64,000 bases of DNA from Spirochaetales bacterium (GTDB taxonomy: Bacteria > Spirochaetota > Spirochaetia > Treponematales > Treponemataceae): assembly GCA_003246765.1 (NCBI GenBank), contig QKDA01000265.1:1-64000 (forward strand), in the 5' to 3' direction. Positions within the stretch are counted from its first letter, which is position 1, and each line of letters opens with the position of its first letter. The position numbers and the translations under genes were made by a program. Below are positions 1 to 64,000 of the stretch, in pieces. The notes under the pieces are model-generated. The model saw only the letters and a list, made by a program, of their open reading frames with translations, searched no databases and was not told the DNA's origin.

Positions 1-710
1 AGGTAGTCGAACCACGCGTCGGGGGCCTCGCTGCCCGGCAGGTCGTCCACCCGAGGCTGGCCGAATATCTGCGCCTCAATGGTTCCCAAACGGCAGTTCG
101 CAAGTTCGCTTTTCCAAAGCCTTCGGGAGGGATACAGGAGATCCAGGTGGGGAGCGGAGAGAAACCGGGGCCGCATGCCGTTCATGAGAAAACGGGTGGC
201 GAGAATCTGGGAGTCGAAACCCTTGCCGTTGAAGGAAACCAACACGGGGTTCTCACCCGCAAGCTCGATAAAGCGTTCCAGAAAATCCGATTCCCCGGGA
301 TAGTCGGAAAGGAGAAGCTGGGTCACCGAGAGGGACTGATTCCCCTCTAACCGGGCAAGAGCGGCCATGAAGGCCACCGTACCCGTACCGTGAGACAATC
401 CCGTGGTCTCCAGGTCGAAAAAGAGGAGCCGGGTACACAGTGCTTCCCGATTTTCCACAGATTCAAGGAACTCCCTCTCCCGGGGAAAGAGGAGCGGAAG
501 GTATGCGGACAGGGGGCTCTTTTCTTCCGGTAGGGGAAAACGGGTTGACCGCTCGAAAAGAAAGTCCCCCTGTCGAACCCATCCGGGCAGCTCCCCGCCC
601 CTTTCGGCCTTTTTTTCGGCGATCCTTTCGGCTTGGGGTGGCGGCGGTGCCTTGCGGACGCTCTGTTCCCGAATCCGCGTTAACCTCGAAGAGAGCCTTC
701 CGCCCTTCAT
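1..710 (-). CDS. mrfB: MrfB/YprB-like 3'-5' exonuclease (partial, runs off left edge)
   Basis: Absent from the ORF track because it is open at the window edge. I translated it by hand from ATG at 710 and found no stop to base 1 (about 236 residues). After a basic Pro-rich leader comes the DnaQ-like Exo I motif FFDLETTGL (about residue 94), then Exo II SFNGKGFDSQIL, then HLDLLYPSRRLW and the family signature DDLPGSEAPDAWFDYL. This is the RNase H-fold exonuclease that partners the MrfA helicase (B. subtilis YprB/YprA) in mitomycin-type adduct repair. Its ATG overlaps the mrfA TGA (ATGA), so the two are probably translationally coupled. The C-terminus lies outside the window. Confidence 0.88.
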   Translation of the reverse strand, partial: MKGGRLSSRLTRIREQSVRKAPPPPQAERIAEKKAERGGELPGWVRQGDFLFERSTRFPLPEEKSPLSAYLPLLFPREREFLESVENREALCTRLLFFDLETTGLSHGTGTVAFMAALARLEGNQSLSVTQLLLSDYPGESDFLERFIELAGENPVLVSFNGKGFDSQILATRFLMNGMRPRFLSAPHLDLLYPSRRLWKSELANCRLGTIEAQIFGQPRVDDLPGSEAPDAWFDY

Positions 711-3079
711 GATTCCGCCGGATTACGGGTAAGGGCCTCAAGAATCAGGGCGGCGTTTTTCTTTATTCCCTCTCCCGTAGAGCTCACCCCGATGCAGGAG
801 GGGCATCCGGTTTCGCATCCGCAGGCGGAAATCCGCTCCCCCGCCGCCGAGAACACCTCCCGGATTCGGGATGCCAGGGCTTCAGAAAGGCCCGTTCCCC
901 CCGGGGCGGAGTCATAGACGTAAAGCGCGGGACAGCCGAAATGGGGGTCACGAATCCGGGGGGCCACGCCGATATCGCGTCGGTCGCATAGGAGGAAAAA
1001 GGGCGCTACGGACCTGATGATGGAAGCGATGCCCCCCAGGGTTTCCGCCTGGGCTGCCTCGTCCATCGAGGCGAGGGTGTCGGGGGCGTCTCCTTCGCCG
1101 TGGGCTGAAATTCCGTCGAGCAGGAGAACGAGTCCCCGGGTTTCCCTCTCCTCCGCGTCCAGGGCTATCTCGCCGAAACCGAGGTTCTCATGGGTATGGA
1201 AACGGAGCTTCTTAAACTTTGAGACCTGGGTTCGCACCAAAAGATCCCCCACCACCAGGCTCACCCCGCCCGCTACGCCCTCGGTCTTCTCGTCCTCCGA
1301 GAGCACCTTGATGTCCGTCTTCACCACCGCGTCGGTAAAGTAGTTCGACTCGGTCTCTTCCACCTCCGCGCGCCGGTTCGGAATGTCCAGGGACTTCACG
1401 ACGTACTGCTTTCCGAGGTGAATGTATATCGCGTTCTGAAAGATCAGCTCCTTCGCCGAGGGACGGTCCATTTCGCCGATCACCTCGTTCCTTCCCTTGG
1501 TCACGTCCACGATTACCACGTTGTCCGCCGTGGCGGAGCGCAGGCTTACCCCTTCCGCCGGGTAACCCCGGTCCGACCAGTGCCAGCGCCCGGCGGCGTG
1601 CCTGAGCATGCCGTCCTCCTCAAGCCACTCGAGAATTTCCTCCGCCGCCTCTTGCGGAAAGGTTTCGCCCCCCTCCCCGGCTTCTCCCAAGCCGCTGCCG
1701 GCATGAAGAAGCTCGTCCGTGAAGGGAAGCTCGAAGGCCGCGCACTTGATGTGGTCCGTGAGAACGTAGGGATTGTCCGGATCTATTTGGGCGGTTTCCT
1801 GGGGCCGTTCGAAAAAATAATCCCCATGGCCGATGATGTACTGGTCCAGGGGCGACGAAGAGGCGATAAATACCGCCACGGACTCGGTCTGCCTTCGCCC
1901 GGCCCTTCCCGCCTGCTGCCAGAAGGAGGCGAAGGAGCCCGGGAATCCCGCCACCACCGCGGCGTCCAAGCCCCCTATATCAATGCCCAACTCCAGGGCG
2001 TTGGTCGAAACCACCCCTTGAATGTCGCCGTCCCGAAGTCCTTTCTCGATCTTCCTTCGTTCTTTCGGAAGGAGTCCTCCCCTATAGGGAACCACCGTGA
2101 TGCCGTGGTTGTCGTTATAGACGTTTCTCAGGGAATCGTTGACGTAGGATGCGATTACCTCGGTCCTGACCCGGGAATGGGCGAAGAGGATGGTCTTGAT
2201 TCCCCCCTTGAGAAAGGCCAGGGCCCAACGCTGACTCTCGTTCATCACGCTCCGCCTTATACCCTGTACCGCGTCCACCAGGGGAGGGTTGTAGAGCACC
2301 ACGGTTTTTTTGCCCGCGGGGGCGCCGTTGCGGTCGATGAGGGTCACTTCATCCCCTAAAAGGCGCTCCGCGAGCTCCTTCGGGTTTCCGATGGTGGCGG
2401 AGCACAGGATGAAGGTCGGATCGGAACCGTAAAAACGCGCAACCCGGCGGATCCGGCGTATGAGATTCGCCACGTGACTGCCGAAAACCCCCCGATAGGT
2501 GTGCATTTCGTCGATAACCACGAAGCGAAGCCTTGAAAAAAAACGAATCCACTTGGTGTGGTTTGGCAAAATTCCAGCGTGCATCATGTCGGGATTAGTG
2601 ATGATGATGCGCCCCTTGTCCCGCGCGTCAGAACGTACAGACTGGGGAGTGTCCCCGTCGTAGATGCCGACCTTCAGGGGAATTCTTCCCGTATCCGCCC
2701 CGTCGCCGACCATTCCGTTTATCTCGCTCTGCTGATCCTGGCTCAGGGCCTTTGTGGGGAAAAGGTAAAGGGCCCGGGCGTCGGTGTCCTCCAGGAGGGT
2801 CTGCATGACCGGCAGGTTATAGCTCAGGGTTTTCCCCGAGGCCGTAGGCGTCACCACCACGGCATGGGCACCCGCGCGGACGGTTTTATAGCATTGAGCC
2901 TGATGGGAATAAAGCCTTTCCATGCCCCGGCTTCTGCATGCGTCCGCAAGCCGGGGATCGAGATCCTCGGGGAAGGACTCATAGGTGCCTTCCCGGGGCG
3001 GAAATACCTTCACTTCCGAGATAAAGGGGGCAAAGGAAGGATCCGAAAGGATGGACGTGAGACGGTCTGCCTGGGTCAT
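707..3079 (-). CDS. mrfA: MrfA/YprA-like DEAD/DEAH-box DNA helicase with DUF1998 zinc module
   Basis: 790 aa superfamily 2 helicase. Visible motifs: Walker A TPTASGKTLSYNLP (near residue 80), motif II VIDEMHTYRGVFGSHV (DEMH), motif III SATIGNP, and motif VI QQAGRAGRR near residue 390. The C-terminus carries a DUF1998-type Cys cluster CGCETGCPSC, the probable metal site of MrfA. B. subtilis MrfA works with MrfB to repair mitomycin C lesions; the adjacent YprB-type exonuclease supports that role here. A TATACT box lies only 6 nt before the ATG and no Shine-Dalgarno is visible, so the transcript may be leaderless. The length is close to that of the family. Confidence 0.9.
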   Translation of the reverse strand: MTQADRLTSILSDPSFAPFISEVKVFPPREGTYESFPEDLDPRLADACRSRGMERLYSHQAQCYKTVRAGAHAVVVTPTASGKTLSYNLPVMQTLLEDTDARALYLFPTKALSQDQQSEINGMVGDGADTGRIPLKVGIYDGDTPQSVRSDARDKGRIIITNPDMMHAGILPNHTKWIRFFSRLRFVVIDEMHTYRGVFGSHVANLIRRIRRVARFYGSDPTFILCSATIGNPKELAERLLGDEVTLIDRNGAPAGKKTVVLYNPPLVDAVQGIRRSVMNESQRWALAFLKGGIKTILFAHSRVRTEVIASYVNDSLRNVYNDNHGITVVPYRGGLLPKERRKIEKGLRDGDIQGVVSTNALELGIDIGGLDAAVVAGFPGSFASFWQQAGRAGRRQTESVAVFIASSSPLDQYIIGHGDYFFERPQETAQIDPDNPYVLTDHIKCAAFELPFTDELLHAGSGLGEAGEGGETFPQEAAEEILEWLEEDGMLRHAAGRWHWSDRGYPAEGVSLRSATADNVVIVDVTKGRNEVIGEMDRPSAKELIFQNAIYIHLGKQYVVKSLDIPNRRAEVEETESNYFTDAVVKTDIKVLSEDEKTEGVAGGVSLVVGDLLVRTQVSKFKKLRFHTHENLGFGEIALDAEERETRGLVLLLDGISAHGEGDAPDTLASMDEAAQAETLGGIASIIRSVAPFFLLCDRRDIGVAPRIRDPHFGCPALYVYDSAPGGTGLSEALASRIREVFSAAGERISACGCETGCPSCIGVSSTGEGIKKNAALILEALTRNPAES

Positions 3080-3085
3080 GGGATG

Positions 3086-3114
3086 AGTATAGCAAGGCCG
3101 GGGGGAAAAAGAAA
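3086..3114 (-). promoter_or_regulatory. Candidate promoter of mrfAB, leaderless geometry
   Basis: TATACT (3091-3086) is a near-consensus -10 box separated by 6 nt from the mrfA ATG. The -35 region at 17-bp spacing (TTTCTT) is poor. The expected start site falls at or next to the A of the ATG. Confidence 0.4.
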
Positions 3115-3144
3115 TCCATAAACCGGTTTAGGCATGAAATCTTA

Positions 3145-3174
3145 CTGGCACTCTTGCCGGAGGGAGATTATACT
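3145..3174 (+). promoter_or_regulatory. Candidate sigma-70 promoter of glgC
   Basis: CTGGCA (3145-3150), 18-bp spacer, TATACT (3169-3174). It gives a leader of roughly 35 nt that includes the glgC ribosome-binding site. Confidence 0.45.
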
Positions 3175-3214
3175 CAAGTAATCTCGAAACATGCGAATCC
3201 TAAGGAGTGTAATC

Positions 3215-4486
3215 GTGTCCAGGGTACTATCAATCATCCTAGGCGGCGGCAAGGGCACTCGCCTTTATCCGCTCACCAAAGAACGTTCAAAACCCGCAGT
3301 CCCCTTCGGTGGCAAGCACCGCATCGTGGATATTCCCATCTCGAACTGCATCAACTCAGGGTTTAACCAAATTTACATCCTGACGCAATTCAATTCCGCC
3401 TCCCTGCATCTCCATATCGCCCGGGCATACAACTTTGACGCCTTCTCCGGGGGCTACGTGGAGATCCTCGCGGCGGAACAGACCTTCGAGCATTCAGGCT
3501 GGTACGAGGGAACCGCCGACGCGGTCAGGAAGAATTTCCTTCACTTCAAGACCCAAAAGCCCACCCACTACATTATTCTCTCCGGCGATCAGCTTTACCG
3601 CATGGACTTGGCCGAGTTTCTCCGCAAGCACGAGGAATCCGGCGCCGACATAACCATCGCGTGCACCGCGGTTAACCGCTCCGACGCCTCAGGTTTCGGG
3701 ATAATGAAAACCGATAAAACCGGCAAGATAGTCGAGTTCATGGAAAAACCCGGTTCCACCAAGAACATCGACGACTGGAAGATCCCGGAAGAGGCCCGGG
3801 ACCCTGCCGTTCCCGCGGGCAAGGACTATCTGGCCTCCATGGGCATCTATATCTTCAATGCCCAGGCCATGGAAAATTCCCTGGCGAATACCCTTACCGA
3901 TTTCGGCAAGGAGGTTATTCCCGAGGCCATTCAGCGCTTCAACGTGGCGGCTTACGTCTATAACGGCTACTGGGAGGATATCGGTACGATCCGCAGCTTC
4001 TACGACGCTACCCTGGATCTCACGAGCATCGAGCCGAAGTTCAATTTCTACGACGAAGACCGGCCAATCTACACCCATAACCGCAACCTGCCCTCCTCGA
4101 AGGTTAACCAGGCCACCCTAGATCAGGTCAATACCAGCGAGGGCTGCGTCGTCACCAACGCGACCATCAAGCGCTCGGTTATCGGCATTCGCTCGACCAT
4201 CGAGTCGGGAGCCTATCTGGAGGGCGTAATCTGCATGGGGGCGGACCGGTACGAGAGCGACGAGGAAAAGGCAGATAACAGGAAAAAGGGAATTCCCCCC
4301 ATCGGTATAGGCGAGCGCAGCGTCATTAGGCGGGCCATCATAGACAAGAACGCCCGTATCGGGAAGGACGTGTCCATCGGAATGGGCCGCATTCCCGAAG
4401 ACGGCGATTACGGCTGGTACCACGTGGTAGACGGCATTTACGTAATCACCAAAAACGCCGTGGCTCCCGACGGGACCGTGATCTAA
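3215..4486 (+). CDS. glgC: Glucose-1-phosphate adenylyltransferase (ADP-glucose pyrophosphorylase)
   Basis: Makes ADP-glucose from glucose-1-phosphate and ATP, the committed step of bacterial glycogen synthesis. The N-terminal nucleotidyltransferase signature ILGGGKGTRLYPLT is followed by KPAVPFGGKHRIVDIPISN, then GWYEGTADAVRKN and HYIILSGDQLYRMD. The C-terminal part (from about residue 300) has the imperfect hexapeptide pattern of a left-handed beta-helix. I moved the start from ATG 3191 to GTG 3215: AAGGAG (3202-3207) sits 7 nt before it and would lie inside the gene otherwise, and the protein then begins VSRVLSIILGGG. 423 aa is normal. It is monocistronic, with its own promoter and terminator; no other glycogen genes are in the window. 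Confidence 0.93.
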   Translation: MSRVLSIILGGGKGTRLYPLTKERSKPAVPFGGKHRIVDIPISNCINSGFNQIYILTQFNSASLHLHIARAYNFDAFSGGYVEILAAEQTFEHSGWYEGTADAVRKNFLHFKTQKPTHYIILSGDQLYRMDLAEFLRKHEESGADITIACTAVNRSDASGFGIMKTDKTGKIVEFMEKPGSTKNIDDWKIPEEARDPAVPAGKDYLASMGIYIFNAQAMENSLANTLTDFGKEVIPEAIQRFNVAAYVYNGYWEDIGTIRSFYDATLDLTSIEPKFNFYDEDRPIYTHNRNLPSSKVNQATLDQVNTSEGCVVTNATIKRSVIGIRSTIESGAYLEGVICMGADRYESDEEKADNRKKGIPPIGIGERSVIRRAIIDKNARIGKDVSIGMGRIPEDGDYGWYHVVDGIYVITKNAVAPDGTVI

Positions 4487-4528
4487 GCCCGGGACTAACG
4501 AGTTCGAGCCGAAGGTTGCTTGAACCGA

Positions 4529-4560
4529 CCCCCTGAGAGCGGAAGCCTCAGGGGGTTTTT
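4529..4560 (+). terminator. Intrinsic terminator after glgC
   Basis: Perfect 9-bp stem CCCCCTGAG / CTCAGGGGG followed directly by TTTTT. It serves the plus strand; the opposite strand lacks a U-tract, and the convergent avtA gene ends just beyond it. Confidence 0.93.
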
Positions 4561-4562
4561 CG

Positions 4563-5857
4563 TTATGGGAGCAGCGAGGCAGATACCTCTGCGATAAGCC
4601 TGAAGCCCTCCAAGATCTCGTTCTCGGGCCTGGCGTAGTTTACCCTCACGCAGCGGAACCGGTGGGGATGTTCCCTCCACGCGGTTTCCTCCGGAACGCC
4701 CCCTTCGGGACCAAAGAAGAAGTATTCTCCCGGAACCACCACGACCCCCCGCTCCTTGAGCCTTGCGTAAAGCTCCGAGGTGCCGACGCGCAGGTCGGGG
4801 AAGTAGAGCCAAAGGAACATCGAACCCTCGTTGCGGTGATGCATCCAGTTCCTGCCGGCCATGGCGTCCCGAATCGCTTCCCGGGCAAAGCGGGACTTCT
4901 CGCGGTAAAAGGGCTGAACCTCGGAAGTGGCCAATCGCTTGAGTTCCCCGCTGGAAACGAGACCCTCCGCGAGAACCTGACCCAGGGAGCCAGAAGCCAG
5001 GGCCGCAATGGAGTTTAGCGCAGAGAGAGCCGAAACGATCTGAGGATCCGCCACGACGATGCCCGTGCGCAGGGCAGGCAGGCCAATCTTGGACAGGCTC
5101 ATGGAAAGGATGGTGTTTCGGTTCCATCTCGGCGCCGCCGTTCCCTCTATAACCTCGGGAAATATGATGTCCGGGAAGGGCATCCCGTAGGCGTTGTCCA
5201 CCATGAGGGGAACCCCATGGGCCTCCGCTACCGCCGAAAGGGCGTCGATTTCGTCGTTGGTCAGGACGTTGCCCGTGGGATTCGTGGGCCGGGACACGCA
5301 AATGGCCGCAACCTCGGGGTGGCTGCCCAGGTACTCCCGGACGAGGTCAACGTCCAGGCGATACTTAAACTCATGGTTATCCAGAAGCTCGATTTTCGAG
5401 GGAAGGGTCACGAAGGTTCCCGGATAAATACCCTGATCCGCGTACCCGATGTATTCCGGCACCAGGGGAAAGAGGATGGTCCTTCGCTCGGGTCTTTCGC
5501 CGGAAAGCAGGTTGAAAAGGTAGAAGAAGGCGCTTTGGCTGCCGTTGGTGATGGCAACGTTTTCGGGGCCTATGTCCCAGCCGTACTCGCGGTTAAAGAA
5601 GGTTACCAAGGCCTCGATAAAGCGAAGCCTTCCCTGGGGAGGATCGTACTGGCTGATGGCGCACTCGAAGGCGTCTCCCCAGGAGAGGAGCCTTTCCATC
5701 TCCCGGCGGTAAGCCTTTTCCACCGCGGGAACCCGGGCGGGGTTGCCTCCCCCGAGGCGGCAGGGGGTAACGCCCTCGGGCAGGGGGCGTCCAAGATCGT
5801 CCATGAGCCGGAGGATTCCCGACTCGCCGGTGAGTTTCGTTCCGAAAGATGAAAAAA

Positions 5858-5861
<4 letters not shown>
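4563..5861 (-). CDS. avtA: Valine-pyruvate aminotransferase (AvtA type)
   Basis: PLP-dependent fold-type I aminotransferase, 432 aa. The N-terminus MIFSSFGTKLTGESGI and the block ITNGSQSAFFYLFNLLSG match the AvtA family closely. The PLP lysine is in SLSKIGLPALRTG; the substrate-binding region has RPTNPTGNVLT and VDNAYGMPFP. Predicted to interconvert valine and 2-oxoisovalerate with alanine/pyruvate. It starts with GTG at 5861 in a GTGA overlap with the clpC stop; homology of the first residues supports this start. It is the last gene of the long operon headed by the Cas2-like gene. Its link to proteostasis is not obvious. Confidence 0.88.
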
Positions 5862-8386
<2,525 letters not shown>

Positions 8387-8392
8387 TGCTCT

Positions 8393-9478
8393 TTATCTCC
8401 TCTCGCGAATATCGGCATCCTTGAGGATTTCCTGGATCACCATGGCACGAAGCCGGTTAAGGCGGGCTTCTTCCGACGTTACGTCCTCTTCAATGATAAT
8501 GCTTCCGCCGGAAATAACAAAGCTTAAATGCGCGTTCTGAACGCGGTAGAGCAAGGCTGCCAGGTCCACGGGCTTCAGGCCCGTAAGCAGGGACAGTTCA
8601 AGCCCCAAGCGAAGCGTTCCCAGGAGGGATACCGCCTCGTCAAAGCCGATAAAGCGCGCGTATTTCGCGGTTACAATCGACCGGTATACCGCGTCTTCTA
8701 CCTGAGTGGGCCGTTGGGCGTAGAGCTCCTCCCGGGTTTTCCGCTCCAGGTCGGCAAGTTTTGCAGCTCCCTGTTCAAGCCTCTGCAGCTGAGATTCCAG
8801 GGAGCCTCCGCCGGAAGAGGCCAACGATAGGCGGTAGAGGAATCCCAGTGATTGCTCGCCCCGGGTTCCGTAATATCCCTGGGCGTCGAATCCGTTGCCC
8901 AAGTATTCCCTGAGGGCCCGGTCGATCAGGGATCCCATGCAGAGGCCGGGCAGGCACAGTAGGGCGGAAACCCTCATGCCGGAACCGGAGTCCGAAAGGC
9001 GCGCCGTAAGGTATCCGAAATCGGCGGAGGCGGAAAACTGCACCCTCTTCGATAGATCCGACTCGACGGCAAGAACCTCCCTTAGGGCCCGTTCGGGGGA
9101 CAGTCCGGCGGTAAAGCCGGCAATCCGGAGATGGTCCGTCATGTTGACCGTGGCGGACAGGGTTCCGTCGGATCGTATCACGATTCCCCGCCACGGTTCC
9201 CCTCCGGCCTCCGCGGCGACTATGCCCCGTTCCGCCAGGATACGCTTCCCTAAGGGATCCAGGGAGGACATGCGTACGGTTTGATACTGTTCCGGGTTGG
9301 CGCCCTGGTTGAAGGCGTCGAAGATGAGGGATTGTACCCGTTCGGCGTCGTCGGACTTGATGGTTCCGGGAAAGGAAAACCCCGCGAGGTTGCGGGCCAG
9401 GCGTACCCGGCTGGAGATTACGACGTCGTTTTGGGGCCCTTCCCGGACGTACCAGGCGTCTTGGCTCGCGGGGGTCAT
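8393..9478 (-). CDS. mcsB: McsB-like guanidino-kinase family protein with degenerate active site
   Basis: 361 aa. It belongs to the ATP:guanido phosphotransferase fold: it begins with NDVVISSRVRLARNL and keeps the YLTA...SG.R.S core. The usual start in the track (9706) adds 76 residues translated from mcsA in another frame; ATG 9478 in an ATGA overlap with the mcsA stop is the real start. In active McsB the catalytic loop reads CPTN.GTGLR; here it is LSDSGSGMR, so the Cys is gone. The NEEDH loop is NMTDH, so both glutamates are lost, and the C-terminal phosphoarginine sensor RDxxRA reads LNRLRA. The fold and context are clear; kinase activity is doubtful. It may be a ClpC adaptor or pseudokinase. 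Confidence 0.85.
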   Translation of the reverse strand: MTPASQDAWYVREGPQNDVVISSRVRLARNLAGFSFPGTIKSDDAERVQSLIFDAFNQGANPEQYQTVRMSSLDPLGKRILAERGIVAAEAGGEPWRGIVIRSDGTLSATVNMTDHLRIAGFTAGLSPERALREVLAVESDLSKRVQFSASADFGYLTARLSDSGSGMRVSALLCLPGLCMGSLIDRALREYLGNGFDAQGYYGTRGEQSLGFLYRLSLASSGGGSLESQLQRLEQGAAKLADLERKTREELYAQRPTQVEDAVYRSIVTAKYARFIGFDEAVSLLGTLRLGLELSLLTGLKPVDLAALLYRVQNAHLSFVISGGSIIIEEDVTSEEARLNRLRAMVIQEILKDADIRERR

Positions 9479-9966
9479 GCGTTTCCTCCCAGGGCCCGTA
9501 TCCTGTCGCGGTAATAAGCGGCTAGTTCGTAATCCTCCGAATCGATCGCCCGTTGGAGTTCTTTCTTGAGGTTTTCGGGATTCGGGGAAAGGGTCTTGAA
9601 GGCCTCGAGCTTTTCCGGCAAGGGGCCGTCGAATCCCGGCATAAAACCCTCGGAACGCATGAGGGCCGTGATCTCGCCGCGAAATTCCTGGTAGCAGAGG
9701 GCGCATCCCACCGTTCGTTTCTTTCGGAGCTCATCCAGCGAGGTGCCGCAGCCCGGGCAGGTTTGGGTCCCTTCCCTTCCCCTCTCGGGGTTGGAGAGTA
9801 CGCCGGAAAAAAGCCCTCCCAGGGAGATGTCTATGCGGTTGTCCTGCAGCTTGTATCCCCGCTCCCTGGCGCATTGCTCGCACAGGTGCAGCTCTATCGA
9901 TGAGCCTCTGGAGACTTGCTGCACGAAGATGACAGCCGTTCTTTCCCGGCACATGTCGCATTTCAT
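9475..9966 (-). CDS. mcsA: McsA-like zinc/UVR-motif activator protein
   Basis: 163 aa. Two CxxC-type zinc half-sites near the N-terminus (CDMC, CEQC) and a second pair (CPGC, CALC) mid-protein are followed by a C-terminal UVR motif, LQRAIDSEDYELAAYYRDRI. This is the McsA architecture: a metal-binding partner of McsB that engages ClpC. I prefer ATG 9966 over TTG 9969 because AGGA is better spaced from it; the ATG overlaps the preceding permease stop (TGATG). All eight cysteines are present, so McsA looks intact although its McsB partner looks degenerate. CtsR, the usual first gene of this locus in Firmicutes, is absent. Confidence 0.9.
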   Translation of the reverse strand: MKCDMCRERTAVIFVQQVSRGSSIELHLCEQCARERGYKLQDNRIDISLGGLFSGVLSNPERGREGTQTCPGCGTSLDELRKKRTVGCALCYQEFRGEITALMRSEGFMPGFDGPLPEKLEAFKTLSPNPENLKKELQRAIDSEDYELAAYYRDRIRALGGNA

Positions 9967-11306
9967 CAATATTTCCTCAGGGTCTCAATGGGCTTCTCCC
10001 GGGCGCCCCTGCGGGCTGGAAGGAGGGAAACCGCCGCGGACAGCAACAGGGTCCCGCAGGCAATCAGCAAAAGGTCCTTAAGGCTTAAGGTAACCGGGAT
10101 GGACTGAAGGTAGTATTCCGGGTCGAGCATGCGTATCCTCCCCGGCATCGACAGCGGATCTCCCCCGGATAGTATATACCACAATTTAAGGGATCCGTTA
10201 ATCGCTCCCTCAAGAAGGGAGAAAAGGCCGTTCACGTGCAGGGCGGCGAGAATGCCCAGGGGAAGGCCCAACACGACCCCTCCGAGTCCCGTCACGCTCC
10301 CGGCGATAAGAAAGGCCATGGTCAGGGTTCCCTGGTCGGTACCGCAGCTTTTCAGGATTGCCACGTCCCGGCGGCGCTCAAGCACAAGCATCACCAGGGC
10401 GGACGAAACGTTCACCGTCGCCACCAGGACGATAAGGAACATAATGAAGAGCAGGAGGGTCCTGGTGGTATTAAAGGATTGGAACTGGCTCCGGTTCAGT
10501 TCTTCCCAGGTATACGCCGTAAAACCCTCCGGCGCGAGCCTAAGGAGGGAAAACCGTACGGATTCAAGATTCCTGAAGGGATTCTCCGTTCGCACGTTGA
10601 CGAAGGTGGATGAAGACTCCCTCCCCATGATCTCCATGCCCGTATCGAGGGGGAGAAATAGCCACAGCGCGTCCAGTTCCCGATACCCCGAGGAGACGAT
10701 TCCCTTGACCGTCCAGACGCTGAACCGGGGCTTCTGGCTTCCGTCGGGGTTTACCGACAGGGTGAGTACCCGAAAACGGTCCCCGACTGAGAGGCCCGTG
10801 ATCTCCGCGAGCTTCTCGCCCAAGAGCGCGTCCTTCGGGCCTTCGAGGGTCAGACTGCCCGACACGGGTTTCAGGAGCCCCCGTACCCCGGGATTGCCGG
10901 TAAGGAATTCCGGTTCCAACGCCCGCAGGGTAGCCCCGGTTCGCCCGTTGGGGCCTATGACCATGCCAGGACCGGTTCTCTCAGCCCACGCCCCCGTTAT
11001 GAGTCCCTCGGGATTCTCCAGGAGAATATTCTTGGAAAGGGCTTTCATGGCGGCGGGACTGTCCGCCATGGGAGAAATTCCCGCGTAATCGGAAAGCCGC
11101 AGATGGGAGGTGGACAATTCGATAATGCGGGCGGATATTCCCTCTATCATTCCGTTAGCCACTACAAGTACCACTATGAGGGGGACGAGACTCACGGCAA
11201 TGCCCGCCATGGCCCCGTAAAGGCTTTTCCTCGCGTTGGAAGAGGAGCCCCGGGCTCCGAATCCGAGAAATCGCAGCGCCAGGGTAAGGGATCCTGCCAA
11301 TCTCAT
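9966..11306 (-). CDS. LolC/LolE-family ABC transporter permease (second copy)
   Basis: 446 aa FtsX-like permease. One N-terminal TM segment (LYGAMAGIAVSLVPLIVVLVVANG, about residues 33-55) is followed by a large periplasmic domain and three C-terminal TM segments (LLFIMFLIVLVATVNVSSAL, then a Gly-rich helix, then LLLIACGTLLLSAAVSLLPA). It has the layout of LolC/LolE, which extract lipoproteins from the inner membrane for transfer to LolA. It ends in the C-terminal pattern PIETLRKY typical of this family. It starts in an ATGA overlap with the ATPase gene. With the other permease at 11976-13253 it should form a heterodimeric transporter. Which of the two is LolC and which LolE cannot be decided here. 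Confidence 0.88.
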   Translation of the reverse strand: MRLAGSLTLALRFLGFGARGSSSNARKSLYGAMAGIAVSLVPLIVVLVVANGMIEGISARIIELSTSHLRLSDYAGISPMADSPAAMKALSKNILLENPEGLITGAWAERTGPGMVIGPNGRTGATLRALEPEFLTGNPGVRGLLKPVSGSLTLEGPKDALLGEKLAEITGLSVGDRFRVLTLSVNPDGSQKPRFSVWTVKGIVSSGYRELDALWLFLPLDTGMEIMGRESSSTFVNVRTENPFRNLESVRFSLLRLAPEGFTAYTWEELNRSQFQSFNTTRTLLLFIMFLIVLVATVNVSSALVMLVLERRRDVAILKSCGTDQGTLTMAFLIAGSVTGLGGVVLGLPLGILAALHVNGLFSLLEGAINGSLKLWYILSGGDPLSMPGRIRMLDPEYYLQSIPVTLSLKDLLLIACGTLLLSAAVSLLPARRGAREKPIETLRKY

Positions 11307-11983
11307 GAGGGTATCAGCCCCTCCCGGGTAAGTCTCAGGGAAAGATCGGCCATGGCTGCCATCTCCCTGTCATGGGTTACCAGGATCAAGGTTTTTCCGT
11401 ATTTGGTCACCACGGCGAAAAGTATGTCCCTGACCAAGGCTGCGTTCTCAGGGTCCAGGTTGCCCGTGGGCTCGTCCGCAAGTACCAGGGAGGGGGAATT
11501 AACCAGGGCCCGGGCAACCGCCGCCCGCTGCCTCTCGCCGCCGCTCATGCGGGAGGGCACGTGATGGAGTCGGCCCTCGAGTCCGACGTCCGAGAGGAGC
11601 TGCCGCGCCCGCTGAAGGGCTTGCTTCTTAGGCATTCCGGCCATATAAGCCGGGAGCATTACGTTTTCCAGGGCCGTGAAGTCCTTCAATAAATAGTGAA
11701 ACTGAAACACCAGGCCCAGGTGGGAGGCCCTATACCGGGAAAGTTCCTCTTCCCCCAGGGCGGTTACCTCAAAACCAGAGGAACGTACCGTACCGGAAGA
11801 GGGACTTTCCAAGCCTCCAAGGATATTGAGCAAGGTACTCTTGCCGCAGCCCGATTCCCCGGTTATGGCTACCCGTCTGCCCTCGGGCACCTCAAAGTCC
11901 AGGTCCTCGAAAATTACCAGCTCTTCCGCCTCTGTCTGGAATCTCTTAGTAAGCTTTTCCGCCCGTAAGATTGGATTACTCAT
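11303..11983 (-). CDS. lolD: LolD-like ABC transporter ATPase
   Basis: 226 aa ABC ATPase of the LolD/MacB class. Walker A GESGCGKSTLLN (about residue 40), signature MSGGERQRAAVARAL, Walker B LVLADEPTGNLD, and H-loop LVTHD are all intact. It lies between two FtsX-like permeases with an 8-bp overlap upstream and a 4-bp overlap downstream, which is the classical permease-ATPase-permease arrangement of a Lol exporter. Predicted to power lipoprotein release from the inner membrane. Confidence 0.92.
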   Translation of the reverse strand: MSNPILRAEKLTKRFQTEAEELVIFEDLDFEVPEGRRVAITGESGCGKSTLLNILGGLESPSSGTVRSSGFEVTALGEEELSRYRASHLGLVFQFHYLLKDFTALENVMLPAYMAGMPKKQALQRARQLLSDVGLEGRLHHVPSRMSGGERQRAAVARALVNSPSLVLADEPTGNLDPENAALVRDILFAVVTKYGKTLILVTHDREMAAMADLSLRLTREGLIPS

Positions 11984-13253
11984 TGCGTAGGACCTCCGCA
12001 GGTTTAAGTCGCAGAACGGTTCTGCTCGCGTGCCATGCGGCTCCCGCGGCCGCCACTATGCCGAAGAGAAATACCGCCGTGGTTTCCGGGAGGAAAATTC
12101 GGACGGGTATAGAGTCCATGTAAAAATAGGCCGGGCTGAATAGGGTGAAAGCCTCCCCGGGCTCGGTACCCATCAGGGACGAAGCGAAACGGTTGGCCAG
12201 ATTGACCGCCGACTCCGCCAGGCCGAACACCCCGTTGATGTGCACCGACAGAAAGAGTCCCGCCGCAAGGCCGAGCAGGCTTCCCGCGAAACCAGTGCCG
12301 AGACCTCCCAGGGTGAACATAAACCGCACGTCGGCCGCTCTTGCCCCAAGGGCCGTGAGAACGGCGATGTCTTCGCCCCGTTCGTATACGGCCCTTCTCA
12401 TTCCGTGGTAGATATTGACCGCTACCACGGCAAAGATAAGAAATACCAAGAACATAAGGATGTTTTTTTCGATCTTCAGGGCGCCGAAAAACGCCCGGTT
12501 GAAGGTTCTCCAAGACTCGGCGGAAATTCCGGGAAAGAGGCGGAGTAATTCCTCGATGACCTCGCCGTCGCCCTCGGGGTTTCGCAGCTTGATGCCGATG
12601 GTATCGCTCTCCGCTCCACCCGCGAGCCTTCGGCCCGATTCTTCCGAGATGAAGGCATAACCGACGTCCTGCGCGTAGTATCCGGTCTTGAAAAGGCCCG
12701 TGACCTCCAGTTCGCCGTCCAACGGAAAGAGGTCCGCTTCGGCGCCCCCCGCCACGGCGGCCAGGGTAATGCGGTCGCCAATCCTGACCGACAGCAGACG
12801 CGCAAGCTCGTAGCCGAGCACAACCGAGCGCTCGCCGGAGAGATCGAAGGAACCGGATACGGCCCGGGCCTCCGCGGCGAATTCAATGTCCATCTCAGTC
12901 ACATCAGGCGGCAAGGCCCGTAGGACGCAAGGAGACTGCCGCGCAAAATTGCCCACCGCCAGGGCCTGAATATCCCTGAAGGGAACCGCGGCGCGGACCC
13001 CCTTGATCCCGGCTATGCGTGAAGCCGCCTCTGCCGGAGCCGATACCCTGACGTGGTAGGAGTTCGTTTCGAGGATGCTTCGAATGGAACCTTGCTGAAA
13101 GCCGTTCATGACCGCGAGGATTACCGTGAGGGTCATAGCCCCGAAGGCTATTCCAAGGGTAGAAAAAAGGGACGTTACGGCAGACCTGCCCCGTCGGTCT
13201 ACGGATCCGAAACGGCCCGCGACGAAAAGTATCCAGCCCTTTGGAGGTTTCAT
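11976..13253 (-). CDS. LolC/LolE-family ABC transporter permease (first copy)
   Basis: 425 aa from ATG 13253. The track start (13331) adds 26 residues that overlap the upstream gene; ATG 13253 overlaps its stop (ATGA) and follows GGGAGA. It opens with MKPPKGWILFVAGRFGS, then a TM helix (LFSTLGIAFGAMTLTVILAVMNG), a periplasmic domain, and three TM segments in the last third (LMFLVFLIFAVVAVNIYHGM, GLGTGFAGSLLGLAAGLFL, TTAVFLFGIVAAAGAAW). It ends RTVLRLKPAEVLRNE, typical of LolC/E. It pairs with the LolD-like ATPase just downstream. Confidence 0.88.
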   Translation of the reverse strand: MKPPKGWILFVAGRFGSVDRRGRSAVTSLFSTLGIAFGAMTLTVILAVMNGFQQGSIRSILETNSYHVRVSAPAEAASRIAGIKGVRAAVPFRDIQALAVGNFARQSPCVLRALPPDVTEMDIEFAAEARAVSGSFDLSGERSVVLGYELARLLSVRIGDRITLAAVAGGAEADLFPLDGELEVTGLFKTGYYAQDVGYAFISEESGRRLAGGAESDTIGIKLRNPEGDGEVIEELLRLFPGISAESWRTFNRAFFGALKIEKNILMFLVFLIFAVVAVNIYHGMRRAVYERGEDIAVLTALGARAADVRFMFTLGGLGTGFAGSLLGLAAGLFLSVHINGVFGLAESAVNLANRFASSLMGTEPGEAFTLFSPAYFYMDSIPVRIFLPETTAVFLFGIVAAAGAAWHASRTVLRLKPAEVLRNE

Positions 13254-13876
13254 TGAAGGGTCTCCCTGCTTCCGTTGACGTAGCGTTCCGACAGGATCAG
13301 GATACCGTTCCTGTATATGTTTTCGGACCAAAGGCCGTCGGTTTCGTAGATTACGCTGAAAACCTTCTGTCCGTCCCTTTCCACTACCCTTTCGCGAAGC
13401 TCTCCCTCGTCATCGTATACCCAACGCTCCAGGGTCTCATTTCCCTTTTCGCGGGTTTCCCTAAGGGTTTCCCGTCCCTGGGAGTCCCATTCCCTGCGAA
13501 TCTCAGTCAGGATCTTTCCCGAGGGATCCTGCACCACGCGGTTTACCTCTAAACCCGCGCCGTCGTAGCGGCTCTCGGTGGAACCCCGGGAATCGGTAGA
13601 GAGCATAAGCGAGGGTTTCTGGTTCTCCCCTTCATACACCCAGCTGGTAAGGAGGGATATCTCGCCCTTCCTCCACTCCGTGGCCCGTACGGGCCTTCCG
13701 AGGGAGTCCCTTTCCTCCAGATACCAAGACTCGGGGGTAATCAGGGTTGAATCGAGTTCGCCCATGTGCACAAAAGGCCTTTCACCGGGGGTCACCTCGA
13801 CTGACCCCTCTTCTGCGGAGGCGGCGAAGGCCAGAATGAAGACCGTCGTCAGGACGGCGGTAATGAGCCTTTTCAT
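13250..13876 (-). CDS. Exported protein of unknown function
   Basis: 208 aa, not recognised. It has an N-terminal signal peptide (MKRLITAVLTTVFILAFAASA, cleavage probably after ASA). The mature part is hydrophilic and repeats a strand-turn pattern of the type WYLEERDSLGRPVRATEW, RYDGAGLEVNRVVQD, REWDSQGRETLRET, WVYDDEGELRERVV, IYRNGILILSE. This resembles RHS/YD-like or MORN-like beta-repeats, seen by eye only. It sits between ftsY (ATGA overlap) and the Lol transporter genes (ATGA overlap), which suggests a periplasmic or outer-membrane-associated role in the same operon. Confidence 0.75.
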   Translation of the reverse strand: MKRLITAVLTTVFILAFAASAEEGSVEVTPGERPFVHMGELDSTLITPESWYLEERDSLGRPVRATEWRKGEISLLTSWVYEGENQKPSLMLSTDSRGSTESRYDGAGLEVNRVVQDPSGKILTEIRREWDSQGRETLRETREKGNETLERWVYDDEGELRERVVERDGQKVFSVIYETDGLWSENIYRNGILILSERYVNGSRETLQ

Positions 13877-14751
13877 GATTCGGAACGACCGAGGAATTCA
13901 TCTAGATAGAGCGCCTTGTCGAAGGGGGCAAAGTCGCCGTACCCCTCCCCGGTTCCCACGAAGGCTACCGGCAATCCCAGCTCCTTGCCCGCGGATACCG
14001 CGATGCCCCCTCGGGCGGTGGAATCGTATTTTGTAAGCACTATGGCGTCGATTCCTACAGCCTCATGAAAGGCTTCCGCCTGCCTAAGCCCGTTTTGGCC
14101 AGTGGTAGCGTCCAGGACCAGGAACTTCCGGTAGCAACCCTCGTCGGCTCTGGATGCGGCGATACGGTCAATCTTCTGCAGCTCCCGAATGAGGTTATCC
14201 TTGTTGTGGAGCCTTCCCGCGGTATCCGCTATAACGAGGCCCCCGCCGCCGGCACGAACGGCTTCCGCCGCATCGAATACCACCGACGAGGGATCGGCTC
14301 CGTGCTTGTGGGATACCACCCGGGCGGAAAGCCTTTCCCCGTGGGTTTGAAGCTGTTCTATGGCCGCTGCGCGGAAGGTGTCCGCCGCGGCGAGAACCAC
14401 CGGAATTCGGTCTTTGTACCAAAGCGCCATTTTTGCCGCGGTCGTGGTTTTGCCGACCCCGTTAACGCCGAGCATAAGGGCTATCGATACCTTGCCGGTT
14501 TCCGGGGCGAAAGAGTATTCCCCGACCCACGGGGAAATGGCCTGCCTGAGCAGCGCGACGATGGAGTCCCGGTCGGATACCCCTTCCCTAGCGCAGCGCT
14601 TTCGAAGGGAATCAACCAGCTCCATGGCGGTCTTAGCCCCCAGATCCCCTTCTATGAGGCCGTCCGAAAGGTCGTCAAAAAAATCATCGTCCAGTTCACG
14701 GTTTGAGCCGAAAAGGCGCCTGAGCCCTTCCGCCAGGGAACGTTTAGCCAT
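13873..14751 (-). CDS. ftsY: Signal recognition particle receptor FtsY
   Basis: 292 aa SRP GTPase that docks ribosome-SRP complexes at the inner membrane. G1 is GVNGVGKTTTAAKMA (about residue 95), then the DTFRAAAIEQL insertion-box motif, G3 IADTAGRLHNKDNL, G4 TKYD (TKxD class), and a closing VAFVGTGEGYGDFAPFD. It has only a short NG domain with a small acidic N-terminus (NRELDDDFFDDLSDG) and lacks the long acidic A domain of E. coli FtsY. ATG is preceded by GGAGG. The usual TKLDGTAKGG motif reads TKYDSTARGG. Confidence 0.95.
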   Translation of the reverse strand: MAKRSLAEGLRRLFGSNRELDDDFFDDLSDGLIEGDLGAKTAMELVDSLRKRCAREGVSDRDSIVALLRQAISPWVGEYSFAPETGKVSIALMLGVNGVGKTTTAAKMALWYKDRIPVVLAAADTFRAAAIEQLQTHGERLSARVVSHKHGADPSSVVFDAAEAVRAGGGGLVIADTAGRLHNKDNLIRELQKIDRIAASRADEGCYRKFLVLDATTGQNGLRQAEAFHEAVGIDAIVLTKYDSTARGGIAVSAGKELGLPVAFVGTGEGYGDFAPFDKALYLDEFLGRSES

Positions 14752-14761
14752 GTATCCTCCG

Positions 14762-16189
14762 TCAGTCGGTAGCGAGTCCTGCCTCCTGGGGCAGGGCCTG
14801 TTCCGCGGCCAGGAGGTAGCGGACCAACTGTATCACGTAATTTACCCCGAGGATAACGCTCGCCGCGGAAGCCGCGTTTGAGGCAATTCCCCAGCGATTG
14901 ATGTCGTCGTAGGTAGTCTGTCTGTCGGGAAGCTTTCCCGCGTCATAGGCGCGAAGCTTGTCCTGAAGGGTTCCGTACGCCAGCATGGATACGGGAAGCG
15001 AGATATAGAGGGCGCCCAGGGACCAATAGAGGACAGACCTTTGCCCTTCTATGCGTTTCTCCGTTTTGATACGGTTCGACTTAACTTCGAAGGGGCCTGG
15101 ACCGCCCTGTACGTAGAACCAGGTGGTTACGCCGCCGTCGGTGACGCTTCCCAAGGAGGTTCCGAGGGGCAAGCTAAGGGTTACGGGGGATTCCCCCACG
15201 TAGAGGGAGTCGAGGTATACCAGGGAACCGGGAACGGAAGCCGAAAAACCCGCCGCCACGCGCGTTTCGGGTTCCAGGTTTATTGCGACGCGATAGGGGT
15301 GTCCTGCCTCGAAATTCGCTTCCATGAACGAGCTCACGTGTCCCGCCGCGTCCGCGTCGATACGGTGGGTTCCCGCAGGGACTACCCAGGTTCTGGTCCC
15401 GGAAGGAATAGTTTTGCCGTCGACGAAGACCTCCGCGCCTTCCGGGAAGATTTCGAGCTGGAGAGTAACGGCTTCCACGTGGGAAAGGGTGGTTTTTACT
15501 GCCGCCGTGAGGTTATCCACCAAACGGCCCAATTCCTCCCAAGGCGCCGCGGCGACATACTCAGAGGGGGCGATACCCTCTATGCCGGTTTCAATTTTCA
15601 TGGTGACCACGAGGTAACCCGAAGTATCCTCTATCGTACCCGTAATAAGGCCGGAAATTCCTGCCTGCCTGAGAGCCGAAAGGGGTTTCGCCCCCCCGTC
15701 GTAGAGCTTGCTCCCTCCCTCCCACAGGGCGACCCGTTGGGGGCTTCCCCCGGAGGCTACCGCCTTTTGCCTGATACCGGAGCTTTCCTGAAACGAACGA
15801 ATTTCTTTCTCTTTCTCCCGGATTTTCTTTTCCGCCGCCGCCCTTCGCCGAGACCTTGTAAGGGACGGAAGGGGATCGAAAAGGATCTTGTCCCTTTGGG
15901 ATATTAGGGAAGCGCGGTCCTTCACCAGGGAAAGGAGCTTGTCGTTTCTGGTTGCCCGTTCCCGGGCCAAGGTCTCCTCCTGCGCGGTAAAGCGCATGAA
16001 GCCCCCTTCAAGGGACTGGGAAACCATGAGGGGAAGCGATTCGGCGTATGATTCGTAGGCTGCAGGAAGGCCGTCGGAGGAAAAGCGTGATGCTGCGAGA
16101 ACCCAGTCATCGGCGCCCCACAGCTCAGGGGAGAGCAACGCGAGCGCGATGAGAAGGCTTCGCGTTCTACACCGCCAGGGAGAGGGCAT
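14762..16189 (-). CDS. Exported PEGA-domain protein
   Basis: 475 aa from ATG 16189, which has a textbook GGAGGT five bases upstream; the track start at 16441 adds 84 residues of shadow translation. A signal peptide (RTRSLLIALALLSPELWGA) is followed by a charged, coiled-coil-prone segment rich in Arg/Lys/Glu (about residues 70-135). A PEGA domain (LEIFPEGAEVFVDGKTIPSG ... VPAGTHRIDADAAGH) lies near residues 265-330. Two hydrophobic segments near the C-terminus (YWSLGALYISLPVSMLAYG and NAASAASVILGVNYVIQLV) could anchor it. PEGA proteins are common in spirochaete envelopes. The exact role is unknown. Confidence 0.82.
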   Translation of the reverse strand: MPSPWRCRTRSLLIALALLSPELWGADDWVLAASRFSSDGLPAAYESYAESLPLMVSQSLEGGFMRFTAQEETLARERATRNDKLLSLVKDRASLISQRDKILFDPLPSLTRSRRRAAAEKKIREKEKEIRSFQESSGIRQKAVASGGSPQRVALWEGGSKLYDGGAKPLSALRQAGISGLITGTIEDTSGYLVVTMKIETGIEGIAPSEYVAAAPWEELGRLVDNLTAAVKTTLSHVEAVTLQLEIFPEGAEVFVDGKTIPSGTRTWVVPAGTHRIDADAAGHVSSFMEANFEAGHPYRVAINLEPETRVAAGFSASVPGSLVYLDSLYVGESPVTLSLPLGTSLGSVTDGGVTTWFYVQGGPGPFEVKSNRIKTEKRIEGQRSVLYWSLGALYISLPVSMLAYGTLQDKLRAYDAGKLPDRQTTYDDINRWGIASNAASAASVILGVNYVIQLVRYLLAAEQALPQEAGLATD

Positions 16190-16499
16190 TGAGCACCTCC
16201 CTCGCGATGAGGGGCTTGTGAAGGACCGAAACCGCGCCGAGGGAGAGGGCTTCCTCCACCCGGTCCTCGTCGCCCGGCGATCCAACCACGATAAACCTGG
16301 TAGAAGGGGACCCGAGGCGGTAAGGCGCGGGATCAACGAAGAAAAAGGGCTCGTATACCACCGCGGCGGGACGGTCCGAGGCGATTCGTTCCTTAAGCGT
16401 TTCGTGAACCTCTCCCTCGAAACGTTCGAGCTCCATCCCATTCGCGAATTCCCTGAGCGCGCTGAAAAAACCCTCGGAACGGCACACCACCAGTATCAT
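16167..16499 (-). CDS. Small receiver-like protein lacking the phosphoacceptor Asp
   Basis: 110 aa from ATG 16499, in an ATGA overlap with the prfB stop. It has the alternating beta/alpha pattern of a response-regulator receiver domain: beta-1 MILVVCRSEGFF, beta-3 AAVVYEP, beta-4 FIVVGSPGDEDRVEEALSLGA and the conserved Lys strand VSVLHKP. The acidic pair after beta-1 is replaced by RSE, and the phosphorylated Asp position appears to hold Tyr/Glu, so it is probably a pseudo-receiver. No output domain is attached. Its last 23 bases overlap the PEGA gene start. Function unknown; the operon position suggests coupling with envelope or translation genes. Confidence 0.72.
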   Translation of the reverse strand: MILVVCRSEGFFSALREFANGMELERFEGEVHETLKERIASDRPAAVVYEPFFFVDPAPYRLGSPSTRFIVVGSPGDEDRVEEALSLGAVSVLHKPLIAREVLNALSLAV

Positions 16500-17627
16500 A
16501 GGTCCTCGTCGTCTCCTGCCAGGGGGAGCCCCTTCCATTTACTGTTGAGCCAGGATTCCATGAAGGGATCCAGGTCCCCGTCCATTACGGCTTGAATATT
16601 GCCCGTTTCGTGCTTGGTACGGTGGTCCTTCACCATGGTATAGGGCTGAAAGACGTAGGAGCGTATCTGGTTGCCCCAGGAAATTTCCTTTTTTTCGGCG
16701 GCGAACTTCTGGTTCTCCTGTTCCTTTTTTTCCTTGTAATACTCGTAAAGTCTTGCCCGGAGCATGTTCATCGCCAACTGCCGGTTCATGATCTGGCTTC
16801 GTTCGGTTTGGCAGGCTACCACGATACCCGTGGGAAGGTGGGTAAAACGCACCGCCGAATCGGTCTTGTTCACGTGCTGGCCCCCGGCTCCGCCGGCCCT
16901 ATAGGTGTCGACCCTGAGATCCTCGGGGCGAATGTCCACTTCGATGGTGTCGTCCAGGATGGGGAACGCGTGCACCGAGGTAAAGGAAGTATGCCTGCGC
17001 GCGTTAGCGTCGAAGGGACTGATTCTCACCAGCCGGTGCACCCCGGATTCACCCTTAAGGTACCCGAAGGCATAATCGCCGGTAATCTGGTACGTAACCG
17101 ATTTTATGCCGCCGTCGGCTTCCAGAATGTCGGCGGTCTCGACCTTGTAGCCTCTCCTCTCCGCCCAACGAACGTACATTCGGGCAAGCATTGAGGCCCA
17201 GTCACAGGCTTCTGTCCCGCCGGCGCCGGCGTGAATTTCGAGGAATGCCCCGTTACGGTCCACCTCGTCTGAAAGGAGATTGAGAATATTCAGCTTTTCA
17301 AAGCGCTCGGAAACGGCCTTGTAGTGCCTTTCGATCTCGACGGTCATGGAATCGTCCCCGGCCTCTTCGGCGAGTTCGTAAAGCGCTTCCAGGTCGCCGA
17401 TTTCGACCCTGAGCTCTTCCCAGGGATCGATGCGGCTTTTCAGGGCCCGCAGTTCGCTCATGGTCTTTTCGGCCTTCTTCGAGTCGTTCCAAAAACCCGG
17501 GGAAGCGGAAAATTCCTCTTTTTCCGCTATCTTAGCCTTTATCGCAACCGGGTCAAAGACGCCCCCAAATTTCCTCAACTTGGCTCTTCACCTCGTTGAT
17601 AGGGGTCTTGAATTCTTCTAGAATCAT
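16496..17627 (-). CDS. prfB: Peptide chain release factor 2, expressed by programmed +1 frameshift
   Basis: The track shows this as two pieces. The first 24 codons (MILEEFKTPINEVKSQ...WGRL) run from ATG 17627 to an in-frame TGA at 17553-17555; the remaining 352 residues are in the +1 frame (DPVAIKAKIAEKEEF...). Joined, they make a 376 aa RF2. The anticodon-like tripeptide SPF (SPFDANARRHTSF) and the catalytic GGQ (RAGGAGGQHVNKTDSAVR) are present. RF2 recognises UGA and UAA, and reading past its own UGA autoregulates it. The ATG is preceded by GAGGAG. It follows the Cas2-like gene by 13 bp. Confidence 0.95.
17552..17567 (-). promoter_or_regulatory. Programmed +1 frameshift site of prfB
   Basis: Reads TGG GGG CGT CTT TGA C. 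It has the conserved CTT TGA C slippery/stop core, with an internal Shine-Dalgarno-like GGGGG three bases before CTT, as in the classical RF2 site. Slippage over one T changes the frame from CTT TGA to CTT GAC. Confidence 0.93.
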
Positions 17628-17640
17628 GTCGTCGCTCCTC

Positions 17641-17952
17641 TTAGGATGTTCTTGATTTTGGTTTGCCCCCGTGCCCCGCGGGGGGGCGCACGAGAATGCG
17701 CTTCCAGCTCTTTTTAGACAGGACCGTAATGGCCAGTACGCCCTCAACCGGATACTGATACAGGCGAACGGTGTCGTAATAATCAGTAACCCGGTCGATT
17801 TCCTGCTTGATCTGTATCAGGGAACTTTCGGAAACCGTGGCGGATTCCCAGCACGCGCGCTGTACCTTGTCGAAACCCCAGGTGGCAAGCACGTCCGCGA
17901 GCAGCCTCGCGGATTCCTCCCCGCCTGGATCGAGCATAACGGAAACAAACAT
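17641..17952 (-). CDS. Orphan Cas2-fold protein
   Basis: 103 aa. The pattern matches a Cas2/VapD-type ferredoxin fold: beta-1 MFVSVMLDP with an Asp at position 8 (Cas2's YDI position), helix ARLLADVLATWGFDKVQ, then RACWESATVSESSLIQIKQEI and DTVRLYQYP (compare the VQ.SVFE and DSVRIYPL blocks of Cas2). A basic tail KSWKRILVRPP...KPKSRTS follows. No cas1, other cas gene or CRISPR array is in the window, so it is not an adaptation module here. It is the first gene of the prfB operon, with a -10 box 5 nt before its ATG (leaderless). The fold is inferred by eye; the function is unknown. Confidence 0.7.
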   Translation of the reverse strand: MFVSVMLDPGGEESARLLADVLATWGFDKVQRACWESATVSESSLIQIKQEIDRVTDYYDTVRLYQYPVEGVLAITVLSKKSWKRILVRPPAGHGGKPKSRTS

Positions 17953-17957
17953 AGCCT

Positions 17958-17986
17958 AGCATACGGGAAAGGAATTGTCTTGTCAA
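17958..17986 (-). promoter_or_regulatory. Promoter of the Cas2-like/prfB operon
   Basis: Consensus -35 TTGACA (17986-17981), 17-bp spacer, TATGCT (17963-17958), then 5 nt to the ATG of the Cas2-like gene. The transcript start should fall on or beside the start codon. Confidence 0.75.
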
Positions 17987-18008
17987 ATCATCGTTTAACT
18001 GCGAAAAT
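17980..18008 (+). promoter_or_regulatory. Divergent promoter of the FN3-like exported protein gene
   Basis: -35 TTGTCA (17980-17985), 17-bp spacer, GAAAAT (18003-18008). The -35 shares the heptamer TTGTCAA with the opposite promoter's TTGACA, so only one polymerase should bind at a time. Confidence 0.55.
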
Positions 18009-18030
18009 AAAAAACGTGAGGAAGGTGTCG

Positions 18031-19251
18031 ATGAAACCAGCATTACCGAGCGCTCTTCTGTGTGCGTGTCTTCTTTTATCTTCCGGCTTAACGGCCCAGG
18101 AAGGCGATTCCTTCTCCGGTCTCGGGGTTCCTCCCGCCCCGGTCGTTTCCGCGCTCTCGGCTTCCGTTTCCGGTACCGTCGTTACCCTGACATGGCAGCC
18201 CGCGCCCGGAATAACGGGTTCCAGCCTTATTCTCAGGGCCGAGTTTCCCATAACGGCGGCCAATGAATCTTCCGCCGAGCTTCGCGGCACCGTGGACCAT
18301 TCCGTGACAGCTTTCACGGACACCCTGGAGGGAAACGGCAAGTACTGGTACGCCGTGGTATCTTCGGACGATTCGGGCAGCCCTTATAACTTTTTCCTTC
18401 CCGCCAGCAATTCCCTCATACTTCCGGTTACCGCGGAGACTTCCGCGTACCGGGAGACGGTTCTATCCGGTTTTTCCGTGCGATCAAGAAACGACGCGGT
18501 TATAATAAGCTGGAACGCGGCCTTAGCGGGAAGCAATCTGGTCATCTACCGATCAACCTTGCCTTTCACGAGTTTTTCCAGCCTCGTGCCGGCGGTACTG
18601 GTTTCCGCCTTTACGGACACCGGCGGTACCTTTACGGATTACCCCGTTCCCGGCGTGCCGTACTACTACGCGGTACTGGACGAAAACTCCGTGCATTCAG
18701 GGAGCGTCACTTTCGTACCCGGGGGGAATACCAACGGAACTGCCGTGGAAATTCCCCAGGAGCTGGCGCTCATCCGCCGGTCCTCGACTCAGTCCCTGCG
18801 CCCTATGCCCCTGCCCTACCTGAATCCGACCCAAACCGCAAGGCCCGAGGGGGTCGTCTTTTCATCCGTCACGGAGGAGCGAATCTCCCAACTGGCCGTC
18901 AGCGCTTCGGGCGGCACCGAAGCACGCCGCCCCTACATATTCCGCTCAGACAGTGAAAGCACGTCCTCCGGGGGCGACGAATACGCCCTGCGGCTGATCG
19001 TCAACAGCTCCTTCCGGTCGGGAAACTATGAAGAAACCATCGAAAGGCTCAATGATTTCCTTTCCCTGCGCCGAAGCGTGCAAACCTCGTCCAGGGCCCA
19101 TTTTTACAAGGGCGAGTCGCTCTATTTCCTCGGGAAGGCGGAAGACGCGCTGTTGGAATTTCTGTTGGCCCGGGACAGCTACGAAAACCAGGCCGGAGAG
19201 TGGATTCAATATTCGCTTTCTTCCCTGGCTACCGCCCCCGTCCGTAACTAG
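18031..19251 (+). CDS. Exported protein with two FN3-like domains and a TPR-like C-terminus
   Basis: 406 aa from ATG 18031, behind GAGGAAGG; the longer track ORF begins inside the neighbouring Cas2-like gene. A signal peptide (ALLCACLLLSSGLTA, next QEGD) leads to two fibronectin-III-like units: PPAPVVSALSAS...VTLTWQPA...YWYAVVSSD and VLSGFSVRSRNDAVIISWNAA...YYYAVLDEN. After a Pro-rich linker, the last 90 residues look like paired TPR helices (RSGNYEETIERLNDFLSLRR, HFYKGESLYFLGKAEDALLEF). Likely periplasmic or surface-associated. It is a monocistron, divergent from the Cas2-like gene. Confidence 0.8.
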   Translation: MKPALPSALLCACLLLSSGLTAQEGDSFSGLGVPPAPVVSALSASVSGTVVTLTWQPAPGITGSSLILRAEFPITAANESSAELRGTVDHSVTAFTDTLEGNGKYWYAVVSSDDSGSPYNFFLPASNSLILPVTAETSAYRETVLSGFSVRSRNDAVIISWNAALAGSNLVIYRSTLPFTSFSSLVPAVLVSAFTDTGGTFTDYPVPGVPYYYAVLDENSVHSGSVTFVPGGNTNGTAVEIPQELALIRRSSTQSLRPMPLPYLNPTQTARPEGVVFSSVTEERISQLAVSASGGTEARRPYIFRSDSESTSSGGDEYALRLIVNSSFRSGNYEETIERLNDFLSLRRSVQTSSRAHFYKGESLYFLGKAEDALLEFLLARDSYENQAGEWIQYSLSSLATAPVRN

Positions 19252-19262
19252 AGGCGGAATAC

Positions 19263-21254
19263 TTAACGAATCTTTCGGATAAGCTCCAGGAGGGCGGGCG
19301 AGCTTGTCCGAGGAGCGCCGTTCACGGCCACCCCGGCAGCGCCCTCGGCATCTTTCCTTTGCAGGACCACGGAGTCTCCCGGATTGATCCTGTCGTAAAA
19401 TCCAGTCCTTGCAAGGGTTCCCAAGGAAATATCCCCCTCCACGGAGGTCACCGTAAAGCTCCCAAGTACGTTCTCGGGGTCATAGTTTACGGCGATGCCC
19501 TCGTTGGCCCAAGAAAGGGCGTCTTTTCGGAGTATGTCAAACTTATCCCCCTCGGAGATTCCGTCGGCTTTCCCGAGGTTGATGACGCCCTGGCCCTGAT
19601 AACGCTTCAGGAGGCGCCCCTGCAGCGGCATGGAGGCCGACACGGTCTGCATGAGCCTTCTAATACCGTTGACGTAACGGTCATTTCCGGTCCGGAATAC
19701 CTCGAATTTTTGCGCGAGGGCTCCGGAGGAAGAAAGGTAAAGATCCAGGGAAAGCTTAATGTTCCTGTCCCCCTCCTCAAAGGAAAGCAGACCGAAATAG
19801 TCCTCCCCTGCCGTCCTGGATAACCTGAAGGCCTCTGAGTAACTGGAGGAGGCCCTCGATGCGCTCCGTACCGTAAAACGGTTTTCCTGCACGAAGGCAT
19901 CCGCGAGGACCGACGCGGTAATCCTCACCGCGTCGGGATGGGCTGAAGCGGAGTGCGATGAAAGCCAGTAGAGCCCGATATCGACGGAGCTCTTGTCGAG
20001 ATACAGGGGGTCAATGGACCACTTTACCGCAATAGATGAGGAAAGAGCCTTCTTATAGGCTTCCACCGCGTCGTTGACCGCTGTCGTGGCCTTTCCCAGG
20101 GATTGAATGAACTCAAGCTGTCCCAGGTAACGGGCAGGATACCCCCGGGTCAGCAACTGTTTCGCGTATCCGACCCGGCTGTCGATGTCGTAGGGGTTAA
20201 GGGTGAGCGCCCTTCGATACTCGAAAACGGCCTGATCGGAAAGGTTCTTCCTCTCATAGTCGGTAGCCCTGGCGGCATGCCATTTGGATGCGGGATGCCG
20301 TTCGGAACTCTCGATAGCGTAGAAATCGAGAAGGATACCCTCATACAGGGAGCGGAGAACCTCGTCCTCCGGCGTAATTTCCAGCCCCGTAACCGCGGAC
20401 GCCAGGGCTTCCGACGGTTTACCTGACTCCATTAGGCATAGGGCCCTGAGGTACCACGCGCCGGGGGCGCTTCGGTTTCGCGAGATTCTGGAATTGCATG
20501 CCTCAATGACCTCCGCCAGCCTTCCGTCCCGATAGAGGACCGAGGCGAAAAGCGCATTGGCGTCGTCATAGGCCGGATCAAGCGCAAGGGCCTTTCGCAC
20601 ATAGCGTTCCGCCTCTCCCAAATCGCCTTGAGCCGACGCAAGCCATGCATAGACGTAATAGGCGACCTTATCGTCGCTATAATAACGGAGGGCTTCTTCC
20701 GCGTAATCCCTGGCGAGCGCGCCGTTGCCCGTACCGTAACTGACCAGGGCAAGGGAAAGCAGGGCTTGCCGATTCGAGGGATTGCGTCTCAGGGCCTCGG
20801 AATACTCGGCCCCCGCGGCACTTATCCTGCCGGAGGCTATTTCAATCTCCCCGAGACCAAAGCGGGCTTGGATATCGTTAGGTGCCTTGGCCAATACCCC
20901 CTGGAAGGTTTGCCGGGCTTCGTCGAGTCGGCCCAATCCGATAAGTATAAAACCCCTGAGATCCGTAAGGGCGGTATCGTTTTTCCTGAGACTTATGGCC
21001 TTCTCCGCCTCGGTCATGGCTTTCTCGTATTCTCCCAAGGCATAGAAGCACTCTGCGAGCCCCCTAAAGGCGTCGGCGTACCCCGGATTGCCCCGTACCG
21101 CCTCCTGATAGGACTCAATCGCCCCGTACCAGTCGTCCCGGGCCTGCAGCGAGCGCCCTTGGGCGACGAGGGAAGCGGGGTCTGCCATGAGCGGAAGGAG
21201 CAAGAAAAAGGCCATAATGGCCGCCGCCGCGGTTCGAGCGATAGGGGTGTTCAC
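19263..21254 (-). CDS. Exported TPR-repeat protein
   Basis: 663 aa. I use GTG 21254 (VNTPIARTAAAAIMAFFLLLPLMA, a good signal peptide) with GGGAGG upstream, rather than 21344 which lies inside corC. Residues about 35-300 are tandem TPRs (DWYGAIESYQEAVRGNPGYADAFRGL, YEKAMTEAEKAISLRKND and so on). The second half is not TPR: a beta-rich segment with KWSIDPLYLDKS and EDYFGLLSFEEGDRNIKLSL, and a C-terminal piece QGQGVINLGKADGISEGDKFDIL that resembles the SH3-like end of flagellar-assembly FlgT proteins. That likeness is weak. It is the last gene of the phoH operon and ends 11 bp from the convergent FN3-like gene. Confidence 0.8.
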   Translation of the reverse strand: MNTPIARTAAAAIMAFFLLLPLMADPASLVAQGRSLQARDDWYGAIESYQEAVRGNPGYADAFRGLAECFYALGEYEKAMTEAEKAISLRKNDTALTDLRGFILIGLGRLDEARQTFQGVLAKAPNDIQARFGLGEIEIASGRISAAGAEYSEALRRNPSNRQALLSLALVSYGTGNGALARDYAEEALRYYSDDKVAYYVYAWLASAQGDLGEAERYVRKALALDPAYDDANALFASVLYRDGRLAEVIEACNSRISRNRSAPGAWYLRALCLMESGKPSEALASAVTGLEITPEDEVLRSLYEGILLDFYAIESSERHPASKWHAARATDYERKNLSDQAVFEYRRALTLNPYDIDSRVGYAKQLLTRGYPARYLGQLEFIQSLGKATTAVNDAVEAYKKALSSSIAVKWSIDPLYLDKSSVDIGLYWLSSHSASAHPDAVRITASVLADAFVQENRFTVRSASRASSSYSEAFRLSRTAGEDYFGLLSFEEGDRNIKLSLDLYLSSSGALAQKFEVFRTGNDRYVNGIRRLMQTVSASMPLQGRLLKRYQGQGVINLGKADGISEGDKFDILRKDALSWANEGIAVNYDPENVLGSFTVTSVEGDISLGTLARTGFYDRINPGDSVVLQRKDAEGAAGVAVNGAPRTSSPALLELIRKIR

Positions 21255-21259
21255 GGAGT

Positions 21260-22033
21260 CTAGACCTCCCGTTTCGTGACGATCTTTACGGTATTGATTC
21301 GGTGTCCGTCCATGTCCTGCACGATGAAATCCAGGGAATTCCACGAGGCCTTCTCGTACTTGACCGGTATCTTGCCGAACAGGTCAAAGACGAAGCCCCC
21401 CAGGGTATCGAATTCCTCTCCCGGGAAAGAAACGCCTAGCAGCTCGGACAGGTCTTCAAGGTTTACCCGGGCGTCGCACAGCCAAACCCCGTCGCCGATG
21501 GAAAGCACGTCTTCCCGTTCGTTATCGAACTCGTCCTGTATATCCCCGACGATTTCCTCGATGATGTCTTCCATGCACACGATGCCCGAGACGCCGCCGT
21601 ATTCGTCGATGGCGATGGCGATATGAACGTGACGCCGCTTGAACTCCCTCAAGAGGGCGTCGATCCTTTTCGATTCGGGAACGAAATAGGGTTTCCGGAT
21701 GATGTTCTCCAGCTCCACCGAATCAAGCCGGGATACGTGCTTGAGGAGATCCTTGACATAGAGGATCCCCACTACGTTATCGATGGAGTCATGGTAAACC
21801 GGGAACCGCGAATGGCCGCTGGATGATACGCGCTGGAGCATGTCCTGGGGCGAGGCGTCAATCGAAAGGAAATCCACGTCGATGCGGGGAATCATGACCT
21901 CTTTGACGGAGGTTTCGGAGAGGTCCACGATGCCGCGGATCATGTCCCGCTTTTCTTCGTTGAGATTCTCCTCGATCTTCTCGTCTATGAGATCTTTCCC
22001 CTCGCCGGTCTTGCGTTTCTTAAAAAGTCCCAT
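21260..22033 (-). CDS. corC: CorC/HlyC-family CBS-domain protein (YbeX-like)
   Basis: 257 aa, cytosolic: there is no DUF21 membrane part. Two CBS domains span about residues 45-165 (VMIPRIDVDFLSIDASPQDM, SRFPVYHDSIDNVVGILYVKDLL, HIAIAIDEYGGVSGIVCMED). The C-terminal CorC_HlyC domain covers about 180-255 (VNLEDLSELLGVSF, DTLGGFVFDLFGKIP). CorC is linked to Mg/Co efflux and, as YbeX, to ribosome metabolism. It lies next to ybeY and phoH (ybeZ), the conserved ybeZYX grouping. A GGAG lies nine bases before ATG. Confidence 0.92.
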   Translation of the reverse strand: MGLFKKRKTGEGKDLIDEKIEENLNEEKRDMIRGIVDLSETSVKEVMIPRIDVDFLSIDASPQDMLQRVSSSGHSRFPVYHDSIDNVVGILYVKDLLKHVSRLDSVELENIIRKPYFVPESKRIDALLREFKRRHVHIAIAIDEYGGVSGIVCMEDIIEEIVGDIQDEFDNEREDVLSIGDGVWLCDARVNLEDLSELLGVSFPGEEFDTLGGFVFDLFGKIPVKYEKASWNSLDFIVQDMDGHRINTVKIVTKREV

Positions 22034-22037
22034 GGGG

Positions 22038-22505
22038 TTAGGCTCCGAATACCCTTTCCGAGGAAAGGCTCTCCAAGAGGCTTTCTTGAAGTTTCAGCAT
22101 CTCCTGTTCCGGGGAATTGTCCGTATGGTCCATGCCGTCCAAATGCAGGATCCCGTGTACCAGGAGGCGTTTCAGCTCTTCGTCCGGAGTCACCGAGAAA
22201 TCCTCGCAGTTTCGCATGAGGGCGCTCAGGCTTATGACGATATCGCCGGCGCTGAACCAGGTCCTTCCCTCGTCGTCCACGTATTCGTCGCCTTGCTCAA
22301 AGGACAGTACGTCCGTGGGCGCGTCTATGTTCCTGTACTGGGCATTGAGATTCCGTATAAAACCGTCTGAGCAGAAAAGCACCGACAGTTCCCATCCCTC
22401 GAGGCTGAGAGCTGCAAGCACCTTCTCGACGAAGGGTTCAACCGCGGCAATCCATGAAGGGCTTTCCATTCCCTCTTCGCAACCGACGTCAATACGGTTA
22501 TTCAT
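22038..22505 (-). CDS. ybeY: Endoribonuclease YbeY
   Basis: 155 aa from ATG 22505, which overlaps the upstream stop (ATGA); the track start adds 39 shadow residues. The zinc-binding family motif HGILHLDGMDH is intact near residue 122, preceded by PTDVLSFEQG and AGDIVIS. YbeY is a metallo-RNase that matures 16S rRNA 3' ends and aids 70S quality control. It lies between the HD-domain gene and corC in a phoH-pgpH-ybeY-corC order. Confidence 0.95.
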   Translation of the reverse strand: MNNRIDVGCEEGMESPSWIAAVEPFVEKVLAALSLEGWELSVLFCSDGFIRNLNAQYRNIDAPTDVLSFEQGDEYVDDEGRTWFSAGDIVISLSALMRNCEDFSVTPDEELKRLLVHGILHLDGMDHTDNSPEQEMLKLQESLLESLSSERVFGA

Positions 22506-24763
22506 GACTTCTTTCCTTTGGCGGACCCCTCTCTCGCCGGCTGATCGGCGGTATCGGGATCTTTTTGGTTGGGATATTCTATCCGGGAGTGGTAATACCC
22601 CGCAAGTATCGTTACGAAACAATTTTTTATTATCCCTATCTCCCGGAAGGTAAGGTCGGAATTGTCCAGCTGATGGTTTTCTATCTTGTTCACGATGAGC
22701 TCGCCGATAAACTTCTCTAGGCGGGGTACCGACGGCTTATCAAGGGTTCTGCAGGCCGCTTCCACCACGTCCGCCAGCATTACCACCGCGGATTCCCGGG
22801 ACGAGGGGGGATTTCCGGGGTAGGTAAAGTCCTCGGGATCGACCGAATCCTCCCTTTTCTTCGCCTCGTTGTAAAAATACGAAATCAGGCTGTTTCCGTG
22901 ATGCTCGGCAATGATCTCCACCACTTCCTTGGGAAGCCTCATTTGCCGGGCCTTTTCGATGCCCTGCTTTACGTGGCTGCGGATAACCGTGGCGGAAAGC
23001 CTCGGGTTAAGGTCAAGATGCTTGTTGTAGTCCAGTTGGTTTTCCACGAAGTATTCGCTTTGGTCCATTTTGCCGATGTCGTGGTAGTAGGCTCCCACCC
23101 GAGCGAGCAGGGGGTCGGCGCCGATTTCCCTGCAGGCGCTTTCCGCGAGGGTTGCCACCATGATGGAGTGATTGTAGGTTCCCGAAACCGAAAGCAGCAT
23201 GCGCTTCATCACGGGGGAATTGAGGTCCGAGAATTCCATGAGCCTGAAACTCGTGGAGGTGTTGAGCAGGGATTCCAGGATCGGAAGGAAACCGAGAACG
23301 AGAATACCGCTCATAAAGCCGTTTATGGCGGCCCCTACCGCGTAGCGGGATACCTCTCCAGACGGGGACGGGACCATGGCCGACAAGATAAGCACGATGA
23401 CGGGGTTGATGAGGGCAAGAAACCCCGATGATTTTACGAGATCGATGCGTTTCCCCGTGATCCGCATGACGGCAACGCCGGAAAGACCGGAAAAAAGCAC
23501 GAACAGCGACGGCGCAACCGAAAATCCGCTGGCGCAGAGGACCGCTAGGGTGAGCAGGAAGGAAAACATAGCCCCAATCCTCTGGTGTATAAGCACGGTC
23601 ACCATCATGGTCATGAGGGCTGACGGGAGGATAATGGCCATGTCGAAGGGGTCAGAGAACACGCGCGTGCGGCTGGCGATGAGCGCTATCAGGTACATGA
23701 GGGTAAACATAGAAACCAGCACCATCGTGTTGCGAAGCCCCAGGGGAACCCCCGAGAGCTGCGGGACCATGAGGTAGATCCCCAGGATTACAATAGCCGC
23801 CAGGAAGAGCATGTTGCCAAGAAATTGGCGAATGTCCACGTGGACCCCCGAATCCGAAAGGGCCTTCAGCTGGCTGTATTGCTCGTCCGTAACGATGAAG
23901 CCCCGCTTGACGATCTTCTGCCCCTTGGGTATCACCACGAGAACGGGTTGCACCTGCTTAAGGGCCGATTCAAGTTTCGATTCGCTTTCCTCCGCCTGGT
24001 ACAGGATATTGACCCTGATAAAGGGAGTAAGAAGCCCGTAGAGGGTATCCGCCGGGAGGGGGCTTCTTTTCTGCGCCGACACGTAGGAGAGCACCCTCCC
24101 CCGCACGTCGCCCCGGGTAAGGACCTCGTCAATGCCCGTTTCCAGACGCTCTTGCCTGTCGTTGCGCCAGCGAACTATCTCGATCATCGACTGACTGAAC
24201 TGTTCCATGCCCCGGTCGGGGAATTCCGCGATACCCTCGCTTACGAGCTGGTTGAAGAAGATCTTCACCTGCTGCATGACCGGCGCGGGATCTTTGAGTT
24301 CATACAGGGCCTGCATGAGTTTGGCGTCAAAATACCCCGGGTACTGCTGCTGCATTTCCAGGGTAAAGCGATTCATGTCGGGAGCCATTCTGACGGCGTC
24401 CTGAACCGTATCGGCGAAGGTGGTGAAATCGGATATCATGGAGGCCGAGATAAGCCTGTCGTAGCGGAACACCGCGGTAACGAGCTTTTGCCTGGCTTCC
24501 TTCCTCAGTCTGGTAGCGCTTTCGTCGATATAGGATGTCTCCCTGCCCGCCACCACGTCCCGATCGGCTACCTTGCCTACCTCAAAATCCACGAGGGAAA
24601 GCTGCCTGAAACCGTTCTGGTCGAGATACCCGAACCAGGTCGCCACGAGGAGTATAAGATACGATGCCGCGATAACAAGGGCATGCCAACGGAACGGGCC
24701 TATGAGCCTCGCGAGGGGGCTCCGTTCCGGGGAGCCCAGTCGCTCAGTATTTTTGCTGTTCAT
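22502..24763 (-). CDS. 7TM-HD phosphohydrolase, candidate PgpH-type c-di-AMP phosphodiesterase
   Basis: 753 aa. TM1 (WHALVIAASYLILLVATWFGYL) near residue 35 precedes a long extracytoplasmic domain (about 60-310), then seven hydrophobic helices (about 315-480, starting FLGNMLFLAAIVILGIYLMV). A cytosolic HD domain at about 505-680 has GTYNHSIMVATLAESACREI, YYHDIGKMDQSEYF, RSHVKQGIEKA and AEHHGN. This is the YqfF/PgpH architecture. PgpH proteins hydrolyse c-di-AMP; no cyclase (DacA) is in the window, so the substrate is inferred. It overlaps phoH by 20 bp, the usual phoH-yqfF-ybeY order. Confidence 0.88.
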   Translation of the reverse strand: MNSKNTERLGSPERSPLARLIGPFRWHALVIAASYLILLVATWFGYLDQNGFRQLSLVDFEVGKVADRDVVAGRETSYIDESATRLRKEARQKLVTAVFRYDRLISASMISDFTTFADTVQDAVRMAPDMNRFTLEMQQQYPGYFDAKLMQALYELKDPAPVMQQVKIFFNQLVSEGIAEFPDRGMEQFSQSMIEIVRWRNDRQERLETGIDEVLTRGDVRGRVLSYVSAQKRSPLPADTLYGLLTPFIRVNILYQAEESESKLESALKQVQPVLVVIPKGQKIVKRGFIVTDEQYSQLKALSDSGVHVDIRQFLGNMLFLAAIVILGIYLMVPQLSGVPLGLRNTMVLVSMFTLMYLIALIASRTRVFSDPFDMAIILPSALMTMMVTVLIHQRIGAMFSFLLTLAVLCASGFSVAPSLFVLFSGLSGVAVMRITGKRIDLVKSSGFLALINPVIVLILSAMVPSPSGEVSRYAVGAAINGFMSGILVLGFLPILESLLNTSTSFRLMEFSDLNSPVMKRMLLSVSGTYNHSIMVATLAESACREIGADPLLARVGAYYHDIGKMDQSEYFVENQLDYNKHLDLNPRLSATVIRSHVKQGIEKARQMRLPKEVVEIIAEHHGNSLISYFYNEAKKREDSVDPEDFTYPGNPPSSRESAVVMLADVVEAACRTLDKPSVPRLEKFIGELIVNKIENHQLDNSDLTFREIGIIKNCFVTILAGYYHSRIEYPNQKDPDTADQPAREGSAKGKKS

Positions 24764-25685
24764 AGACTTGTACGATTTTCTTCACTAAGGCACTCCTGAC
24801 CACATCGCGGTTATCGAGGGTCACAACGGCTATTTCCGGGATATTTAAAAGAACCTTGACGCTATGGCTTAAACCCGACTCGGTTCGTCCCGGAAGATCA
24901 ATCTGGGTAGGGTCTCCGGTTACTATTGCCCGGGAGCCTTCCCCTAATCTCGTTAAAAACATCTTCATCTGCTCTTTGGTCGTGTTTTGAGCTTCATCGA
25001 GGATTACGGCGCAGTTATCGAGGCTTCTTCCTCTCATGTACGCCAAAGGGGCCACTTCAATAAGGCGGGAGTCTTCCATTTTCCTGACCGTCTCCGCCGA
25101 GACAAGGCTTTCCATGGCATCGTAGAGCGGTCTGAGGTACGGGCTTATTTTCTGTTCCAGGTCCCCGGGCAGATAGCCGAGGCTCTCTCCGGCTTCCACC
25201 ACCGGCCGGGTCATTACTATCTTCCGAACCCTTCTAGAAAGTACCAGGCTGAGGGCGTATGCCACCGCCAGGAAGGTTTTCCCCGTGCCCGCCGGTCCGA
25301 GGGCGAAAACCAACTCCCTCGTTTCCATGGCCTTAACCAGGTCCGCTTGCTTGGGGGACTTTGGGTAAACCCTGCGGGTACCCTGGGGAATCTGTATGTA
25401 GGACTCCGAGAGGGACGCCGACAGGTCCGATTCCAGGTTGCCTATAATCGCCTGGATTCGGTCATGCCCGTGAACGTCGTCGTGTCCCGTTACGATCCGG
25501 TCCATGAGGGTTTGGAATTTACGGCACACGTCGGCGTCTTCCGAAGCTACGGTAAATTCATTGCCCCGGGTGAGCAGGGCGGCGCCAAGATACTCCTCGA
25601 TGGATCGAAGATTCCTGTCATTGGCGCCGCAAAGCGCCGAAAGGACCTCTGAATCGTCAACAACTATCGTATAGCCAGAATCCAA
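24744..25685 (-). CDS. phoH: PhoH-family ATPase (YbeZ-like)
   Basis: 313 aa, cytosolic P-loop ATPase of RNA metabolism. Walker A GPAGTGKTFLAVAYAL (about residue 135), then MTRPVVEAGESLGYLPGDL, Walker B CAVILDEAQNTT, and IVTGDPTQIDLP. The N-terminal domain (about 1-110) has the KH-like layout of YbeZ. I use TTG at 25685, with AGAGG five bases upstream and a promoter just beyond. It heads the phoH-pgpH-ybeY-corC operon. In other bacteria YbeZ interacts with YbeY. Confidence 0.93.
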   Translation of the reverse strand: MDSGYTIVVDDSEVLSALCGANDRNLRSIEEYLGAALLTRGNEFTVASEDADVCRKFQTLMDRIVTGHDDVHGHDRIQAIIGNLESDLSASLSESYIQIPQGTRRVYPKSPKQADLVKAMETRELVFALGPAGTGKTFLAVAYALSLVLSRRVRKIVMTRPVVEAGESLGYLPGDLEQKISPYLRPLYDAMESLVSAETVRKMEDSRLIEVAPLAYMRGRSLDNCAVILDEAQNTTKEQMKMFLTRLGEGSRAIVTGDPTQIDLPGRTESGLSHSVKVLLNIPEIAVVTLDNRDVVRSALVKKIVQVYEQQKY

Positions 25686-25702
25686 GAAAACCTCTTTGAA
25701 TC

Positions 25703-25731
25703 AGTGTACATAGACCCATCCGAGTCGTCAA
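25703..25731 (-). promoter_or_regulatory. Promoter of the phoH operon
   Basis: TTGACG (25731-25726), exact 17-bp spacer, TACACT (25708-25703). It implies a short leader of about 10 nt holding the AGAGG site before the TTG start. It lies 9 bp beyond the lptD stop. Confidence 0.65.
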
Positions 25732-25739
25732 GGCTCGTC

Positions 25740-28700
25740 TCACGGGGTAGAAGCGGAGTCGGAACTGGTGGTATTGAGGGTAAAAACTCCCTTTTCCGAC
25801 TTTACGCTCGTCTTGATGTCCGTTACGGGCTTCCATTGAACCGTGAGGCTGATGACCGGTTTGAAGTCATAATAGGGCTTTGCCGTATCGGTGATGAGTT
25901 CGGGCCTTACGGTCGTGGAGAAGGTCGCGGTCCAGTCATGCAGATTATGGATCGCCGTAAGGGAGAGGTTGGTCAGCTTATACCCCGAAGCCGTACGCCG
26001 GGGAGTATCCCAGAACATAAAGGAGTCCGCCAAATCAATGAGCGGATTCGTTTCGCCCGGAAGGCGAACAGGCAGGTTTGCGTAATCCTGAAAATAACGG
26101 GCAATAACCCCGTTTTCGCTGCTAGAGGAAAAGGTAAGGTCCAAAAACTCGTGAATTTTAAAGGTTATTGACGGGGTGAAGGTAAGTGAGCTGTCGGTAA
26201 TCTTTAAAAGATCAAGTTTGACCGTGGAGCTCACCGAAAAAAGCAGGTTTATCCTGTTTTTCCATCCTCCCAAGGCTAGCTGTTTTTTGGTGTTGCTCAC
26301 GGTCAGGCTCGTGGAGGTTGGGATAAATTCCTTTTTCGTGCCCTTGAGGACCCACCCGGAACCGGGAATTAGTTCATAGGGTATGGCCGAGCTAAAACGG
26401 TAATCCGCCGATACGTAGGGGGTATTTAGGTTATAGGAGAGGCTTGAGGGTTCCTCCTCCTGTATGTTATAGGTGAACCCCTGGGACAGGGAAGAGGAAA
26501 AGGGCAGGCCGATCTTGACGGTTGAGACGAAGGGATCCCAATACCACTTGCGACCACCTGTATCCTTCTCGAAAAGGCGGGTTGACCCAGTGACGGAAAG
26601 AGGAGCCCACCCGAGGGAGAGCTCCCCCTTGTATGACTGAAGCAAAGGGTCGAGATAACTGGTTATTTTGAGGGACTGAACGTTGTCCGCCAGGTTAAAT
26701 CCGGCTGTGGCCGAGGCATAATGGTTTGTTACGTAGGTTTTGTCCCATTCAAAGAGCTCGGTTTTCCACGACGGATCCTCCGCCGTGCCGTTGAATGACG
26801 ACTTCGCGAGGGTCCCCGAGAGATTCCAGGACAAGGATGAGGGGGAAAACAGGGATGAGGCGCTAAACGGTGAAAGGCTTGCCTGTTCCGTGGACGTAAC
26901 GAGCCATACCGATGATTTATAGTCGTTGAGTTTGGCGGTATCCTGCTGGAGCGGCGTGTTCACCGAATCGGACATCCAAGGGTGATCCTGAAGGGTCGAG
27001 GAAAACTTCACCGTGGATGATAGCTTAACTATCTTGCCCATGTCGTATTTTCCTGTCAAATCAAGGTCGTTCTTGAGTCTATTAAATACCGAGGCGTAGC
27101 TGTTCCAGTCCACGTCGGAAGGCTCATGCCAATCCGTTGAATCGTAGGTTATCTCCTCGAGTACCGAGGGCTGATAAAGCCACGTGAGGCTCCACGTACT
27201 TTCATTGGCGTTTTGCGCGGGTATCTGATTGGATAGCGCCGGAAATGCGTCCCGGACTGACCCGTTGACAGCATCTTCCCGACTCTCCCCCGTTTCTTCG
27301 CCAATTTCGGGCTTAAATGGATTCTGAATTACCCCCTCCCCCACTGAGGATGACTGGGTAGTTGGATTGGTTCTGTCCTCGCTCGACAGCAGCGTTCCTC
27401 CAATGGTGAGGGAGAGCTCGGGATTGATTTTTTGGGGGTAATAAAAGGTTCGCTCCGGCGAGTAGGCGGCATTCGCCCGGGTAAGGCCTTCATTGGCTTT
27501 TGACGATAAAAGAACCGTTCCCGAGAGTTTCGTAACGTTCAGGGTATCGATCCAGGGCTTAAGATACGTTATTTTGGGGTTAAACGACCCGTTAACCTTC
27601 CATGAATAGGAGGTTTCTGTCGAAATGGAGGAACCCAAGGCGAGGGTATCCTGGTTGAGGATGTAATCAAACCAGTTGAGATCCTCGCTGCGATCCAGGA
27701 AGTCTTGCTTAAAATATGGGTCGGAAATGAGGGGAAGCGCTATATCAAGGCTCAAGGAGGCCTGGTTTATTTTAAGGGAAAGATCGGACCGAAAACGAAA
27801 CGGAAGAGAAACGCCGAAAAAGGAGGAGGAATCCCAATACTCCCTTCCCTGGCTGTCGTAAGGAGAATAGGAGATTCCCTCCAAGGGCGGAAAAAGGGTT
27901 CGAGACATACCGGCCAATACCGAAAATGAGAAATTTCGGAGGAAGGTATCTTGGGGGCTCAGGTTTCCCTCCAGCCCCGCCATGGCTCCAAGTCCTGAAT
28001 AGGCGTCCACCATTAGTTTAACGTAATCGGTGCCCTGGTTTTTTGCGTCCGTCTCAAGGTTCCGGAAAAAAAGGCCTTCTCTCCTCTGTTCCTTTAGGGT
28101 ATCGCTTTGAAGAAAATTGGTAAAATTCGACTTATCCGCGGCGGAGGTTTTTTTTAGGGGTTTTCTTCCCAAAAGATATGTCGTGGTTTGAACGAATGCC
28201 CCCTGCCGGTTTCTCACGCCGAACACGGGGTTTACGATCATTTCGTCGGAGGGGTAATAAAAGGCGGGGATATAGAGTATGGGCAAGGGCCCGATAAAAA
28301 AAATGCCGTTGAATAGGGCGATTTCATTTCCCGGCAGTAGCCAAATACGGCTCGCCTTTATAGACCAGTGCGGATCGGGCTCATCGCAGGTAGTCAGGAC
28401 ACCGTTTTTAAAGGCCATGGTGGCTCCGGAATCCCTTCCTGCAATTTCAGCGTGGACTATATAAGGATCTCCGTCTTTTTTCCCGGAATCCTGGGTGATC
28501 TTTCCGCCGAGAAATTCTCCCTCCTGATCCTTGATATTGAACAGGAGGGCTTCCCCCGTAAAAAGTTGCCCCCCGGAAGCCCCTGTTTTCCTTTCAAAGC
28601 GGACCGAACCGTGGGCTTCAAGGGTTTCCCTGGTTTTGTTATAGACTATTTCGTCGGCGCTGATGGTGGATGTTGTGGATCCCTCGGAAACCAAGATGGT

Positions 28701-28868
28701 TACGTCTCCGATAAAACGCACGGTCTCGCTGCCGTCGGACTCCTTGGTACCGGAATACACAGTGGAACGGGCAGATTTTATCGTGACGGTTCGTTCCGCT
28801 CCGTAAAGCGCAGTCGTGAAGAGGAGTGCGGAAACTGCGGCAAAGAGGGCTCGTGAGGGCCCCTTCAT
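25740..28868 (-). CDS. lptD: LptD/OstA-like outer-membrane assembly protein
   Basis: 1042 aa. A signal peptide ([18 protein letters not shown]) is followed by an OstA beta-jellyroll (about residues 28-190: [39 protein letters not shown]), then the LptD core segment [21 protein letters not shown] long beta-barrel-like region rich in Ser/Thr/aromatics fills the remainder. LptD inserts LPS in Gram-negatives. Treponemes generally lack LPS, so the cargo may be another glycolipid; T. pallidum carries a related protein. The usual Cys pairs of E. coli LptD are not evident (one CDE near residue 160). It overlaps uvrA by ATGA; lptF/lptG homologues lie at 56830-59003. Confidence 0.88.
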
Positions 28869-31732
28869 TTCATGCGTTCCAGCATTTCTTTGACGTATTG
28901 ACCCGTATAGGAGCGGGGATTCCGGGCAAGTTCCTCGGGGGTCCCCATACCCACAACCGTACCTCCCCGAACGCCGCCCTCCGGTCCGAGATCCACGAGC
29001 TTGTCCGCCTGAAGTATGACGTCCAGATTATGCTCGATCATAACCACGGTGTTTCCCTGATCCAGAAGCCTGTGGATTACGGTCATAAGCTGCTTCACGT
29101 CGGCGAAATGGAGGCCCGTAGTCGGTTCATCGAGAATATAGAGCGTTTTTCCCGTGGATCTGCGGGCGAGTTCATTGGCCAGCTTAACCCGCTGGGCCTC
29201 GCCTCCGGAAAGGGTTAAGGCGGACTGGCCAAGCTTTATATAGCCGAGTCCCACCGAAAGGAGGGTTTCCATTTTTCTCGAAATTTGCGGGACCGGTGCG
29301 AAGAATTCAGCCGCTTCCTCGATGGTCATTTCGAGCACTTCGGCGATGTTTTTCCCCTTGTAGCGAACCTCGAGGGTTTCACGGTTGAACCGGTGTCCGT
29401 GGCATACGTCGCAGGTAATATAGACGTCGGGAAGGAAATTCATCTCGATTGTAATAGTGCCGTCGCCTTGGCAATGCTCGCAGCGGCCGCCCTTAACGTT
29501 GAAGGAAAAACGGCCCGGCTTATAACCGCGGGCCTTGGAGTCGGGCAAGCTCGAAAAGAGGTCCCGAATGGCGGTAAAAACGCCCACGTAGGTCGCGGGA
29601 TTCGACCTGGGCGTTCTCCCTATGGGGCTCTGGTCGATGTTGATGACCTTGTCGATTGCCTCAAGACCCTCAATACGGTCGAAGGAACCCTCGGGATATG
29701 AGGTTCTCGAAACGCGGTTCGAGATTGCCGGAAAAAGCACGTCCGAAAGGAGGGTTGACTTCCCGGAACCCGAGACCCCCGTGATGCAGGTAAAGGCGCC
29801 CAGGGGGATTTCAACGTCTACGCCCTTTAGATTGTGTTCAGTAGCCCCAAAAAGCCGTATGAAGGAACCGTTGCCTTCGCGCCGCCGGGAGGGAAGATCC
29901 ATCTTGAGGGTACCCGCGAGATACTGACCCGTGAGGCTTTCCTTAACCTTCATGACCTCCTCGGGAGAACCCTGGGCGACAATGTACCCCCCGTGTACGC
30001 CGGCTCCGGGACCGAGATCCACTATATGATCCGCCGTGCGCAGGGTTTGCTCGTCATGTTCAACCACGATGAGGGTATTGCCTAGGTCGCGCAAGTACGT
30101 CAGCGTATCGATGAGCCGCTGGTTATCCCTTTGGTGCAGCCCGATAGAGGGCTCGTCGAGGATATAAAGAACCCCGATAAGGCTCGAACCGATTTGGGTT
30201 GCCAGCCTGATTCTTTGGGCCTCCCCGCCCGAGAGAGTCGATGCCTTGCGTTCCAGGGTTAGATAGTCGAGGCCCACGTTCTGCATGAAAGAAAGCCGCG
30301 CGTTAATTTCCTTGAGTATCTGGGCGGCAATGGTTTTCTCGGTTTCCGTCAAGTACAGTTTCTCGAAAAAACGAATGGATTCCGCCACGGACATGCTTGA
30401 CAGGTCAAAGATGGAGGTTTCCCCCACGGTAACGGCCAGGGCCTCGCTCCTGAGTCTCCTCCCGTGACAGACCTCGCAGGGCTTGTTGGACATGTATTGC
30501 TCAAAATTTTCCTTCTGGGAGTCGGAGAAGGTCTCGTTGTAGCGGCGTTTGAGATCCGAAAAGACCCCGGGCCAGCTTTGATGGTAGTTGAAATGCCCGG
30601 TACCCTCGCGGTTTCGATATACAAAGTCAATTGCCTCATCCCCGGTGCCTTCCATGATGATGTTCCGGATCTTCTTGGGTAAATCCTTCCAGGGAGTGGA
30701 AAGCGAAAAGCCGTAATGCCGTGCGAGGGCATCGAAACGGCTCCGGTTCCAGGCGGCGTCGGGATTATAAGGAAGGAGGGCCCCGTCGTCGAAGGAAAGT
30801 TCCCCGTTCGGCACGATTAGGGATTCGTCGAATTCCTGCTTTGCCCCGAGACCCGTGCATTCGGGACAGGCTCCGAAGGGATTGTTAAAGGAAAAGAGCC
30901 TGGGTTGAAGCTCCGGGATGGAAATGCCGCAATCGGGGCAGGCATTCTTCTGCGAGAAGAAAATCTCCGATTCGGGCCCTTCCCCTTCTTGCCTCGTGGC
31001 GAGGAGTATGCCTCCGGAGCTTTCCAAAGCGGTCTCAACGGATTCCGCCAGGCGCTTTCTCACTTCGGGACCGAGCTTAATACGGTCGATTACCAGCTCG
31101 ATGGTATGTTTTTTTTGCTTGTCCAGTTTGATTTCATTGTCGAGTTCCACGAGCAGGCCGTCGATTCGGGCCCTCGCATAGCCCGCGTTCCTCGCGTCGG
31201 TAATTATTTTCTGATGCTCCCCTTTCTTGCCCCTAATGACCGGGGAAAGCACCTGTACCTTCGTCCCTTCGGGCCAGGAGAGTATGGTGCCGATAATCTG
31301 GTCCACCGACTGTTCCTGAATTTCCTTTCCGCACTGGGGGCAATGGGGACGGCCGATTCGGGCGTAAAGTAGCCGGTAATAGTCATAAATCTCGGTAACC
31401 GTACCCACCGTGGAACGGGGATTTTTATGGGTTGTCTTTTGCTCTATGGATATCGCGGGGGAAAGCCCTTCGATATAGTCGATATCCGGTTTATCCATAC
31501 GGCCAAGAAACTGGCGGGCATAGGCGGACAGGGACTCGACATAGCGCCGCTGCCCTTCCGCGAAAATGGTATCGAAGGCCAGGGAACTCTTTCCCGATCC
31601 CGACAAACCGGAAATGACGATCAGTTTATCCCGGGGAAGCTCAATATCGATATTTTTGAGGTTGTGTTCCCGGGCGCCCTTGACGACCAGTTTTGTTAAT
31701 CCGTGAAAAGAAGCATTTTGCTTAGAGCTCAT
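28865..31732 (-). CDS. uvrA: Excinuclease ABC subunit A
   Basis: 955 aa, the damage-recognition ATPase of nucleotide excision repair. It carries two ABC halves: Walker [21 protein letters not shown] (N-half) and [17 protein letters not shown] (C-half), signatures [17 protein letters not shown] and [16 protein letters not shown]. Zinc motifs CPQCG, CPDCG...CPECTG and CEHCQGDG...CDVCHG are intact. A TAGTAT box lies 6 nt before the ATG without a Shine-Dalgarno, so the mRNA is probably leaderless. It is followed by lptD through an ATGA overlap. Confidence 0.98.
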
Positions 31733-31738
31733 GGCCTA

Positions 31739-31767
31739 ATACTATCCCTTTCGCGTCGGTCCGACAA
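31739..31767 (-). promoter_or_regulatory. Promoter of uvrA-lptD, leaderless geometry
   Basis: TTGTCG (31767-31762), 17-bp spacer, TAGTAT (31744-31739), then 6 nt to the uvrA ATG. Confidence 0.65.
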
Positions 31768-31780
31768 GATCGCCGGTGCA

Positions 31781-31815
31781 AAAAAATAAAAAAAAACCGT
31801 CACCTCGGTGACGGT
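31781..31815 (-). terminator. Intrinsic terminator after tRNA-Val
   Basis: Inverted repeat ACCGTCACC / GGTGACGGT (31796-31815, seven or more pairs around a small loop) followed on the minus strand by a long T-run. It separates the tRNA unit from uvrA. Confidence 0.9.
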
Positions 31816-31819
31816 TCAT

Positions 31820-31892
31820 TGGGCGCTGACGGGATCGAACCGCCGACATTTTGGGTGTAAACCAAACGCTCTGCCAGCTGAGCTAAGCGCCC
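31820..31892 (-). tRNA. tRNA-Val (anticodon UAC)
   Basis: A 73-nt cloverleaf can be folded completely: acceptor GGGCGCT/AGCGCCC with discriminator A, D-arm GCTC/GAGC, anticodon stem TTTGG/CCAAA with loop TTTACAC (anticodon TAC), and T-arm GGCGG-TTCGATC-CCGTC. CCA is not encoded. It has its own promoter and terminator. Confidence 0.97.
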
Positions 31893-31903
31893 GTTAGGTC
31901 TCC

Positions 31904-31932
31904 ACTATACAGAAACGGGGCTTGAAGGTCAA
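31904..31932 (-). promoter_or_regulatory. Promoter of tRNA-Val
   Basis: TTGACC (31932-31927), 17-bp spacer, TATAGT (31909-31904), 11 nt before the mature 5' end. The -35 overlaps a 7-bp inverted repeat (31931-31948) that spans the stop codon of the upstream lipoprotein gene. Confidence 0.8.
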
Positions 31933-31943
31933 TAACCCCGAGG

Positions 31944-32669
31944 TTATTCGGCGATGATCAGGGAACCCAGTGCGGCGGCCTTGCTGTGTATCGCCCTAAA
32001 GCTCTCATCAAAACCGTAGGCAAAGGCATAGGCCTGGATATACCAGGCTTCCTTGCCTGAGGATGAGGAGTATTTCACGTCGCCGTCGTCCTCGGCAATA
32101 TCTTCGTATTCAAAGGATTTTGGCTTGCCATCCGAGCCCGGGCTGGTTCTCCAAATCAAGGGAAGGGCTTGCTCGGTGCCCAAGCCCTTGTCTGTCGTGA
32201 ATTCCGCCGGATACTCCTCACCCAACGGGAAAGGGCGTATCGTCACGGTCCTGTCGCTGGCTGCGGCGGATAAAAGGGGCGCCGGCAGCATGGAAGCCGA
32301 CTCGCTGCCGTTTATCAAGGTCATTCGGCGGTAGCTCTTGGTATTGACCACGTAGGAATACACGTTGGCCGGGTCCTTGTCGTTTTTGGTGGCAATGTCC
32401 GTGGCGTCCTGGGACCGCTGGGCAGTGGAGTTATAGATGCGGTAATAAACCTCCCAACCCTTAAAATAACCCGACGAGTCATTGTTATTGTCTTCATCGG
32501 TAGTGCGGAAGGAAAAGAAGGCAGTTAATGGCTCGTTGGGAGACTCAGGGGTTGCCAGAGCCGTAGGGGGATGAAGATAGATGAACTGATCTATGCCGCA
32601 GGACACAAGTATCGTAAGGGCGAGCAGCGCGGCAACGGGCCCCGCAGGGCCCCAACGAAGTCTCATCAC
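31944..32669 (-). CDS. Putative lipoprotein of unknown function
   Basis: 241 aa. The lipoprotein signal LLALTILVSCG has a plausible lipobox with Cys near residue 24. The mature part is Ser/Asp-rich (DEDNNNDSSGYFKGWEVYYRIYN) and has no motif I recognise. Start is GTG 32669 (GTGA overlap with the cyclase stop) or ATG 32666; the two differ by one residue. It ends a long operon that begins at recA. The pairing with a CHASE2 adenylate cyclase may be functional, but there is no direct evidence. Confidence 0.78.
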   Translation of the reverse strand: MMRLRWGPAGPVAALLALTILVSCGIDQFIYLHPPTALATPESPNEPLTAFFSFRTTDEDNNNDSSGYFKGWEVYYRIYNSTAQRSQDATDIATKNDKDPANVYSYVVNTKSYRRMTLINGSESASMLPAPLLSAAASDRTVTIRPFPLGEEYPAEFTTDKGLGTEQALPLIWRTSPGSDGKPKSFEYEDIAEDDGDVKYSSSSGKEAWYIQAYAFAYGFDESFRAIHSKAAALGSLIIAE

Positions 32670-34936
32670 GCCTCGTCCAGGAGTTCGTAAATGACCACGG
32701 GCCGGTTTTTACCCTTAACCCTTATGGTATCGAGCTCCCGGAAAATAAAACGGTCGCTCACAAGGGCGTAGGTATACTCGCTCACGATAATCATGGTCCC
32801 GTATACCTTATTTGTCCCTTCCAGCCTGGCTCCCAGGTTAACGTTGTCTCCCATGAGGGTATAGTTCATGCGTCCCTGAGAACCCATGTTTCCCACGGTC
32901 ATGATACCCGTGTTGATTCCGATACCGATAGCCAGTCTTTTTTCGGGAGGCCAGGTTTGATTGAGCCGTTCCAGTTCGGCCTTCTGAAGGAGCGCGCACT
33001 TGCAGGCCCTATACGCGTGATCCGGCACCTCAATCGGCGCTCCCCAGAAGCACATAACCTCGTCGCCGACGTATTTATCAAGGGTTCCCCCGGTTTCGAG
33101 GATGATGTCCGTCATGGCAGAAAGGTATTCATTTAGATGTTTGACCAATTCTTGAGGCGTCAGGGTCTCCGAAAGGCTCGTAAAACCTCGAATATCCGAG
33201 AAAAACACCGTCAGTTCGCGGTCTACCCCGCCGAGTTCCGGGGGATTATCTTCCATCTGGGCCACGACCTCGGGACTAACGTATTTTCCGAACATTGCCC
33301 GAATCTTGCGTTTCTCCCGTTCCTCCGTACTTGATCGATACAGAAGGATCGAAATATAGGCTAAAGCCATACCCGTGAGGTATACGCTGGAATTGACGAG
33401 GACGCTGTACGAATCGAAAAGGAGGCTTGATCCGATGTAAACCAAGGCCAGTGAAACCAAGGCAAGCGGCAGGGACCATTGGTTTTTAAGCCGCGAGGCG
33501 AAGAAAGAGACGATCATGATCGCCAGGAAAGCGAATAGTACGTCCATCGCGACGGGAATCTTTCGTATGTAATTTCCGGAAATCAGGGTATTGAGGGAGT
33601 TGGCATGGATCTCGATGCCGAACATCATGCCGAAGGGTGTCTGTTTCTGGTCGTCCGCCATGCCCTTGTCGAAGGCGCCCACAAGGATAATCTTACCCTT
33701 GACAGCCCTGGTATCGGGCCACGTTTCGGGGTCCTCAGGGGTCTGTCTCCAGTATCCGGCGTAGGAGCGTACGGGGAAGGTACGGTATCCGTCCGCCGCG
33801 GCGGAGGAAGGGTATCCCGCGTAATTGATGATCATGGCGCAGTTCTGGTCAACGGGAATTCTTACGACGCCTTGTGACGGCGTATTTACCCGTATCTCCC
33901 TGCCGGGAACGACGGTGCAGTCCTTGGCAGCGGCTCCCCAGTAATCCAGGGCTAAAGCGAATGTGGTAGAGGGTAAGAAAACGTCCTGAATGACGCTCAC
34001 GGCCCGGGTTTCTGAGTCGGGTACGCCGTCTTCGTCAGAGTCCCACTCCAAGGGAGGAGCCATTCGGTATATCTTTTTCTTAAGCGCTTCAATACCGCTC
34101 TCCGTCAGGGGCTGGTCAATCTGGTGCTCAAAGCCCTTGGAATCGAACCAGGCAAGGCGCTCGAAGGAGGCTTCGTCCGTGGAAGCCTCGGGTGTAAGTG
34201 CCTCGAAGGGCACCTCATAGGCGATCCGAGAATGTTTCATGACGAGGGGCTGCCGGCGGACAATGCTGTCCCGCGGGTCCGCCTCTATATTGGCAACCCC
34301 ATACCCGGCGGCAGCGGCATTAAAGCGGGTTTGATTCGTTTGAATACCCATGTAGGGGGGAATGGATTTCCAATCGCCCTCGAAGGCGGTGATAGAACCA
34401 AACCGTTCGTTCAAGACCTGTTGACGGGCGGTCATTTCTTCTTCAATGCTTTCGCTAGTCCCGTTTTTGTCGAGGATGCTTTCAAGGATGATCCTCCCGG
34501 AGTCCGCCATACTCCGCTCTAGGGCGGAATCGGCCTCGGGATCCCCTGAATCGTCGACGAAGAAAAAATCCAAAAGCATGGATTTTTCCCGTTCATCCTG
34601 GTTTTTTATGCGGGTAAAGGAATCGACAAGGTCCGCGTGAACGTTCCGGGGGAAGGGCCACAGGCCGAACTTTTGGAGAGCCTTAATATCGACGCCCACG
34701 ATAAGGATGTCCGGGGACACCTTGCCGTCGGCGTCGGACTTCCAGACCCCTTTCTGTATTGCCTGCTTTGTGGACAGGGATTTCAGGTAGAAATACGAGT
34801 CCAGGGTTTTAGACTCAAGGTCGCCGAAGAGGCCCCAAGAAAAGCCCGCGAGACAAACGATAACCGAAACCGCCAATCCGATCAGGAGACCAAAATTACG
34901 GGTCTTGAAAATCCGCTTGTTCTGACGTGAGCCCAT
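32666..34936 (-). CDS. CHASE2-domain class III adenylate cyclase
   Basis: 756 aa membrane cyclase. TM1 (FGLLIGLAVSVIVCLAGFSWGLF) is followed by an extracytoplasmic CHASE2 sensor (about 45-430, with ILIVGVDIKALQKFGLWPFPR). Three TM helices span about 450-525, and the catalytic domain 565-740. Metal aspartates are in FFSDIRGFTS and KYVGDEVMCFWG; the purine-specifying Lys is in LDKYVGD, and a Thr occupies the second specificity position in NYTLMGD, consistent with ATP rather than GTP. It should form cAMP in response to an external signal. GGAGGTG precedes the ATG. A TPR membrane protein lies upstream and a lipoprotein downstream. Confidence 0.92.
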   Translation of the reverse strand: MGSRQNKRIFKTRNFGLLIGLAVSVIVCLAGFSWGLFGDLESKTLDSYFYLKSLSTKQAIQKGVWKSDADGKVSPDILIVGVDIKALQKFGLWPFPRNVHADLVDSFTRIKNQDEREKSMLLDFFFVDDSGDPEADSALERSMADSGRIILESILDKNGTSESIEEEMTARQQVLNERFGSITAFEGDWKSIPPYMGIQTNQTRFNAAAAGYGVANIEADPRDSIVRRQPLVMKHSRIAYEVPFEALTPEASTDEASFERLAWFDSKGFEHQIDQPLTESGIEALKKKIYRMAPPLEWDSDEDGVPDSETRAVSVIQDVFLPSTTFALALDYWGAAAKDCTVVPGREIRVNTPSQGVVRIPVDQNCAMIINYAGYPSSAAADGYRTFPVRSYAGYWRQTPEDPETWPDTRAVKGKIILVGAFDKGMADDQKQTPFGMMFGIEIHANSLNTLISGNYIRKIPVAMDVLFAFLAIMIVSFFASRLKNQWSLPLALVSLALVYIGSSLLFDSYSVLVNSSVYLTGMALAYISILLYRSSTEEREKRKIRAMFGKYVSPEVVAQMEDNPPELGGVDRELTVFFSDIRGFTSLSETLTPQELVKHLNEYLSAMTDIILETGGTLDKYVGDEVMCFWGAPIEVPDHAYRACKCALLQKAELERLNQTWPPEKRLAIGIGINTGIMTVGNMGSQGRMNYTLMGDNVNLGARLEGTNKVYGTMIIVSEYTYALVSDRFIFRELDTIRVKGKNRPVVIYELLDEA

Positions 34937-34957
34937 GGGGCACCTCCGAAGATAGTC

Positions 34958-35644
34958 TTATTTGTTCAAATTGAGCTCGATGAGCCGAGATTTACCGAGG
35001 AGAGTCCATTCATCCTCGGCATAGTCTCCCGTGAGGCGCTCATACGTCGCGATGGCCTTATCGTTCTGGCCGTTCATTTCCAGTATTCTGGCCATGTTAA
35101 AGAGGGCCCTGGTTTTCATGGGGAAGGTTTCGATAGCCAGGGCCTTTTCGAGATATGCCACCGCGGCGTCCGAATTACCGAGCTCATCGGCGCACACCGA
35201 AGCGTTAAAGAAGCAAAGTCCTGCGGTATAGGCATCGGGCGCGGCCTTTACCGCGGCGGCGTAACGCTCTTCGGCATTTTTCCAGTCCTTGCGGCTGAAG
35301 TAAATCTCGGCCGCGGCCATCCCGGCCCGGGCTCCGGCGAAAGACCTGCGGTTTCCCGAGGCGATTTTATCGAGTTCGGCGATAATGCCGTCTTCGGTAC
35401 CCGCAAGGGCGGCCGCATCAGCAGACTTTGCGTCGTTCCACTGCCCTACCAGGGTGTCGATCTTGGTAAAAGCCGCGTCCCGTTTGCCGTCCGCGATAAC
35501 CGTAATCGCCACTAAGGCGCCAATAATCACGAAAAGAGCTACGATTATCCCGATGATGACGAGGCGCTGCTTGATGAGAAACGCGCTGATGCGGTGCTGG
35601 AGGGTCACTCCCTCTTCTGCTTTCTGACGGGTAGCTTTGGCCAT
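34958..35644 (-). CDS. Membrane-anchored TPR protein
   Basis: 228 aa. A basic N-terminus and one TM helix (LVIIGIIVALFVIIGALVAITVIA, about residues 28-52) anchor a periplasmic domain with TPRs (RKDWKNAEERYAAAVKAAPDAYTA, NSDAAVAYLEKALAIE, NGQNDKAIATYERLTGDYA). The layout resembles YfgM-type single-span TPR proteins. It lies between the GAF/AAA+ regulator and the adenylate cyclase, and its leader contains a 32-bp tandem repeat. AAGGAG lies ten bases before the ATG at 35644. Confidence 0.82.
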   Translation of the reverse strand: MAKATRQKAEEGVTLQHRISAFLIKQRLVIIGIIVALFVIIGALVAITVIADGKRDAAFTKIDTLVGQWNDAKSADAAALAGTEDGIIAELDKIASGNRRSFAGARAGMAAAEIYFSRKDWKNAEERYAAAVKAAPDAYTAGLCFFNASVCADELGNSDAAVAYLEKALAIETFPMKTRALFNMARILEMNGQNDKAIATYERLTGDYAEDEWTLLGKSRLIELNLNK

Positions 35645-35656
35645 GATGAAATAACT

Positions 35657-35734
35657 CCTTGAAACTTCGCCGACCCTTGCAGGTTCGGCTTGTTGGTAAA
35701 TGCCTTGAAACTTCGCCGACCCTTGCAGGTTCGG
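35657..35734 (-). repeat. Tandem 32-bp direct repeat with hairpin potential
   Basis: Two exact copies (35657-35688 and 35703-35734) separated by 14 bp fill the gap between the regulator stop codon and the TPR gene. On the coding strand each starts CCGAACCTGCAAGGGTCGG, which can fold as CCGAACC/GGGTCGG with one mismatch. The proximal copy ends at the AAGG of the TPR gene's ribosome-binding site. Confidence 0.9.
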
Positions 35735-35735
35735 A

Positions 35736-37265
35736 CTAAGTCTTGCGAACCGGAACTTCCTTGATTTCCAGTTCCTTTATCAAGCGCGACAGGTAGGTCC
35801 TTTGAATGTCGAGGACCTGGGCAGCGGAGGTCTGGTTCCACTCCGATTCCTCAAGCACCTTTTGAATATAGTGCTTTTTAAACAGATTCAGGACTGACTT
35901 CAGGCTCTTGTCGGAATATGTATTATTATCAGGCATGGTCCTATTATTCAAGAGGAGGTCTTCCTCCTGAATATACGGCGGCGCGCCGATCACGCATGCC
36001 CTTTCTATGGTGTTTTCCAGCTCCCTGATGTTTCCCGGCCAGGAATAGGAAAGAATCGCGCTTATGGCGGACTCGGAGAAACCCACGAACTCCTTTTTCA
36101 CCTCGTGCCTGAATCGGTTCAGGAAAAAGGTCGCCAGTTCGGGAATGTCCTCGATACGCTGCCTGAGGGGGGGAATGTAGAGGGGGAGGACATTGAGCCG
36201 GTAGTACAGATCCGAGCGGAATTTCTGCTCTTCCACGAGTTTTTCGATATCCCGGTTGGTAGCCGCCACGATTCTTACGTTTACCGTGATGGTATCGCTG
36301 GATCCCAGTTTTTCAAAGGAGCGGTTTTGGATGACCCGCAGGAGTTTCGCCTGGAGCGACAGCGGCAAGTCGCCGATTTCGTCTAGGAAAATCGTACCTT
36401 GGTCGGCCATCTCAAAGCGTCCTTTCCGGTTTGAAATCGCGTCCGTAAAGGCGCCTTTCACGTGTCCGAACAGTTCGCTCTCCAGGAGCCCCTCGGGCAA
36501 GGCCGCGCAGTTTACGCGGACGAAAGGTCCCCCTGCGCGGTCGCTCTTCAGGTGCAGCTGCTCGGCAAAGAGCTCCTTACCTACCCCGCTCTCGCCGAGT
36601 ATAAGTACGGAAGAGTCGGTTTTCGCAACCCGTTCTATAATTCCAAGCTTTTCAAGTACCACCGGGCTCTTGGCGATCAGGGTATGATAGCCCCTGTCGG
36701 TGGCGATCTGGTCCTGGAGAACGACGATTTCGTCCCGGGAGCGCTGGAAGTGCCGTGCGTTTTCGTAGGCTATAGCCGCTTGGTTGGCCATGATCTCGAG
36801 AACTTCAAGGTCTTCGTGGGTAAAACCCTCCAAAGTTCCCTTGTTAAGTATCTCGATGACGCCGATGCACTCGTCTTTTACCCGCATGGGTACCGCAAGC
36901 ATATTTTGCGTTTTATAACCGGTTGACTGCTGCACCGTGGGACTAAAACGGGGGTCGTTGGCCACGTCGTTGACGATCAGGCTCCGATTGTTGTGAACCA
37001 CCCACCCTGCGATTCCCTCGTCGGCCTTGACGCTGAATTTCTTAGCCTCAAGGCCCTTGGGCCCCAGGGCTATCTCAAAACGGAGGGTTTTCCTGTTCGA
37101 GGCGACAAGCAAGAGGGATGAGGCCTCTCCCTCAACAAGACGCATTGCCGACTCAAGGATGTGAGCCAGCAATGCGTTTATGTCGGAGTAGTTTGAATTG
37201 ATGAGAGTGTTGATCTCGATGAGGGCATTGAGCTTTTCAGCGTCGATACTGTTTGAGAGTTTCAT
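35736..37265 (-). CDS. GAF-AAA+-Fis sigma-54 activator (NifA-like layout)
   Basis: 509 aa. A GAF sensor covers about residues 20-165 (EGEASSLLLVASNRKTLRFE, LAVPMRVKDECIGVIEILNK). The AAA+ domain spans about 205-430: Walker A LGESGVGKELFAEQLH, L1 loop GAFTDA, Walker B GTIFLDEIGDLPL, and VRIVAATNRD. A Fis-type HTH is at the C-terminus (TSAAQVLDIQRTYLSRLIKEL). Such proteins remodel sigma-54 holoenzyme. The loop differs from GAFTGA at one position, a variant seen in genuine activators. ATG 37265 is preferred over TTG 37268. No clear sigma-54 promoter was found nearby, so its targets are unknown. Confidence 0.92.
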   Translation of the reverse strand: MKLSNSIDAEKLNALIEINTLINSNYSDINALLAHILESAMRLVEGEASSLLLVASNRKTLRFEIALGPKGLEAKKFSVKADEGIAGWVVHNNRSLIVNDVANDPRFSPTVQQSTGYKTQNMLAVPMRVKDECIGVIEILNKGTLEGFTHEDLEVLEIMANQAAIAYENARHFQRSRDEIVVLQDQIATDRGYHTLIAKSPVVLEKLGIIERVAKTDSSVLILGESGVGKELFAEQLHLKSDRAGGPFVRVNCAALPEGLLESELFGHVKGAFTDAISNRKGRFEMADQGTIFLDEIGDLPLSLQAKLLRVIQNRSFEKLGSSDTITVNVRIVAATNRDIEKLVEEQKFRSDLYYRLNVLPLYIPPLRQRIEDIPELATFFLNRFRHEVKKEFVGFSESAISAILSYSWPGNIRELENTIERACVIGAPPYIQEEDLLLNNRTMPDNNTYSDKSLKSVLNLFKKHYIQKVLEESEWNQTSAAQVLDIQRTYLSRLIKELEIKEVPVRKT

Positions 37266-37288
37266 CAATACCGCTCATCGATCTCAAG

Positions 37289-39010
37289 TTAGTTGTTCTT
37301 GTTCTTCAGGAAATCCCCGAGGGTATAGGCACCGTCGTCCTTTTCCTCTTCGGAAGACATGTAGCGGGAGATTTCCTCGCGCTGCAGCTTCTTCTTGTAA
37401 TCCTTAATGGAGAAGGCAACCTTCTGCTTTTCGGGGCTGATCTCCACGACCACGGCCTTGATCTTGTCGCCGACGTTGTACTTCTTTACGGCGTCCTCGA
37501 AGGTTTCCTCGCGGCTCTCGGTGAGGTTGGTCTTATTGATCAGTCCCTCAATGCCGCCGGCGACGCGAACGAAGATTCCGAAATCGGTAATGGAGGTGAC
37601 TTCTCCCTCGACGGACGATCCGGGCTTATAGGCTTCCGCGAAGATGGCCCAGGGATCGTCGGAAAGCTGCTTCACGCCGAGGCGGATTCTGTGGGATTCG
37701 GGATCGTTCTCAATAACCACCACCTCGATTTCCTGGTCCACCGACAGCTCGCTGCCGGGGTGCTTAACCTTCTTGGTCCAGGAGAGGTCGTCAGCGTGGA
37801 GGAATCCGTCGATGCCCTCCTCGAGCTGCACGAAGGCTCCCGCATTGGTTACCTTGACTACCTTGCTCGTGAGGCGGGTACCCACGGGATATTTCTCTAC
37901 GAGGCCCTCCCAGGGATTGTCAGTTACCTGCTTAAGTCCCAGGGATACGCGACCGGCCTGAATATCGTAGCCGAGGATCATGCATTCCACCTCGTCTCCG
38001 ATCTTTACCATGTCTTCGGGCTTGTTGATCTTCTTGACCCAGCTGAACTCGCTGATATGGGCGAGGCCCTCGATTCCTTCCTCAAGCTCGATGAAGGCGC
38101 CGAACTCGGTCAGCTTGGTAACGGTTCCCTTCACGACGTCGTTCACGTGATACTTGGTCTCGAAATGGAGCCAGGGATCCTCGGTGAAGTGCTTGAGGGA
38201 AAGGTTGATCCTCTTCTCTTCGGGATCGAGGCGGATTACCTTCAGGGTAATCTCCTGTCCCTTCTTGACGAAGTCCTTGGGACGGGTTACGTGGCCCCAG
38301 CTCATGTCGTTGATATGGAGGAGACCGTCGAAACCGCCGAGGTCAATAAAGGCGCCGAAGCTGGTGAAGCTCTTCACGGCGCCCGTCACGGAGTCGCCGA
38401 TCTGGATGTCCCTGAAGAAGGCCTCACGGTTTGTCTCGGTTTGCTCTTCCAGGTATTTGCGGCGGTTGACCACCACGTTCACCTTGTTGTCAGAGTAAAG
38501 CCGCTCGATATAGAAGGGGCTCTTGAGTCCCAGAAGCTTCTCGGGCTTATCCACCTTCTGGCTGTCGGACTGGCTGATCGGCAGGAAGGCGCGAACCCCC
38601 GAACCGAGATCGACCTCGAAGCCGCCCTTGACGGTTTTATCTATAGTGCCTTCGACAGGAGCCTTGTCCTGGAAAGCCTGGCGTAAATTCTTCCAGAATA
38701 CCTTTACGTCGGCCTTTTGCTTGGAAACGATTACCTCGCCGTTGCGGTTCTCTTTCTTTTCGAGAACGACGCTTACGGTGTCTCCAACCTTGGGCAGTTC
38801 GGTGAACTCGGAAACCGGGATTTTGCCCTCTGATTTATAGCCGACATCTACGAATACCTGGTCCTGAGTTACCTGAATGACGACGCCGTCAACGAGCTGT
38901 CCCTCTTCAAGCGACTGGAACGACTTAAGGTACTCCTCCTGTAATCGTGTCTGCTGGATGTCATCTCCGGAGTTCTTCGATACATCCTTTGCCACTTCCA
39001 TCTGATCCAT
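37289..39010 (-). CDS. rpsA: 30S ribosomal protein S1
   Basis: 573 aa with six S1 (OB-fold) domains of about 75 residues each; the best conserved are GDSVTGAVKSFTSFGAFIDL and GDVVKGTVTKL-type units such as VVKGTVTKLTEFGAFIELEE. S1 binds mRNA leaders and unfolds them on the 30S. I chose ATG 39010 over TTG 39016 because AAGGG lies six bases upstream. It follows cmk with a small gap, the same cmk-rpsA pairing as in many bacteria. The leader gene set here is relevant because some upstream transcripts look leaderless and would not need S1. Confidence 0.97.
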   Translation of the reverse strand: MDQMEVAKDVSKNSGDDIQQTRLQEEYLKSFQSLEEGQLVDGVVIQVTQDQVFVDVGYKSEGKIPVSEFTELPKVGDTVSVVLEKKENRNGEVIVSKQKADVKVFWKNLRQAFQDKAPVEGTIDKTVKGGFEVDLGSGVRAFLPISQSDSQKVDKPEKLLGLKSPFYIERLYSDNKVNVVVNRRKYLEEQTETNREAFFRDIQIGDSVTGAVKSFTSFGAFIDLGGFDGLLHINDMSWGHVTRPKDFVKKGQEITLKVIRLDPEEKRINLSLKHFTEDPWLHFETKYHVNDVVKGTVTKLTEFGAFIELEEGIEGLAHISEFSWVKKINKPEDMVKIGDEVECMILGYDIQAGRVSLGLKQVTDNPWEGLVEKYPVGTRLTSKVVKVTNAGAFVQLEEGIDGFLHADDLSWTKKVKHPGSELSVDQEIEVVVIENDPESHRIRLGVKQLSDDPWAIFAEAYKPGSSVEGEVTSITDFGIFVRVAGGIEGLINKTNLTESREETFEDAVKKYNVGDKIKAVVVEISPEKQKVAFSIKDYKKKLQREEISRYMSSEEEKDDGAYTLGDFLKNKNN

Positions 39011-39019
39011 AAACAACCC

Positions 39020-39685
39020 TTATAAGTGAATTTTGCTTATTATCATGTCACAAACCCTATCGATGGTCAAGTCCGAGGTATCCAAATAGACCGCGTCGGG
39101 AGCGATTTTGAGGCTCCCCTCCTTTTTATTGCGGTCGATCGAGTCCCTTTCGGCTATCCGGGTCTCAATTTCCTCAAGGGTCAGGGCGCTTGTTCCCTGT
39201 TCGAAACGGCGCTTGGCCCGGGCTTTGGCGGAGGCGTCCAGGTAAAACTTGAATTCCGCGTCCGGAAAGACGACGGTGGTCATGTCCCTGCCCTCGCACA
39301 CGATACCCGTGGCTTTGGCGATATCCCGGATACGTTCGTTAACCCGGTGTCTCACCCCTACGACGGCGGATACCTGGGCCACCACGGACTCTACCGCATC
39401 GCTTCTCAAATAGGGCTCTACGTCCTCGTCGGCAACGTAAAGATGCCCATGGCGATAGTCCAGGGGAACCTGTCGGGCGAAATCCTCAAGCTTCTTCTCA
39501 TCCTTAAGGTCCGGAGCTGTGCCGCCGGAACCGTCGGGGCCGCCGCCCTTCGATCGAAGCAGGGCCAGGGCGACCCCCCGGTAGAAGCTCCCCGTATTCA
39601 TGAAGGTCAGGCCCAGGCGATCGGCGATAGCCTTCGCCACGGTGCTCTTGCCGGAACCTGCCGGTCCGTCGATGGCAACGACCAT
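39020..39685 (-). CDS. cmk: Cytidylate kinase
   Basis: 222 aa from ATG 39685, with AGGAGG six bases upstream; the track start adds ten residues from the rluB end. P-loop AIDGPAGSGKSTVAKAIADRL, then NTGSFYRGVALALL, the CMP-binding EGRDMTTVVFPDAEFKFYLDAS and RFEQG. It phosphorylates CMP and dCMP. One base separates it from the rluB stop. Confidence 0.95.
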   Translation of the reverse strand: MVVAIDGPAGSGKSTVAKAIADRLGLTFMNTGSFYRGVALALLRSKGGGPDGSGGTAPDLKDEKKLEDFARQVPLDYRHGHLYVADEDVEPYLRSDAVESVVAQVSAVVGVRHRVNERIRDIAKATGIVCEGRDMTTVVFPDAEFKFYLDASAKARAKRRFEQGTSALTLEEIETRIAERDSIDRNKKEGSLKIAPDAVYLDTSDLTIDRVCDMIISKIHL

Positions 39686-39686
39686 G

Positions 39687-40436
39687 TCAATCCTCCTGTT
39701 TATCCGCTTGCGCAAGCAGCCCTTTAATCTCCGCCTCGGTCAGGGGCCTATTCCGCCCGCTTTCCAGACTGCCCAGGGAAACCGACCCGATTCTCACTCG
39801 GGCCAACCGCTTGACCCTAATGCCAAAGTGGTCCAAAACCCTTCGGATCTCCCTGTTTTTTCCCTCCACCAAGACGATGCGCATTCTCCTTGAGGAAAGA
39901 CGCTGAATACTCTCGCAGCGGTAAAAGACCGAATCGATGCGAATTCCCGCCTGAAAGGCCCGGATTACCTCGTCGGAAAAGGGAAGGCTCGCTTCCACGA
40001 CGTATTCCTTTTCGATTCCCGCCGACGGGTGCCCGACCTTGGCCGCGAAATCTCCGTCATTGGTAAAAATCAGAGCCCCCGACGAAAACATGTCGAGTCT
40101 GCCGACGCTGTAAAGACGTTCGGGATACTCTCCCTTCAGGAGGTCGGCCGCAACGGCCCTTCCCTTTTCATCTGACTGGGAGGTTACGTAACCTGCGGGT
40201 TTATGGAGGAGAACGTATCGTTTATCCTTTTCCACCTCAACCCTGATACCGTCCAAGGTTACGGTGTCTCCCGGGAAAACCTTCGTGCCCATGGCGGTAA
40301 CGACCTGCCCGTTAACCGAAACCCTTCCGGCCAGGATTATAGCCTCGGCGTTCCTGCGGGAAGCGATTCCCGAATGGGCAAGGTATACCTGGAGCCTAAG
40401 CCCCTCGGGTTCCTCTTGTTTGCGCGACGTTGTCAT
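39687..40436 (-). CDS. rluB: RsuA/RluB-family rRNA pseudouridine synthase
   Basis: 249 aa. An N-terminal S4 RNA-binding domain (VYLAHSGIASRRNAEAIILAG, VSVNGQVVT) is followed by the catalytic core with GRLDMFSSGALIFTND holding the catalytic Asp. GKNREIRRVLDHFGIRVKRLAR closes the family pattern. RluB modifies 23S rRNA and RsuA 16S; RluB is more likely from its place next to scpB and cmk, but this is inference. The start is in a TAATG overlap with scpB. Confidence 0.9.
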   Translation of the reverse strand: MTTSRKQEEPEGLRLQVYLAHSGIASRRNAEAIILAGRVSVNGQVVTAMGTKVFPGDTVTLDGIRVEVEKDKRYVLLHKPAGYVTSQSDEKGRAVAADLLKGEYPERLYSVGRLDMFSSGALIFTNDGDFAAKVGHPSAGIEKEYVVEASLPFSDEVIRAFQAGIRIDSVFYRCESIQRLSSRRMRIVLVEGKNREIRRVLDHFGIRVKRLARVRIGSVSLGSLESGRNRPLTEAEIKGLLAQADKQED

Positions 40437-40969
40437 TATCGTGCGAGCTCGAAGCGGTCCGCTTCACCCTCGTCGAGCTTCGGAAGGTCCGCGATGCTGT
40501 TGAGCCGGAATAGCTTGAGGAAGTCCTTCGTGGTTCCGAACTGAACGGGCTTGCCGGGAATGTCCTTTTTCCCGACTTCCTTAATGAGGTTTCGTTCCGC
40601 CAGGAGACGGATCATGTTGTCCGCTGAAACGCCGCGGATGGCCTCAATTTCCGCGCGGGTAATGGGTTGCGAATAGGCGATGATCGACAGGGTTTCCATG
40701 GCTGCCCGGGAGAGGCGGTTGTCGTTTTTCTTTCCGTACCGATCCCTGAGGCTTTCCCAAAGGTCTTTTTTGGGGCTTACCGTCCATCCCCCGGAGATCT
40801 GGATAAGCTCAATCCCGTGGGCCTCGTCGCTGTACCGTTCCCGCAGGAGCTCCAATACCGCATCCACGACTTCCTTTGAAAAGCCCGTGATTCGCATAAG
40901 AGCTGTTTCGTCCAGGGGTTCGGATTCCAAAAAAAATATCGCCTCCAGCAGGGCGGCTTCCTTTTCCAT
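40436..40969 (-). CDS. scpB: Segregation and condensation protein B
   Basis: 177 aa winged-helix kleisin-associated protein. LLEAIFFLESEPLDETAL, RLSRAAMETLSIIAYSQPITRAEIEAIRGV and GKPVQFGTTKDFLKLF are family blocks. ATG 40969 has GGAG six bases before it; TTG 40987 and ATG 40981 are alternatives. With ScpA and SMC it compacts the chromosome. No smc gene is in the window. Confidence 0.94.
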   Translation of the reverse strand: MEKEAALLEAIFFLESEPLDETALMRITGFSKEVVDAVLELLRERYSDEAHGIELIQISGGWTVSPKKDLWESLRDRYGKKNDNRLSRAAMETLSIIAYSQPITRAEIEAIRGVSADNMIRLLAERNLIKEVGKKDIPGKPVQFGTTKDFLKLFRLNSIADLPKLDEGEADRFELAR

Positions 40970-40991
40970 TGCGTACTCCATATCCAAAATT

Positions 40992-41774
40992 TCAGCCCCC
41001 GACCGTAACTTCTATGTCTGAAGGGGCCACTTTTTCCCACGGCTTTATCTTGATGTCCCCAAACATGCGGTTTTGCCAAACGCTGGCCATGCGGAATTTC
41101 ACCGCCTCCAGCAGGGCCATGAAGGCACAAACGATGTCCATGAGATTTCCCTTACGGACGATGAGATCCGTAAACATGCATTCCCCGCGGTTCTCTAAAA
41201 GCTCGTTCATGAGGGTTATCTTCTCGCTTACCGAAACCTCTTCGTAAAGATCGAGGATCCTTTCGGAATTATAGGAGGAGACAAGGTTTGAGAAGGTTTT
41301 AAGGAGATCCCAGGTATCCACCCGCTCCCAAAGTTCCTCATCACCGAAGGGAAGGGGCCTCTGCATCTTCTTCCGCTCAAAAACCCATTCTGCCTCGTTT
41401 TCCTTCTCTTCCATGAGCTCCGAAAGCTTTTTAAACTTCTGGTATTCAATAAGCTTGTCCACCAGCTCCTGCCGGGGGTCGTCAATTTCCTCGTCGTCCG
41501 CGGCTATTTCCACGGGTAAGAGCATGCGGCTCTTGATGTAGAGGAGACTTGCGGCCATGGCGTAAAAATCCGTAAGGCTCGCAAGATCGGAAGATACGGT
41601 GTAATCGAGATATTCGAGGTATTGCTCCGTGATATGGGCTATGGGGATATCGTAAATATTGACTTCGTTCTTTTTGATGAGAAAAAGGAGAAGATCCAGG
41701 GGGCCTTCAAAATCGTTAATCTTGAAGGTGTTGCCGCTCTCCTGGGCAACTTCGATGGTTTCCGTTTCCGTCAT
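40992..41774 (-). CDS. scpA: Segregation and condensation protein A (kleisin)
   Basis: 260 aa kleisin. The N-terminus FEGPLDLLLFLIKKNEVNIYDIPIAHITEQYLEYL is the SMC-binding signature; MAASLLYIKSRMLLP follows, then an acidic linker and the C-terminal winged helix (IVRKGNLMDIVCAFMALLEAVKFRMASV). It bridges SMC heads with ScpB. It starts in an ATGA overlap with the folK stop and lies just upstream of scpB. Confidence 0.95.
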   Translation of the reverse strand: MTETETIEVAQESGNTFKINDFEGPLDLLLFLIKKNEVNIYDIPIAHITEQYLEYLDYTVSSDLASLTDFYAMAASLLYIKSRMLLPVEIAADDEEIDDPRQELVDKLIEYQKFKKLSELMEEKENEAEWVFERKKMQRPLPFGDEELWERVDTWDLLKTFSNLVSSYNSERILDLYEEVSVSEKITLMNELLENRGECMFTDLIVRKGNLMDIVCAFMALLEAVKFRMASVWQNRMFGDIKIKPWEKVAPSDIEVTVGG

Positions 41775-42250
41775 AGCATTCCCGCCTTTACAACGCCTTG
41801 ATCTTCGAGAGCCGCCGCCGCGGATGCATAAGCCGCTCCCGTTACAGGATCGGTTACTTCGGGAAACAACTCAAGCAGGGGAACCAGGGCAAAAAGGCGA
41901 TCCCGGAGCCGCTCGTGGGGTATGCTGAGATTCGGCAGCCGTATGACCTCGTTTCCGAGCAGCAGTATGTCCACGTCGAGCGTTCGGGGGCCTTTCGGAA
42001 TTTCCCGGGAACGGTCCCTCCCCCACTGAGCCTCAATGGAATGGCATGCCTCGAGCAGCCTCTCCGGGGAAAGGGTCCAGGAACCGGAAACGGCGAGGTT
42101 GTGAAAGTCCGGTTGATCAGTATAATCCCGGGGCTTGGTGACGTACAGGGAGGAAACCCGTAAATCCGGAACCAGGGCCCTCAATGAATCAAGGGCTCCC
42201 CGCAGGATAAACCTGGAGTCGCCCTGATTGGAGCCGAGTCCGAGTACCAT
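41771..42250 (-). CDS. folK: 6-hydroxymethyl-7,8-dihydropterin pyrophosphokinase (HPPK)
   Basis: 159 aa. The N-terminus VLGLGSNQGDSR, FHNLAVSGSW and the signature GPRTLDVDILLLGNEVI identify HPPK, which activates hydroxymethyl-dihydropterin for folate synthesis. Other folate genes are not seen in the window. It sits 20 bp after recA and overlaps scpA. Confidence 0.94.
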   Translation of the reverse strand: MVLGLGSNQGDSRFILRGALDSLRALVPDLRVSSLYVTKPRDYTDQPDFHNLAVSGSWTLSPERLLEACHSIEAQWGRDRSREIPKGPRTLDVDILLLGNEVIRLPNLSIPHERLRDRLFALVPLLELFPEVTDPVTGAAYASAAAALEDQGVVKAGML

Positions 42251-42270
42251 GGTCCGCCTGCGGCCTTCGC

Positions 42271-43446
42271 TCAGAACAAACCTCCGTCCTCGGCCGCAGG
42301 GGCCTCAGCCCGGTTTTTTTTTGCCGCCGCGGGCGCTCCTTGTCCGGGCGTTGCCTGGGCGGGAGCGGATGCCTTGGGGGCGGTTCCTGCGGATGCCTGG
42401 GCCTTTTTGAGAACCTGCCCCGGGAACAGCTTTTCCCTGATTTTCTTCTCGACCTGCTCCCGAATATCCGCGTTGTCTTCCAGGAACTTTATCGCGTTTT
42501 CACGGCCTTGTCCTATTTTCTCTTCCCCAAAGGCGTACCAGGCTCCCTTTTTATCGATAAACTCATGCTTTACCGCCGAATCCAGCAAACTCGAAACGGC
42601 GGACACGCCCTTTCCGAAAATAACGTCCAGCTCAACCTTCCTGAAGGGAGGAGCCACCTTGTTCTTGACCACTTTAACGCGGACACGGTTACCCACGGCG
42701 TCTTCTTCGCCCTTATCGAAGGTTTCGATCTTCCTCACCTCCAGGCGAACGGAAGCGTAAAATTTAAGGGCGTTACCGCCGGTAGTGGTTTCGGGGTTTC
42801 CGAACATAACCCCGATTTTCATGCGGATTTGATTGATGAATACGATAATGCACTTGGATTTACCGATTATTCCGGTCAATTTTCGCAGGGCTTGGCTCAT
42901 GAGCCTCGCCTGGAGCCCCATGTGGGAGTCGCCCATGTCTCCCTCGATTTCCGCCTGGGGCGTGAGGGCCGCGACGGAATCCACCACGATAATGTCCACC
43001 GCCCCAGAGCGAACGAGACTCTCGGTTATCTCCAGGGCCTGTTCACCCGTATCGGGCTGAGAAACCCAAAGCTCATCTATGTTTACCCCGAGATTTTTTG
43101 CGTAAATAGGGTCCAATGCGTGTTCCGCGTCCACGAAGGCCGCGATACCGCCCATTTTCTGGGCCTCCGCGATAGCATGCAGGGCAAGGGTCGTTTTTCC
43201 CGAGGATTCGGGGCCGTACACCTCTATTATTCGCCCCTTAGGATAACCGCCGATACCGAGAGCCTCGTCGAGCAGTATGCTGCCGGAGGGAACAACGTCA
43301 ATACCGGCGACTTCGGCGCCGGTACCAAGTTTCATCAGGGAACCCTGCCCGAACTGCTTCTCGATCTGCAGCCGAGCGATCTCCAGCGCCTTCATTTTCT
43401 CGTTGATATCCGCATTGGGATTGATCTCGTTCGTCACCTTCGCCAC
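42271..43446 (-). CDS. recA: Recombinase RecA
   Basis: 391 aa from GTG 43446, preceded by GGGGGAGGG; the track start at 43569 adds 41 upstream residues. Walker [21 protein letters not shown], Walker [16 protein letters not shown]1/L2 loops with [10 protein letters not shown] and [21 protein letters not shown], and the C-terminal domain are complete. The last 40 residues form an Ala/Pro/Lys-rich low-complexity tail ending DGGLF. It heads the long minus-strand operon. I saw no LexA-like box in the 110-bp gap upstream. Confidence 0.98.
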
Positions 43447-43496
43447 CTTTCCCTCCCCCTTGCCTTTGTATAGGCCCGTTGCCGCAGGCTGCCCGT

Positions 43497-43502
43497 ATTT
43501 TA
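43497..43502 (-). promoter_or_regulatory. Possible -10 box of the recA operon
   Basis: TAAAAT (43502-43497), about 50 nt upstream of the recA GTG, lies after long T-runs. A -35 is not clear. This is a weak prediction. Confidence 0.3.
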
Positions 43503-43548
43503 TCAAAAAACGGCGCAAAAAAAAATAGCGCGCCGGCGCTTTTCGTTG

Positions 43549-43554
43549 TATGAT
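43549..43554 (+). promoter_or_regulatory. -10 box of prs, leaderless geometry
   Basis: TATGAT at 43549-43554 lies 6 nt before ATG 43561. The -35 at 17 bp is poor (TAGCGC). No Shine-Dalgarno is present between them. Confidence 0.5.
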
Positions 43555-43560
43555 TCGCCT

Positions 43561-44661
43561 ATGATACAACCGTTTCTCGTCATGGCCACCCGTTCCTGCA
43601 AGACCTATGCCCGGTCAGTGGTGGCCGAGCTGAACGAGAATCCGGAAAGAATTCTCTTCCCCGAGACCATCGACTACATCGATTCCCTGTCGGTAATGAA
43701 CTTCGCAGACGGAGAAATCGAGGTAACCCTCCATAAATCCGTGCGGGGAAAGCGGGTTTTTCTTTTCACAACCAGCGCAAGGAATGACGCGGGTTTGTCG
43801 GTTGAAGCATGCAAGATCGAATTATACCATACCATTGACGTACTGCAACGTTCCCATGCCCAGGAAATAACCGTTTTTGAGCCCTACATGTCCTGCAGCC
43901 GTTCGGACCGTACTACCCGCCGTAATTCCGTGGGTATATGGATCCACTATAAAACCATGATTTCCCTGGGCATGGACCACCTGATTACCTACCAAATACA
44001 TTCGGATAAGTCAAAAACCATATTCGACCCCTGCCTCTGCTCGGTTGACGACGTTCCCGCAGTCTCGCTGCTCCAGAAATACCTGTGCGATTCGGTAATC
44101 CGCGATATTGGAGTCCTTGAAACCCAGGTTAGCGATTCATGGCTCTTTTGCTCCGTCGATGCGGGGGGCGAAAAGGTTGCAAGGCGGTTCTCGACCTCCT
44201 TCGGAACCCAGCTCGTCGTGGCGCACAAGCAGCGGAGCTACGTTGAGGCAAATACCATTGAATGCATCAATATTCTTTCGGCGGTTCCCATAGAGGATAA
44301 AACCGTATGGATAGTGGATGACATGATTGATACCGGCGGTTCCGTTCACGGCCTCGTACGTGAGCTTTCCTCCCGATCCTGCAGGGAAGTCAATGTGCTC
44401 ATCGTTCATCCTGTTCTATCCGATCCGGCGGTAGAACGCCTCCGCGAACTCCATGACGATGGGAGCCTCAATAGACTGGTAGTGTGCGATACCATTGACT
44501 GCTCGGAGGTGATGGAAAGATTGCCTTTCATGGAGCTTATATCTTCCAGGTCCCTGAGCTCCCGTATCGTGCTTACCATTTCCCAGGACCGGCCCATGGC
44601 GGAGCTCATCGATACCTTCAACCCGCGGGAATACCTATCCCAACAAAAACGCAAAGCCTAA
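43561..44661 (+). CDS. prs: Ribose-phosphate pyrophosphokinase (divergent PRPP synthase)
   Basis: 366 aa from ATG 43561; the TTG 43546 start in the track would include its own -10 box. The phosphoribosyl-binding motif [14 protein letters not shown] (about residue 255) is intact. The N-terminal half keeps [20 protein letters not shown] and [15 protein letters not shown] in place of the usual PYFGYARQDRK, so it is a divergent form. It supplies PRPP for nucleotide, histidine and tryptophan synthesis. It ends in a 4-bp convergent overlap with the next TPR gene, without a terminator. Confidence 0.88.
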
Positions 44662-45749
44662 GGGGATAGGGGTTTTCCGGTTTGATGGACCGCGCGGACC
44701 TTCAGGGTTAAGGTTCCGTTAGAGAGGCTTAACCGCCCGAGGGCTTCCAGGGGTGTATCGGTATCCACAGAGCCCCCCCCTTCATACACGGCGGGGACGA
44801 TTCCCTCCAGGGTATTCCGGGTGTCATAACCCACCAGAAGGTCGAAGGTAAGGCCCTTCGGGTTTTCCGCAAGGTTGGTGGCCATCCCCTTCCATACTAC
44901 CCAGCAGTCGAGATACAGCGCCGGATCCTTGGCTACGTCGGAAAAGCCGTAATTATCCTTCAACGTATCAAAGCCGGGCTCAGTAAACCAGGTCATGAGG
45001 AGCCGGGCCTTTTGCTTAAGGGAGATACTCCCGTTGGAACCGAGAATTCGGTTGATCTCAACCTGGGCGGCATTGTCCCGCCAATTCTGGAAATACTCCC
45101 TGGCTTTGGTCCAAGAGGACTCAAGCTCCCGGGCGGTCATGATGTAACGGGCAGTACCGCCGGTTTCCACGATATCCTTCCGTTCCTCGGGGCTTAACGC
45201 GAACGAAGCCAGGTCGGCCCTCGCCTCCCCTCCAAGAACGCGTCCTGCCTTGGGCACCGCAAACTGCCATAGGACGAAAAATGCCAACACGATCGTAAGG
45301 ACTGCCGCCGGTACCGCGGGAGGGAGGCCAAAACTTAGGCGCGGATAGAACCTCGCGATCTTTCCGGTAGAAACAAGGTCTGAAATTGTATCTTCATCCG
45401 CATGACGCCTCAAGAAATCCAGGGAACGCCGCGCCAGACGGTTCGTTGGAGCGTACTCAAGAATTTCCAGGTAGTAATCCACCGCCTGCTGAGTATTGCC
45501 CCTTCGAAGATAGAGGGCTGCCTGGGCGGCTAAAAGGCCTGGATCGCGCATCTTAATCTGTCGGGCCCTCTGAAAATATGAGCCCGCCCCGCCGATATCC
45601 CCGGTGTAGAGACAGGCAAGGCCGAGCATGTAGTAAAAAAGGAAAGAATCCCTGTAGTTTATCACCTCCGGCTCCAGCAAGGTAATGACATCGCTGTACC
45701 GGCGGCGGGCAAAGGAGCGTTTAGCCCTGTCCAAGACCGAAAGAGGCAT
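44658..45749 (-). CDS. TPR membrane protein
   Basis: 363 aa. The N-terminal third is TPR-like (RRYSDVITLLEPEVINYRDS, LGLACLYTGDIGGAGSYFQRARQ, NTQQAVDYYLEILEYAPTNRLA). One TM helix (AVPAAVLTIVLAFFVLWQFAV) lies near residue 155. The rest is a soluble, probably periplasmic domain without a recognised motif. It is the last gene of the rpe unit; the stop overlaps the convergent prs stop by four bases. Confidence 0.78.
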   Translation of the reverse strand: MPLSVLDRAKRSFARRRYSDVITLLEPEVINYRDSFLFYYMLGLACLYTGDIGGAGSYFQRARQIKMRDPGLLAAQAALYLRRGNTQQAVDYYLEILEYAPTNRLARRSLDFLRRHADEDTISDLVSTGKIARFYPRLSFGLPPAVPAAVLTIVLAFFVLWQFAVPKAGRVLGGEARADLASFALSPEERKDIVETGGTARYIMTARELESSWTKAREYFQNWRDNAAQVEINRILGSNGSISLKQKARLLMTWFTEPGFDTLKDNYGFSDVAKDPALYLDCWVVWKGMATNLAENPKGLTFDLLVGYDTRNTLEGIVPAVYEGGGSVDTDTPLEALGRLSLSNGTLTLKVRAVHQTGKPLSP

Positions 45750-45754
45750 GGGCG

Positions 45755-46750
45755 TTACGGCGCCTCCGCTTCAGAAAGGTATGTATCGAGTAGTACGTTG
45801 AGCTGTTGGAGCTCCGCGTCGGATGCGGATTGGGGATTCCGCTCAATCTCCGCGATTCGCGCGAGAATCCTTTCGATCACCTCGTTTCGATTCCCCCCGG
45901 AAACAACAAATTGGTCCATCGAGGATCCGCTTTCCGTTGAGAGGTTCGGAGTTACCGTTCCTTCGCCCAGGGTCATGGCAACCGAGAGGCTTTTATTGGC
46001 GCCGACCGTTTCCTGGGGCCAAACAAACAGCAGTGCCGAATCGCTCACCGAATAGAGGGTATTAAAAGACCGTCCCTCCACGACAGGGGGATTCCAGCTA
46101 AGGGTTTTCAGGCGTTCCCAATTCGCTAACACGATGCGTTCGGGCATAACGGGCCAAGAGGCAAAGGGAAAGACAAGGACATGGGACTTACCCGGAGAGG
46201 AAAGCCATCGATCCTTTATCTGCGCGGGAACGAGCTCGGTTTCGGAGGACAGCCTTTCCCTTCGGTCGGTCTTGAAATGAATACCCTGCGACTCCCCAAG
46301 GTTTGTGTCTACCAATGCCTTGACGGCGAAGGTTCCTGCCTTGCCGGAGGTATTTTCCAGGGTCGTGACGATGCTGAGGGAAATATTTGATTCCGCCGCG
46401 GTTCCGATGAAGCTGAAACGTTGGGTGACCTGAAAATCGTCGGAAGGCACGAAAATAATGGTAATGGAAGATTCTTCCGCGATAACCGTCGGTTTATTTA
46501 CTCCTCGGGGAACTAGGGCAAAGACCCTTCCATTAGAGAGTACGGAAAACCAATTCGTGGACGCGGAATTTCGGTCCTCGAAAAGGGCCTCATAGCGTTG
46601 CTTTCCCGTAGGCGACAGCCGCGCCAAACTGAATGATCCCGTTTCAGGGTAGACAGACAGACGGTAGTCCCCGGAAAAAAGCTCAGCCGGAAGGGCTTGT
46701 GCCAGCGTAATGCTAAGGATCGAAAGAAAGACAACAAATATTTTTTTCAT
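45755..46750 (-). CDS. Exported protein of unknown function
   Basis: 331 aa. A signal peptide (MKKIFVVFLSILSITLAQA) and a beta-rich mature part (YRLSVYPETGSFSLARLSP, VTQRFSFIGTAAESNISLSI) are followed by a short helical C-terminus (VIERILARIAEIERN). No known motif. Gene order (TPR/coiled-coil gene before, TPR membrane protein after) and the tight spacing suggest an envelope module with its neighbours. It overlaps the preceding gene by ATGA. Confidence 0.75.
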   Translation of the reverse strand: MKKIFVVFLSILSITLAQALPAELFSGDYRLSVYPETGSFSLARLSPTGKQRYEALFEDRNSASTNWFSVLSNGRVFALVPRGVNKPTVIAEESSITIIFVPSDDFQVTQRFSFIGTAAESNISLSIVTTLENTSGKAGTFAVKALVDTNLGESQGIHFKTDRRERLSSETELVPAQIKDRWLSSPGKSHVLVFPFASWPVMPERIVLANWERLKTLSWNPPVVEGRSFNTLYSVSDSALLFVWPQETVGANKSLSVAMTLGEGTVTPNLSTESGSSMDQFVVSGGNRNEVIERILARIAEIERNPQSASDAELQQLNVLLDTYLSEAEAP

Positions 46751-47691
46751 TGCGAAGCCTCTTTTAGAGACTCGTTATACTTTCCCTGGAGGGCGGCGGC
46801 TTTCTTTCGAAGGGTCTCGAGTATTTGCTGACGCCGCGATTCGTCGTCCAGATCGGCTGCCGACAGGGCTGAACCCGCTGAGGCGCTGGAAGATCCCGTC
46901 AGGGTTAGCAACTCCACCAGCTCGGCGTTTTTCTTTTCCAGTTCCTGTACCTCCAGACCCAGTTCCGTATTCTGAGACGAAAGAACCGAGACCCTTTTCT
47001 CTAGATCTCCCAGCCTGGTATCCTTCATGAGGTCCGAAACCCGTTTCTGGTACGCGGTTATTGCCTGTTCATAGGTTTTTTCCCGACGCTGATAGTCCTC
47101 AATTACCCTCAAGGATTCCTCGTGACTCGTTTTGAGGAGCCTGAGGAGCTCATCCTCTTTTTTTCCTTGATCGATAAGGGATACTCGATACCAGGCAGCC
47201 TCCCTCTTCACCGTATCCGGGTAGCGTTCGAGGACCACGAGGAAAACCGAACGGGCCTCGGTAAATCGGCCGACGGCGTAAAGGGATTCACCGATCCAGT
47301 AGTAGGCGGCTCCCGCAAGTTCATGCCGGGGCCAGGTCGTGAGAAACCCGTATAGGGTCGTGATGGAGTCCTCGTAAGAACCCTGCAGGTATTGCACCCT
47401 CCCTAACTGATAGGTAACGTCGGGGATCCGGGAATCCTTGGGGAATACGCGTAAAAAGTCGCGCATGTCCTCTAGCGCGGGGGTTAGGTCGCCTGACGAG
47501 ATCTCGGTCAGGATTATCCAATATGCGGGTTCAGCGCTTTTCGGGTTTTCTGCGGCGGCCTTGCGGAACGAGAGCAGGGCCCCTGACCAATCGGACCGGG
47601 CATAGGCGTCCAAACCCGATACGAGGGGATCAGCGGCGAAAATGGGCAGTGACAGGCTTATAAGCAATGAGCACAGCAGTAATTTCTTCAT
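46747..47691 (-). CDS. Exported TPR and coiled-coil protein
   Basis: 314 aa from ATG 47691, giving a clean signal peptide (MKKLLLCSLLISLSLPIFA) with GGAG nine bases upstream; ATG 47718 overlaps the rpe stop but yields a poorer N-terminus. TPR/outer-membrane-lipoprotein-like repeats fill residues about 20-190 (LGRVQYLQGSYEDSITTLYG, YWIGESLYAVGRFTEARSVF). A coiled coil covers about 195-265 (LEKRVSVLSSQNTELGLEVQ). The layout resembles YbgF/CpoB with the domain order reversed. Function inferred only as envelope-related. Confidence 0.78.
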   Translation of the reverse strand: MKKLLLCSLLISLSLPIFAADPLVSGLDAYARSDWSGALLSFRKAAAENPKSAEPAYWIILTEISSGDLTPALEDMRDFLRVFPKDSRIPDVTYQLGRVQYLQGSYEDSITTLYGFLTTWPRHELAGAAYYWIGESLYAVGRFTEARSVFLVVLERYPDTVKREAAWYRVSLIDQGKKEDELLRLLKTSHEESLRVIEDYQRREKTYEQAITAYQKRVSDLMKDTRLGDLEKRVSVLSSQNTELGLEVQELEKKNAELVELLTLTGSSSASAGSALSAADLDDESRRQQILETLRKKAAALQGKYNESLKEASQ

Positions 47692-47714
47692 CTTCGTTTC
47701 TCCGTAGCAACCGC

Positions 47715-48347
47715 TCATTCTAGCGACAGGGAACCAGAAAAGAACGCCGAACCGGAAACAAGAACGTCCGTTCCAGCGTCTAGAACCGATTCCATGGTTT
47801 CCTGGTTCACCCCGCCGTCTACAGATACTATATACGATAAATCGCGATCCCGCTTGATTTTTTTCAGCTCCCGAACCTTCAGGAGGCTTTCTGGGATGAG
47901 GCTTTGGCCTCCGAAACCGGGGTTAACGGTCATGACCAGCACGAGATCCACGAAACTGAGGATTTCTGAGAGGGCCGCGACGGGGGTTGAGGGGACCAGG
48001 GATATGCCAACCTTCACGCCGGCTTCGCGAATCTTTGCCGCCAGACGATGGGCATGGGTTTCTGCCTCGATATGAAAGGTTATCCAATCCGCCCCGGCGG
48101 CGATGAAATCGTCTACCATGGACGCGGGATTGTCCACCATAAGATGAACGTCAAAGGGTAGCCTCGAGCGCGGCCTAAGGGCCTTGACGATGGGAGCCCC
48201 CAAGGTGAGGTTAGGAACGAAATGGCCGTCCATCACGTCGATATGGACCCAATCTCCGCCTTTTTGTTCAATAATCCCGAGAGCTCCGCCAAGATTCGCA
48301 AAATCGGCGCTTAAAATGGAGGGAGCCAGTAGAAATGTTCGACTCAT
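47715..48347 (-). CDS. rpe: Ribulose-phosphate 3-epimerase
   Basis: 210 aa from ATG 48347 (MSRTFLLAPSILSADFANL). TIM-barrel motifs HIDVMDGHFVPNLTLG, DVHLMV, MTVNPGFGGQ and VDGGVN are all present, including the metal-binding His/Asp residues. It interconverts ribulose-5-P and xylulose-5-P. ATG 48353 (MHMSRT) is possible, but TACTAT ends only 1 nt before it, whereas it ends 7 nt before 48347, which fits a leaderless start. The longer track start (48395) covers the promoter. Confidence 0.95.
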   Translation of the reverse strand: MSRTFLLAPSILSADFANLGGALGIIEQKGGDWVHIDVMDGHFVPNLTLGAPIVKALRPRSRLPFDVHLMVDNPASMVDDFIAAGADWITFHIEAETHAHRLAAKIREAGVKVGISLVPSTPVAALSEILSFVDLVLVMTVNPGFGGQSLIPESLLKVRELKKIKRDRDLSYIVSVDGGVNQETMESVLDAGTDVLVSGSAFFSGSLSLE

Positions 48348-48354
48348 ATGCATT

Positions 48355-48383
48355 ATAGTACCAAACTCGCCCGAACCTGTAAA
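48355..48383 (-). promoter_or_regulatory. Promoter of rpe, leaderless geometry
   Basis: TTTACA (48383-48378), 17-bp spacer, TACTAT (48360-48355), then 7 nt to the ATG at 48347. Confidence 0.65.
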
Positions 48384-48395
48384 TACAAGCCTCAA

Positions 48396-48423
48396 TTGAC
48401 TAAACCCCAGGAATGAGTATAAT
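48396..48423 (+). promoter_or_regulatory. Promoter of the TPR-greA-VWA unit
   Basis: TTGACT (48396-48401), 16-bp spacer, TATAAT (48418-48423), 12 nt before the ATG at 48436. The leader is only about 5 nt, so the AGGAAAGG stretch would lie mostly outside the transcript. Confidence 0.7.
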
Positions 48424-48435
48424 AGGAAAGGTAGT

Positions 48436-49374
48436 ATGATACATGATGCCGTCCTCGGTTCGATGCAACAGGTTTACGATCTTCTCAAACAGGGAGAACT
48501 CGAGCAGGCGAACCGGGACCTGGCCGGGTTATTGGAACGGGATCTGGAGAACCCGGAGGTAATCTACGCGCTGACGGGAGTCAACTTCTGGTCCGACAAG
48601 CTTAAAAAGGCACAGCTCGCATCCAATGCCTTTGAGCGTGGAGAGTATATGGTTTCCCAGTGGAAACCCTTCACGGTCTATATGGGAAGGCTCGGGGGGG
48701 AACATGATGACGTCATGTATGCCCTGAAGCACTGCGCGTTCATACTCGCCCTGCGGTTCTATCAGGCTCTCTATAGGGAAGACGACACCGCCGGGGATCC
48801 CGAGCTGTACCGCAAGATCGGTTTATGCCACAAGGAGCTCGGCGATTACGACCGGGCCCTTCAGCTGTTGGAACTCGCTAAGGATCGGGACCGAGAGTCC
48901 CCGTCCATCTTGGCGGAACTCGCGGACTGCTATGCCCTATGCGGAGAGGTAAGGCTCTCAAAAGTCTTATTCAGGGAGGCCTTTTTTCTCGGAGCGTCCT
49001 CTATTGAGCTCCACTTTCTGGAGTCGGGAATAATAAACCGGCTCGTCGAGCAGGTTCGCGCCCTGGGCTACACCGGGTCGGAACAGCTAGAGTGGATTCC
49101 GGTTTACGGCCTGCTTTACGGCGTTTTCAACGTTAAGCGCGAATTGCGGGCCCTTGAGTTCGGAAAGCTTAAGCAAGCTATCTATGCCCTGGAGAATGAA
49201 ATCAGGGAATCGCCGCCTGAAACGGCGTCAATGCTGGTTCCCCGCCTTATCAACCGTTACTTCTGGTTGATTGACCATTATGTGAACGTTCATGATGATC
49301 AGGCGAGGATTAATGAAGTTCTTTTGAAGATCAAATTGCTGGATGCCGAAGTCTACAACCGGTATACCATGTAA
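48436..49374 (+). CDS. Cytosolic TPR-like protein
   Basis: 312 aa, no signal peptide. TPR-like repeats (LKQGELEQANRDLAGLLERDLENPEVIYAL, LYRKIGLCHKELGDYDRALQLLELA, SILAELADCYALCGEVRLSKVLF) cover the first 200 residues; the C-terminal third is helical with no recognised motif. It lies 21 bp upstream of the long greA gene, whose N-terminus is also helical and repeat-like, so the two may act together. Function unknown. Confidence 0.8.
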   Translation: MIHDAVLGSMQQVYDLLKQGELEQANRDLAGLLERDLENPEVIYALTGVNFWSDKLKKAQLASNAFERGEYMVSQWKPFTVYMGRLGGEHDDVMYALKHCAFILALRFYQALYREDDTAGDPELYRKIGLCHKELGDYDRALQLLELAKDRDRESPSILAELADCYALCGEVRLSKVLFREAFFLGASSIELHFLESGIINRLVEQVRALGYTGSEQLEWIPVYGLLYGVFNVKRELRALEFGKLKQAIYALENEIRESPPETASMLVPRLINRYFWLIDHYVNVHDDQARINEVLLKIKLLDAEVYNRYTM

Positions 49375-49395
49375 ATTGTTGCAGGAGTTTAAGAT

Positions 49396-52077
49396 ATGTC
49401 TGAGTCGTTGGTAAAATCTGTCCAGGAGATGCTGAACGAGGAAAAGTGGACCCGCGCCACGATCAGCAATTATTCGATCAACAACTTCAAGGATCTCGAC
49501 GGGATCATCCGCGAGGCTCAACAGGATAAAAACCTGGACGAGATCAAAACCCTCTGCGACGAACACTTGGCTCACACCAAGAACAGCATTATCGCCTTGT
49601 ACCTCTCGGGTATTATCGCCCTTTCAAAGCAGCTTCTCGACGATTCGGCGCTGGTCAGTCTCATCAACATCTTCATCGACAATCACCGCACCCAAATCGT
49701 GGAGCATCTGTGCGTGAGAGTCCTCGATTACGGGGAGTCCCGCTTCGCCCTTCGTACCCTGGCGGACTGTTATAAGGAAGAAGGCAACTCGGCGCTCTAT
49801 GACATTTGGGAGCGGCTGGTCAAGATCGACTACGACGAGGCGGATATAACCAAGCTTCTCGCGGAGAAATACGAGAAGGACGGAGACGTTGAGGCCGCGG
49901 TGGACTTTTACAAAAAAGCCCTGTACCGCTACATCAACCGCAGGCAATCCAATTCGGTCAAGGAGATCTGGACCCACCTGGTTTCCCTCATCCCCGAGGA
50001 AATCGACTTTTTCTACCATGTTCAACGCAAGATATCCAAGAACATGGGAGATGACCGCAGCGCCATGCTCATGCAGGAGGTCTACGTCCATTACAAGGAC
50101 AAGGGCGACTGGAATACCTCCATCGACATTCTCAAGATCATCCTCGCCTACGATGACAAGGACAGCTGGGCGCGTAAGGAAATCGTGGAATGCTTCCGCG
50201 GTAAATACGCCGATCATAGCCTACTGGACGAGTATATCCGCGCCTCCAACCTCAATCAGGGTTGGCGAAACGTATTCGAGGCTATCGCTGAATTTGAGAA
50301 GCACATCTCCTTTGACGCTGGAAATTTCGTGTTCCACCGTTCCTGGGGCGTCGGCCGCATTTCACTCGTCCAGAACGACGAGATCACCATCGACTTTGCC
50401 AAGAAGCGCGGCCATACCATGAGCCTTAAAATGGGCGTAAACGCCCTGCAGACCCTTAGCAAGGACCATATCTGGGTGCTTAAGTCGATATGGAAAAAGG
50501 AAAAGCTGGCCAAAAAGGTCAAGGAAGATCCCTCCTGGGCCCTGAAGACCATCATCCGCAGCTTTGACAACAACTGCGATCTCAAGCACATCAAGGCGGA
50601 ACTGGTTCCCGGCGTCCTCACGGTGAACGAGTGGACAAACTGGAGCGGTAAGGCCAGGAAGCTTCTAAAGGAAGATGCCAGTTTCGGCGTTAATCCCAAC
50701 AATATCGACATGTTCATGGTTCGCGACCGTCCCATTTCCCAGGAAGAGAAAATGTTCAACGAGTTCAAGGCTCAAAAGAACTTCTTCGCCAGGGTAAATA
50801 TCCTTATGGAGTTCTCCGAGAAGGCGGATCCGGATTCGGAATTCTTCTCGGAAATGTTCTCCTATTTCGCGGGATACCTGAAGGCTTTCAGCCAGGTCAA
50901 CGAGCAGATCATCGCCAGTTATCTCGTGGTTAAGCAGATCGTCGCGAAGCACCCCCACCTGAACCCCGGGCTTCAGTACAACTTTGCCGACCTTTTCGGG
51001 GAAATCGAGAATCCCTCCCTGGTCTATACCGAAATCAAGGACGGGGATCTCAGGAGAAGCTATCTCCAGCACATCAAGAATTTCCTCCCCGACTGGGCAG
51101 ACATCTACATCAAGCTCTTCCCCACGGTGCTTTCCACAGAAATCGTAGAAGCCCTCATGCGGGAGGGCCACACGGACAAGCTTAAATCCCTGGCGTCCCT
51201 TTGCTTTGAAAATTACCGCGACTACCGCGAGGCGGTAATCTGGTTCTACAAGAACGCCCAAAACGAGGATTGGTTCCAGGAACTGGGCATTACCGTGGAA
51301 AAGCAGTACATAGCGCTGATTCACGTGCTGGACGTTACCTTCAGGGAGATCGCCAATCACCGGGAGACCACCGAAAACAGAAAGATCAACCGTCAGGTCC
51401 ATACCATTCTCTTCGGGAAGGACGCGGTTCTCGAGAACTATATCCTCGCGAGCGACGTAGGCACCATTACCCGCCTTTACACCCTTGTGGACGACGTGAA
51501 GGATCTGGATCCTGCGGTTAAGATGCACCTGCGAAACCGCATCCTCGAAAAGCACAAGGGTTTCAAGTTCTTCGGAAACGAGGAAAAGACCGTCGTTTCC
51601 AGGGGTCTCATCGTTACCTCCAAGATGATGGAAGAGAAAAAGAAACAGCTCCAGAATATCGTCGAGGTAGAGATGCCCGCCAACTCCAAGGAAATCGGCT
51701 ATGCCCTCTCCCTCGGAGACCTCAGGGAAAACGCGGAGTACAAGGCAGCGAAGGAAAGGCAGACCATTCTCAACTCCACCGCGACCCGATTGCAGGAAGA
51801 GATCGACCGCGCCCAGATCTTCGATCCCACCACGATCACTGTGGCCCGGGTATCCTTCGGTACCGTGGTCCATCTGGTGAACAACGCCTCTGGAGAGGAA
51901 GAAACCTTCACCATTCTCGGGCCCTGGGAATCGGATCCCGATAGCGGCGTGATCTCCTACATGTCGCCCTTCGGCAACGCGATCATGAATCATCGGGAGG
52001 GAGAGAAGCTCACCTTCACGATCAACGAGCGAGAGTACAGTTACACCATAAAGGCAATAACCGCCGCAAGCTTTTAA
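49396..52077 (+). CDS. greA: Transcription elongation factor GreA with a ~730-residue N-terminal extension
   Basis: 893 aa against about 158 for ordinary GreA. The C-terminal 160 residues are a full GreA: coiled coil with the acidic tip GDLRENAEYKAAKERQ, then the FKBP-like domain (ARVSFGTVVHLVNNASGEEETFTILGPWESDPDSGVIS). GreA rescues backtracked RNA polymerase by stimulating transcript cleavage. The extension is mostly helical, with TPR-like segments (YRYINRRQSNSVKEIWTHL, ALRTLADCYKEEGNSALYDIW) and a CarD/Tudor-like stretch VFHRSWGVGRISLVQNDEIT near residue 320. The long form is typical of spirochaetes. AGGAG precedes ATG by nine bases. Confidence 0.95.
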   Translation: MSESLVKSVQEMLNEEKWTRATISNYSINNFKDLDGIIREAQQDKNLDEIKTLCDEHLAHTKNSIIALYLSGIIALSKQLLDDSALVSLINIFIDNHRTQIVEHLCVRVLDYGESRFALRTLADCYKEEGNSALYDIWERLVKIDYDEADITKLLAEKYEKDGDVEAAVDFYKKALYRYINRRQSNSVKEIWTHLVSLIPEEIDFFYHVQRKISKNMGDDRSAMLMQEVYVHYKDKGDWNTSIDILKIILAYDDKDSWARKEIVECFRGKYADHSLLDEYIRASNLNQGWRNVFEAIAEFEKHISFDAGNFVFHRSWGVGRISLVQNDEITIDFAKKRGHTMSLKMGVNALQTLSKDHIWVLKSIWKKEKLAKKVKEDPSWALKTIIRSFDNNCDLKHIKAELVPGVLTVNEWTNWSGKARKLLKEDASFGVNPNNIDMFMVRDRPISQEEKMFNEFKAQKNFFARVNILMEFSEKADPDSEFFSEMFSYFAGYLKAFSQVNEQIIASYLVVKQIVAKHPHLNPGLQYNFADLFGEIENPSLVYTEIKDGDLRRSYLQHIKNFLPDWADIYIKLFPTVLSTEIVEALMREGHTDKLKSLASLCFENYRDYREAVIWFYKNAQNEDWFQELGITVEKQYIALIHVLDVTFREIANHRETTENRKINRQVHTILFGKDAVLENYILASDVGTITRLYTLVDDVKDLDPAVKMHLRNRILEKHKGFKFFGNEEKTVVSRGLIVTSKMMEEKKKQLQNIVEVEMPANSKEIGYALSLGDLRENAEYKAAKERQTILNSTATRLQEEIDRAQIFDPTTITVARVSFGTVVHLVNNASGEEETFTILGPWESDPDSGVISYMSPFGNAIMNHREGEKLTFTINEREYSYTIKAITAASF

Positions 52078-52102
52078 TAACCTCCCTTAAAAAGAGGATA
52101 AA

Positions 52103-54274
52103 ATGAAAAAAGTCCCGATAGTTTTTCTTTCGATGATGCTGATCCTCGGTTCGGGCGGGTTCGCCCGCGCCGAGGGTGCGGACATCGTGACCCTTATGGA
52201 CGCCTCGGGTACCATCCTTCCGTGGTTTGACCAGATCAATGACAGGGTTCTGTCGGATATCGCGAAAAAATTCGTCAGGACCGGCGACACGTTCCATCTC
52301 ATTTCGTTCAACTCCAGGGCCAACCTGGAAATCGTGCAGCCCGTGGTAACCGAGGCCGATGTCTCCCGCATCGTGTCACGGTTCATGCTCCTCTACCCCA
52401 TCGGCCAGAATTCCGACTTTCTCTCGGGACTTCAATATACCTGGCAATACGTCAATTCCCTGGATCATCAACGCCAGAAAATCGTCATTATCATTTCCGA
52501 CGGTATCTTCAATCCGCCTCCTTCAAGCCAGTTCGCGCACTACACGAACGAGCAGGTTTCAGCAGAGCTTTCCGGTTACTCCCGAAAGATCAAGGCTGCG
52601 GGCTGGAGCGTATACTATATCAAGCTTCCGTTCCCGGAGAATTCCACCGTTACCGCCCTTGACGGTTCCATGGTTTCCCTGCCCAAGGGCGTCGGGAACG
52701 CATCGGAAACCCCGCAGGAAACAAAAGGTTCCGCTTCCGAGACAGCCCCTGGTGCCGTTACTGCGGGCGATACCGGTTCTAAGGGGCCCGCCGACGGCTC
52801 GCGCAAGGCCGATGGCGAATATCCGAGCTATACCGACATTTCAGGCGCCTTTTCGGACTCGATCGGCATAAGTCCGACGAAATTGCCCGATGGGGATATC
52901 CCCCTTAATTTCGTAGACTCCGTTTTTGACCTTCCGGAGATTACATTTCCGGAAGATCTTGGAAAAACCGGTTATTCTTTCATTCTTCCCCTGGGAATAC
53001 GGAATCCTGTTGAAGGCGAGGTTAATCTTGAGCTTTCAGCGGTCATGCTTGGCAATGTCGATGTACTGCAAAAACACGCCTTCATAAGGCTTTCAGGCCG
53101 AGGAAAGGGAACTATCCGCGCGGAGATAGCTCTTCCGGACACGATTGAGACAGGCAGCCAGTCGCTGAGATTTTCCCTGAAGTTTGCCGGGAACGCCCGG
53201 GTCCATCCCCAGGATGGCACTGTTCGCATGCAGGTCACCGGTTTTTCTCCCCTTCTGTTCCTGCGCCGGGGAAGCAGTTTTGCCTATGCCCTTTTCCTGA
53301 TCGTTCTGGGCTTCGCTTTTGTTGTGCTGTTGCTCATTCTGGTTATCCGCCATACCAGTTTCCCTGCGCACCGCGCCCTTCATGCAGTCCAGGCTGAAGC
53401 GAAGGAAGACGCGGAGAAATCTCAGCAGTCTCTTTCTGATAGAATTCCCGGCCGAGATTCCGTGGGCCCTGCCTCTGCGCAAACTACCGCGGGTAAAGCC
53501 CCCTTGGGTCCTTCAAGGGAACTCAAGCCCTCCTCTACCGCTTCTTCCCTTACGGGAACGAACGGGCCTCGTGACCGTGATCGCGAAGAAATTCTCTCCG
53601 CCGCGGCAGCCGGAGGCACACAAAAACAGATATCCGCGGACATGGCCGCATCCAGATGGGCAGGATCGGAAATACTCCATGCGGAAAAGACGGACAAGCG
53701 CATCGATTTCACCGTAGCAAAGGATAAAACGATTGTCTTTGCAAAAACGGAAGATTCTCGCGTGACCGACGAGGTAATGGCCGTCAAGGACGCCCAGGAG
53801 CGGCAGAGACGGGAACGGTTTGAGCTTCTTTCCCATGCCGCGAGGAGAGACGTTCCCCCCTCGCACATTCCCGCTGGAGCAGATCCGGACGAAGCGGTTC
53901 CCGTGCTCGAAAACGGCGCGAAGATGTTTGAGCTGGAGGTTAAGGAACAGACCAGGATGATCGGAAAGCGAAACGTCCACCTCATGAGAGCCGGGTCTAA
54001 GCTCTCCCTCGGCGGCGGAAGGTCGTCGTTCCTAATCTTCCTCGTCAAATTCCCGGGCCGTATAGCGGATATACGATTTGACGGTAAAAAATGCAGCTTG
54101 GCCATCTTGAAACCCGAGTTTTTCCCCTATGAGACGGAAAACGTCATTGAGAACTGCGTGGATAGGGAGTTCACCCTCGTGTCCGATCGGGACTACGAGG
54201 TGCGGGTTACCGTGCGCGAATACGAGGACCCCGTGGTAAAGATTAACAGGTTATTGACGTCCATTAGGTTTTAA
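52103..54274 (+). CDS. Exported VWA-domain membrane protein
   Basis: 723 aa. A signal peptide (VPIVFLSMMLILGSGGFARA) is followed by a von Willebrand A-like domain (about 27-185): TLMDASGTILPW at the MIDAS position (DxSxT, with Thr rather than Ser), then VRTGDTFHLISF and IVIIISDGIFNPPP. A disordered Ser/Pro/Gly-rich linker precedes a beta-rich region, then one TM helix (ALFLIVLGFAFVVLLLILVI, about residue 400). The cytosolic part is charged and ends in a beta domain (KNRNVHLMRAGSKLSLGGG-like). It resembles an aerotolerance/BatA-type or surface sensor protein, but the class is uncertain. A strong terminator follows. Confidence 0.82.
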   Translation: MKKVPIVFLSMMLILGSGGFARAEGADIVTLMDASGTILPWFDQINDRVLSDIAKKFVRTGDTFHLISFNSRANLEIVQPVVTEADVSRIVSRFMLLYPIGQNSDFLSGLQYTWQYVNSLDHQRQKIVIIISDGIFNPPPSSQFAHYTNEQVSAELSGYSRKIKAAGWSVYYIKLPFPENSTVTALDGSMVSLPKGVGNASETPQETKGSASETAPGAVTAGDTGSKGPADGSRKADGEYPSYTDISGAFSDSIGISPTKLPDGDIPLNFVDSVFDLPEITFPEDLGKTGYSFILPLGIRNPVEGEVNLELSAVMLGNVDVLQKHAFIRLSGRGKGTIRAEIALPDTIETGSQSLRFSLKFAGNARVHPQDGTVRMQVTGFSPLLFLRRGSSFAYALFLIVLGFAFVVLLLILVIRHTSFPAHRALHAVQAEAKEDAEKSQQSLSDRIPGRDSVGPASAQTTAGKAPLGPSRELKPSSTASSLTGTNGPRDRDREEILSAAAAGGTQKQISADMAASRWAGSEILHAEKTDKRIDFTVAKDKTIVFAKTEDSRVTDEVMAVKDAQERQRRERFELLSHAARRDVPPSHIPAGADPDEAVPVLENGAKMFELEVKEQTRMIGKRNVHLMRAGSKLSLGGGRSSFLIFLVKFPGRIADIRFDGKKCSLAILKPEFFPYETENVIENCVDREFTLVSDRDYEVRVTVREYEDPVVKINRLLTSIRF

Positions 54275-54301
54275 TGCCCTGGGCTTCGCACACACTCAAT
54301 A

Positions 54302-54329
54302 CGCCGCGGAATGCACCGCGGCGTTTTTT
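54302..54329 (+). terminator. Intrinsic terminator after the VWA gene
   Basis: 8-bp perfect stem CGCCGCGG-AATGCA-CCGCGGCG followed by TTTTTT. The convergent HEAT gene ends at its edge. Confidence 0.93.
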
Positions 54330-55674
54330 ATTTCTCCAGCATGTCTTTAGCCCTTTTTTGGAGGGCCCCCTGCTTAGTGTCGGCGGCGATTTCCTCAACC
54401 CTGGATTTTGATCCGAGGTCACCTATGGCCGCGTACATATCAAGGCCGATGCTCCGGGTGAGGGTATCTTTACTTGAAAGGTATAAAAGTATCAACTCTG
54501 AATATCTCGCATCCTTAGACTTTGTTACCGTTTTACCCAGCTCATAACGAAGCCAGGTTTTTTTGTCGTCGGCCAAGGTTTTTTTTGCCGTCTCGATTAT
54601 CGCCGGAGCCGCTGCCGCGGGGCGATGGTCGTTTAGCACAGCCGCCGCCTTTGCGCGGTAGCGGTCGTTTTTTTTCTCGTCCCTTATCATGCCCACTAAC
54701 CAATCGAGGGCTTCCTGATTTCCGATCGCCCCTAAGGTATCATAAGCCTCTAAGCGGACGCTTTCCTCGGGGTCATTCTTGGCCCTGAAGAGGGCGAGGT
54801 CCGAAGCCTCAGTGATATTGCGTTCCTTGACTGCCTTAAGGGATCTTATGCGGACTTTATAGTAAGAATCCCGGATGCCGTCGAGGATAAGCGAAGAAGA
54901 GTCCCGGTCCTCAAGTTTTGAGGCGCCGCTGATGGCGGCCTCCCGGAGGGCGGGATCGGATGATTCAAAGAGCTTTGAAAGCACGGGATATGCCCGTTCC
55001 TTGCCTATCCGGGCAAGCGCCTCTGCCGCGGTCGCCCGGATAACGCCGTTTTCATCCTCGTTTTCTGCTATTTCATAGAGACGGTCCCAAGTTTCCTCAA
55101 CCTGTAATTCTCCCAGGGCCCGCATGATTTCTTGCCTCACGATAAGCCTTTGCTTGTCGTCCCCGGCGATTTCGCTGTCCAAAAGGTCGCTAAGGAACTG
55201 GGCATCCTCGCCTGAACCGATTTTGCCTAGGGCCGATATCGCGGCCGATCGGAAAACAGTATTATCGTTCTCGAGAATCTTTCTTACCGAGGCAGCCGTT
55301 TCCCGGAATTTCAGGGCGGAAGCGTATGAAAGGGCAAGATTTACGGTCGAGGATCGCTCGTCCCAGGGATCCTCCAGAAGGGTCTCTGTCCAGCTCTTTA
55401 AGGAATCGACAGACTGCTTTGTGAAGAGCCTGAGGATGGACTCCTTGACGGCTACGCTTCGGGTGGAAGCGAAAAGGGAAGTAAGTTCCTCGGTGAATTC
55501 CTTGGATTCCTCATTAGCAAGGGTATCGACGAGGGATGTAATGTCCCCTTCTATCCCGTAATTGATGATATCGAGCCTCTCCTGACGCAAACTGGTTTCC
55601 TTTTCCTGCGAGGACAGGGGATAGAGAACGCAGCAAAACGCGATTAGGATTCCCGGGATACGTGCTAGACTCAT
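54328..55674 (-). CDS. Exported HEAT-repeat protein
   Basis: 448 aa. A signal peptide (MSLARIPGILIAFCCVLYPLSS) is followed by about ten HEAT/PBS-lyase-like repeats, for example NTVFRSAAISALGKIGSGEDAQFLSDLL, IRATAAEALARIGKERAYPVLSKLF, LREAAISGASKLED, VRLEAYDTLGAIGNQEALDWLVGMI. It is probably a periplasmic scaffold. The start overlaps the tgt stop (ATGA), and the gene ends the ribF-to-HEAT operon. Confidence 0.83.
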   Translation of the reverse strand: MSLARIPGILIAFCCVLYPLSSQEKETSLRQERLDIINYGIEGDITSLVDTLANEESKEFTEELTSLFASTRSVAVKESILRLFTKQSVDSLKSWTETLLEDPWDERSSTVNLALSYASALKFRETAASVRKILENDNTVFRSAAISALGKIGSGEDAQFLSDLLDSEIAGDDKQRLIVRQEIMRALGELQVEETWDRLYEIAENEDENGVIRATAAEALARIGKERAYPVLSKLFESSDPALREAAISGASKLEDRDSSSLILDGIRDSYYKVRIRSLKAVKERNITEASDLALFRAKNDPEESVRLEAYDTLGAIGNQEALDWLVGMIRDEKKNDRYRAKAAAVLNDHRPAAAAPAIIETAKKTLADDKKTWLRYELGKTVTKSKDARYSELILLYLSSKDTLTRSIGLDMYAAIGDLGSKSRVEEIAADTKQGALQKRAKDMLEK

Positions 55675-56825
55675 GGCAACTCCTTTTGCGCCTTACCGGC
55701 AAAAAAACGGGCGAGAAAGGCCGTCCTGTACTGGTCAAAACGGTCATGCTCAATGGCATCCCTGATTTCCGCCATCATGCCGTGCAGGAAGGCAAGGTTA
55801 TGCCACGAAGCCAGCATGGAGCTGAGGATCTCGTCGTTTTTATAGAGGTGACGCATATAGGAGCGGCTGTATTCCCTGCAAACCTTACAGCCGCATTCCG
55901 GGTCAAGGGGACCGAAATCGGCGGCGTAACGCTCCTTCTTGATCGCGATGATACCGTCCCTGGTGAACAAGGATCCGTTTCGGGCGTTTCTAGTGGGAAG
56001 CACGCAGTCGAAGATATCGATTCCGTTTTTGACAGCGTCCAGGATATAATCCGGCGTGCCGATTCCCATGACGTATCGCGGCTTGTCACGGGGAAGCAGG
56101 GCTGCCGTGGCCTCGAGAAATTCGGAATAGGCCTCTGCGGGCTCCCCCACCGAGAGCCCGCCGATGGCGATGCCCGGGGGATCAAGATCGATGACGGACT
56201 GAGCGCTTTCCTTTCTGAGGTCATGATAGAAATTACCCTGGACGATCGGAAAAAGCTTTCCCTCATATTCCTCCGGGGAATCTAGCCAAGCCTTGCGGGC
56301 CCTTTTTGCCCAATCCGTGGTAATCACGAGGGCTTCTTTGGCCTTTTTCCAAGGGGTTCCCCAACCGGTGCAAACATCCAGCTGCATTTGAATGTCGCTG
56401 TTAAAAGCCGCTTGCAGGCCCACTACGGACTCGGGGGTAAGAAAATGGGAGGAGCCGTCGATATGGCTGCGGAATTTAACGCCCTCGCCGGTGATCTTTC
56501 GAAAATCGGATAGGGAAAAAACCTGGTAGCCCCCGGAATCGGTCAGGAAATTGCCCTTCCAGCCCGAAAACCCGTGAAGACCCCCGGCTGCCCGCAATAT
56601 GTCGACCCCGGGCCTTAAATAGAGGTGGTAGGTGTTGGCTAAAATGATGTCAAACCCGATCTCCGCCAGGCCGTCTTTCGTCATGGCCTTAACCGTAGCG
56701 TTCGTCCCGACGGGCATAAAGGCGGGGGTTCTGACCGGACCGTGGGGAAGCGTCATCACTCCGGTTCTTGCGTTGGTGAGGGCGTCCTGGTGTTTTATCG
56801 AAAATATGGAATCCGTCTTGATCAT
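55671..56825 (-). CDS. tgt: Queuine tRNA-ribosyltransferase
   Basis: 384 aa TIM-barrel enzyme that exchanges guanine for preQ1 at position 34 of GUN-anticodon tRNAs. The catalytic region is DIFDCVLPTRNARNGSLFTRDG, the substrate loop DSGGYQVFSLSDFRKI, and the zinc site CGCKVCREYSRSYMRHL...H is complete. No queuosine-synthesis genes are in the window. It is followed by the HEAT gene and preceded by lptG. Confidence 0.96.
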   Translation of the reverse strand: MIKTDSIFSIKHQDALTNARTGVMTLPHGPVRTPAFMPVGTNATVKAMTKDGLAEIGFDIILANTYHLYLRPGVDILRAAGGLHGFSGWKGNFLTDSGGYQVFSLSDFRKITGEGVKFRSHIDGSSHFLTPESVVGLQAAFNSDIQMQLDVCTGWGTPWKKAKEALVITTDWAKRARKAWLDSPEEYEGKLFPIVQGNFYHDLRKESAQSVIDLDPPGIAIGGLSVGEPAEAYSEFLEATAALLPRDKPRYVMGIGTPDYILDAVKNGIDIFDCVLPTRNARNGSLFTRDGIIAIKKERYAADFGPLDPECGCKVCREYSRSYMRHLYKNDEILSSMLASWHNLAFLHGMMAEIRDAIEHDRFDQYRTAFLARFFAGKAQKELP

Positions 56826-56829
56826 GTGC

Positions 56830-57900
56830 TTAGGTCCTCGCGAATTTTAGTAGCAGCGCCGACAGGGCTGAAAAAAGAATCACCGGAAACCACGCCCCCG
56901 CCAATGGAGAGACGTACTCCCACTTGGCGAAAAGCATGGAAACCATCTGGGTCACGTAATAACCGACCGCGATGGAAAGGCTGATCAGAAGACTCATGAG
57001 AATCACGTTCTTCTTAAAGCGCCCGCCCAGGGAAATCGAGAAGAACAGCACGATAAATATCGTGAAGGGAAAGGAGAACCTTTTATAGTAGTTAGCCTGC
57101 TCTTCCGCGAAGGGCTGTCCCGAGCGCCTAATACGCTCTATAAACGTTTTGGCGTCCCGGGAACCCAATTCATCGACGCTGGTCGCGTTCTTCCTGAAGG
57201 AAGAAGGATCTTCCGTGAGGTTTATGCCCCGTAAACTTTGGGAGAGGGTCACCTCCCCGTCCGTACCATACGAATAGACCTTCGGATCATCGAGAACCCA
57301 GTTTGGTTCAGCCCAGGTAGCGCTGGGTGCCTGTACGACGGACAGGATTGATCCCTCGTTATCCCGGACCACGACGTAAAGGCTAAAGAGTTTCATGTCC
57401 TTATCCTGGTAGTAATCGGCGCTGTAAACGAACTGACCGTCATCCGAGCGAACGACGATATTTGAATTGCTCAGCGAATCTTCTTCCTTAAGGAGGGCCT
57501 TGACCAGGGTCTTTCTTTCTGCGGAAGAATGGATAACGACGCGGTCTTCGAAAAAGAACATGGCTATCGAGAGGATAAAGCCGAATACAACGAGAGGGAA
57601 TACCAGGGAATAGAGGGGATACCCGGACGCGAATACCGACGTAAGCTCATTCCTCGCGTAAAAGTTCCCCATGGTATAGGCAGAACCGAAGAGGACGGCG
57701 AGGGGCATGGCGTAGGACACGCATTTGGGCACGTAGAGGACCATGGCCCTTATAATATCCCTCGCCGATACCTCGTTGGTAAGGTATTTCCAAAGATTGG
57801 CGAAGAGATCGCCCAATTCCAGCATTAGAACGAAAAACAGGAGGGCTACCACGCATACCGGAAGGAACTCCGTGAATAGATAACGCTGGATAAGTTTCAT
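56830..57900 (-). CDS. lptG: LptF/LptG-family permease (second copy)
   Basis: 356 aa YjgP/YjgQ-family protein. Hydrophobic segments near residues 10-30, 50-75, 95-120 and a C-terminal cluster (FPFTIFIVLFFSISLGG, VILMSLLISLSIAVGYYVTQMVSMLF, WFPVILFSALSALLLKF) surround a periplasmic jellyroll domain (FVYSADYYQDKDMKLFSLYVV). LptF and LptG form the membrane part of the LPS exporter. The lptB ATPase and lptA/C are not in the window. F/G naming is by order only. It overlaps the first copy by ATGA. Confidence 0.87.
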   Translation of the reverse strand: MKLIQRYLFTEFLPVCVVALLFFVLMLELGDLFANLWKYLTNEVSARDIIRAMVLYVPKCVSYAMPLAVLFGSAYTMGNFYARNELTSVFASGYPLYSLVFPLVVFGFILSIAMFFFEDRVVIHSSAERKTLVKALLKEEDSLSNSNIVVRSDDGQFVYSADYYQDKDMKLFSLYVVVRDNEGSILSVVQAPSATWAEPNWVLDDPKVYSYGTDGEVTLSQSLRGINLTEDPSSFRKNATSVDELGSRDAKTFIERIRRSGQPFAEEQANYYKRFSFPFTIFIVLFFSISLGGRFKKNVILMSLLISLSIAVGYYVTQMVSMLFAKWEYVSPLAGAWFPVILFSALSALLLKFART

Positions 57901-59003
57901 TGCAGAGCCCTCCTACCCAGGAAAACGAGAGCGGCCCCCAATACGGTCAGGTTTGGAAGCCACATCATCAGGGTTCCGTCGAGGCCCACGCGAATCGAAA
58001 GGGTTTGGCCTCCGATGAGCATGGCCCAATAAAGGACGGCTATGATTAGCCCGAGGATAAAACCCACGCTCTGACCGTTGGTTTTTGCCAAAAGCCCCAG
58101 GGGAAAGGCCAATATAGTGAAAAAAAGGGCCCCGAAGGGAATGGAAAATTTCTTGTTGAATTCCATTTTGTAGAGGTTAATCTGCTTCAAGTCAGAACCG
58201 GCGTCGATCTTTTTCCGTAATTCCCCGTAAAGGTCCCGTGAACTCATTTCCCGGGGAGTCACCGCAGATGAGTAATTTGGGGCCACCTGTTTCATGAGCA
58301 TTTGATAAGATATGCTTTCAGCGCTGATGGCGTCAAAATTCTCCCGGATTTTTTTGTCTAAAGAAAGAATTTGGGGCGTTTGCATTTCAAGGCTCATGAG
58401 GACGGCGGGATTGTCGCTCTCTTTGATCAGGGCGTCCTTGGCGGCAATAAACCTGCGTTCTCCGCTGCCCCCCGTGTCGATAACCAGAAGGTCGGCCATT
58501 GTCCTTCCCGTTACGCTTCCCGTCACGATAACCGCCTTCTGGTTCTTCTTAATGGAGTTTCCCTCGAGCTCAAGCGCCGGCGTGGAGGTTAAGATGGTGC
58601 GGTACAGCCTCACGTACCTGATGGTTCCGGCAGGAAGCAGTATGTCGTTCGTGAAAAAGGAGATAACCGAGATCAGTAGCCCCGCCAGGGCAACGGGCAC
58701 GAAAATAGCCCGGAGAGGAATACCAAGGGCGTTGGCGGCGATAATTTCCCTATCGCTGACGAAACGACCTAAGCCCATAAGGGTTCCAACCAGGGCCGAA
58801 AACGGGGCGGAGGTCGCAATGATCGAAGGGAGGGCATAGAATATCAACAGGGCAACCTGGGTAAAGGGAGCCTTTTTGGACAGTATATCCTCCGCCATGA
58901 GAAGCATCTGGTTTACGAAAAAAATAAGGAAAAAAAAGAGGAACGAAACCGCGAAATAAATAAGCATCTCGCGGAACACGTACAGAGAGAAGGTCTTTCT
59001 CAT
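57897..59003 (-). CDS. lptF: LptF/LptG-family permease (first copy)
   Basis: 368 aa YjgP/YjgQ-family protein. The N-terminal TM (YFAVSFLFFFLIFFVNQMLLM) and the block PSIIATSAPFSALVGTLMGLGRFVSDREIIAANALGIP are typical. The periplasmic part is about 130-265, then C-terminal TM helices (FGALFFTILAFPLGLLA, GFILGLIIAVLYWAMLIGGQ). The SDREI segment is the family's conserved cytoplasmic loop that contacts the ATPase. It directly abuts dut and overlaps lptG. The cargo in this spirochaete may not be LPS. Confidence 0.88.
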   Translation of the reverse strand: MRKTFSLYVFREMLIYFAVSFLFFFLIFFVNQMLLMAEDILSKKAPFTQVALLIFYALPSIIATSAPFSALVGTLMGLGRFVSDREIIAANALGIPLRAIFVPVALAGLLISVISFFTNDILLPAGTIRYVRLYRTILTSTPALELEGNSIKKNQKAVIVTGSVTGRTMADLLVIDTGGSGERRFIAAKDALIKESDNPAVLMSLEMQTPQILSLDKKIRENFDAISAESISYQMLMKQVAPNYSSAVTPREMSSRDLYGELRKKIDAGSDLKQINLYKMEFNKKFSIPFGALFFTILAFPLGLLAKTNGQSVGFILGLIIAVLYWAMLIGGQTLSIRVGLDGTLMMWLPNLTVLGAALVFLGRRALQ

Positions 59004-59444
59004 TCAATGAGTTCCCGTGGAGCCGTAACCGCCCTCGCCCCGGGCGGTGGCGCTCAAGGAAGCGGCGGGCGCGAAGATTGACCTGGCTACCGGCGCCGTA
59101 ACCAGCTGGGCGATTCTCTCGCCGTCGGTGCATTCCCAGGGTTCAGATCCCAGGTTCACGAGAAGAACTCCAACCTCGCCCCGGTAATCAGCGTCGATCG
59201 TGCCGGGCGAATTAAGGACGGTTATTCCCTTCTTGAAGGCAAGGCCCGAACGGGGCCTGACCTGCACCTCGTAGCCTTGGGGTATTTCCAGGAAGACTCC
59301 CGTCGGGATGAGGGCCCTTCCGCCGGGAGGAATAACCACGGGCGAGTCGATACGGGCGCAAATATCCGCCCCCGCGGCGTCGTGCGTCTTATACTCGGGA
59401 ACTAAGGCGCCCCGCTCTACCCTGATTAAGATCGTCGTTTCCAT
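59004..59444 (-). CDS. dut: Deoxyuridine 5'-triphosphate nucleotidohydrolase (dUTPase)
   Basis: 146 aa trimeric dUTPase. Five family motifs are visible: [36 protein letters not shown] (catalytic Asp), GERIAQLV and the C-terminal [11 protein letters not shown]. It lowers dUTP and supplies dUMP. Its start overlaps the M16 peptidase stop by 19 bp and its stop abuts the lptF start. Confidence 0.97.
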
Positions 59445-60697
59445 TGTCGTTCCAGCTCCTTGGCATATCGTCGCGGAACCAATGCGGCCAGAGATTTTCC
59501 GGCGTCGCCATCGATCGCTTTAAGCCTGCGTTCCAGGGACGAATGCCCGATAGTCGATACTATTTCCATATCCCGCTCCACGGGAAAAATCCTTCCCTCC
59601 CGTATCCATTGCCTGGCAAGCCTCTTCATGCGGTACTCGCTGTCTTCTGAGGCAATCGTGAGTGCCCCTAAGGCCCGTTCCTTCGCGTCTGAAAGCTCCG
59701 ATGCAGAAGGCCCGCCGGTAAAGAATGCCCCGCATTCTCGAAGCAGCTCCCTTACGGCTTCTACGGTTCGATCGGGGGGAGTGGACAGCGAAACCGAGAG
59801 GAATGAAAGCTCCCTAAAAACGTTCACCGACCCGGTTATGGAATAACAAAGTCCCTTTTCCTCCCTGAGAGACTGAAAAAGCCTGGAACTCACCGTGTCC
59901 GACAGTATATCATTGATGAGGTTCCAGGAAAACCAGTCCTCATCTTCAGAAAAACGGTGAATAGGCCATCCGAGCACGATTTGAGACTGGGTAAACAGGG
60001 ATTTCTCCACTCGTTGACCCTCCCTCCAAAGCCCCTTTTCGGGCCTCAGGATAGCGGGTGAAGGGACCGAGCGGACCCTCGGGTATCTCGAGATTTCCTT
60101 TTCAACGAATCCGTCGTCGAATGAACCCGTAACGGTCACGCATGAAAGGCTTTCAATGAATGTATCGCTGTAAAACGCTTTCAAGTCGCTTACGGCAATC
60201 GCGTTTACGCTTTGAACCGTACCCGCTATGGCCTTTCCGAGGGAGGATTCGGGGAAGGTGCGTTCCATGAACCACTCCGAACAGGTTTCTTCGGGATCGT
60301 CAAGGTAAGAGAGAATCTCGCTGACGATGACGCCGCGCTCGGTTTCTACATCCTCTTCCCGAAAGGAGGACTCGGTGAGCATGGACATCATGACAGGGAG
60401 TATCTCCGGCAACCTCGAGCCCGGAATCACTGCGTAAAGGCAGATCTGCTCGCGTTCGGTGAAGGCGTTCACGTAGCCGCCGGTCCTGTCGAAAACCCGG
60501 GCTATATCCCTGGCCGTCTTGTCCCCGGTTCCCTTAAACAGCATGTGCTCCAGGAAATGTGCTGCTCCGTGAAGCCCCTCCTTCTCGTCCCGGGTTCCCG
60601 TAAAAAACCAAAAACCGATCGCTGCGGTTTGCGTCGCAGCGACCGGTTCGGTAATAAGGGTTACGCCGTTTCCGAGGGAACGGTTATTTATCGGCAT
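59426..60697 (-). CDS. M16-family zinc metallopeptidase
   Basis: 423 aa M16B-like peptidase. The zinc motif [11 protein letters not shown] (HxxEH) near residue 48 is intact, followed by [13 protein letters not shown] and the downstream acidic ligand region [11 protein letters not shown]. The C-terminal domain has the R/Y pair of the family (ITGSVNVF region). It resembles mitochondrial processing peptidase/YmxG-type proteins and usually acts on small proteins or peptides. It lies between pnp and dut, the same pairing seen next to pnp in several bacteria. Confidence 0.92.
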
Positions 60698-62777
60698 CGT
60701 CCCCGAGAGCGTCCACGTAGGAAAGGTTCAAGCGGCCCATCTTGTCGATCTCGAGAAGCTTGACCGGGATGTGCTGCCCTTCCTTGACCACGTCGGATAC
60801 GTTGGCCACCCGGGTCCGGGAAAGCTTGGAGATGTGGCAGAGCCCTTCCTTTCCGGGAAGGATCTCCACGAAGGCTCCGAAGTCCATGATTCTCTTGACG
60901 GTTCCCTCGTAGATGCGGCCGACCTCGGGATCTTCCACGATGCCCTTTACCGCGTCCCGCGCGCCGAGGGCGTGCTTGGCGGTTTTGCCGTAAATGGTCA
61001 CGGTTCCGTCGTTTTCCGTATTGATGGTCACGGAGAACTGCTCAGAGATGGCCTTGATGTTCTTTCCGCCGGGTCCGATCAGGGCGCCGATCTTGTCGGT
61101 TTCAATCTTCATGACCTCGATGCGGGGCGCATACTCGGAAATCTGGGCGGAGGGCTTGGAAATCGTCTTGTTCATGATGCCCAGGATGTGGAGCCTTCCG
61201 CGTTTGGCTTGGGCCAGGGCATTCTTCATGATCTCGGTGGAGACGCCGGCGATCTTGATGTCCATCTGGAACCCGGTAATTCCGCGCTCGGTTCCGGCGA
61301 CCTTAAAGTCCATGTCTCCGAGGTGGTCTTCCTCTCCGAGAATGTCGGAAAGGATCGCGTACTTGTCGCCCTCGGTGATGAGGCCCATGGCGATGCCCGC
61401 TACGGGAGCCTTCATGGGCACGCCCGCATGGAGCATGGAAAGGGTTCCGCCGCATACGCTGGCCATGGAAGAAGAGCCGTTGGACTCGAGGATCTCGGAC
61501 ACCACGCGGACCGTGTAGGGGAAGGCTTCCCGGGAGGGAACCATGGGCTCCAGGGACCGGCGGGCGAGATACCCGTGGCCGATTTCACGGCGGCCGGTTC
61601 CCATGCGGCCCACTTCGCCGACCGAATAGGGCGGGAAGTTATAGTGAAGGAGGAAATGCTCCCGGCGGTCGCCCTCGATATCGTCAAAAACCTGCTCGTC
61701 GAAGACGGTACCCAGGGTAGCTACAGCCAGGGCCTGGGTTTCGCCGCGGGTGAACACCGCCGAACCGTGGGGCCGGGGAAGCACGCCGATTTCGCAGGTG
61801 ATGTCCCGGATGTCCTCGGTGCCGCGCCCGTCGACGCGAACGCCCTTTTCGAGGATGGTAGTGCGAAGGATGGAATACTCCATGTCTTCGAACAGGGCGT
61901 CGAAAAGCTTTTTCTGTACCGCGTCGGCAAGCTGTTCAGCGTACTTTGCGGTGAGATCGGACTTGACCGCGTCGCAGGCGGCGCGGCGCTCGAATTTGCC
62001 CTTTACGTAGAGGGCCGCCGAGAGCCTGGGATAGGCCTCGGCGCGGATCGCTTCTCGGTTGGCGAGCTCGACCTTCATGGGGCTTAGGGGAAGTTTTTCC
62101 TTACCCACCTGGGCTCGGAGGTCCTCCTGGAGCTTGCAGATTACCTTGATGAACTCGCTTGCCTTGTCGAGGGCCCCGAGCATCACTTCCTCGGAAACCT
62201 CGTGGGCGCCGCCTTCAACCATGGTAATGCCCTCGGCGGTTCCCGCCACGACGATCTCCATGTCCGCCTTCTCGATTTGCTCGAAGGTGGGATTGATGAC
62301 GTACTCGCCGTCCAGGTAGGCGATGCGTGCAGCGGCCACGGGACCGTTAAAGGGGATATCGGAAATGGTTACCGCCGCGGAGCTCGCGATAACCGCGAGG
62401 ATGTCCGGGGGGTTTATCATGTCCGACGAAATGGTGGTGGGAACGATCTGGATGTCCCGACCGAAAGCCTTGTCGAAGAGGGGCCGCATGGGACGGTCAA
62501 TGAGACGGGAAACGAGGATTTCCTTGTCTTTGGGCCTGCTTTCGCGCTTAATGAACCCGCCGGGAATCTTTCCGGCGGCGTAGTACTTTTCGTTGTAATC
62601 CACCGTGAGGGGAACGTAGTCTAGGCCTTCCTGGCTAGAGGAAGAGGCGCAAACCGTGGCGATTACCGCCGATCCTGCGTATTGCGCGTAAATGGAGCCG
62701 TTAGCCTGCTTTGCGAGGCGTCCGGTCTCCAGGATCAGGTCATCGTTCCCGATCCGGTAGGATATTTTCGTTGCCAT
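60684..62777 (-). CDS. pnp: Polyribonucleotide nucleotidyltransferase (PNPase)
   Basis: 697 aa 3'-5' exoribonuclease. Two RNase PH domains (about 1-215 and 300-540), with GSAVFTRGETQALAVATLG and DILGEEDHLGDMDFKVAGTE, are followed by a KH domain (KIETDKIGALIGPGGKNIKAI) and an S1 domain (YEGTVKRIMDFGAFVEILPGKEG). It degrades mRNA and can add tails. ATG is preceded by AAGGA. It lies downstream of rpsO behind an intrinsic terminator, so its level may depend on read-through. The protein ends with an acidic tail. Confidence 0.97.
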   Translation of the reverse strand: MATKISYRIGNDDLILETGRLAKQANGSIYAQYAGSAVIATVCASSSSQEGLDYVPLTVDYNEKYYAAGKIPGGFIKRESRPKDKEILVSRLIDRPMRPLFDKAFGRDIQIVPTTISSDMINPPDILAVIASSAAVTISDIPFNGPVAAARIAYLDGEYVINPTFEQIEKADMEIVVAGTAEGITMVEGGAHEVSEEVMLGALDKASEFIKVICKLQEDLRAQVGKEKLPLSPMKVELANREAIRAEAYPRLSAALYVKGKFERRAACDAVKSDLTAKYAEQLADAVQKKLFDALFEDMEYSILRTTILEKGVRVDGRGTEDIRDITCEIGVLPRPHGSAVFTRGETQALAVATLGTVFDEQVFDDIEGDRREHFLLHYNFPPYSVGEVGRMGTGRREIGHGYLARRSLEPMVPSREAFPYTVRVVSEILESNGSSSMASVCGGTLSMLHAGVPMKAPVAGIAMGLITEGDKYAILSDILGEEDHLGDMDFKVAGTERGITGFQMDIKIAGVSTEIMKNALAQAKRGRLHILGIMNKTISKPSAQISEYAPRIEVMKIETDKIGALIGPGGKNIKAISEQFSVTINTENDGTVTIYGKTAKHALGARDAVKGIVEDPEVGRIYEGTVKRIMDFGAFVEILPGKEGLCHISKLSRTRVANVSDVVKEGQHIPVKLLEIDKMGRLNLSYVDALGDDADK

Positions 62778-62807
62778 AGGGTTTCCTTATTGTCGTGGGT
62801 AGAAAAT

Positions 62808-62846
62808 AAAAAAAGTTACCCGCCGGTTGAATGGGCAGGTAACTTT
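62808..62846 (-). terminator. Intrinsic terminator/attenuator between rpsO and pnp
   Basis: On the minus strand AGTTACC (62844-62838) pairs with GGTAACT (62820-62814) around a 17-nt loop with further pairing potential, and a T-rich run follows. It lies just after the rpsO stop and about 40 nt before pnp. Confidence 0.8.
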
Positions 62847-62850
62847 GACC

Positions 62851-63120
62851 TTACTTGCGGAGCCCGAGATCCTGAATAAGGGCCCGGTAACCCTCGAGGT
62901 CCCTGCGCTGCAGGTATTTCAGAAGCCGCCGGCGCTGGCCGACGAGAATGATAAGACCGCGGTTGCTGTTCTTATCCTTCTTGAAGGTTTTGCAGTGCTC
63001 GGTGAGCTGCTTGATCCGCTCGGTAAGAAGCGCGATCTGGACCTTGGTATTTCCGGTATCCTTTTCGTTGTCGCCGAATTTCGAGACCACCGCAGTGGTT
63101 TCTTCTTTTGTAAGTGCCAT
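62851..63120 (-). CDS. rpsO: 30S ribosomal protein S15
   Basis: 89 aa, the normal length. The signature region VQIALLTERIKQLTEH and KDKNSNRGLIILVGQRRRLLKYLQRRD match S15, which binds 16S rRNA helices 20-22. AAGGAG lies close to the ATG. It is followed by an intrinsic terminator and pnp, the widespread rpsO-pnp order. Confidence 0.98.
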   Translation of the reverse strand: MALTKEETTAVVSKFGDNEKDTGNTKVQIALLTERIKQLTEHCKTFKKDKNSNRGLIILVGQRRRLLKYLQRRDLEGYRALIQDLGLRK

Positions 63121-63145
63121 ACTTACTCCTTCTCTATCGATATCA

Positions 63146-63982
63146 TCATGATAACCTAAATCGCGCGGTGCTGATGTCTTCCGGTTTCGGTAGATAACCG
63201 ATTCCGTCGGCTTCGATTCTCAGGAAGCCTCCGGTGACCGCAAGCAACGCACCAACCATTCCGCCGTGAATCAGCGAAAGATCCACGGGAAACCGTCCCT
63301 CCCCGGGAAGGACTTGCGTAATCTCCTGAACGGGAACCTCCAGGCCATGGGCGGTTACCGTCCAACCGATTGCGGTAAAATCCAGTAAAAATGGATGTCC
63401 GAGAAGCCGTTCCGCGTGGGCGAAATCAGCTGATTGAACGGCCTTCCTGACAGCGCTTGAGCTAATACGCTGACCGTCGAGTTCAACCTGCTGAATGGAA
63501 TCGATACGGAAACCATCCCGGTGGGCAATGGCGGTTAATTCCGCCATCCCGGTATCCAGGCGATGCCCGCAACGGAAGTCCGGGCCGACGGCCGCGTACC
63601 GCATGCGAAGCTTTTTTACCAGAATATCGAAGAATACACCTCCTGACATTTTACTGAAATTTGAGGAAAAGTCAATGAGGAGGGTAAACTTGAAGCCTAG
63701 TTCCTCAAATCGCCGGAGCCTTAGGGTTAGGGTTGAAACATCTCCGGGATATGCGTCGCCCTTCTTTATGGATCCCGGTGAACGGATAAAGGTCACGATT
63801 CCCGGCACGTGCCTATGCTGAAGGGCATTGGCGCATACAGCGTCAAAAAGGGCTTTATGGCCCAAATGGGGACCGTCGAATCCGCCGATCGTTACGGCGG
63901 TGCCATCCGTTCCGGAACACATCGAATCGATGAGATTTCGTGCGTCAGGGTTTTCGAGCTGATCCCACCAAAGTATCTTCAA
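63146..63982 (-). CDS. ribF: RibF-like FMN adenylyltransferase (FAD synthetase), kinase part not evident
   Basis: 278 aa. The N-terminal nucleotidyltransferase is clear: TIGGFDGPHLGHKALF (HxGH) and the ISSSAVRKAVQSAD block. The second half (about 185-278) should be riboflavin kinase, but the expected FPTANL-type motif is missing and the segment reads FLLDFTAIGWTVTAHGLEVPV. So FMN adenylation is likely while riboflavin phosphorylation is unproven; a separate kinase may exist elsewhere. Start is TTG 63982 (KILWWDQL) near the right edge; GGGGG upstream may be its ribosome-binding site. It precedes rpsO. Confidence 0.85.
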   Translation of the reverse strand: MKILWWDQLENPDARNLIDSMCSGTDGTAVTIGGFDGPHLGHKALFDAVCANALQHRHVPGIVTFIRSPGSIKKGDAYPGDVSTLTLRLRRFEELGFKFTLLIDFSSNFSKMSGGVFFDILVKKLRMRYAAVGPDFRCGHRLDTGMAELTAIAHRDGFRIDSIQQVELDGQRISSSAVRKAVQSADFAHAERLLGHPFLLDFTAIGWTVTAHGLEVPVQEITQVLPGEGRFPVDLSLIHGGMVGALLAVTGGFLRIEADGIGYLPKPEDISTARFRLS

Positions 63983-64000
63983 TTTTGGCCCCCGAAAACG

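What the first reader, a model, noticed from the sequence alone, without database searches (positions are those of the whole stretch)
17641..17952. Orphan Cas2-fold gene at the head of the prfB operon
The 103 aa protein has the D8-containing beta-1, the VQ-x-W/F-E helix region and DTVRLY block of Cas2, plus a basic tail, but no cas genes or CRISPR array are present. Fixed association with release factor 2 and a pseudo-receiver suggests a housekeeping or regulatory nuclease/RNA-binding role rather than spacer acquisition.
Basis: partly seen in the sequence, partly recalled or inferred. Interest (0 to 1): 0.6.

Follow-up and report, generated by a model that had tools for sequence, protein, structure and literature searches.

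The report
CRISPR-free Cas2 relative before prfB
Many spirochaetes keep a small relative of the CRISPR protein Cas2 as the first gene of the operon for translation release factor 2, under strong selection and without any link to CRISPR, which suggests a standing cellular job for a protein fold known mainly from immunity and toxins.

Summary
Window 17641-17952 (-) encodes a real 103-aa protein under strong purifying selection (dN/dS about 0.03). It stands 13 nt upstream of prfB, which starts at 17627 and carries the usual +1 frameshift site. AlphaFold2 (pLDDT 92.7) gives a Cas2 fold; the leading PDB matches are Cas2. A profile comparison with spirochaete Cas2 gives 95.6%, E=1e-8. It is not a stray CRISPR gene: no array lies in any of 174 homologous loci, its presence is unrelated to Cas1 (p=0.83), and the same genome has a separate cas4-cas1-cas2-array locus. 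In a tree the family separates from canonical Cas2 with full support.

In Spirochaetia 104 of 106 loci have prfB next downstream. In older branches of the phylum the gene stands elsewhere, so the family predates the link. The pseudo-receiver association is local, not fixed. Position 8 is always acidic (D, or E in 10 of 81), but Tyr7 is gone and the Ser of the Cas2 site is mostly Ala.

Best reading: a domesticated, vertically inherited Cas2-fold homodimer that binds nucleic acid (RNA more likely) in a housekeeping role. Nuclease activity is uncertain. It is not needed for prfB frameshifting.

The parts
17641..17952 (-). Cas2-fold protein, 103 aa, first gene of the prfB operon
17929..17931 (-). 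codon of Asp8, equivalent of the Cas2 metal-binding Asp (D in 71, E in 10 of 81 representatives)
17698..17775 (-). family-specific conserved block, residues 60-85: D60, R63, Q66, P68, W83 invariant and a basic K/R-W-K/R-R strand
17628..17640 (-). 13-nt spacer with Shine-Dalgarno-like AGGAG between this gene and prfB
16496..17627 (-). prfB (RF2), start ATG 17627, +1 programmed frameshift; post-shift frame 16496-17578
   Evidence: TIGR00020 507 bits; sequence
17552..17566 (-). prfB frameshift site GGGGGCGTCTTTGAC
16167..16499 (-). receiver-like protein; phospho-acceptor region reads YEP (Glu for Asp); found only in the window's genus and a few others
   Evidence: Response_reg E=0.0088, below cut-off
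14762..16162 (-). PEGA-domain protein downstream (upstream end of the gene not fixed)
   Evidence: PF08308
13873..14751 (-). ftsY-like gene closing the conserved block (named from its sequence, no family search run)
18031..19251 (+). divergent gene upstream (fibronectin-III/TPR-like, named from its sequence); places the Cas2-like gene at the head of its operon

Best explanation
The gene encodes a member of a distinct, CRISPR-independent subfamily of the Cas2/VapD superfamily (shown by profiles, fold and tree). It was present early in Spirochaetota and became the first gene of the prfB operon in Spirochaetia (inferred from its distribution). The protein most likely works as a homodimer, as Cas2 does (inferred from the fold), that binds nucleic acid through its conserved basic residues, including the K/R-W-K/R-R strand (inferred). 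RNA or the ribosome is the likelier target, given co-transcription with RF2 (inferred, weak). Its nuclease activity is probably lost or altered (inferred). It therefore serves a standing cellular role, perhaps tuning translation termination or expression of its own operon, and not spacer acquisition or toxin function. I hold the identity and CRISPR-independence parts at about 0.93; the confidence given below is for the whole statement, mechanism included.
For: Fold: pLDDT 92.7, Cas2 structures lead the Foldseek list. Homology: hhalign 95.6%, E=1.3e-8; a PADLOC Cas2 model matches 55 of 55 members; one member reaches 41 bits for Pfam Cas2; three of four deep members tested pass the Pfam cut-off. 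Separate from canonical Cas2: tree split with SH-aLRT 100. CRISPR-independent: no array in 174 loci against 27 of 32 fetched cas1/cas2 loci, Cas1 association Fisher p=0.83, 11 of 11 other same-genus genomes lack Cas1. Housekeeping pattern: dN/dS about 0.03, distances correlate with prfB (rho 0.69, 0 of 200 permutations), prfB adjacency 104 of 106, no relative in viral contigs or plasmids. Active site: Tyr7 0 of 81; Cas2 Ser becomes Ala in 47 of 81; residue 8 is D or E. In Leptospira Cas2C, Tyr7, Asp8, Arg33 and Phe39 matter for DNase activity (PMC9510766). Binding: E36, K49, D60, R63, Q66, P68 and W83 invariant in 88 of 88; core pI median 9.0.
Against: An acidic residue 8 is universal, and basic and aromatic residues occupy two other Cas2 catalytic positions in most members (K/R at 29, W/F/Y at 35), so some nuclease activity may remain. 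BPSL1038 is a CRISPR-free Cas2-fold protein that is an active DNase (PMC10491678). The dimer was not modelled and no nucleic-acid binding was tested. The gene is dispensable: its presence changes at least 9 times on the prfB tree. Two genomes and the deep lineages keep it away from prfB, so the link to RF2 could be transcriptional convenience.
Confidence: 0.42

Rival explanations
1. It is an active Cas2/VapD-type nuclease (RNase or DNase) with a housekeeping role such as mRNA or stalled-ribosome turnover.
For: Residue 8 acidic in 88 of 88, D in most; basic and aromatic partners kept at 29 and 35; BPSL1038 and Leptospira Cas2C show nuclease activity in Cas2-fold proteins without CRISPR arrays (PMC10491678, PMC9510766).
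Against: Tyr7 absent in all 81 Spirochaetia representatives, Cas2 Ser mostly Ala, Asp8 changed to Glu about 5 times on the tree; the most conserved residues lie outside the classical site.
Confidence: 0.25
2. It is a protein-protein adaptor that contacts RF2 or another operon product through the conserved C-terminal strand.
For: Near-fixed adjacency to prfB; invariant W83 and P68.
Against: The same residues are invariant in deep lineages where the gene is not next to prfB, so they did not arise with the operon link.
Confidence: 0.17
3. It regulates prfB expression, for example its programmed frameshift.
For: First gene of the operon, short spacer to prfB.
Against: The frameshift site is present in 20 of 20 examined Spirochaetia prfB genes without the Cas2-like gene and has been lost about 4 times in lineages that keep it. 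Other kinds of autoregulation are not excluded.
Confidence: 0.1
4. It is an orphan or remnant of a CRISPR adaptation module, or works in trans with Cas1.
For: Cas2 models match it.
Against: Independent of Cas1 (p=0.83), 36 genomes have it without Cas1, the own genome has its own Cas2, tree separation, strong constraint.
Confidence: 0.03

Closest known systems
Canonical CRISPR Cas2 (PF09827/TIGR01573; e.g. Leptospira Cas2C 7F84, S. pyogenes Cas2 4QR0)
   Same: Fold, length, acidic residue at the end of strand 1, VQ...(aromatic)E motif, D-x-(V/L)-R-x-Y motif
   Different: No Cas1 or array; Tyr7 lost, Ser mostly Ala; three C-terminal strands with invariant P68 and W83; operon with prfB; separate branch in the tree
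BPSL1038 subfamily of Burkholderia (PMC10491678)
   Same: Cas2 fold, acidic strand-1 residue, no CRISPR system, conserved within its lineage
   Different: D-X20-SST active-site motif absent here (residues 29-33 read KVQRA in the window protein); other lineage and neighbours
VapD toxins (6ZI1; PMC11980593)
   Same: Cas2-like ferredoxin fold, Foldseek match at E=0.024
   Different: No small antitoxin gene next to it; the constant partner is prfB; not found on plasmids; strong purifying selection
PaaX central Cas2-like domain (PF20803)
   Same: Cas2-like domain in a regulator; 4 of 55 members match weakly
   Different: Stand-alone domain here, no partner domain

Membership tests
Cas2 (CRISPR adaptation protein) | Cas2-type ferredoxin-like fold | tested here: met
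Cas2 (CRISPR adaptation protein) | Sequence homology to Cas2 | tested here: met
   hhalign E=1.3e-8; PADLOC; the window protein itself is below the TIGR01573 cut-off and unmatched by Pfam Cas2
Cas2 (CRISPR adaptation protein) | Located with cas1 and a CRISPR array | tested here: not met
Cas2 (CRISPR adaptation protein) | Presence tied to Cas1 in the genome | tested here: not met
   Fisher p=0.83
Cas2 (CRISPR adaptation protein) | Active-site Tyr-Asp and Ser of canonical Cas2 | tested here: not met
   Asp or Glu kept, Tyr lost, Ser mostly Ala
Cas2 (CRISPR adaptation protein) | Homodimer through the C-terminal strand | not testable with these tools
   Monomer model only
VapD toxin-antitoxin | Cas2-like fold with strand-1 Asp | tested here: met
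VapD toxin-antitoxin | Adjacent antitoxin (VapX, VapW, VapY) or toxin-like mobility | tested here: not met
   Neighbours are prfB and a divergent long gene; no plasmid or viral relatives; no antitoxin profile was run
BPSL1038 subfamily | D-X20-SST motif | tested here: not met
   residues against the motif in PMC10491678
Cas2-fold nuclease (any) | Nuclease activity | not testable with these tools
   needs biochemistry

The most novel reading that the evidence does not exclude
A Cas2-fold protein has been built into bacterial translation: in Spirochaetia it binds the ribosome, RF2 or the operon mRNA and adjusts termination or RF2 supply, a cellular (non-immune, non-toxin) function for the Cas2 fold that may reflect a pre-CRISPR role of the fold.
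Probability: 0.2. Interest if true: 0.8.

Novelty: new variant of a known kind. Interest (0 to 1): 0.5.

Why it matters
The origin of Cas2 has been traced to toxins of the VapD type (PMC3150331). A constrained, vertically inherited Cas2-fold family outside CRISPR and outside toxin-antitoxin pairs offers a testable third role and a comparison for Cas2 evolution. It also warns that Cas2 models call these genes orphan cas2: PADLOC Cas2_IIIa matches all 55 members.

Tried and rejected
Link to prfB frameshifting: rejected by phyletic pattern. An apparent overlap between D8E and frameshift loss: mostly one clade, only 3 independent pairs, no test possible. Co-occurrence with RF3: Fisher p=0.018 over all genomes, 0.077 in the near-complete ones, and confounded because the window's genus nearly all has both; not used. 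RNA element near the operon: no Rfam match at E<=0.1. Mobile origin: no relatives in viral contigs or plasmids. Direct sequence search of the PDB: nothing relevant with the single protein, Cas2 only at E about 0.01 with the profile. Literature: no paper found on this family. Dimer modelling was not possible. Distribution outside Spirochaetota could not be searched with a profile: the one genome-collection scan used peptide patterns from the single protein and returned only spirochaetes.

Full report
What is there. The ORF at 17641-17952 (-) encodes 103 aa. Its stop is followed by a 13-nt spacer with AGGAG and then prfB at ATG 17627. prfB carries the classical frameshift site GGGGGCGTCTTTGAC at 17552-17566, so the mechanical prfB ORF from 17578 misses the true start, which lies in the other frame 24 codons before the site. 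The upstream gene is divergent, so the Cas2-like gene is first in the operon. Comparison with the two nearest relatives gives dN 0.04-0.05 and dS 1.2-1.7: the frame is coding and strongly constrained.

Is it Cas2-like? The single protein scores below the cut-off of TIGR01573 (E=0.0016) and has no Pfam Cas2 match. As a family the relationship is firm: 49 of 55 members match TIGR01573, 24 match PF09827, all 55 match PADLOC Cas2_IIIa, one member reaches 41 bits on PF09827, and a profile comparison with 26 canonical Cas2 proteins of related spirochaetes gives 95.6% and E=1.3e-8 over residues 1-66. The AlphaFold2 model has mean pLDDT 92.7 with strands 2-8, 28-31, 34-37, 61-69, 72-79, 82-88 and helices 12-24, 42-55. 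The leading Foldseek matches are Cas2 (TM by query length 0.5-0.6, best E 1e-3, probability 1.00), with VapD further down. The C-terminal third differs from canonical Cas2 and is not covered by the profile alignment.

Is it CRISPR? No. The genome has one Cas1 and one Pfam-Cas2 hit, side by side with a Cas4-like ORF and a repeat array on contig C25. No CRISPR-like array occurs in the window or in any of 174 Cas2-like loci, while 27 of 32 fetched cas1/cas2 loci have one (loci vary from about 2 to 10 kb). Over 99 relatives, the gene and Cas1 occur independently (30 both, 36 gene only, 14 Cas1 only, 19 neither; p=0.83). None of the 11 other same-genus genomes has Cas1, yet 10 have this gene. In a tree of 124 rows the Cas2-like proteins and the 36 canonical Cas2 fall on two sides of a branch with full SH-aLRT support (only 92 columns, so many inner forks are unresolved).

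Distribution and synteny. 92 of 393 sampled genomes of the phylum have it. In Spirochaetia 104 of 106 loci with at least 1 kb downstream have prfB next, same strand, mostly followed by a PEGA-domain gene and ftsY. Exceptions: L010 and L048 keep an intact gene away from prfB. Seven members from deeper families (L146-L152) form a related group and are not near prfB or recognisable cas genes. Their profile finds the window gene as the only match in this genome at E=2.4e-16. The prfB tree needs at least nine changes of presence; in several genomes without the gene the divergent neighbour and prfB remain, so it was cleanly lost. A 1.1-Mb genome of the same family lacks it. Pairwise distances follow prfB (rho 0.69). 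No relatives were found in viral contigs or plasmids.

Residues. Among 81 representatives below 80% identity plus 7 deep members, E36, K49, D60, R63, Q66, P68 and W83 are invariant. Residue 8 is D (71+7) or E (10). Canonical Tyr7 is replaced by L, C, I or V in nearly all, and the canonical Ser (S37 of Cas2, residue 33 here) is A in 47 and S in 17 of the 81. Leptospira Cas2C needs Tyr7, Asp8, Arg33 and Phe39 for DNase activity, and Sulfolobus Cas2 needs Tyr9, Asp10, Arg17, Arg19, Arg31 and Phe37 for RNase activity (PMC9510766). Here the acidic, basic (K/R29) and aromatic (W/F/Y35) positions are mostly kept and Tyr is lost. This leaves nuclease activity open, with loss or change more likely in my judgement. 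The core is basic (median pI 9.0) and strand 82-88 carries K/R-W-K/R-R, which suggests nucleic-acid binding.

Mechanism. Shown: fold (predicted), family, CRISPR independence, constraint, synteny. Inferred: dimer, nucleic-acid binding, cellular role. The link to RF2 rests on synteny alone. Frameshift control is contradicted: the site is present in all 20 examined Spirochaetia prfB genes without the gene and lost about four times in genomes that have it. RF3 co-occurrence is confounded.

Known or new. Cas2-fold proteins outside CRISPR are known: VapD and BPSL1038 (PMC11980593, PMC10491678). This family meets the fold and homology criteria of Cas2 but fails the CRISPR-context and active-site criteria, and lacks the BPSL1038 motif and a VapD-type antitoxin neighbour. 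I found no paper on it in the library searched, which lacks most subscription journals. I file it as a new variant of a known kind.

Noticed in passing
window 16167-16499 (-): Receiver-like protein after prfB with a conserved YEP in place of the phospho-acceptor Asp; detected only in the window's genus and a few other genomes of the family.
   Followed up: partly
L022, L044, L050, L056, L058, L059, L066, L111 (prfB starts): prfB has lost its programmed frameshift and reads straight through, about four independent losses on the prfB tree.
   Followed up: partly
G000 contig C25 (L001): Canonical cas4-like, cas1, cas2 and a short repeat array in the same genome; looks like type I-C by gene order, not typed.
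   Followed up: partly
99 related genomes: Release factor 3 (prfC) is present in only 27 of 99 relatives, including nearly all of the window's genus.
   Followed up: partly
L148 176-2605 and L151 2435-4933 (in the orientation with the Cas2-like gene on +): Large uncharacterised proteins of similar start sequence lie upstream of the Cas2-like gene in two deep-branching genomes.
   Followed up: no
window 14762-16162 (-): PEGA-domain protein kept between prfB and ftsY across much of Spirochaetia.
   Followed up: no
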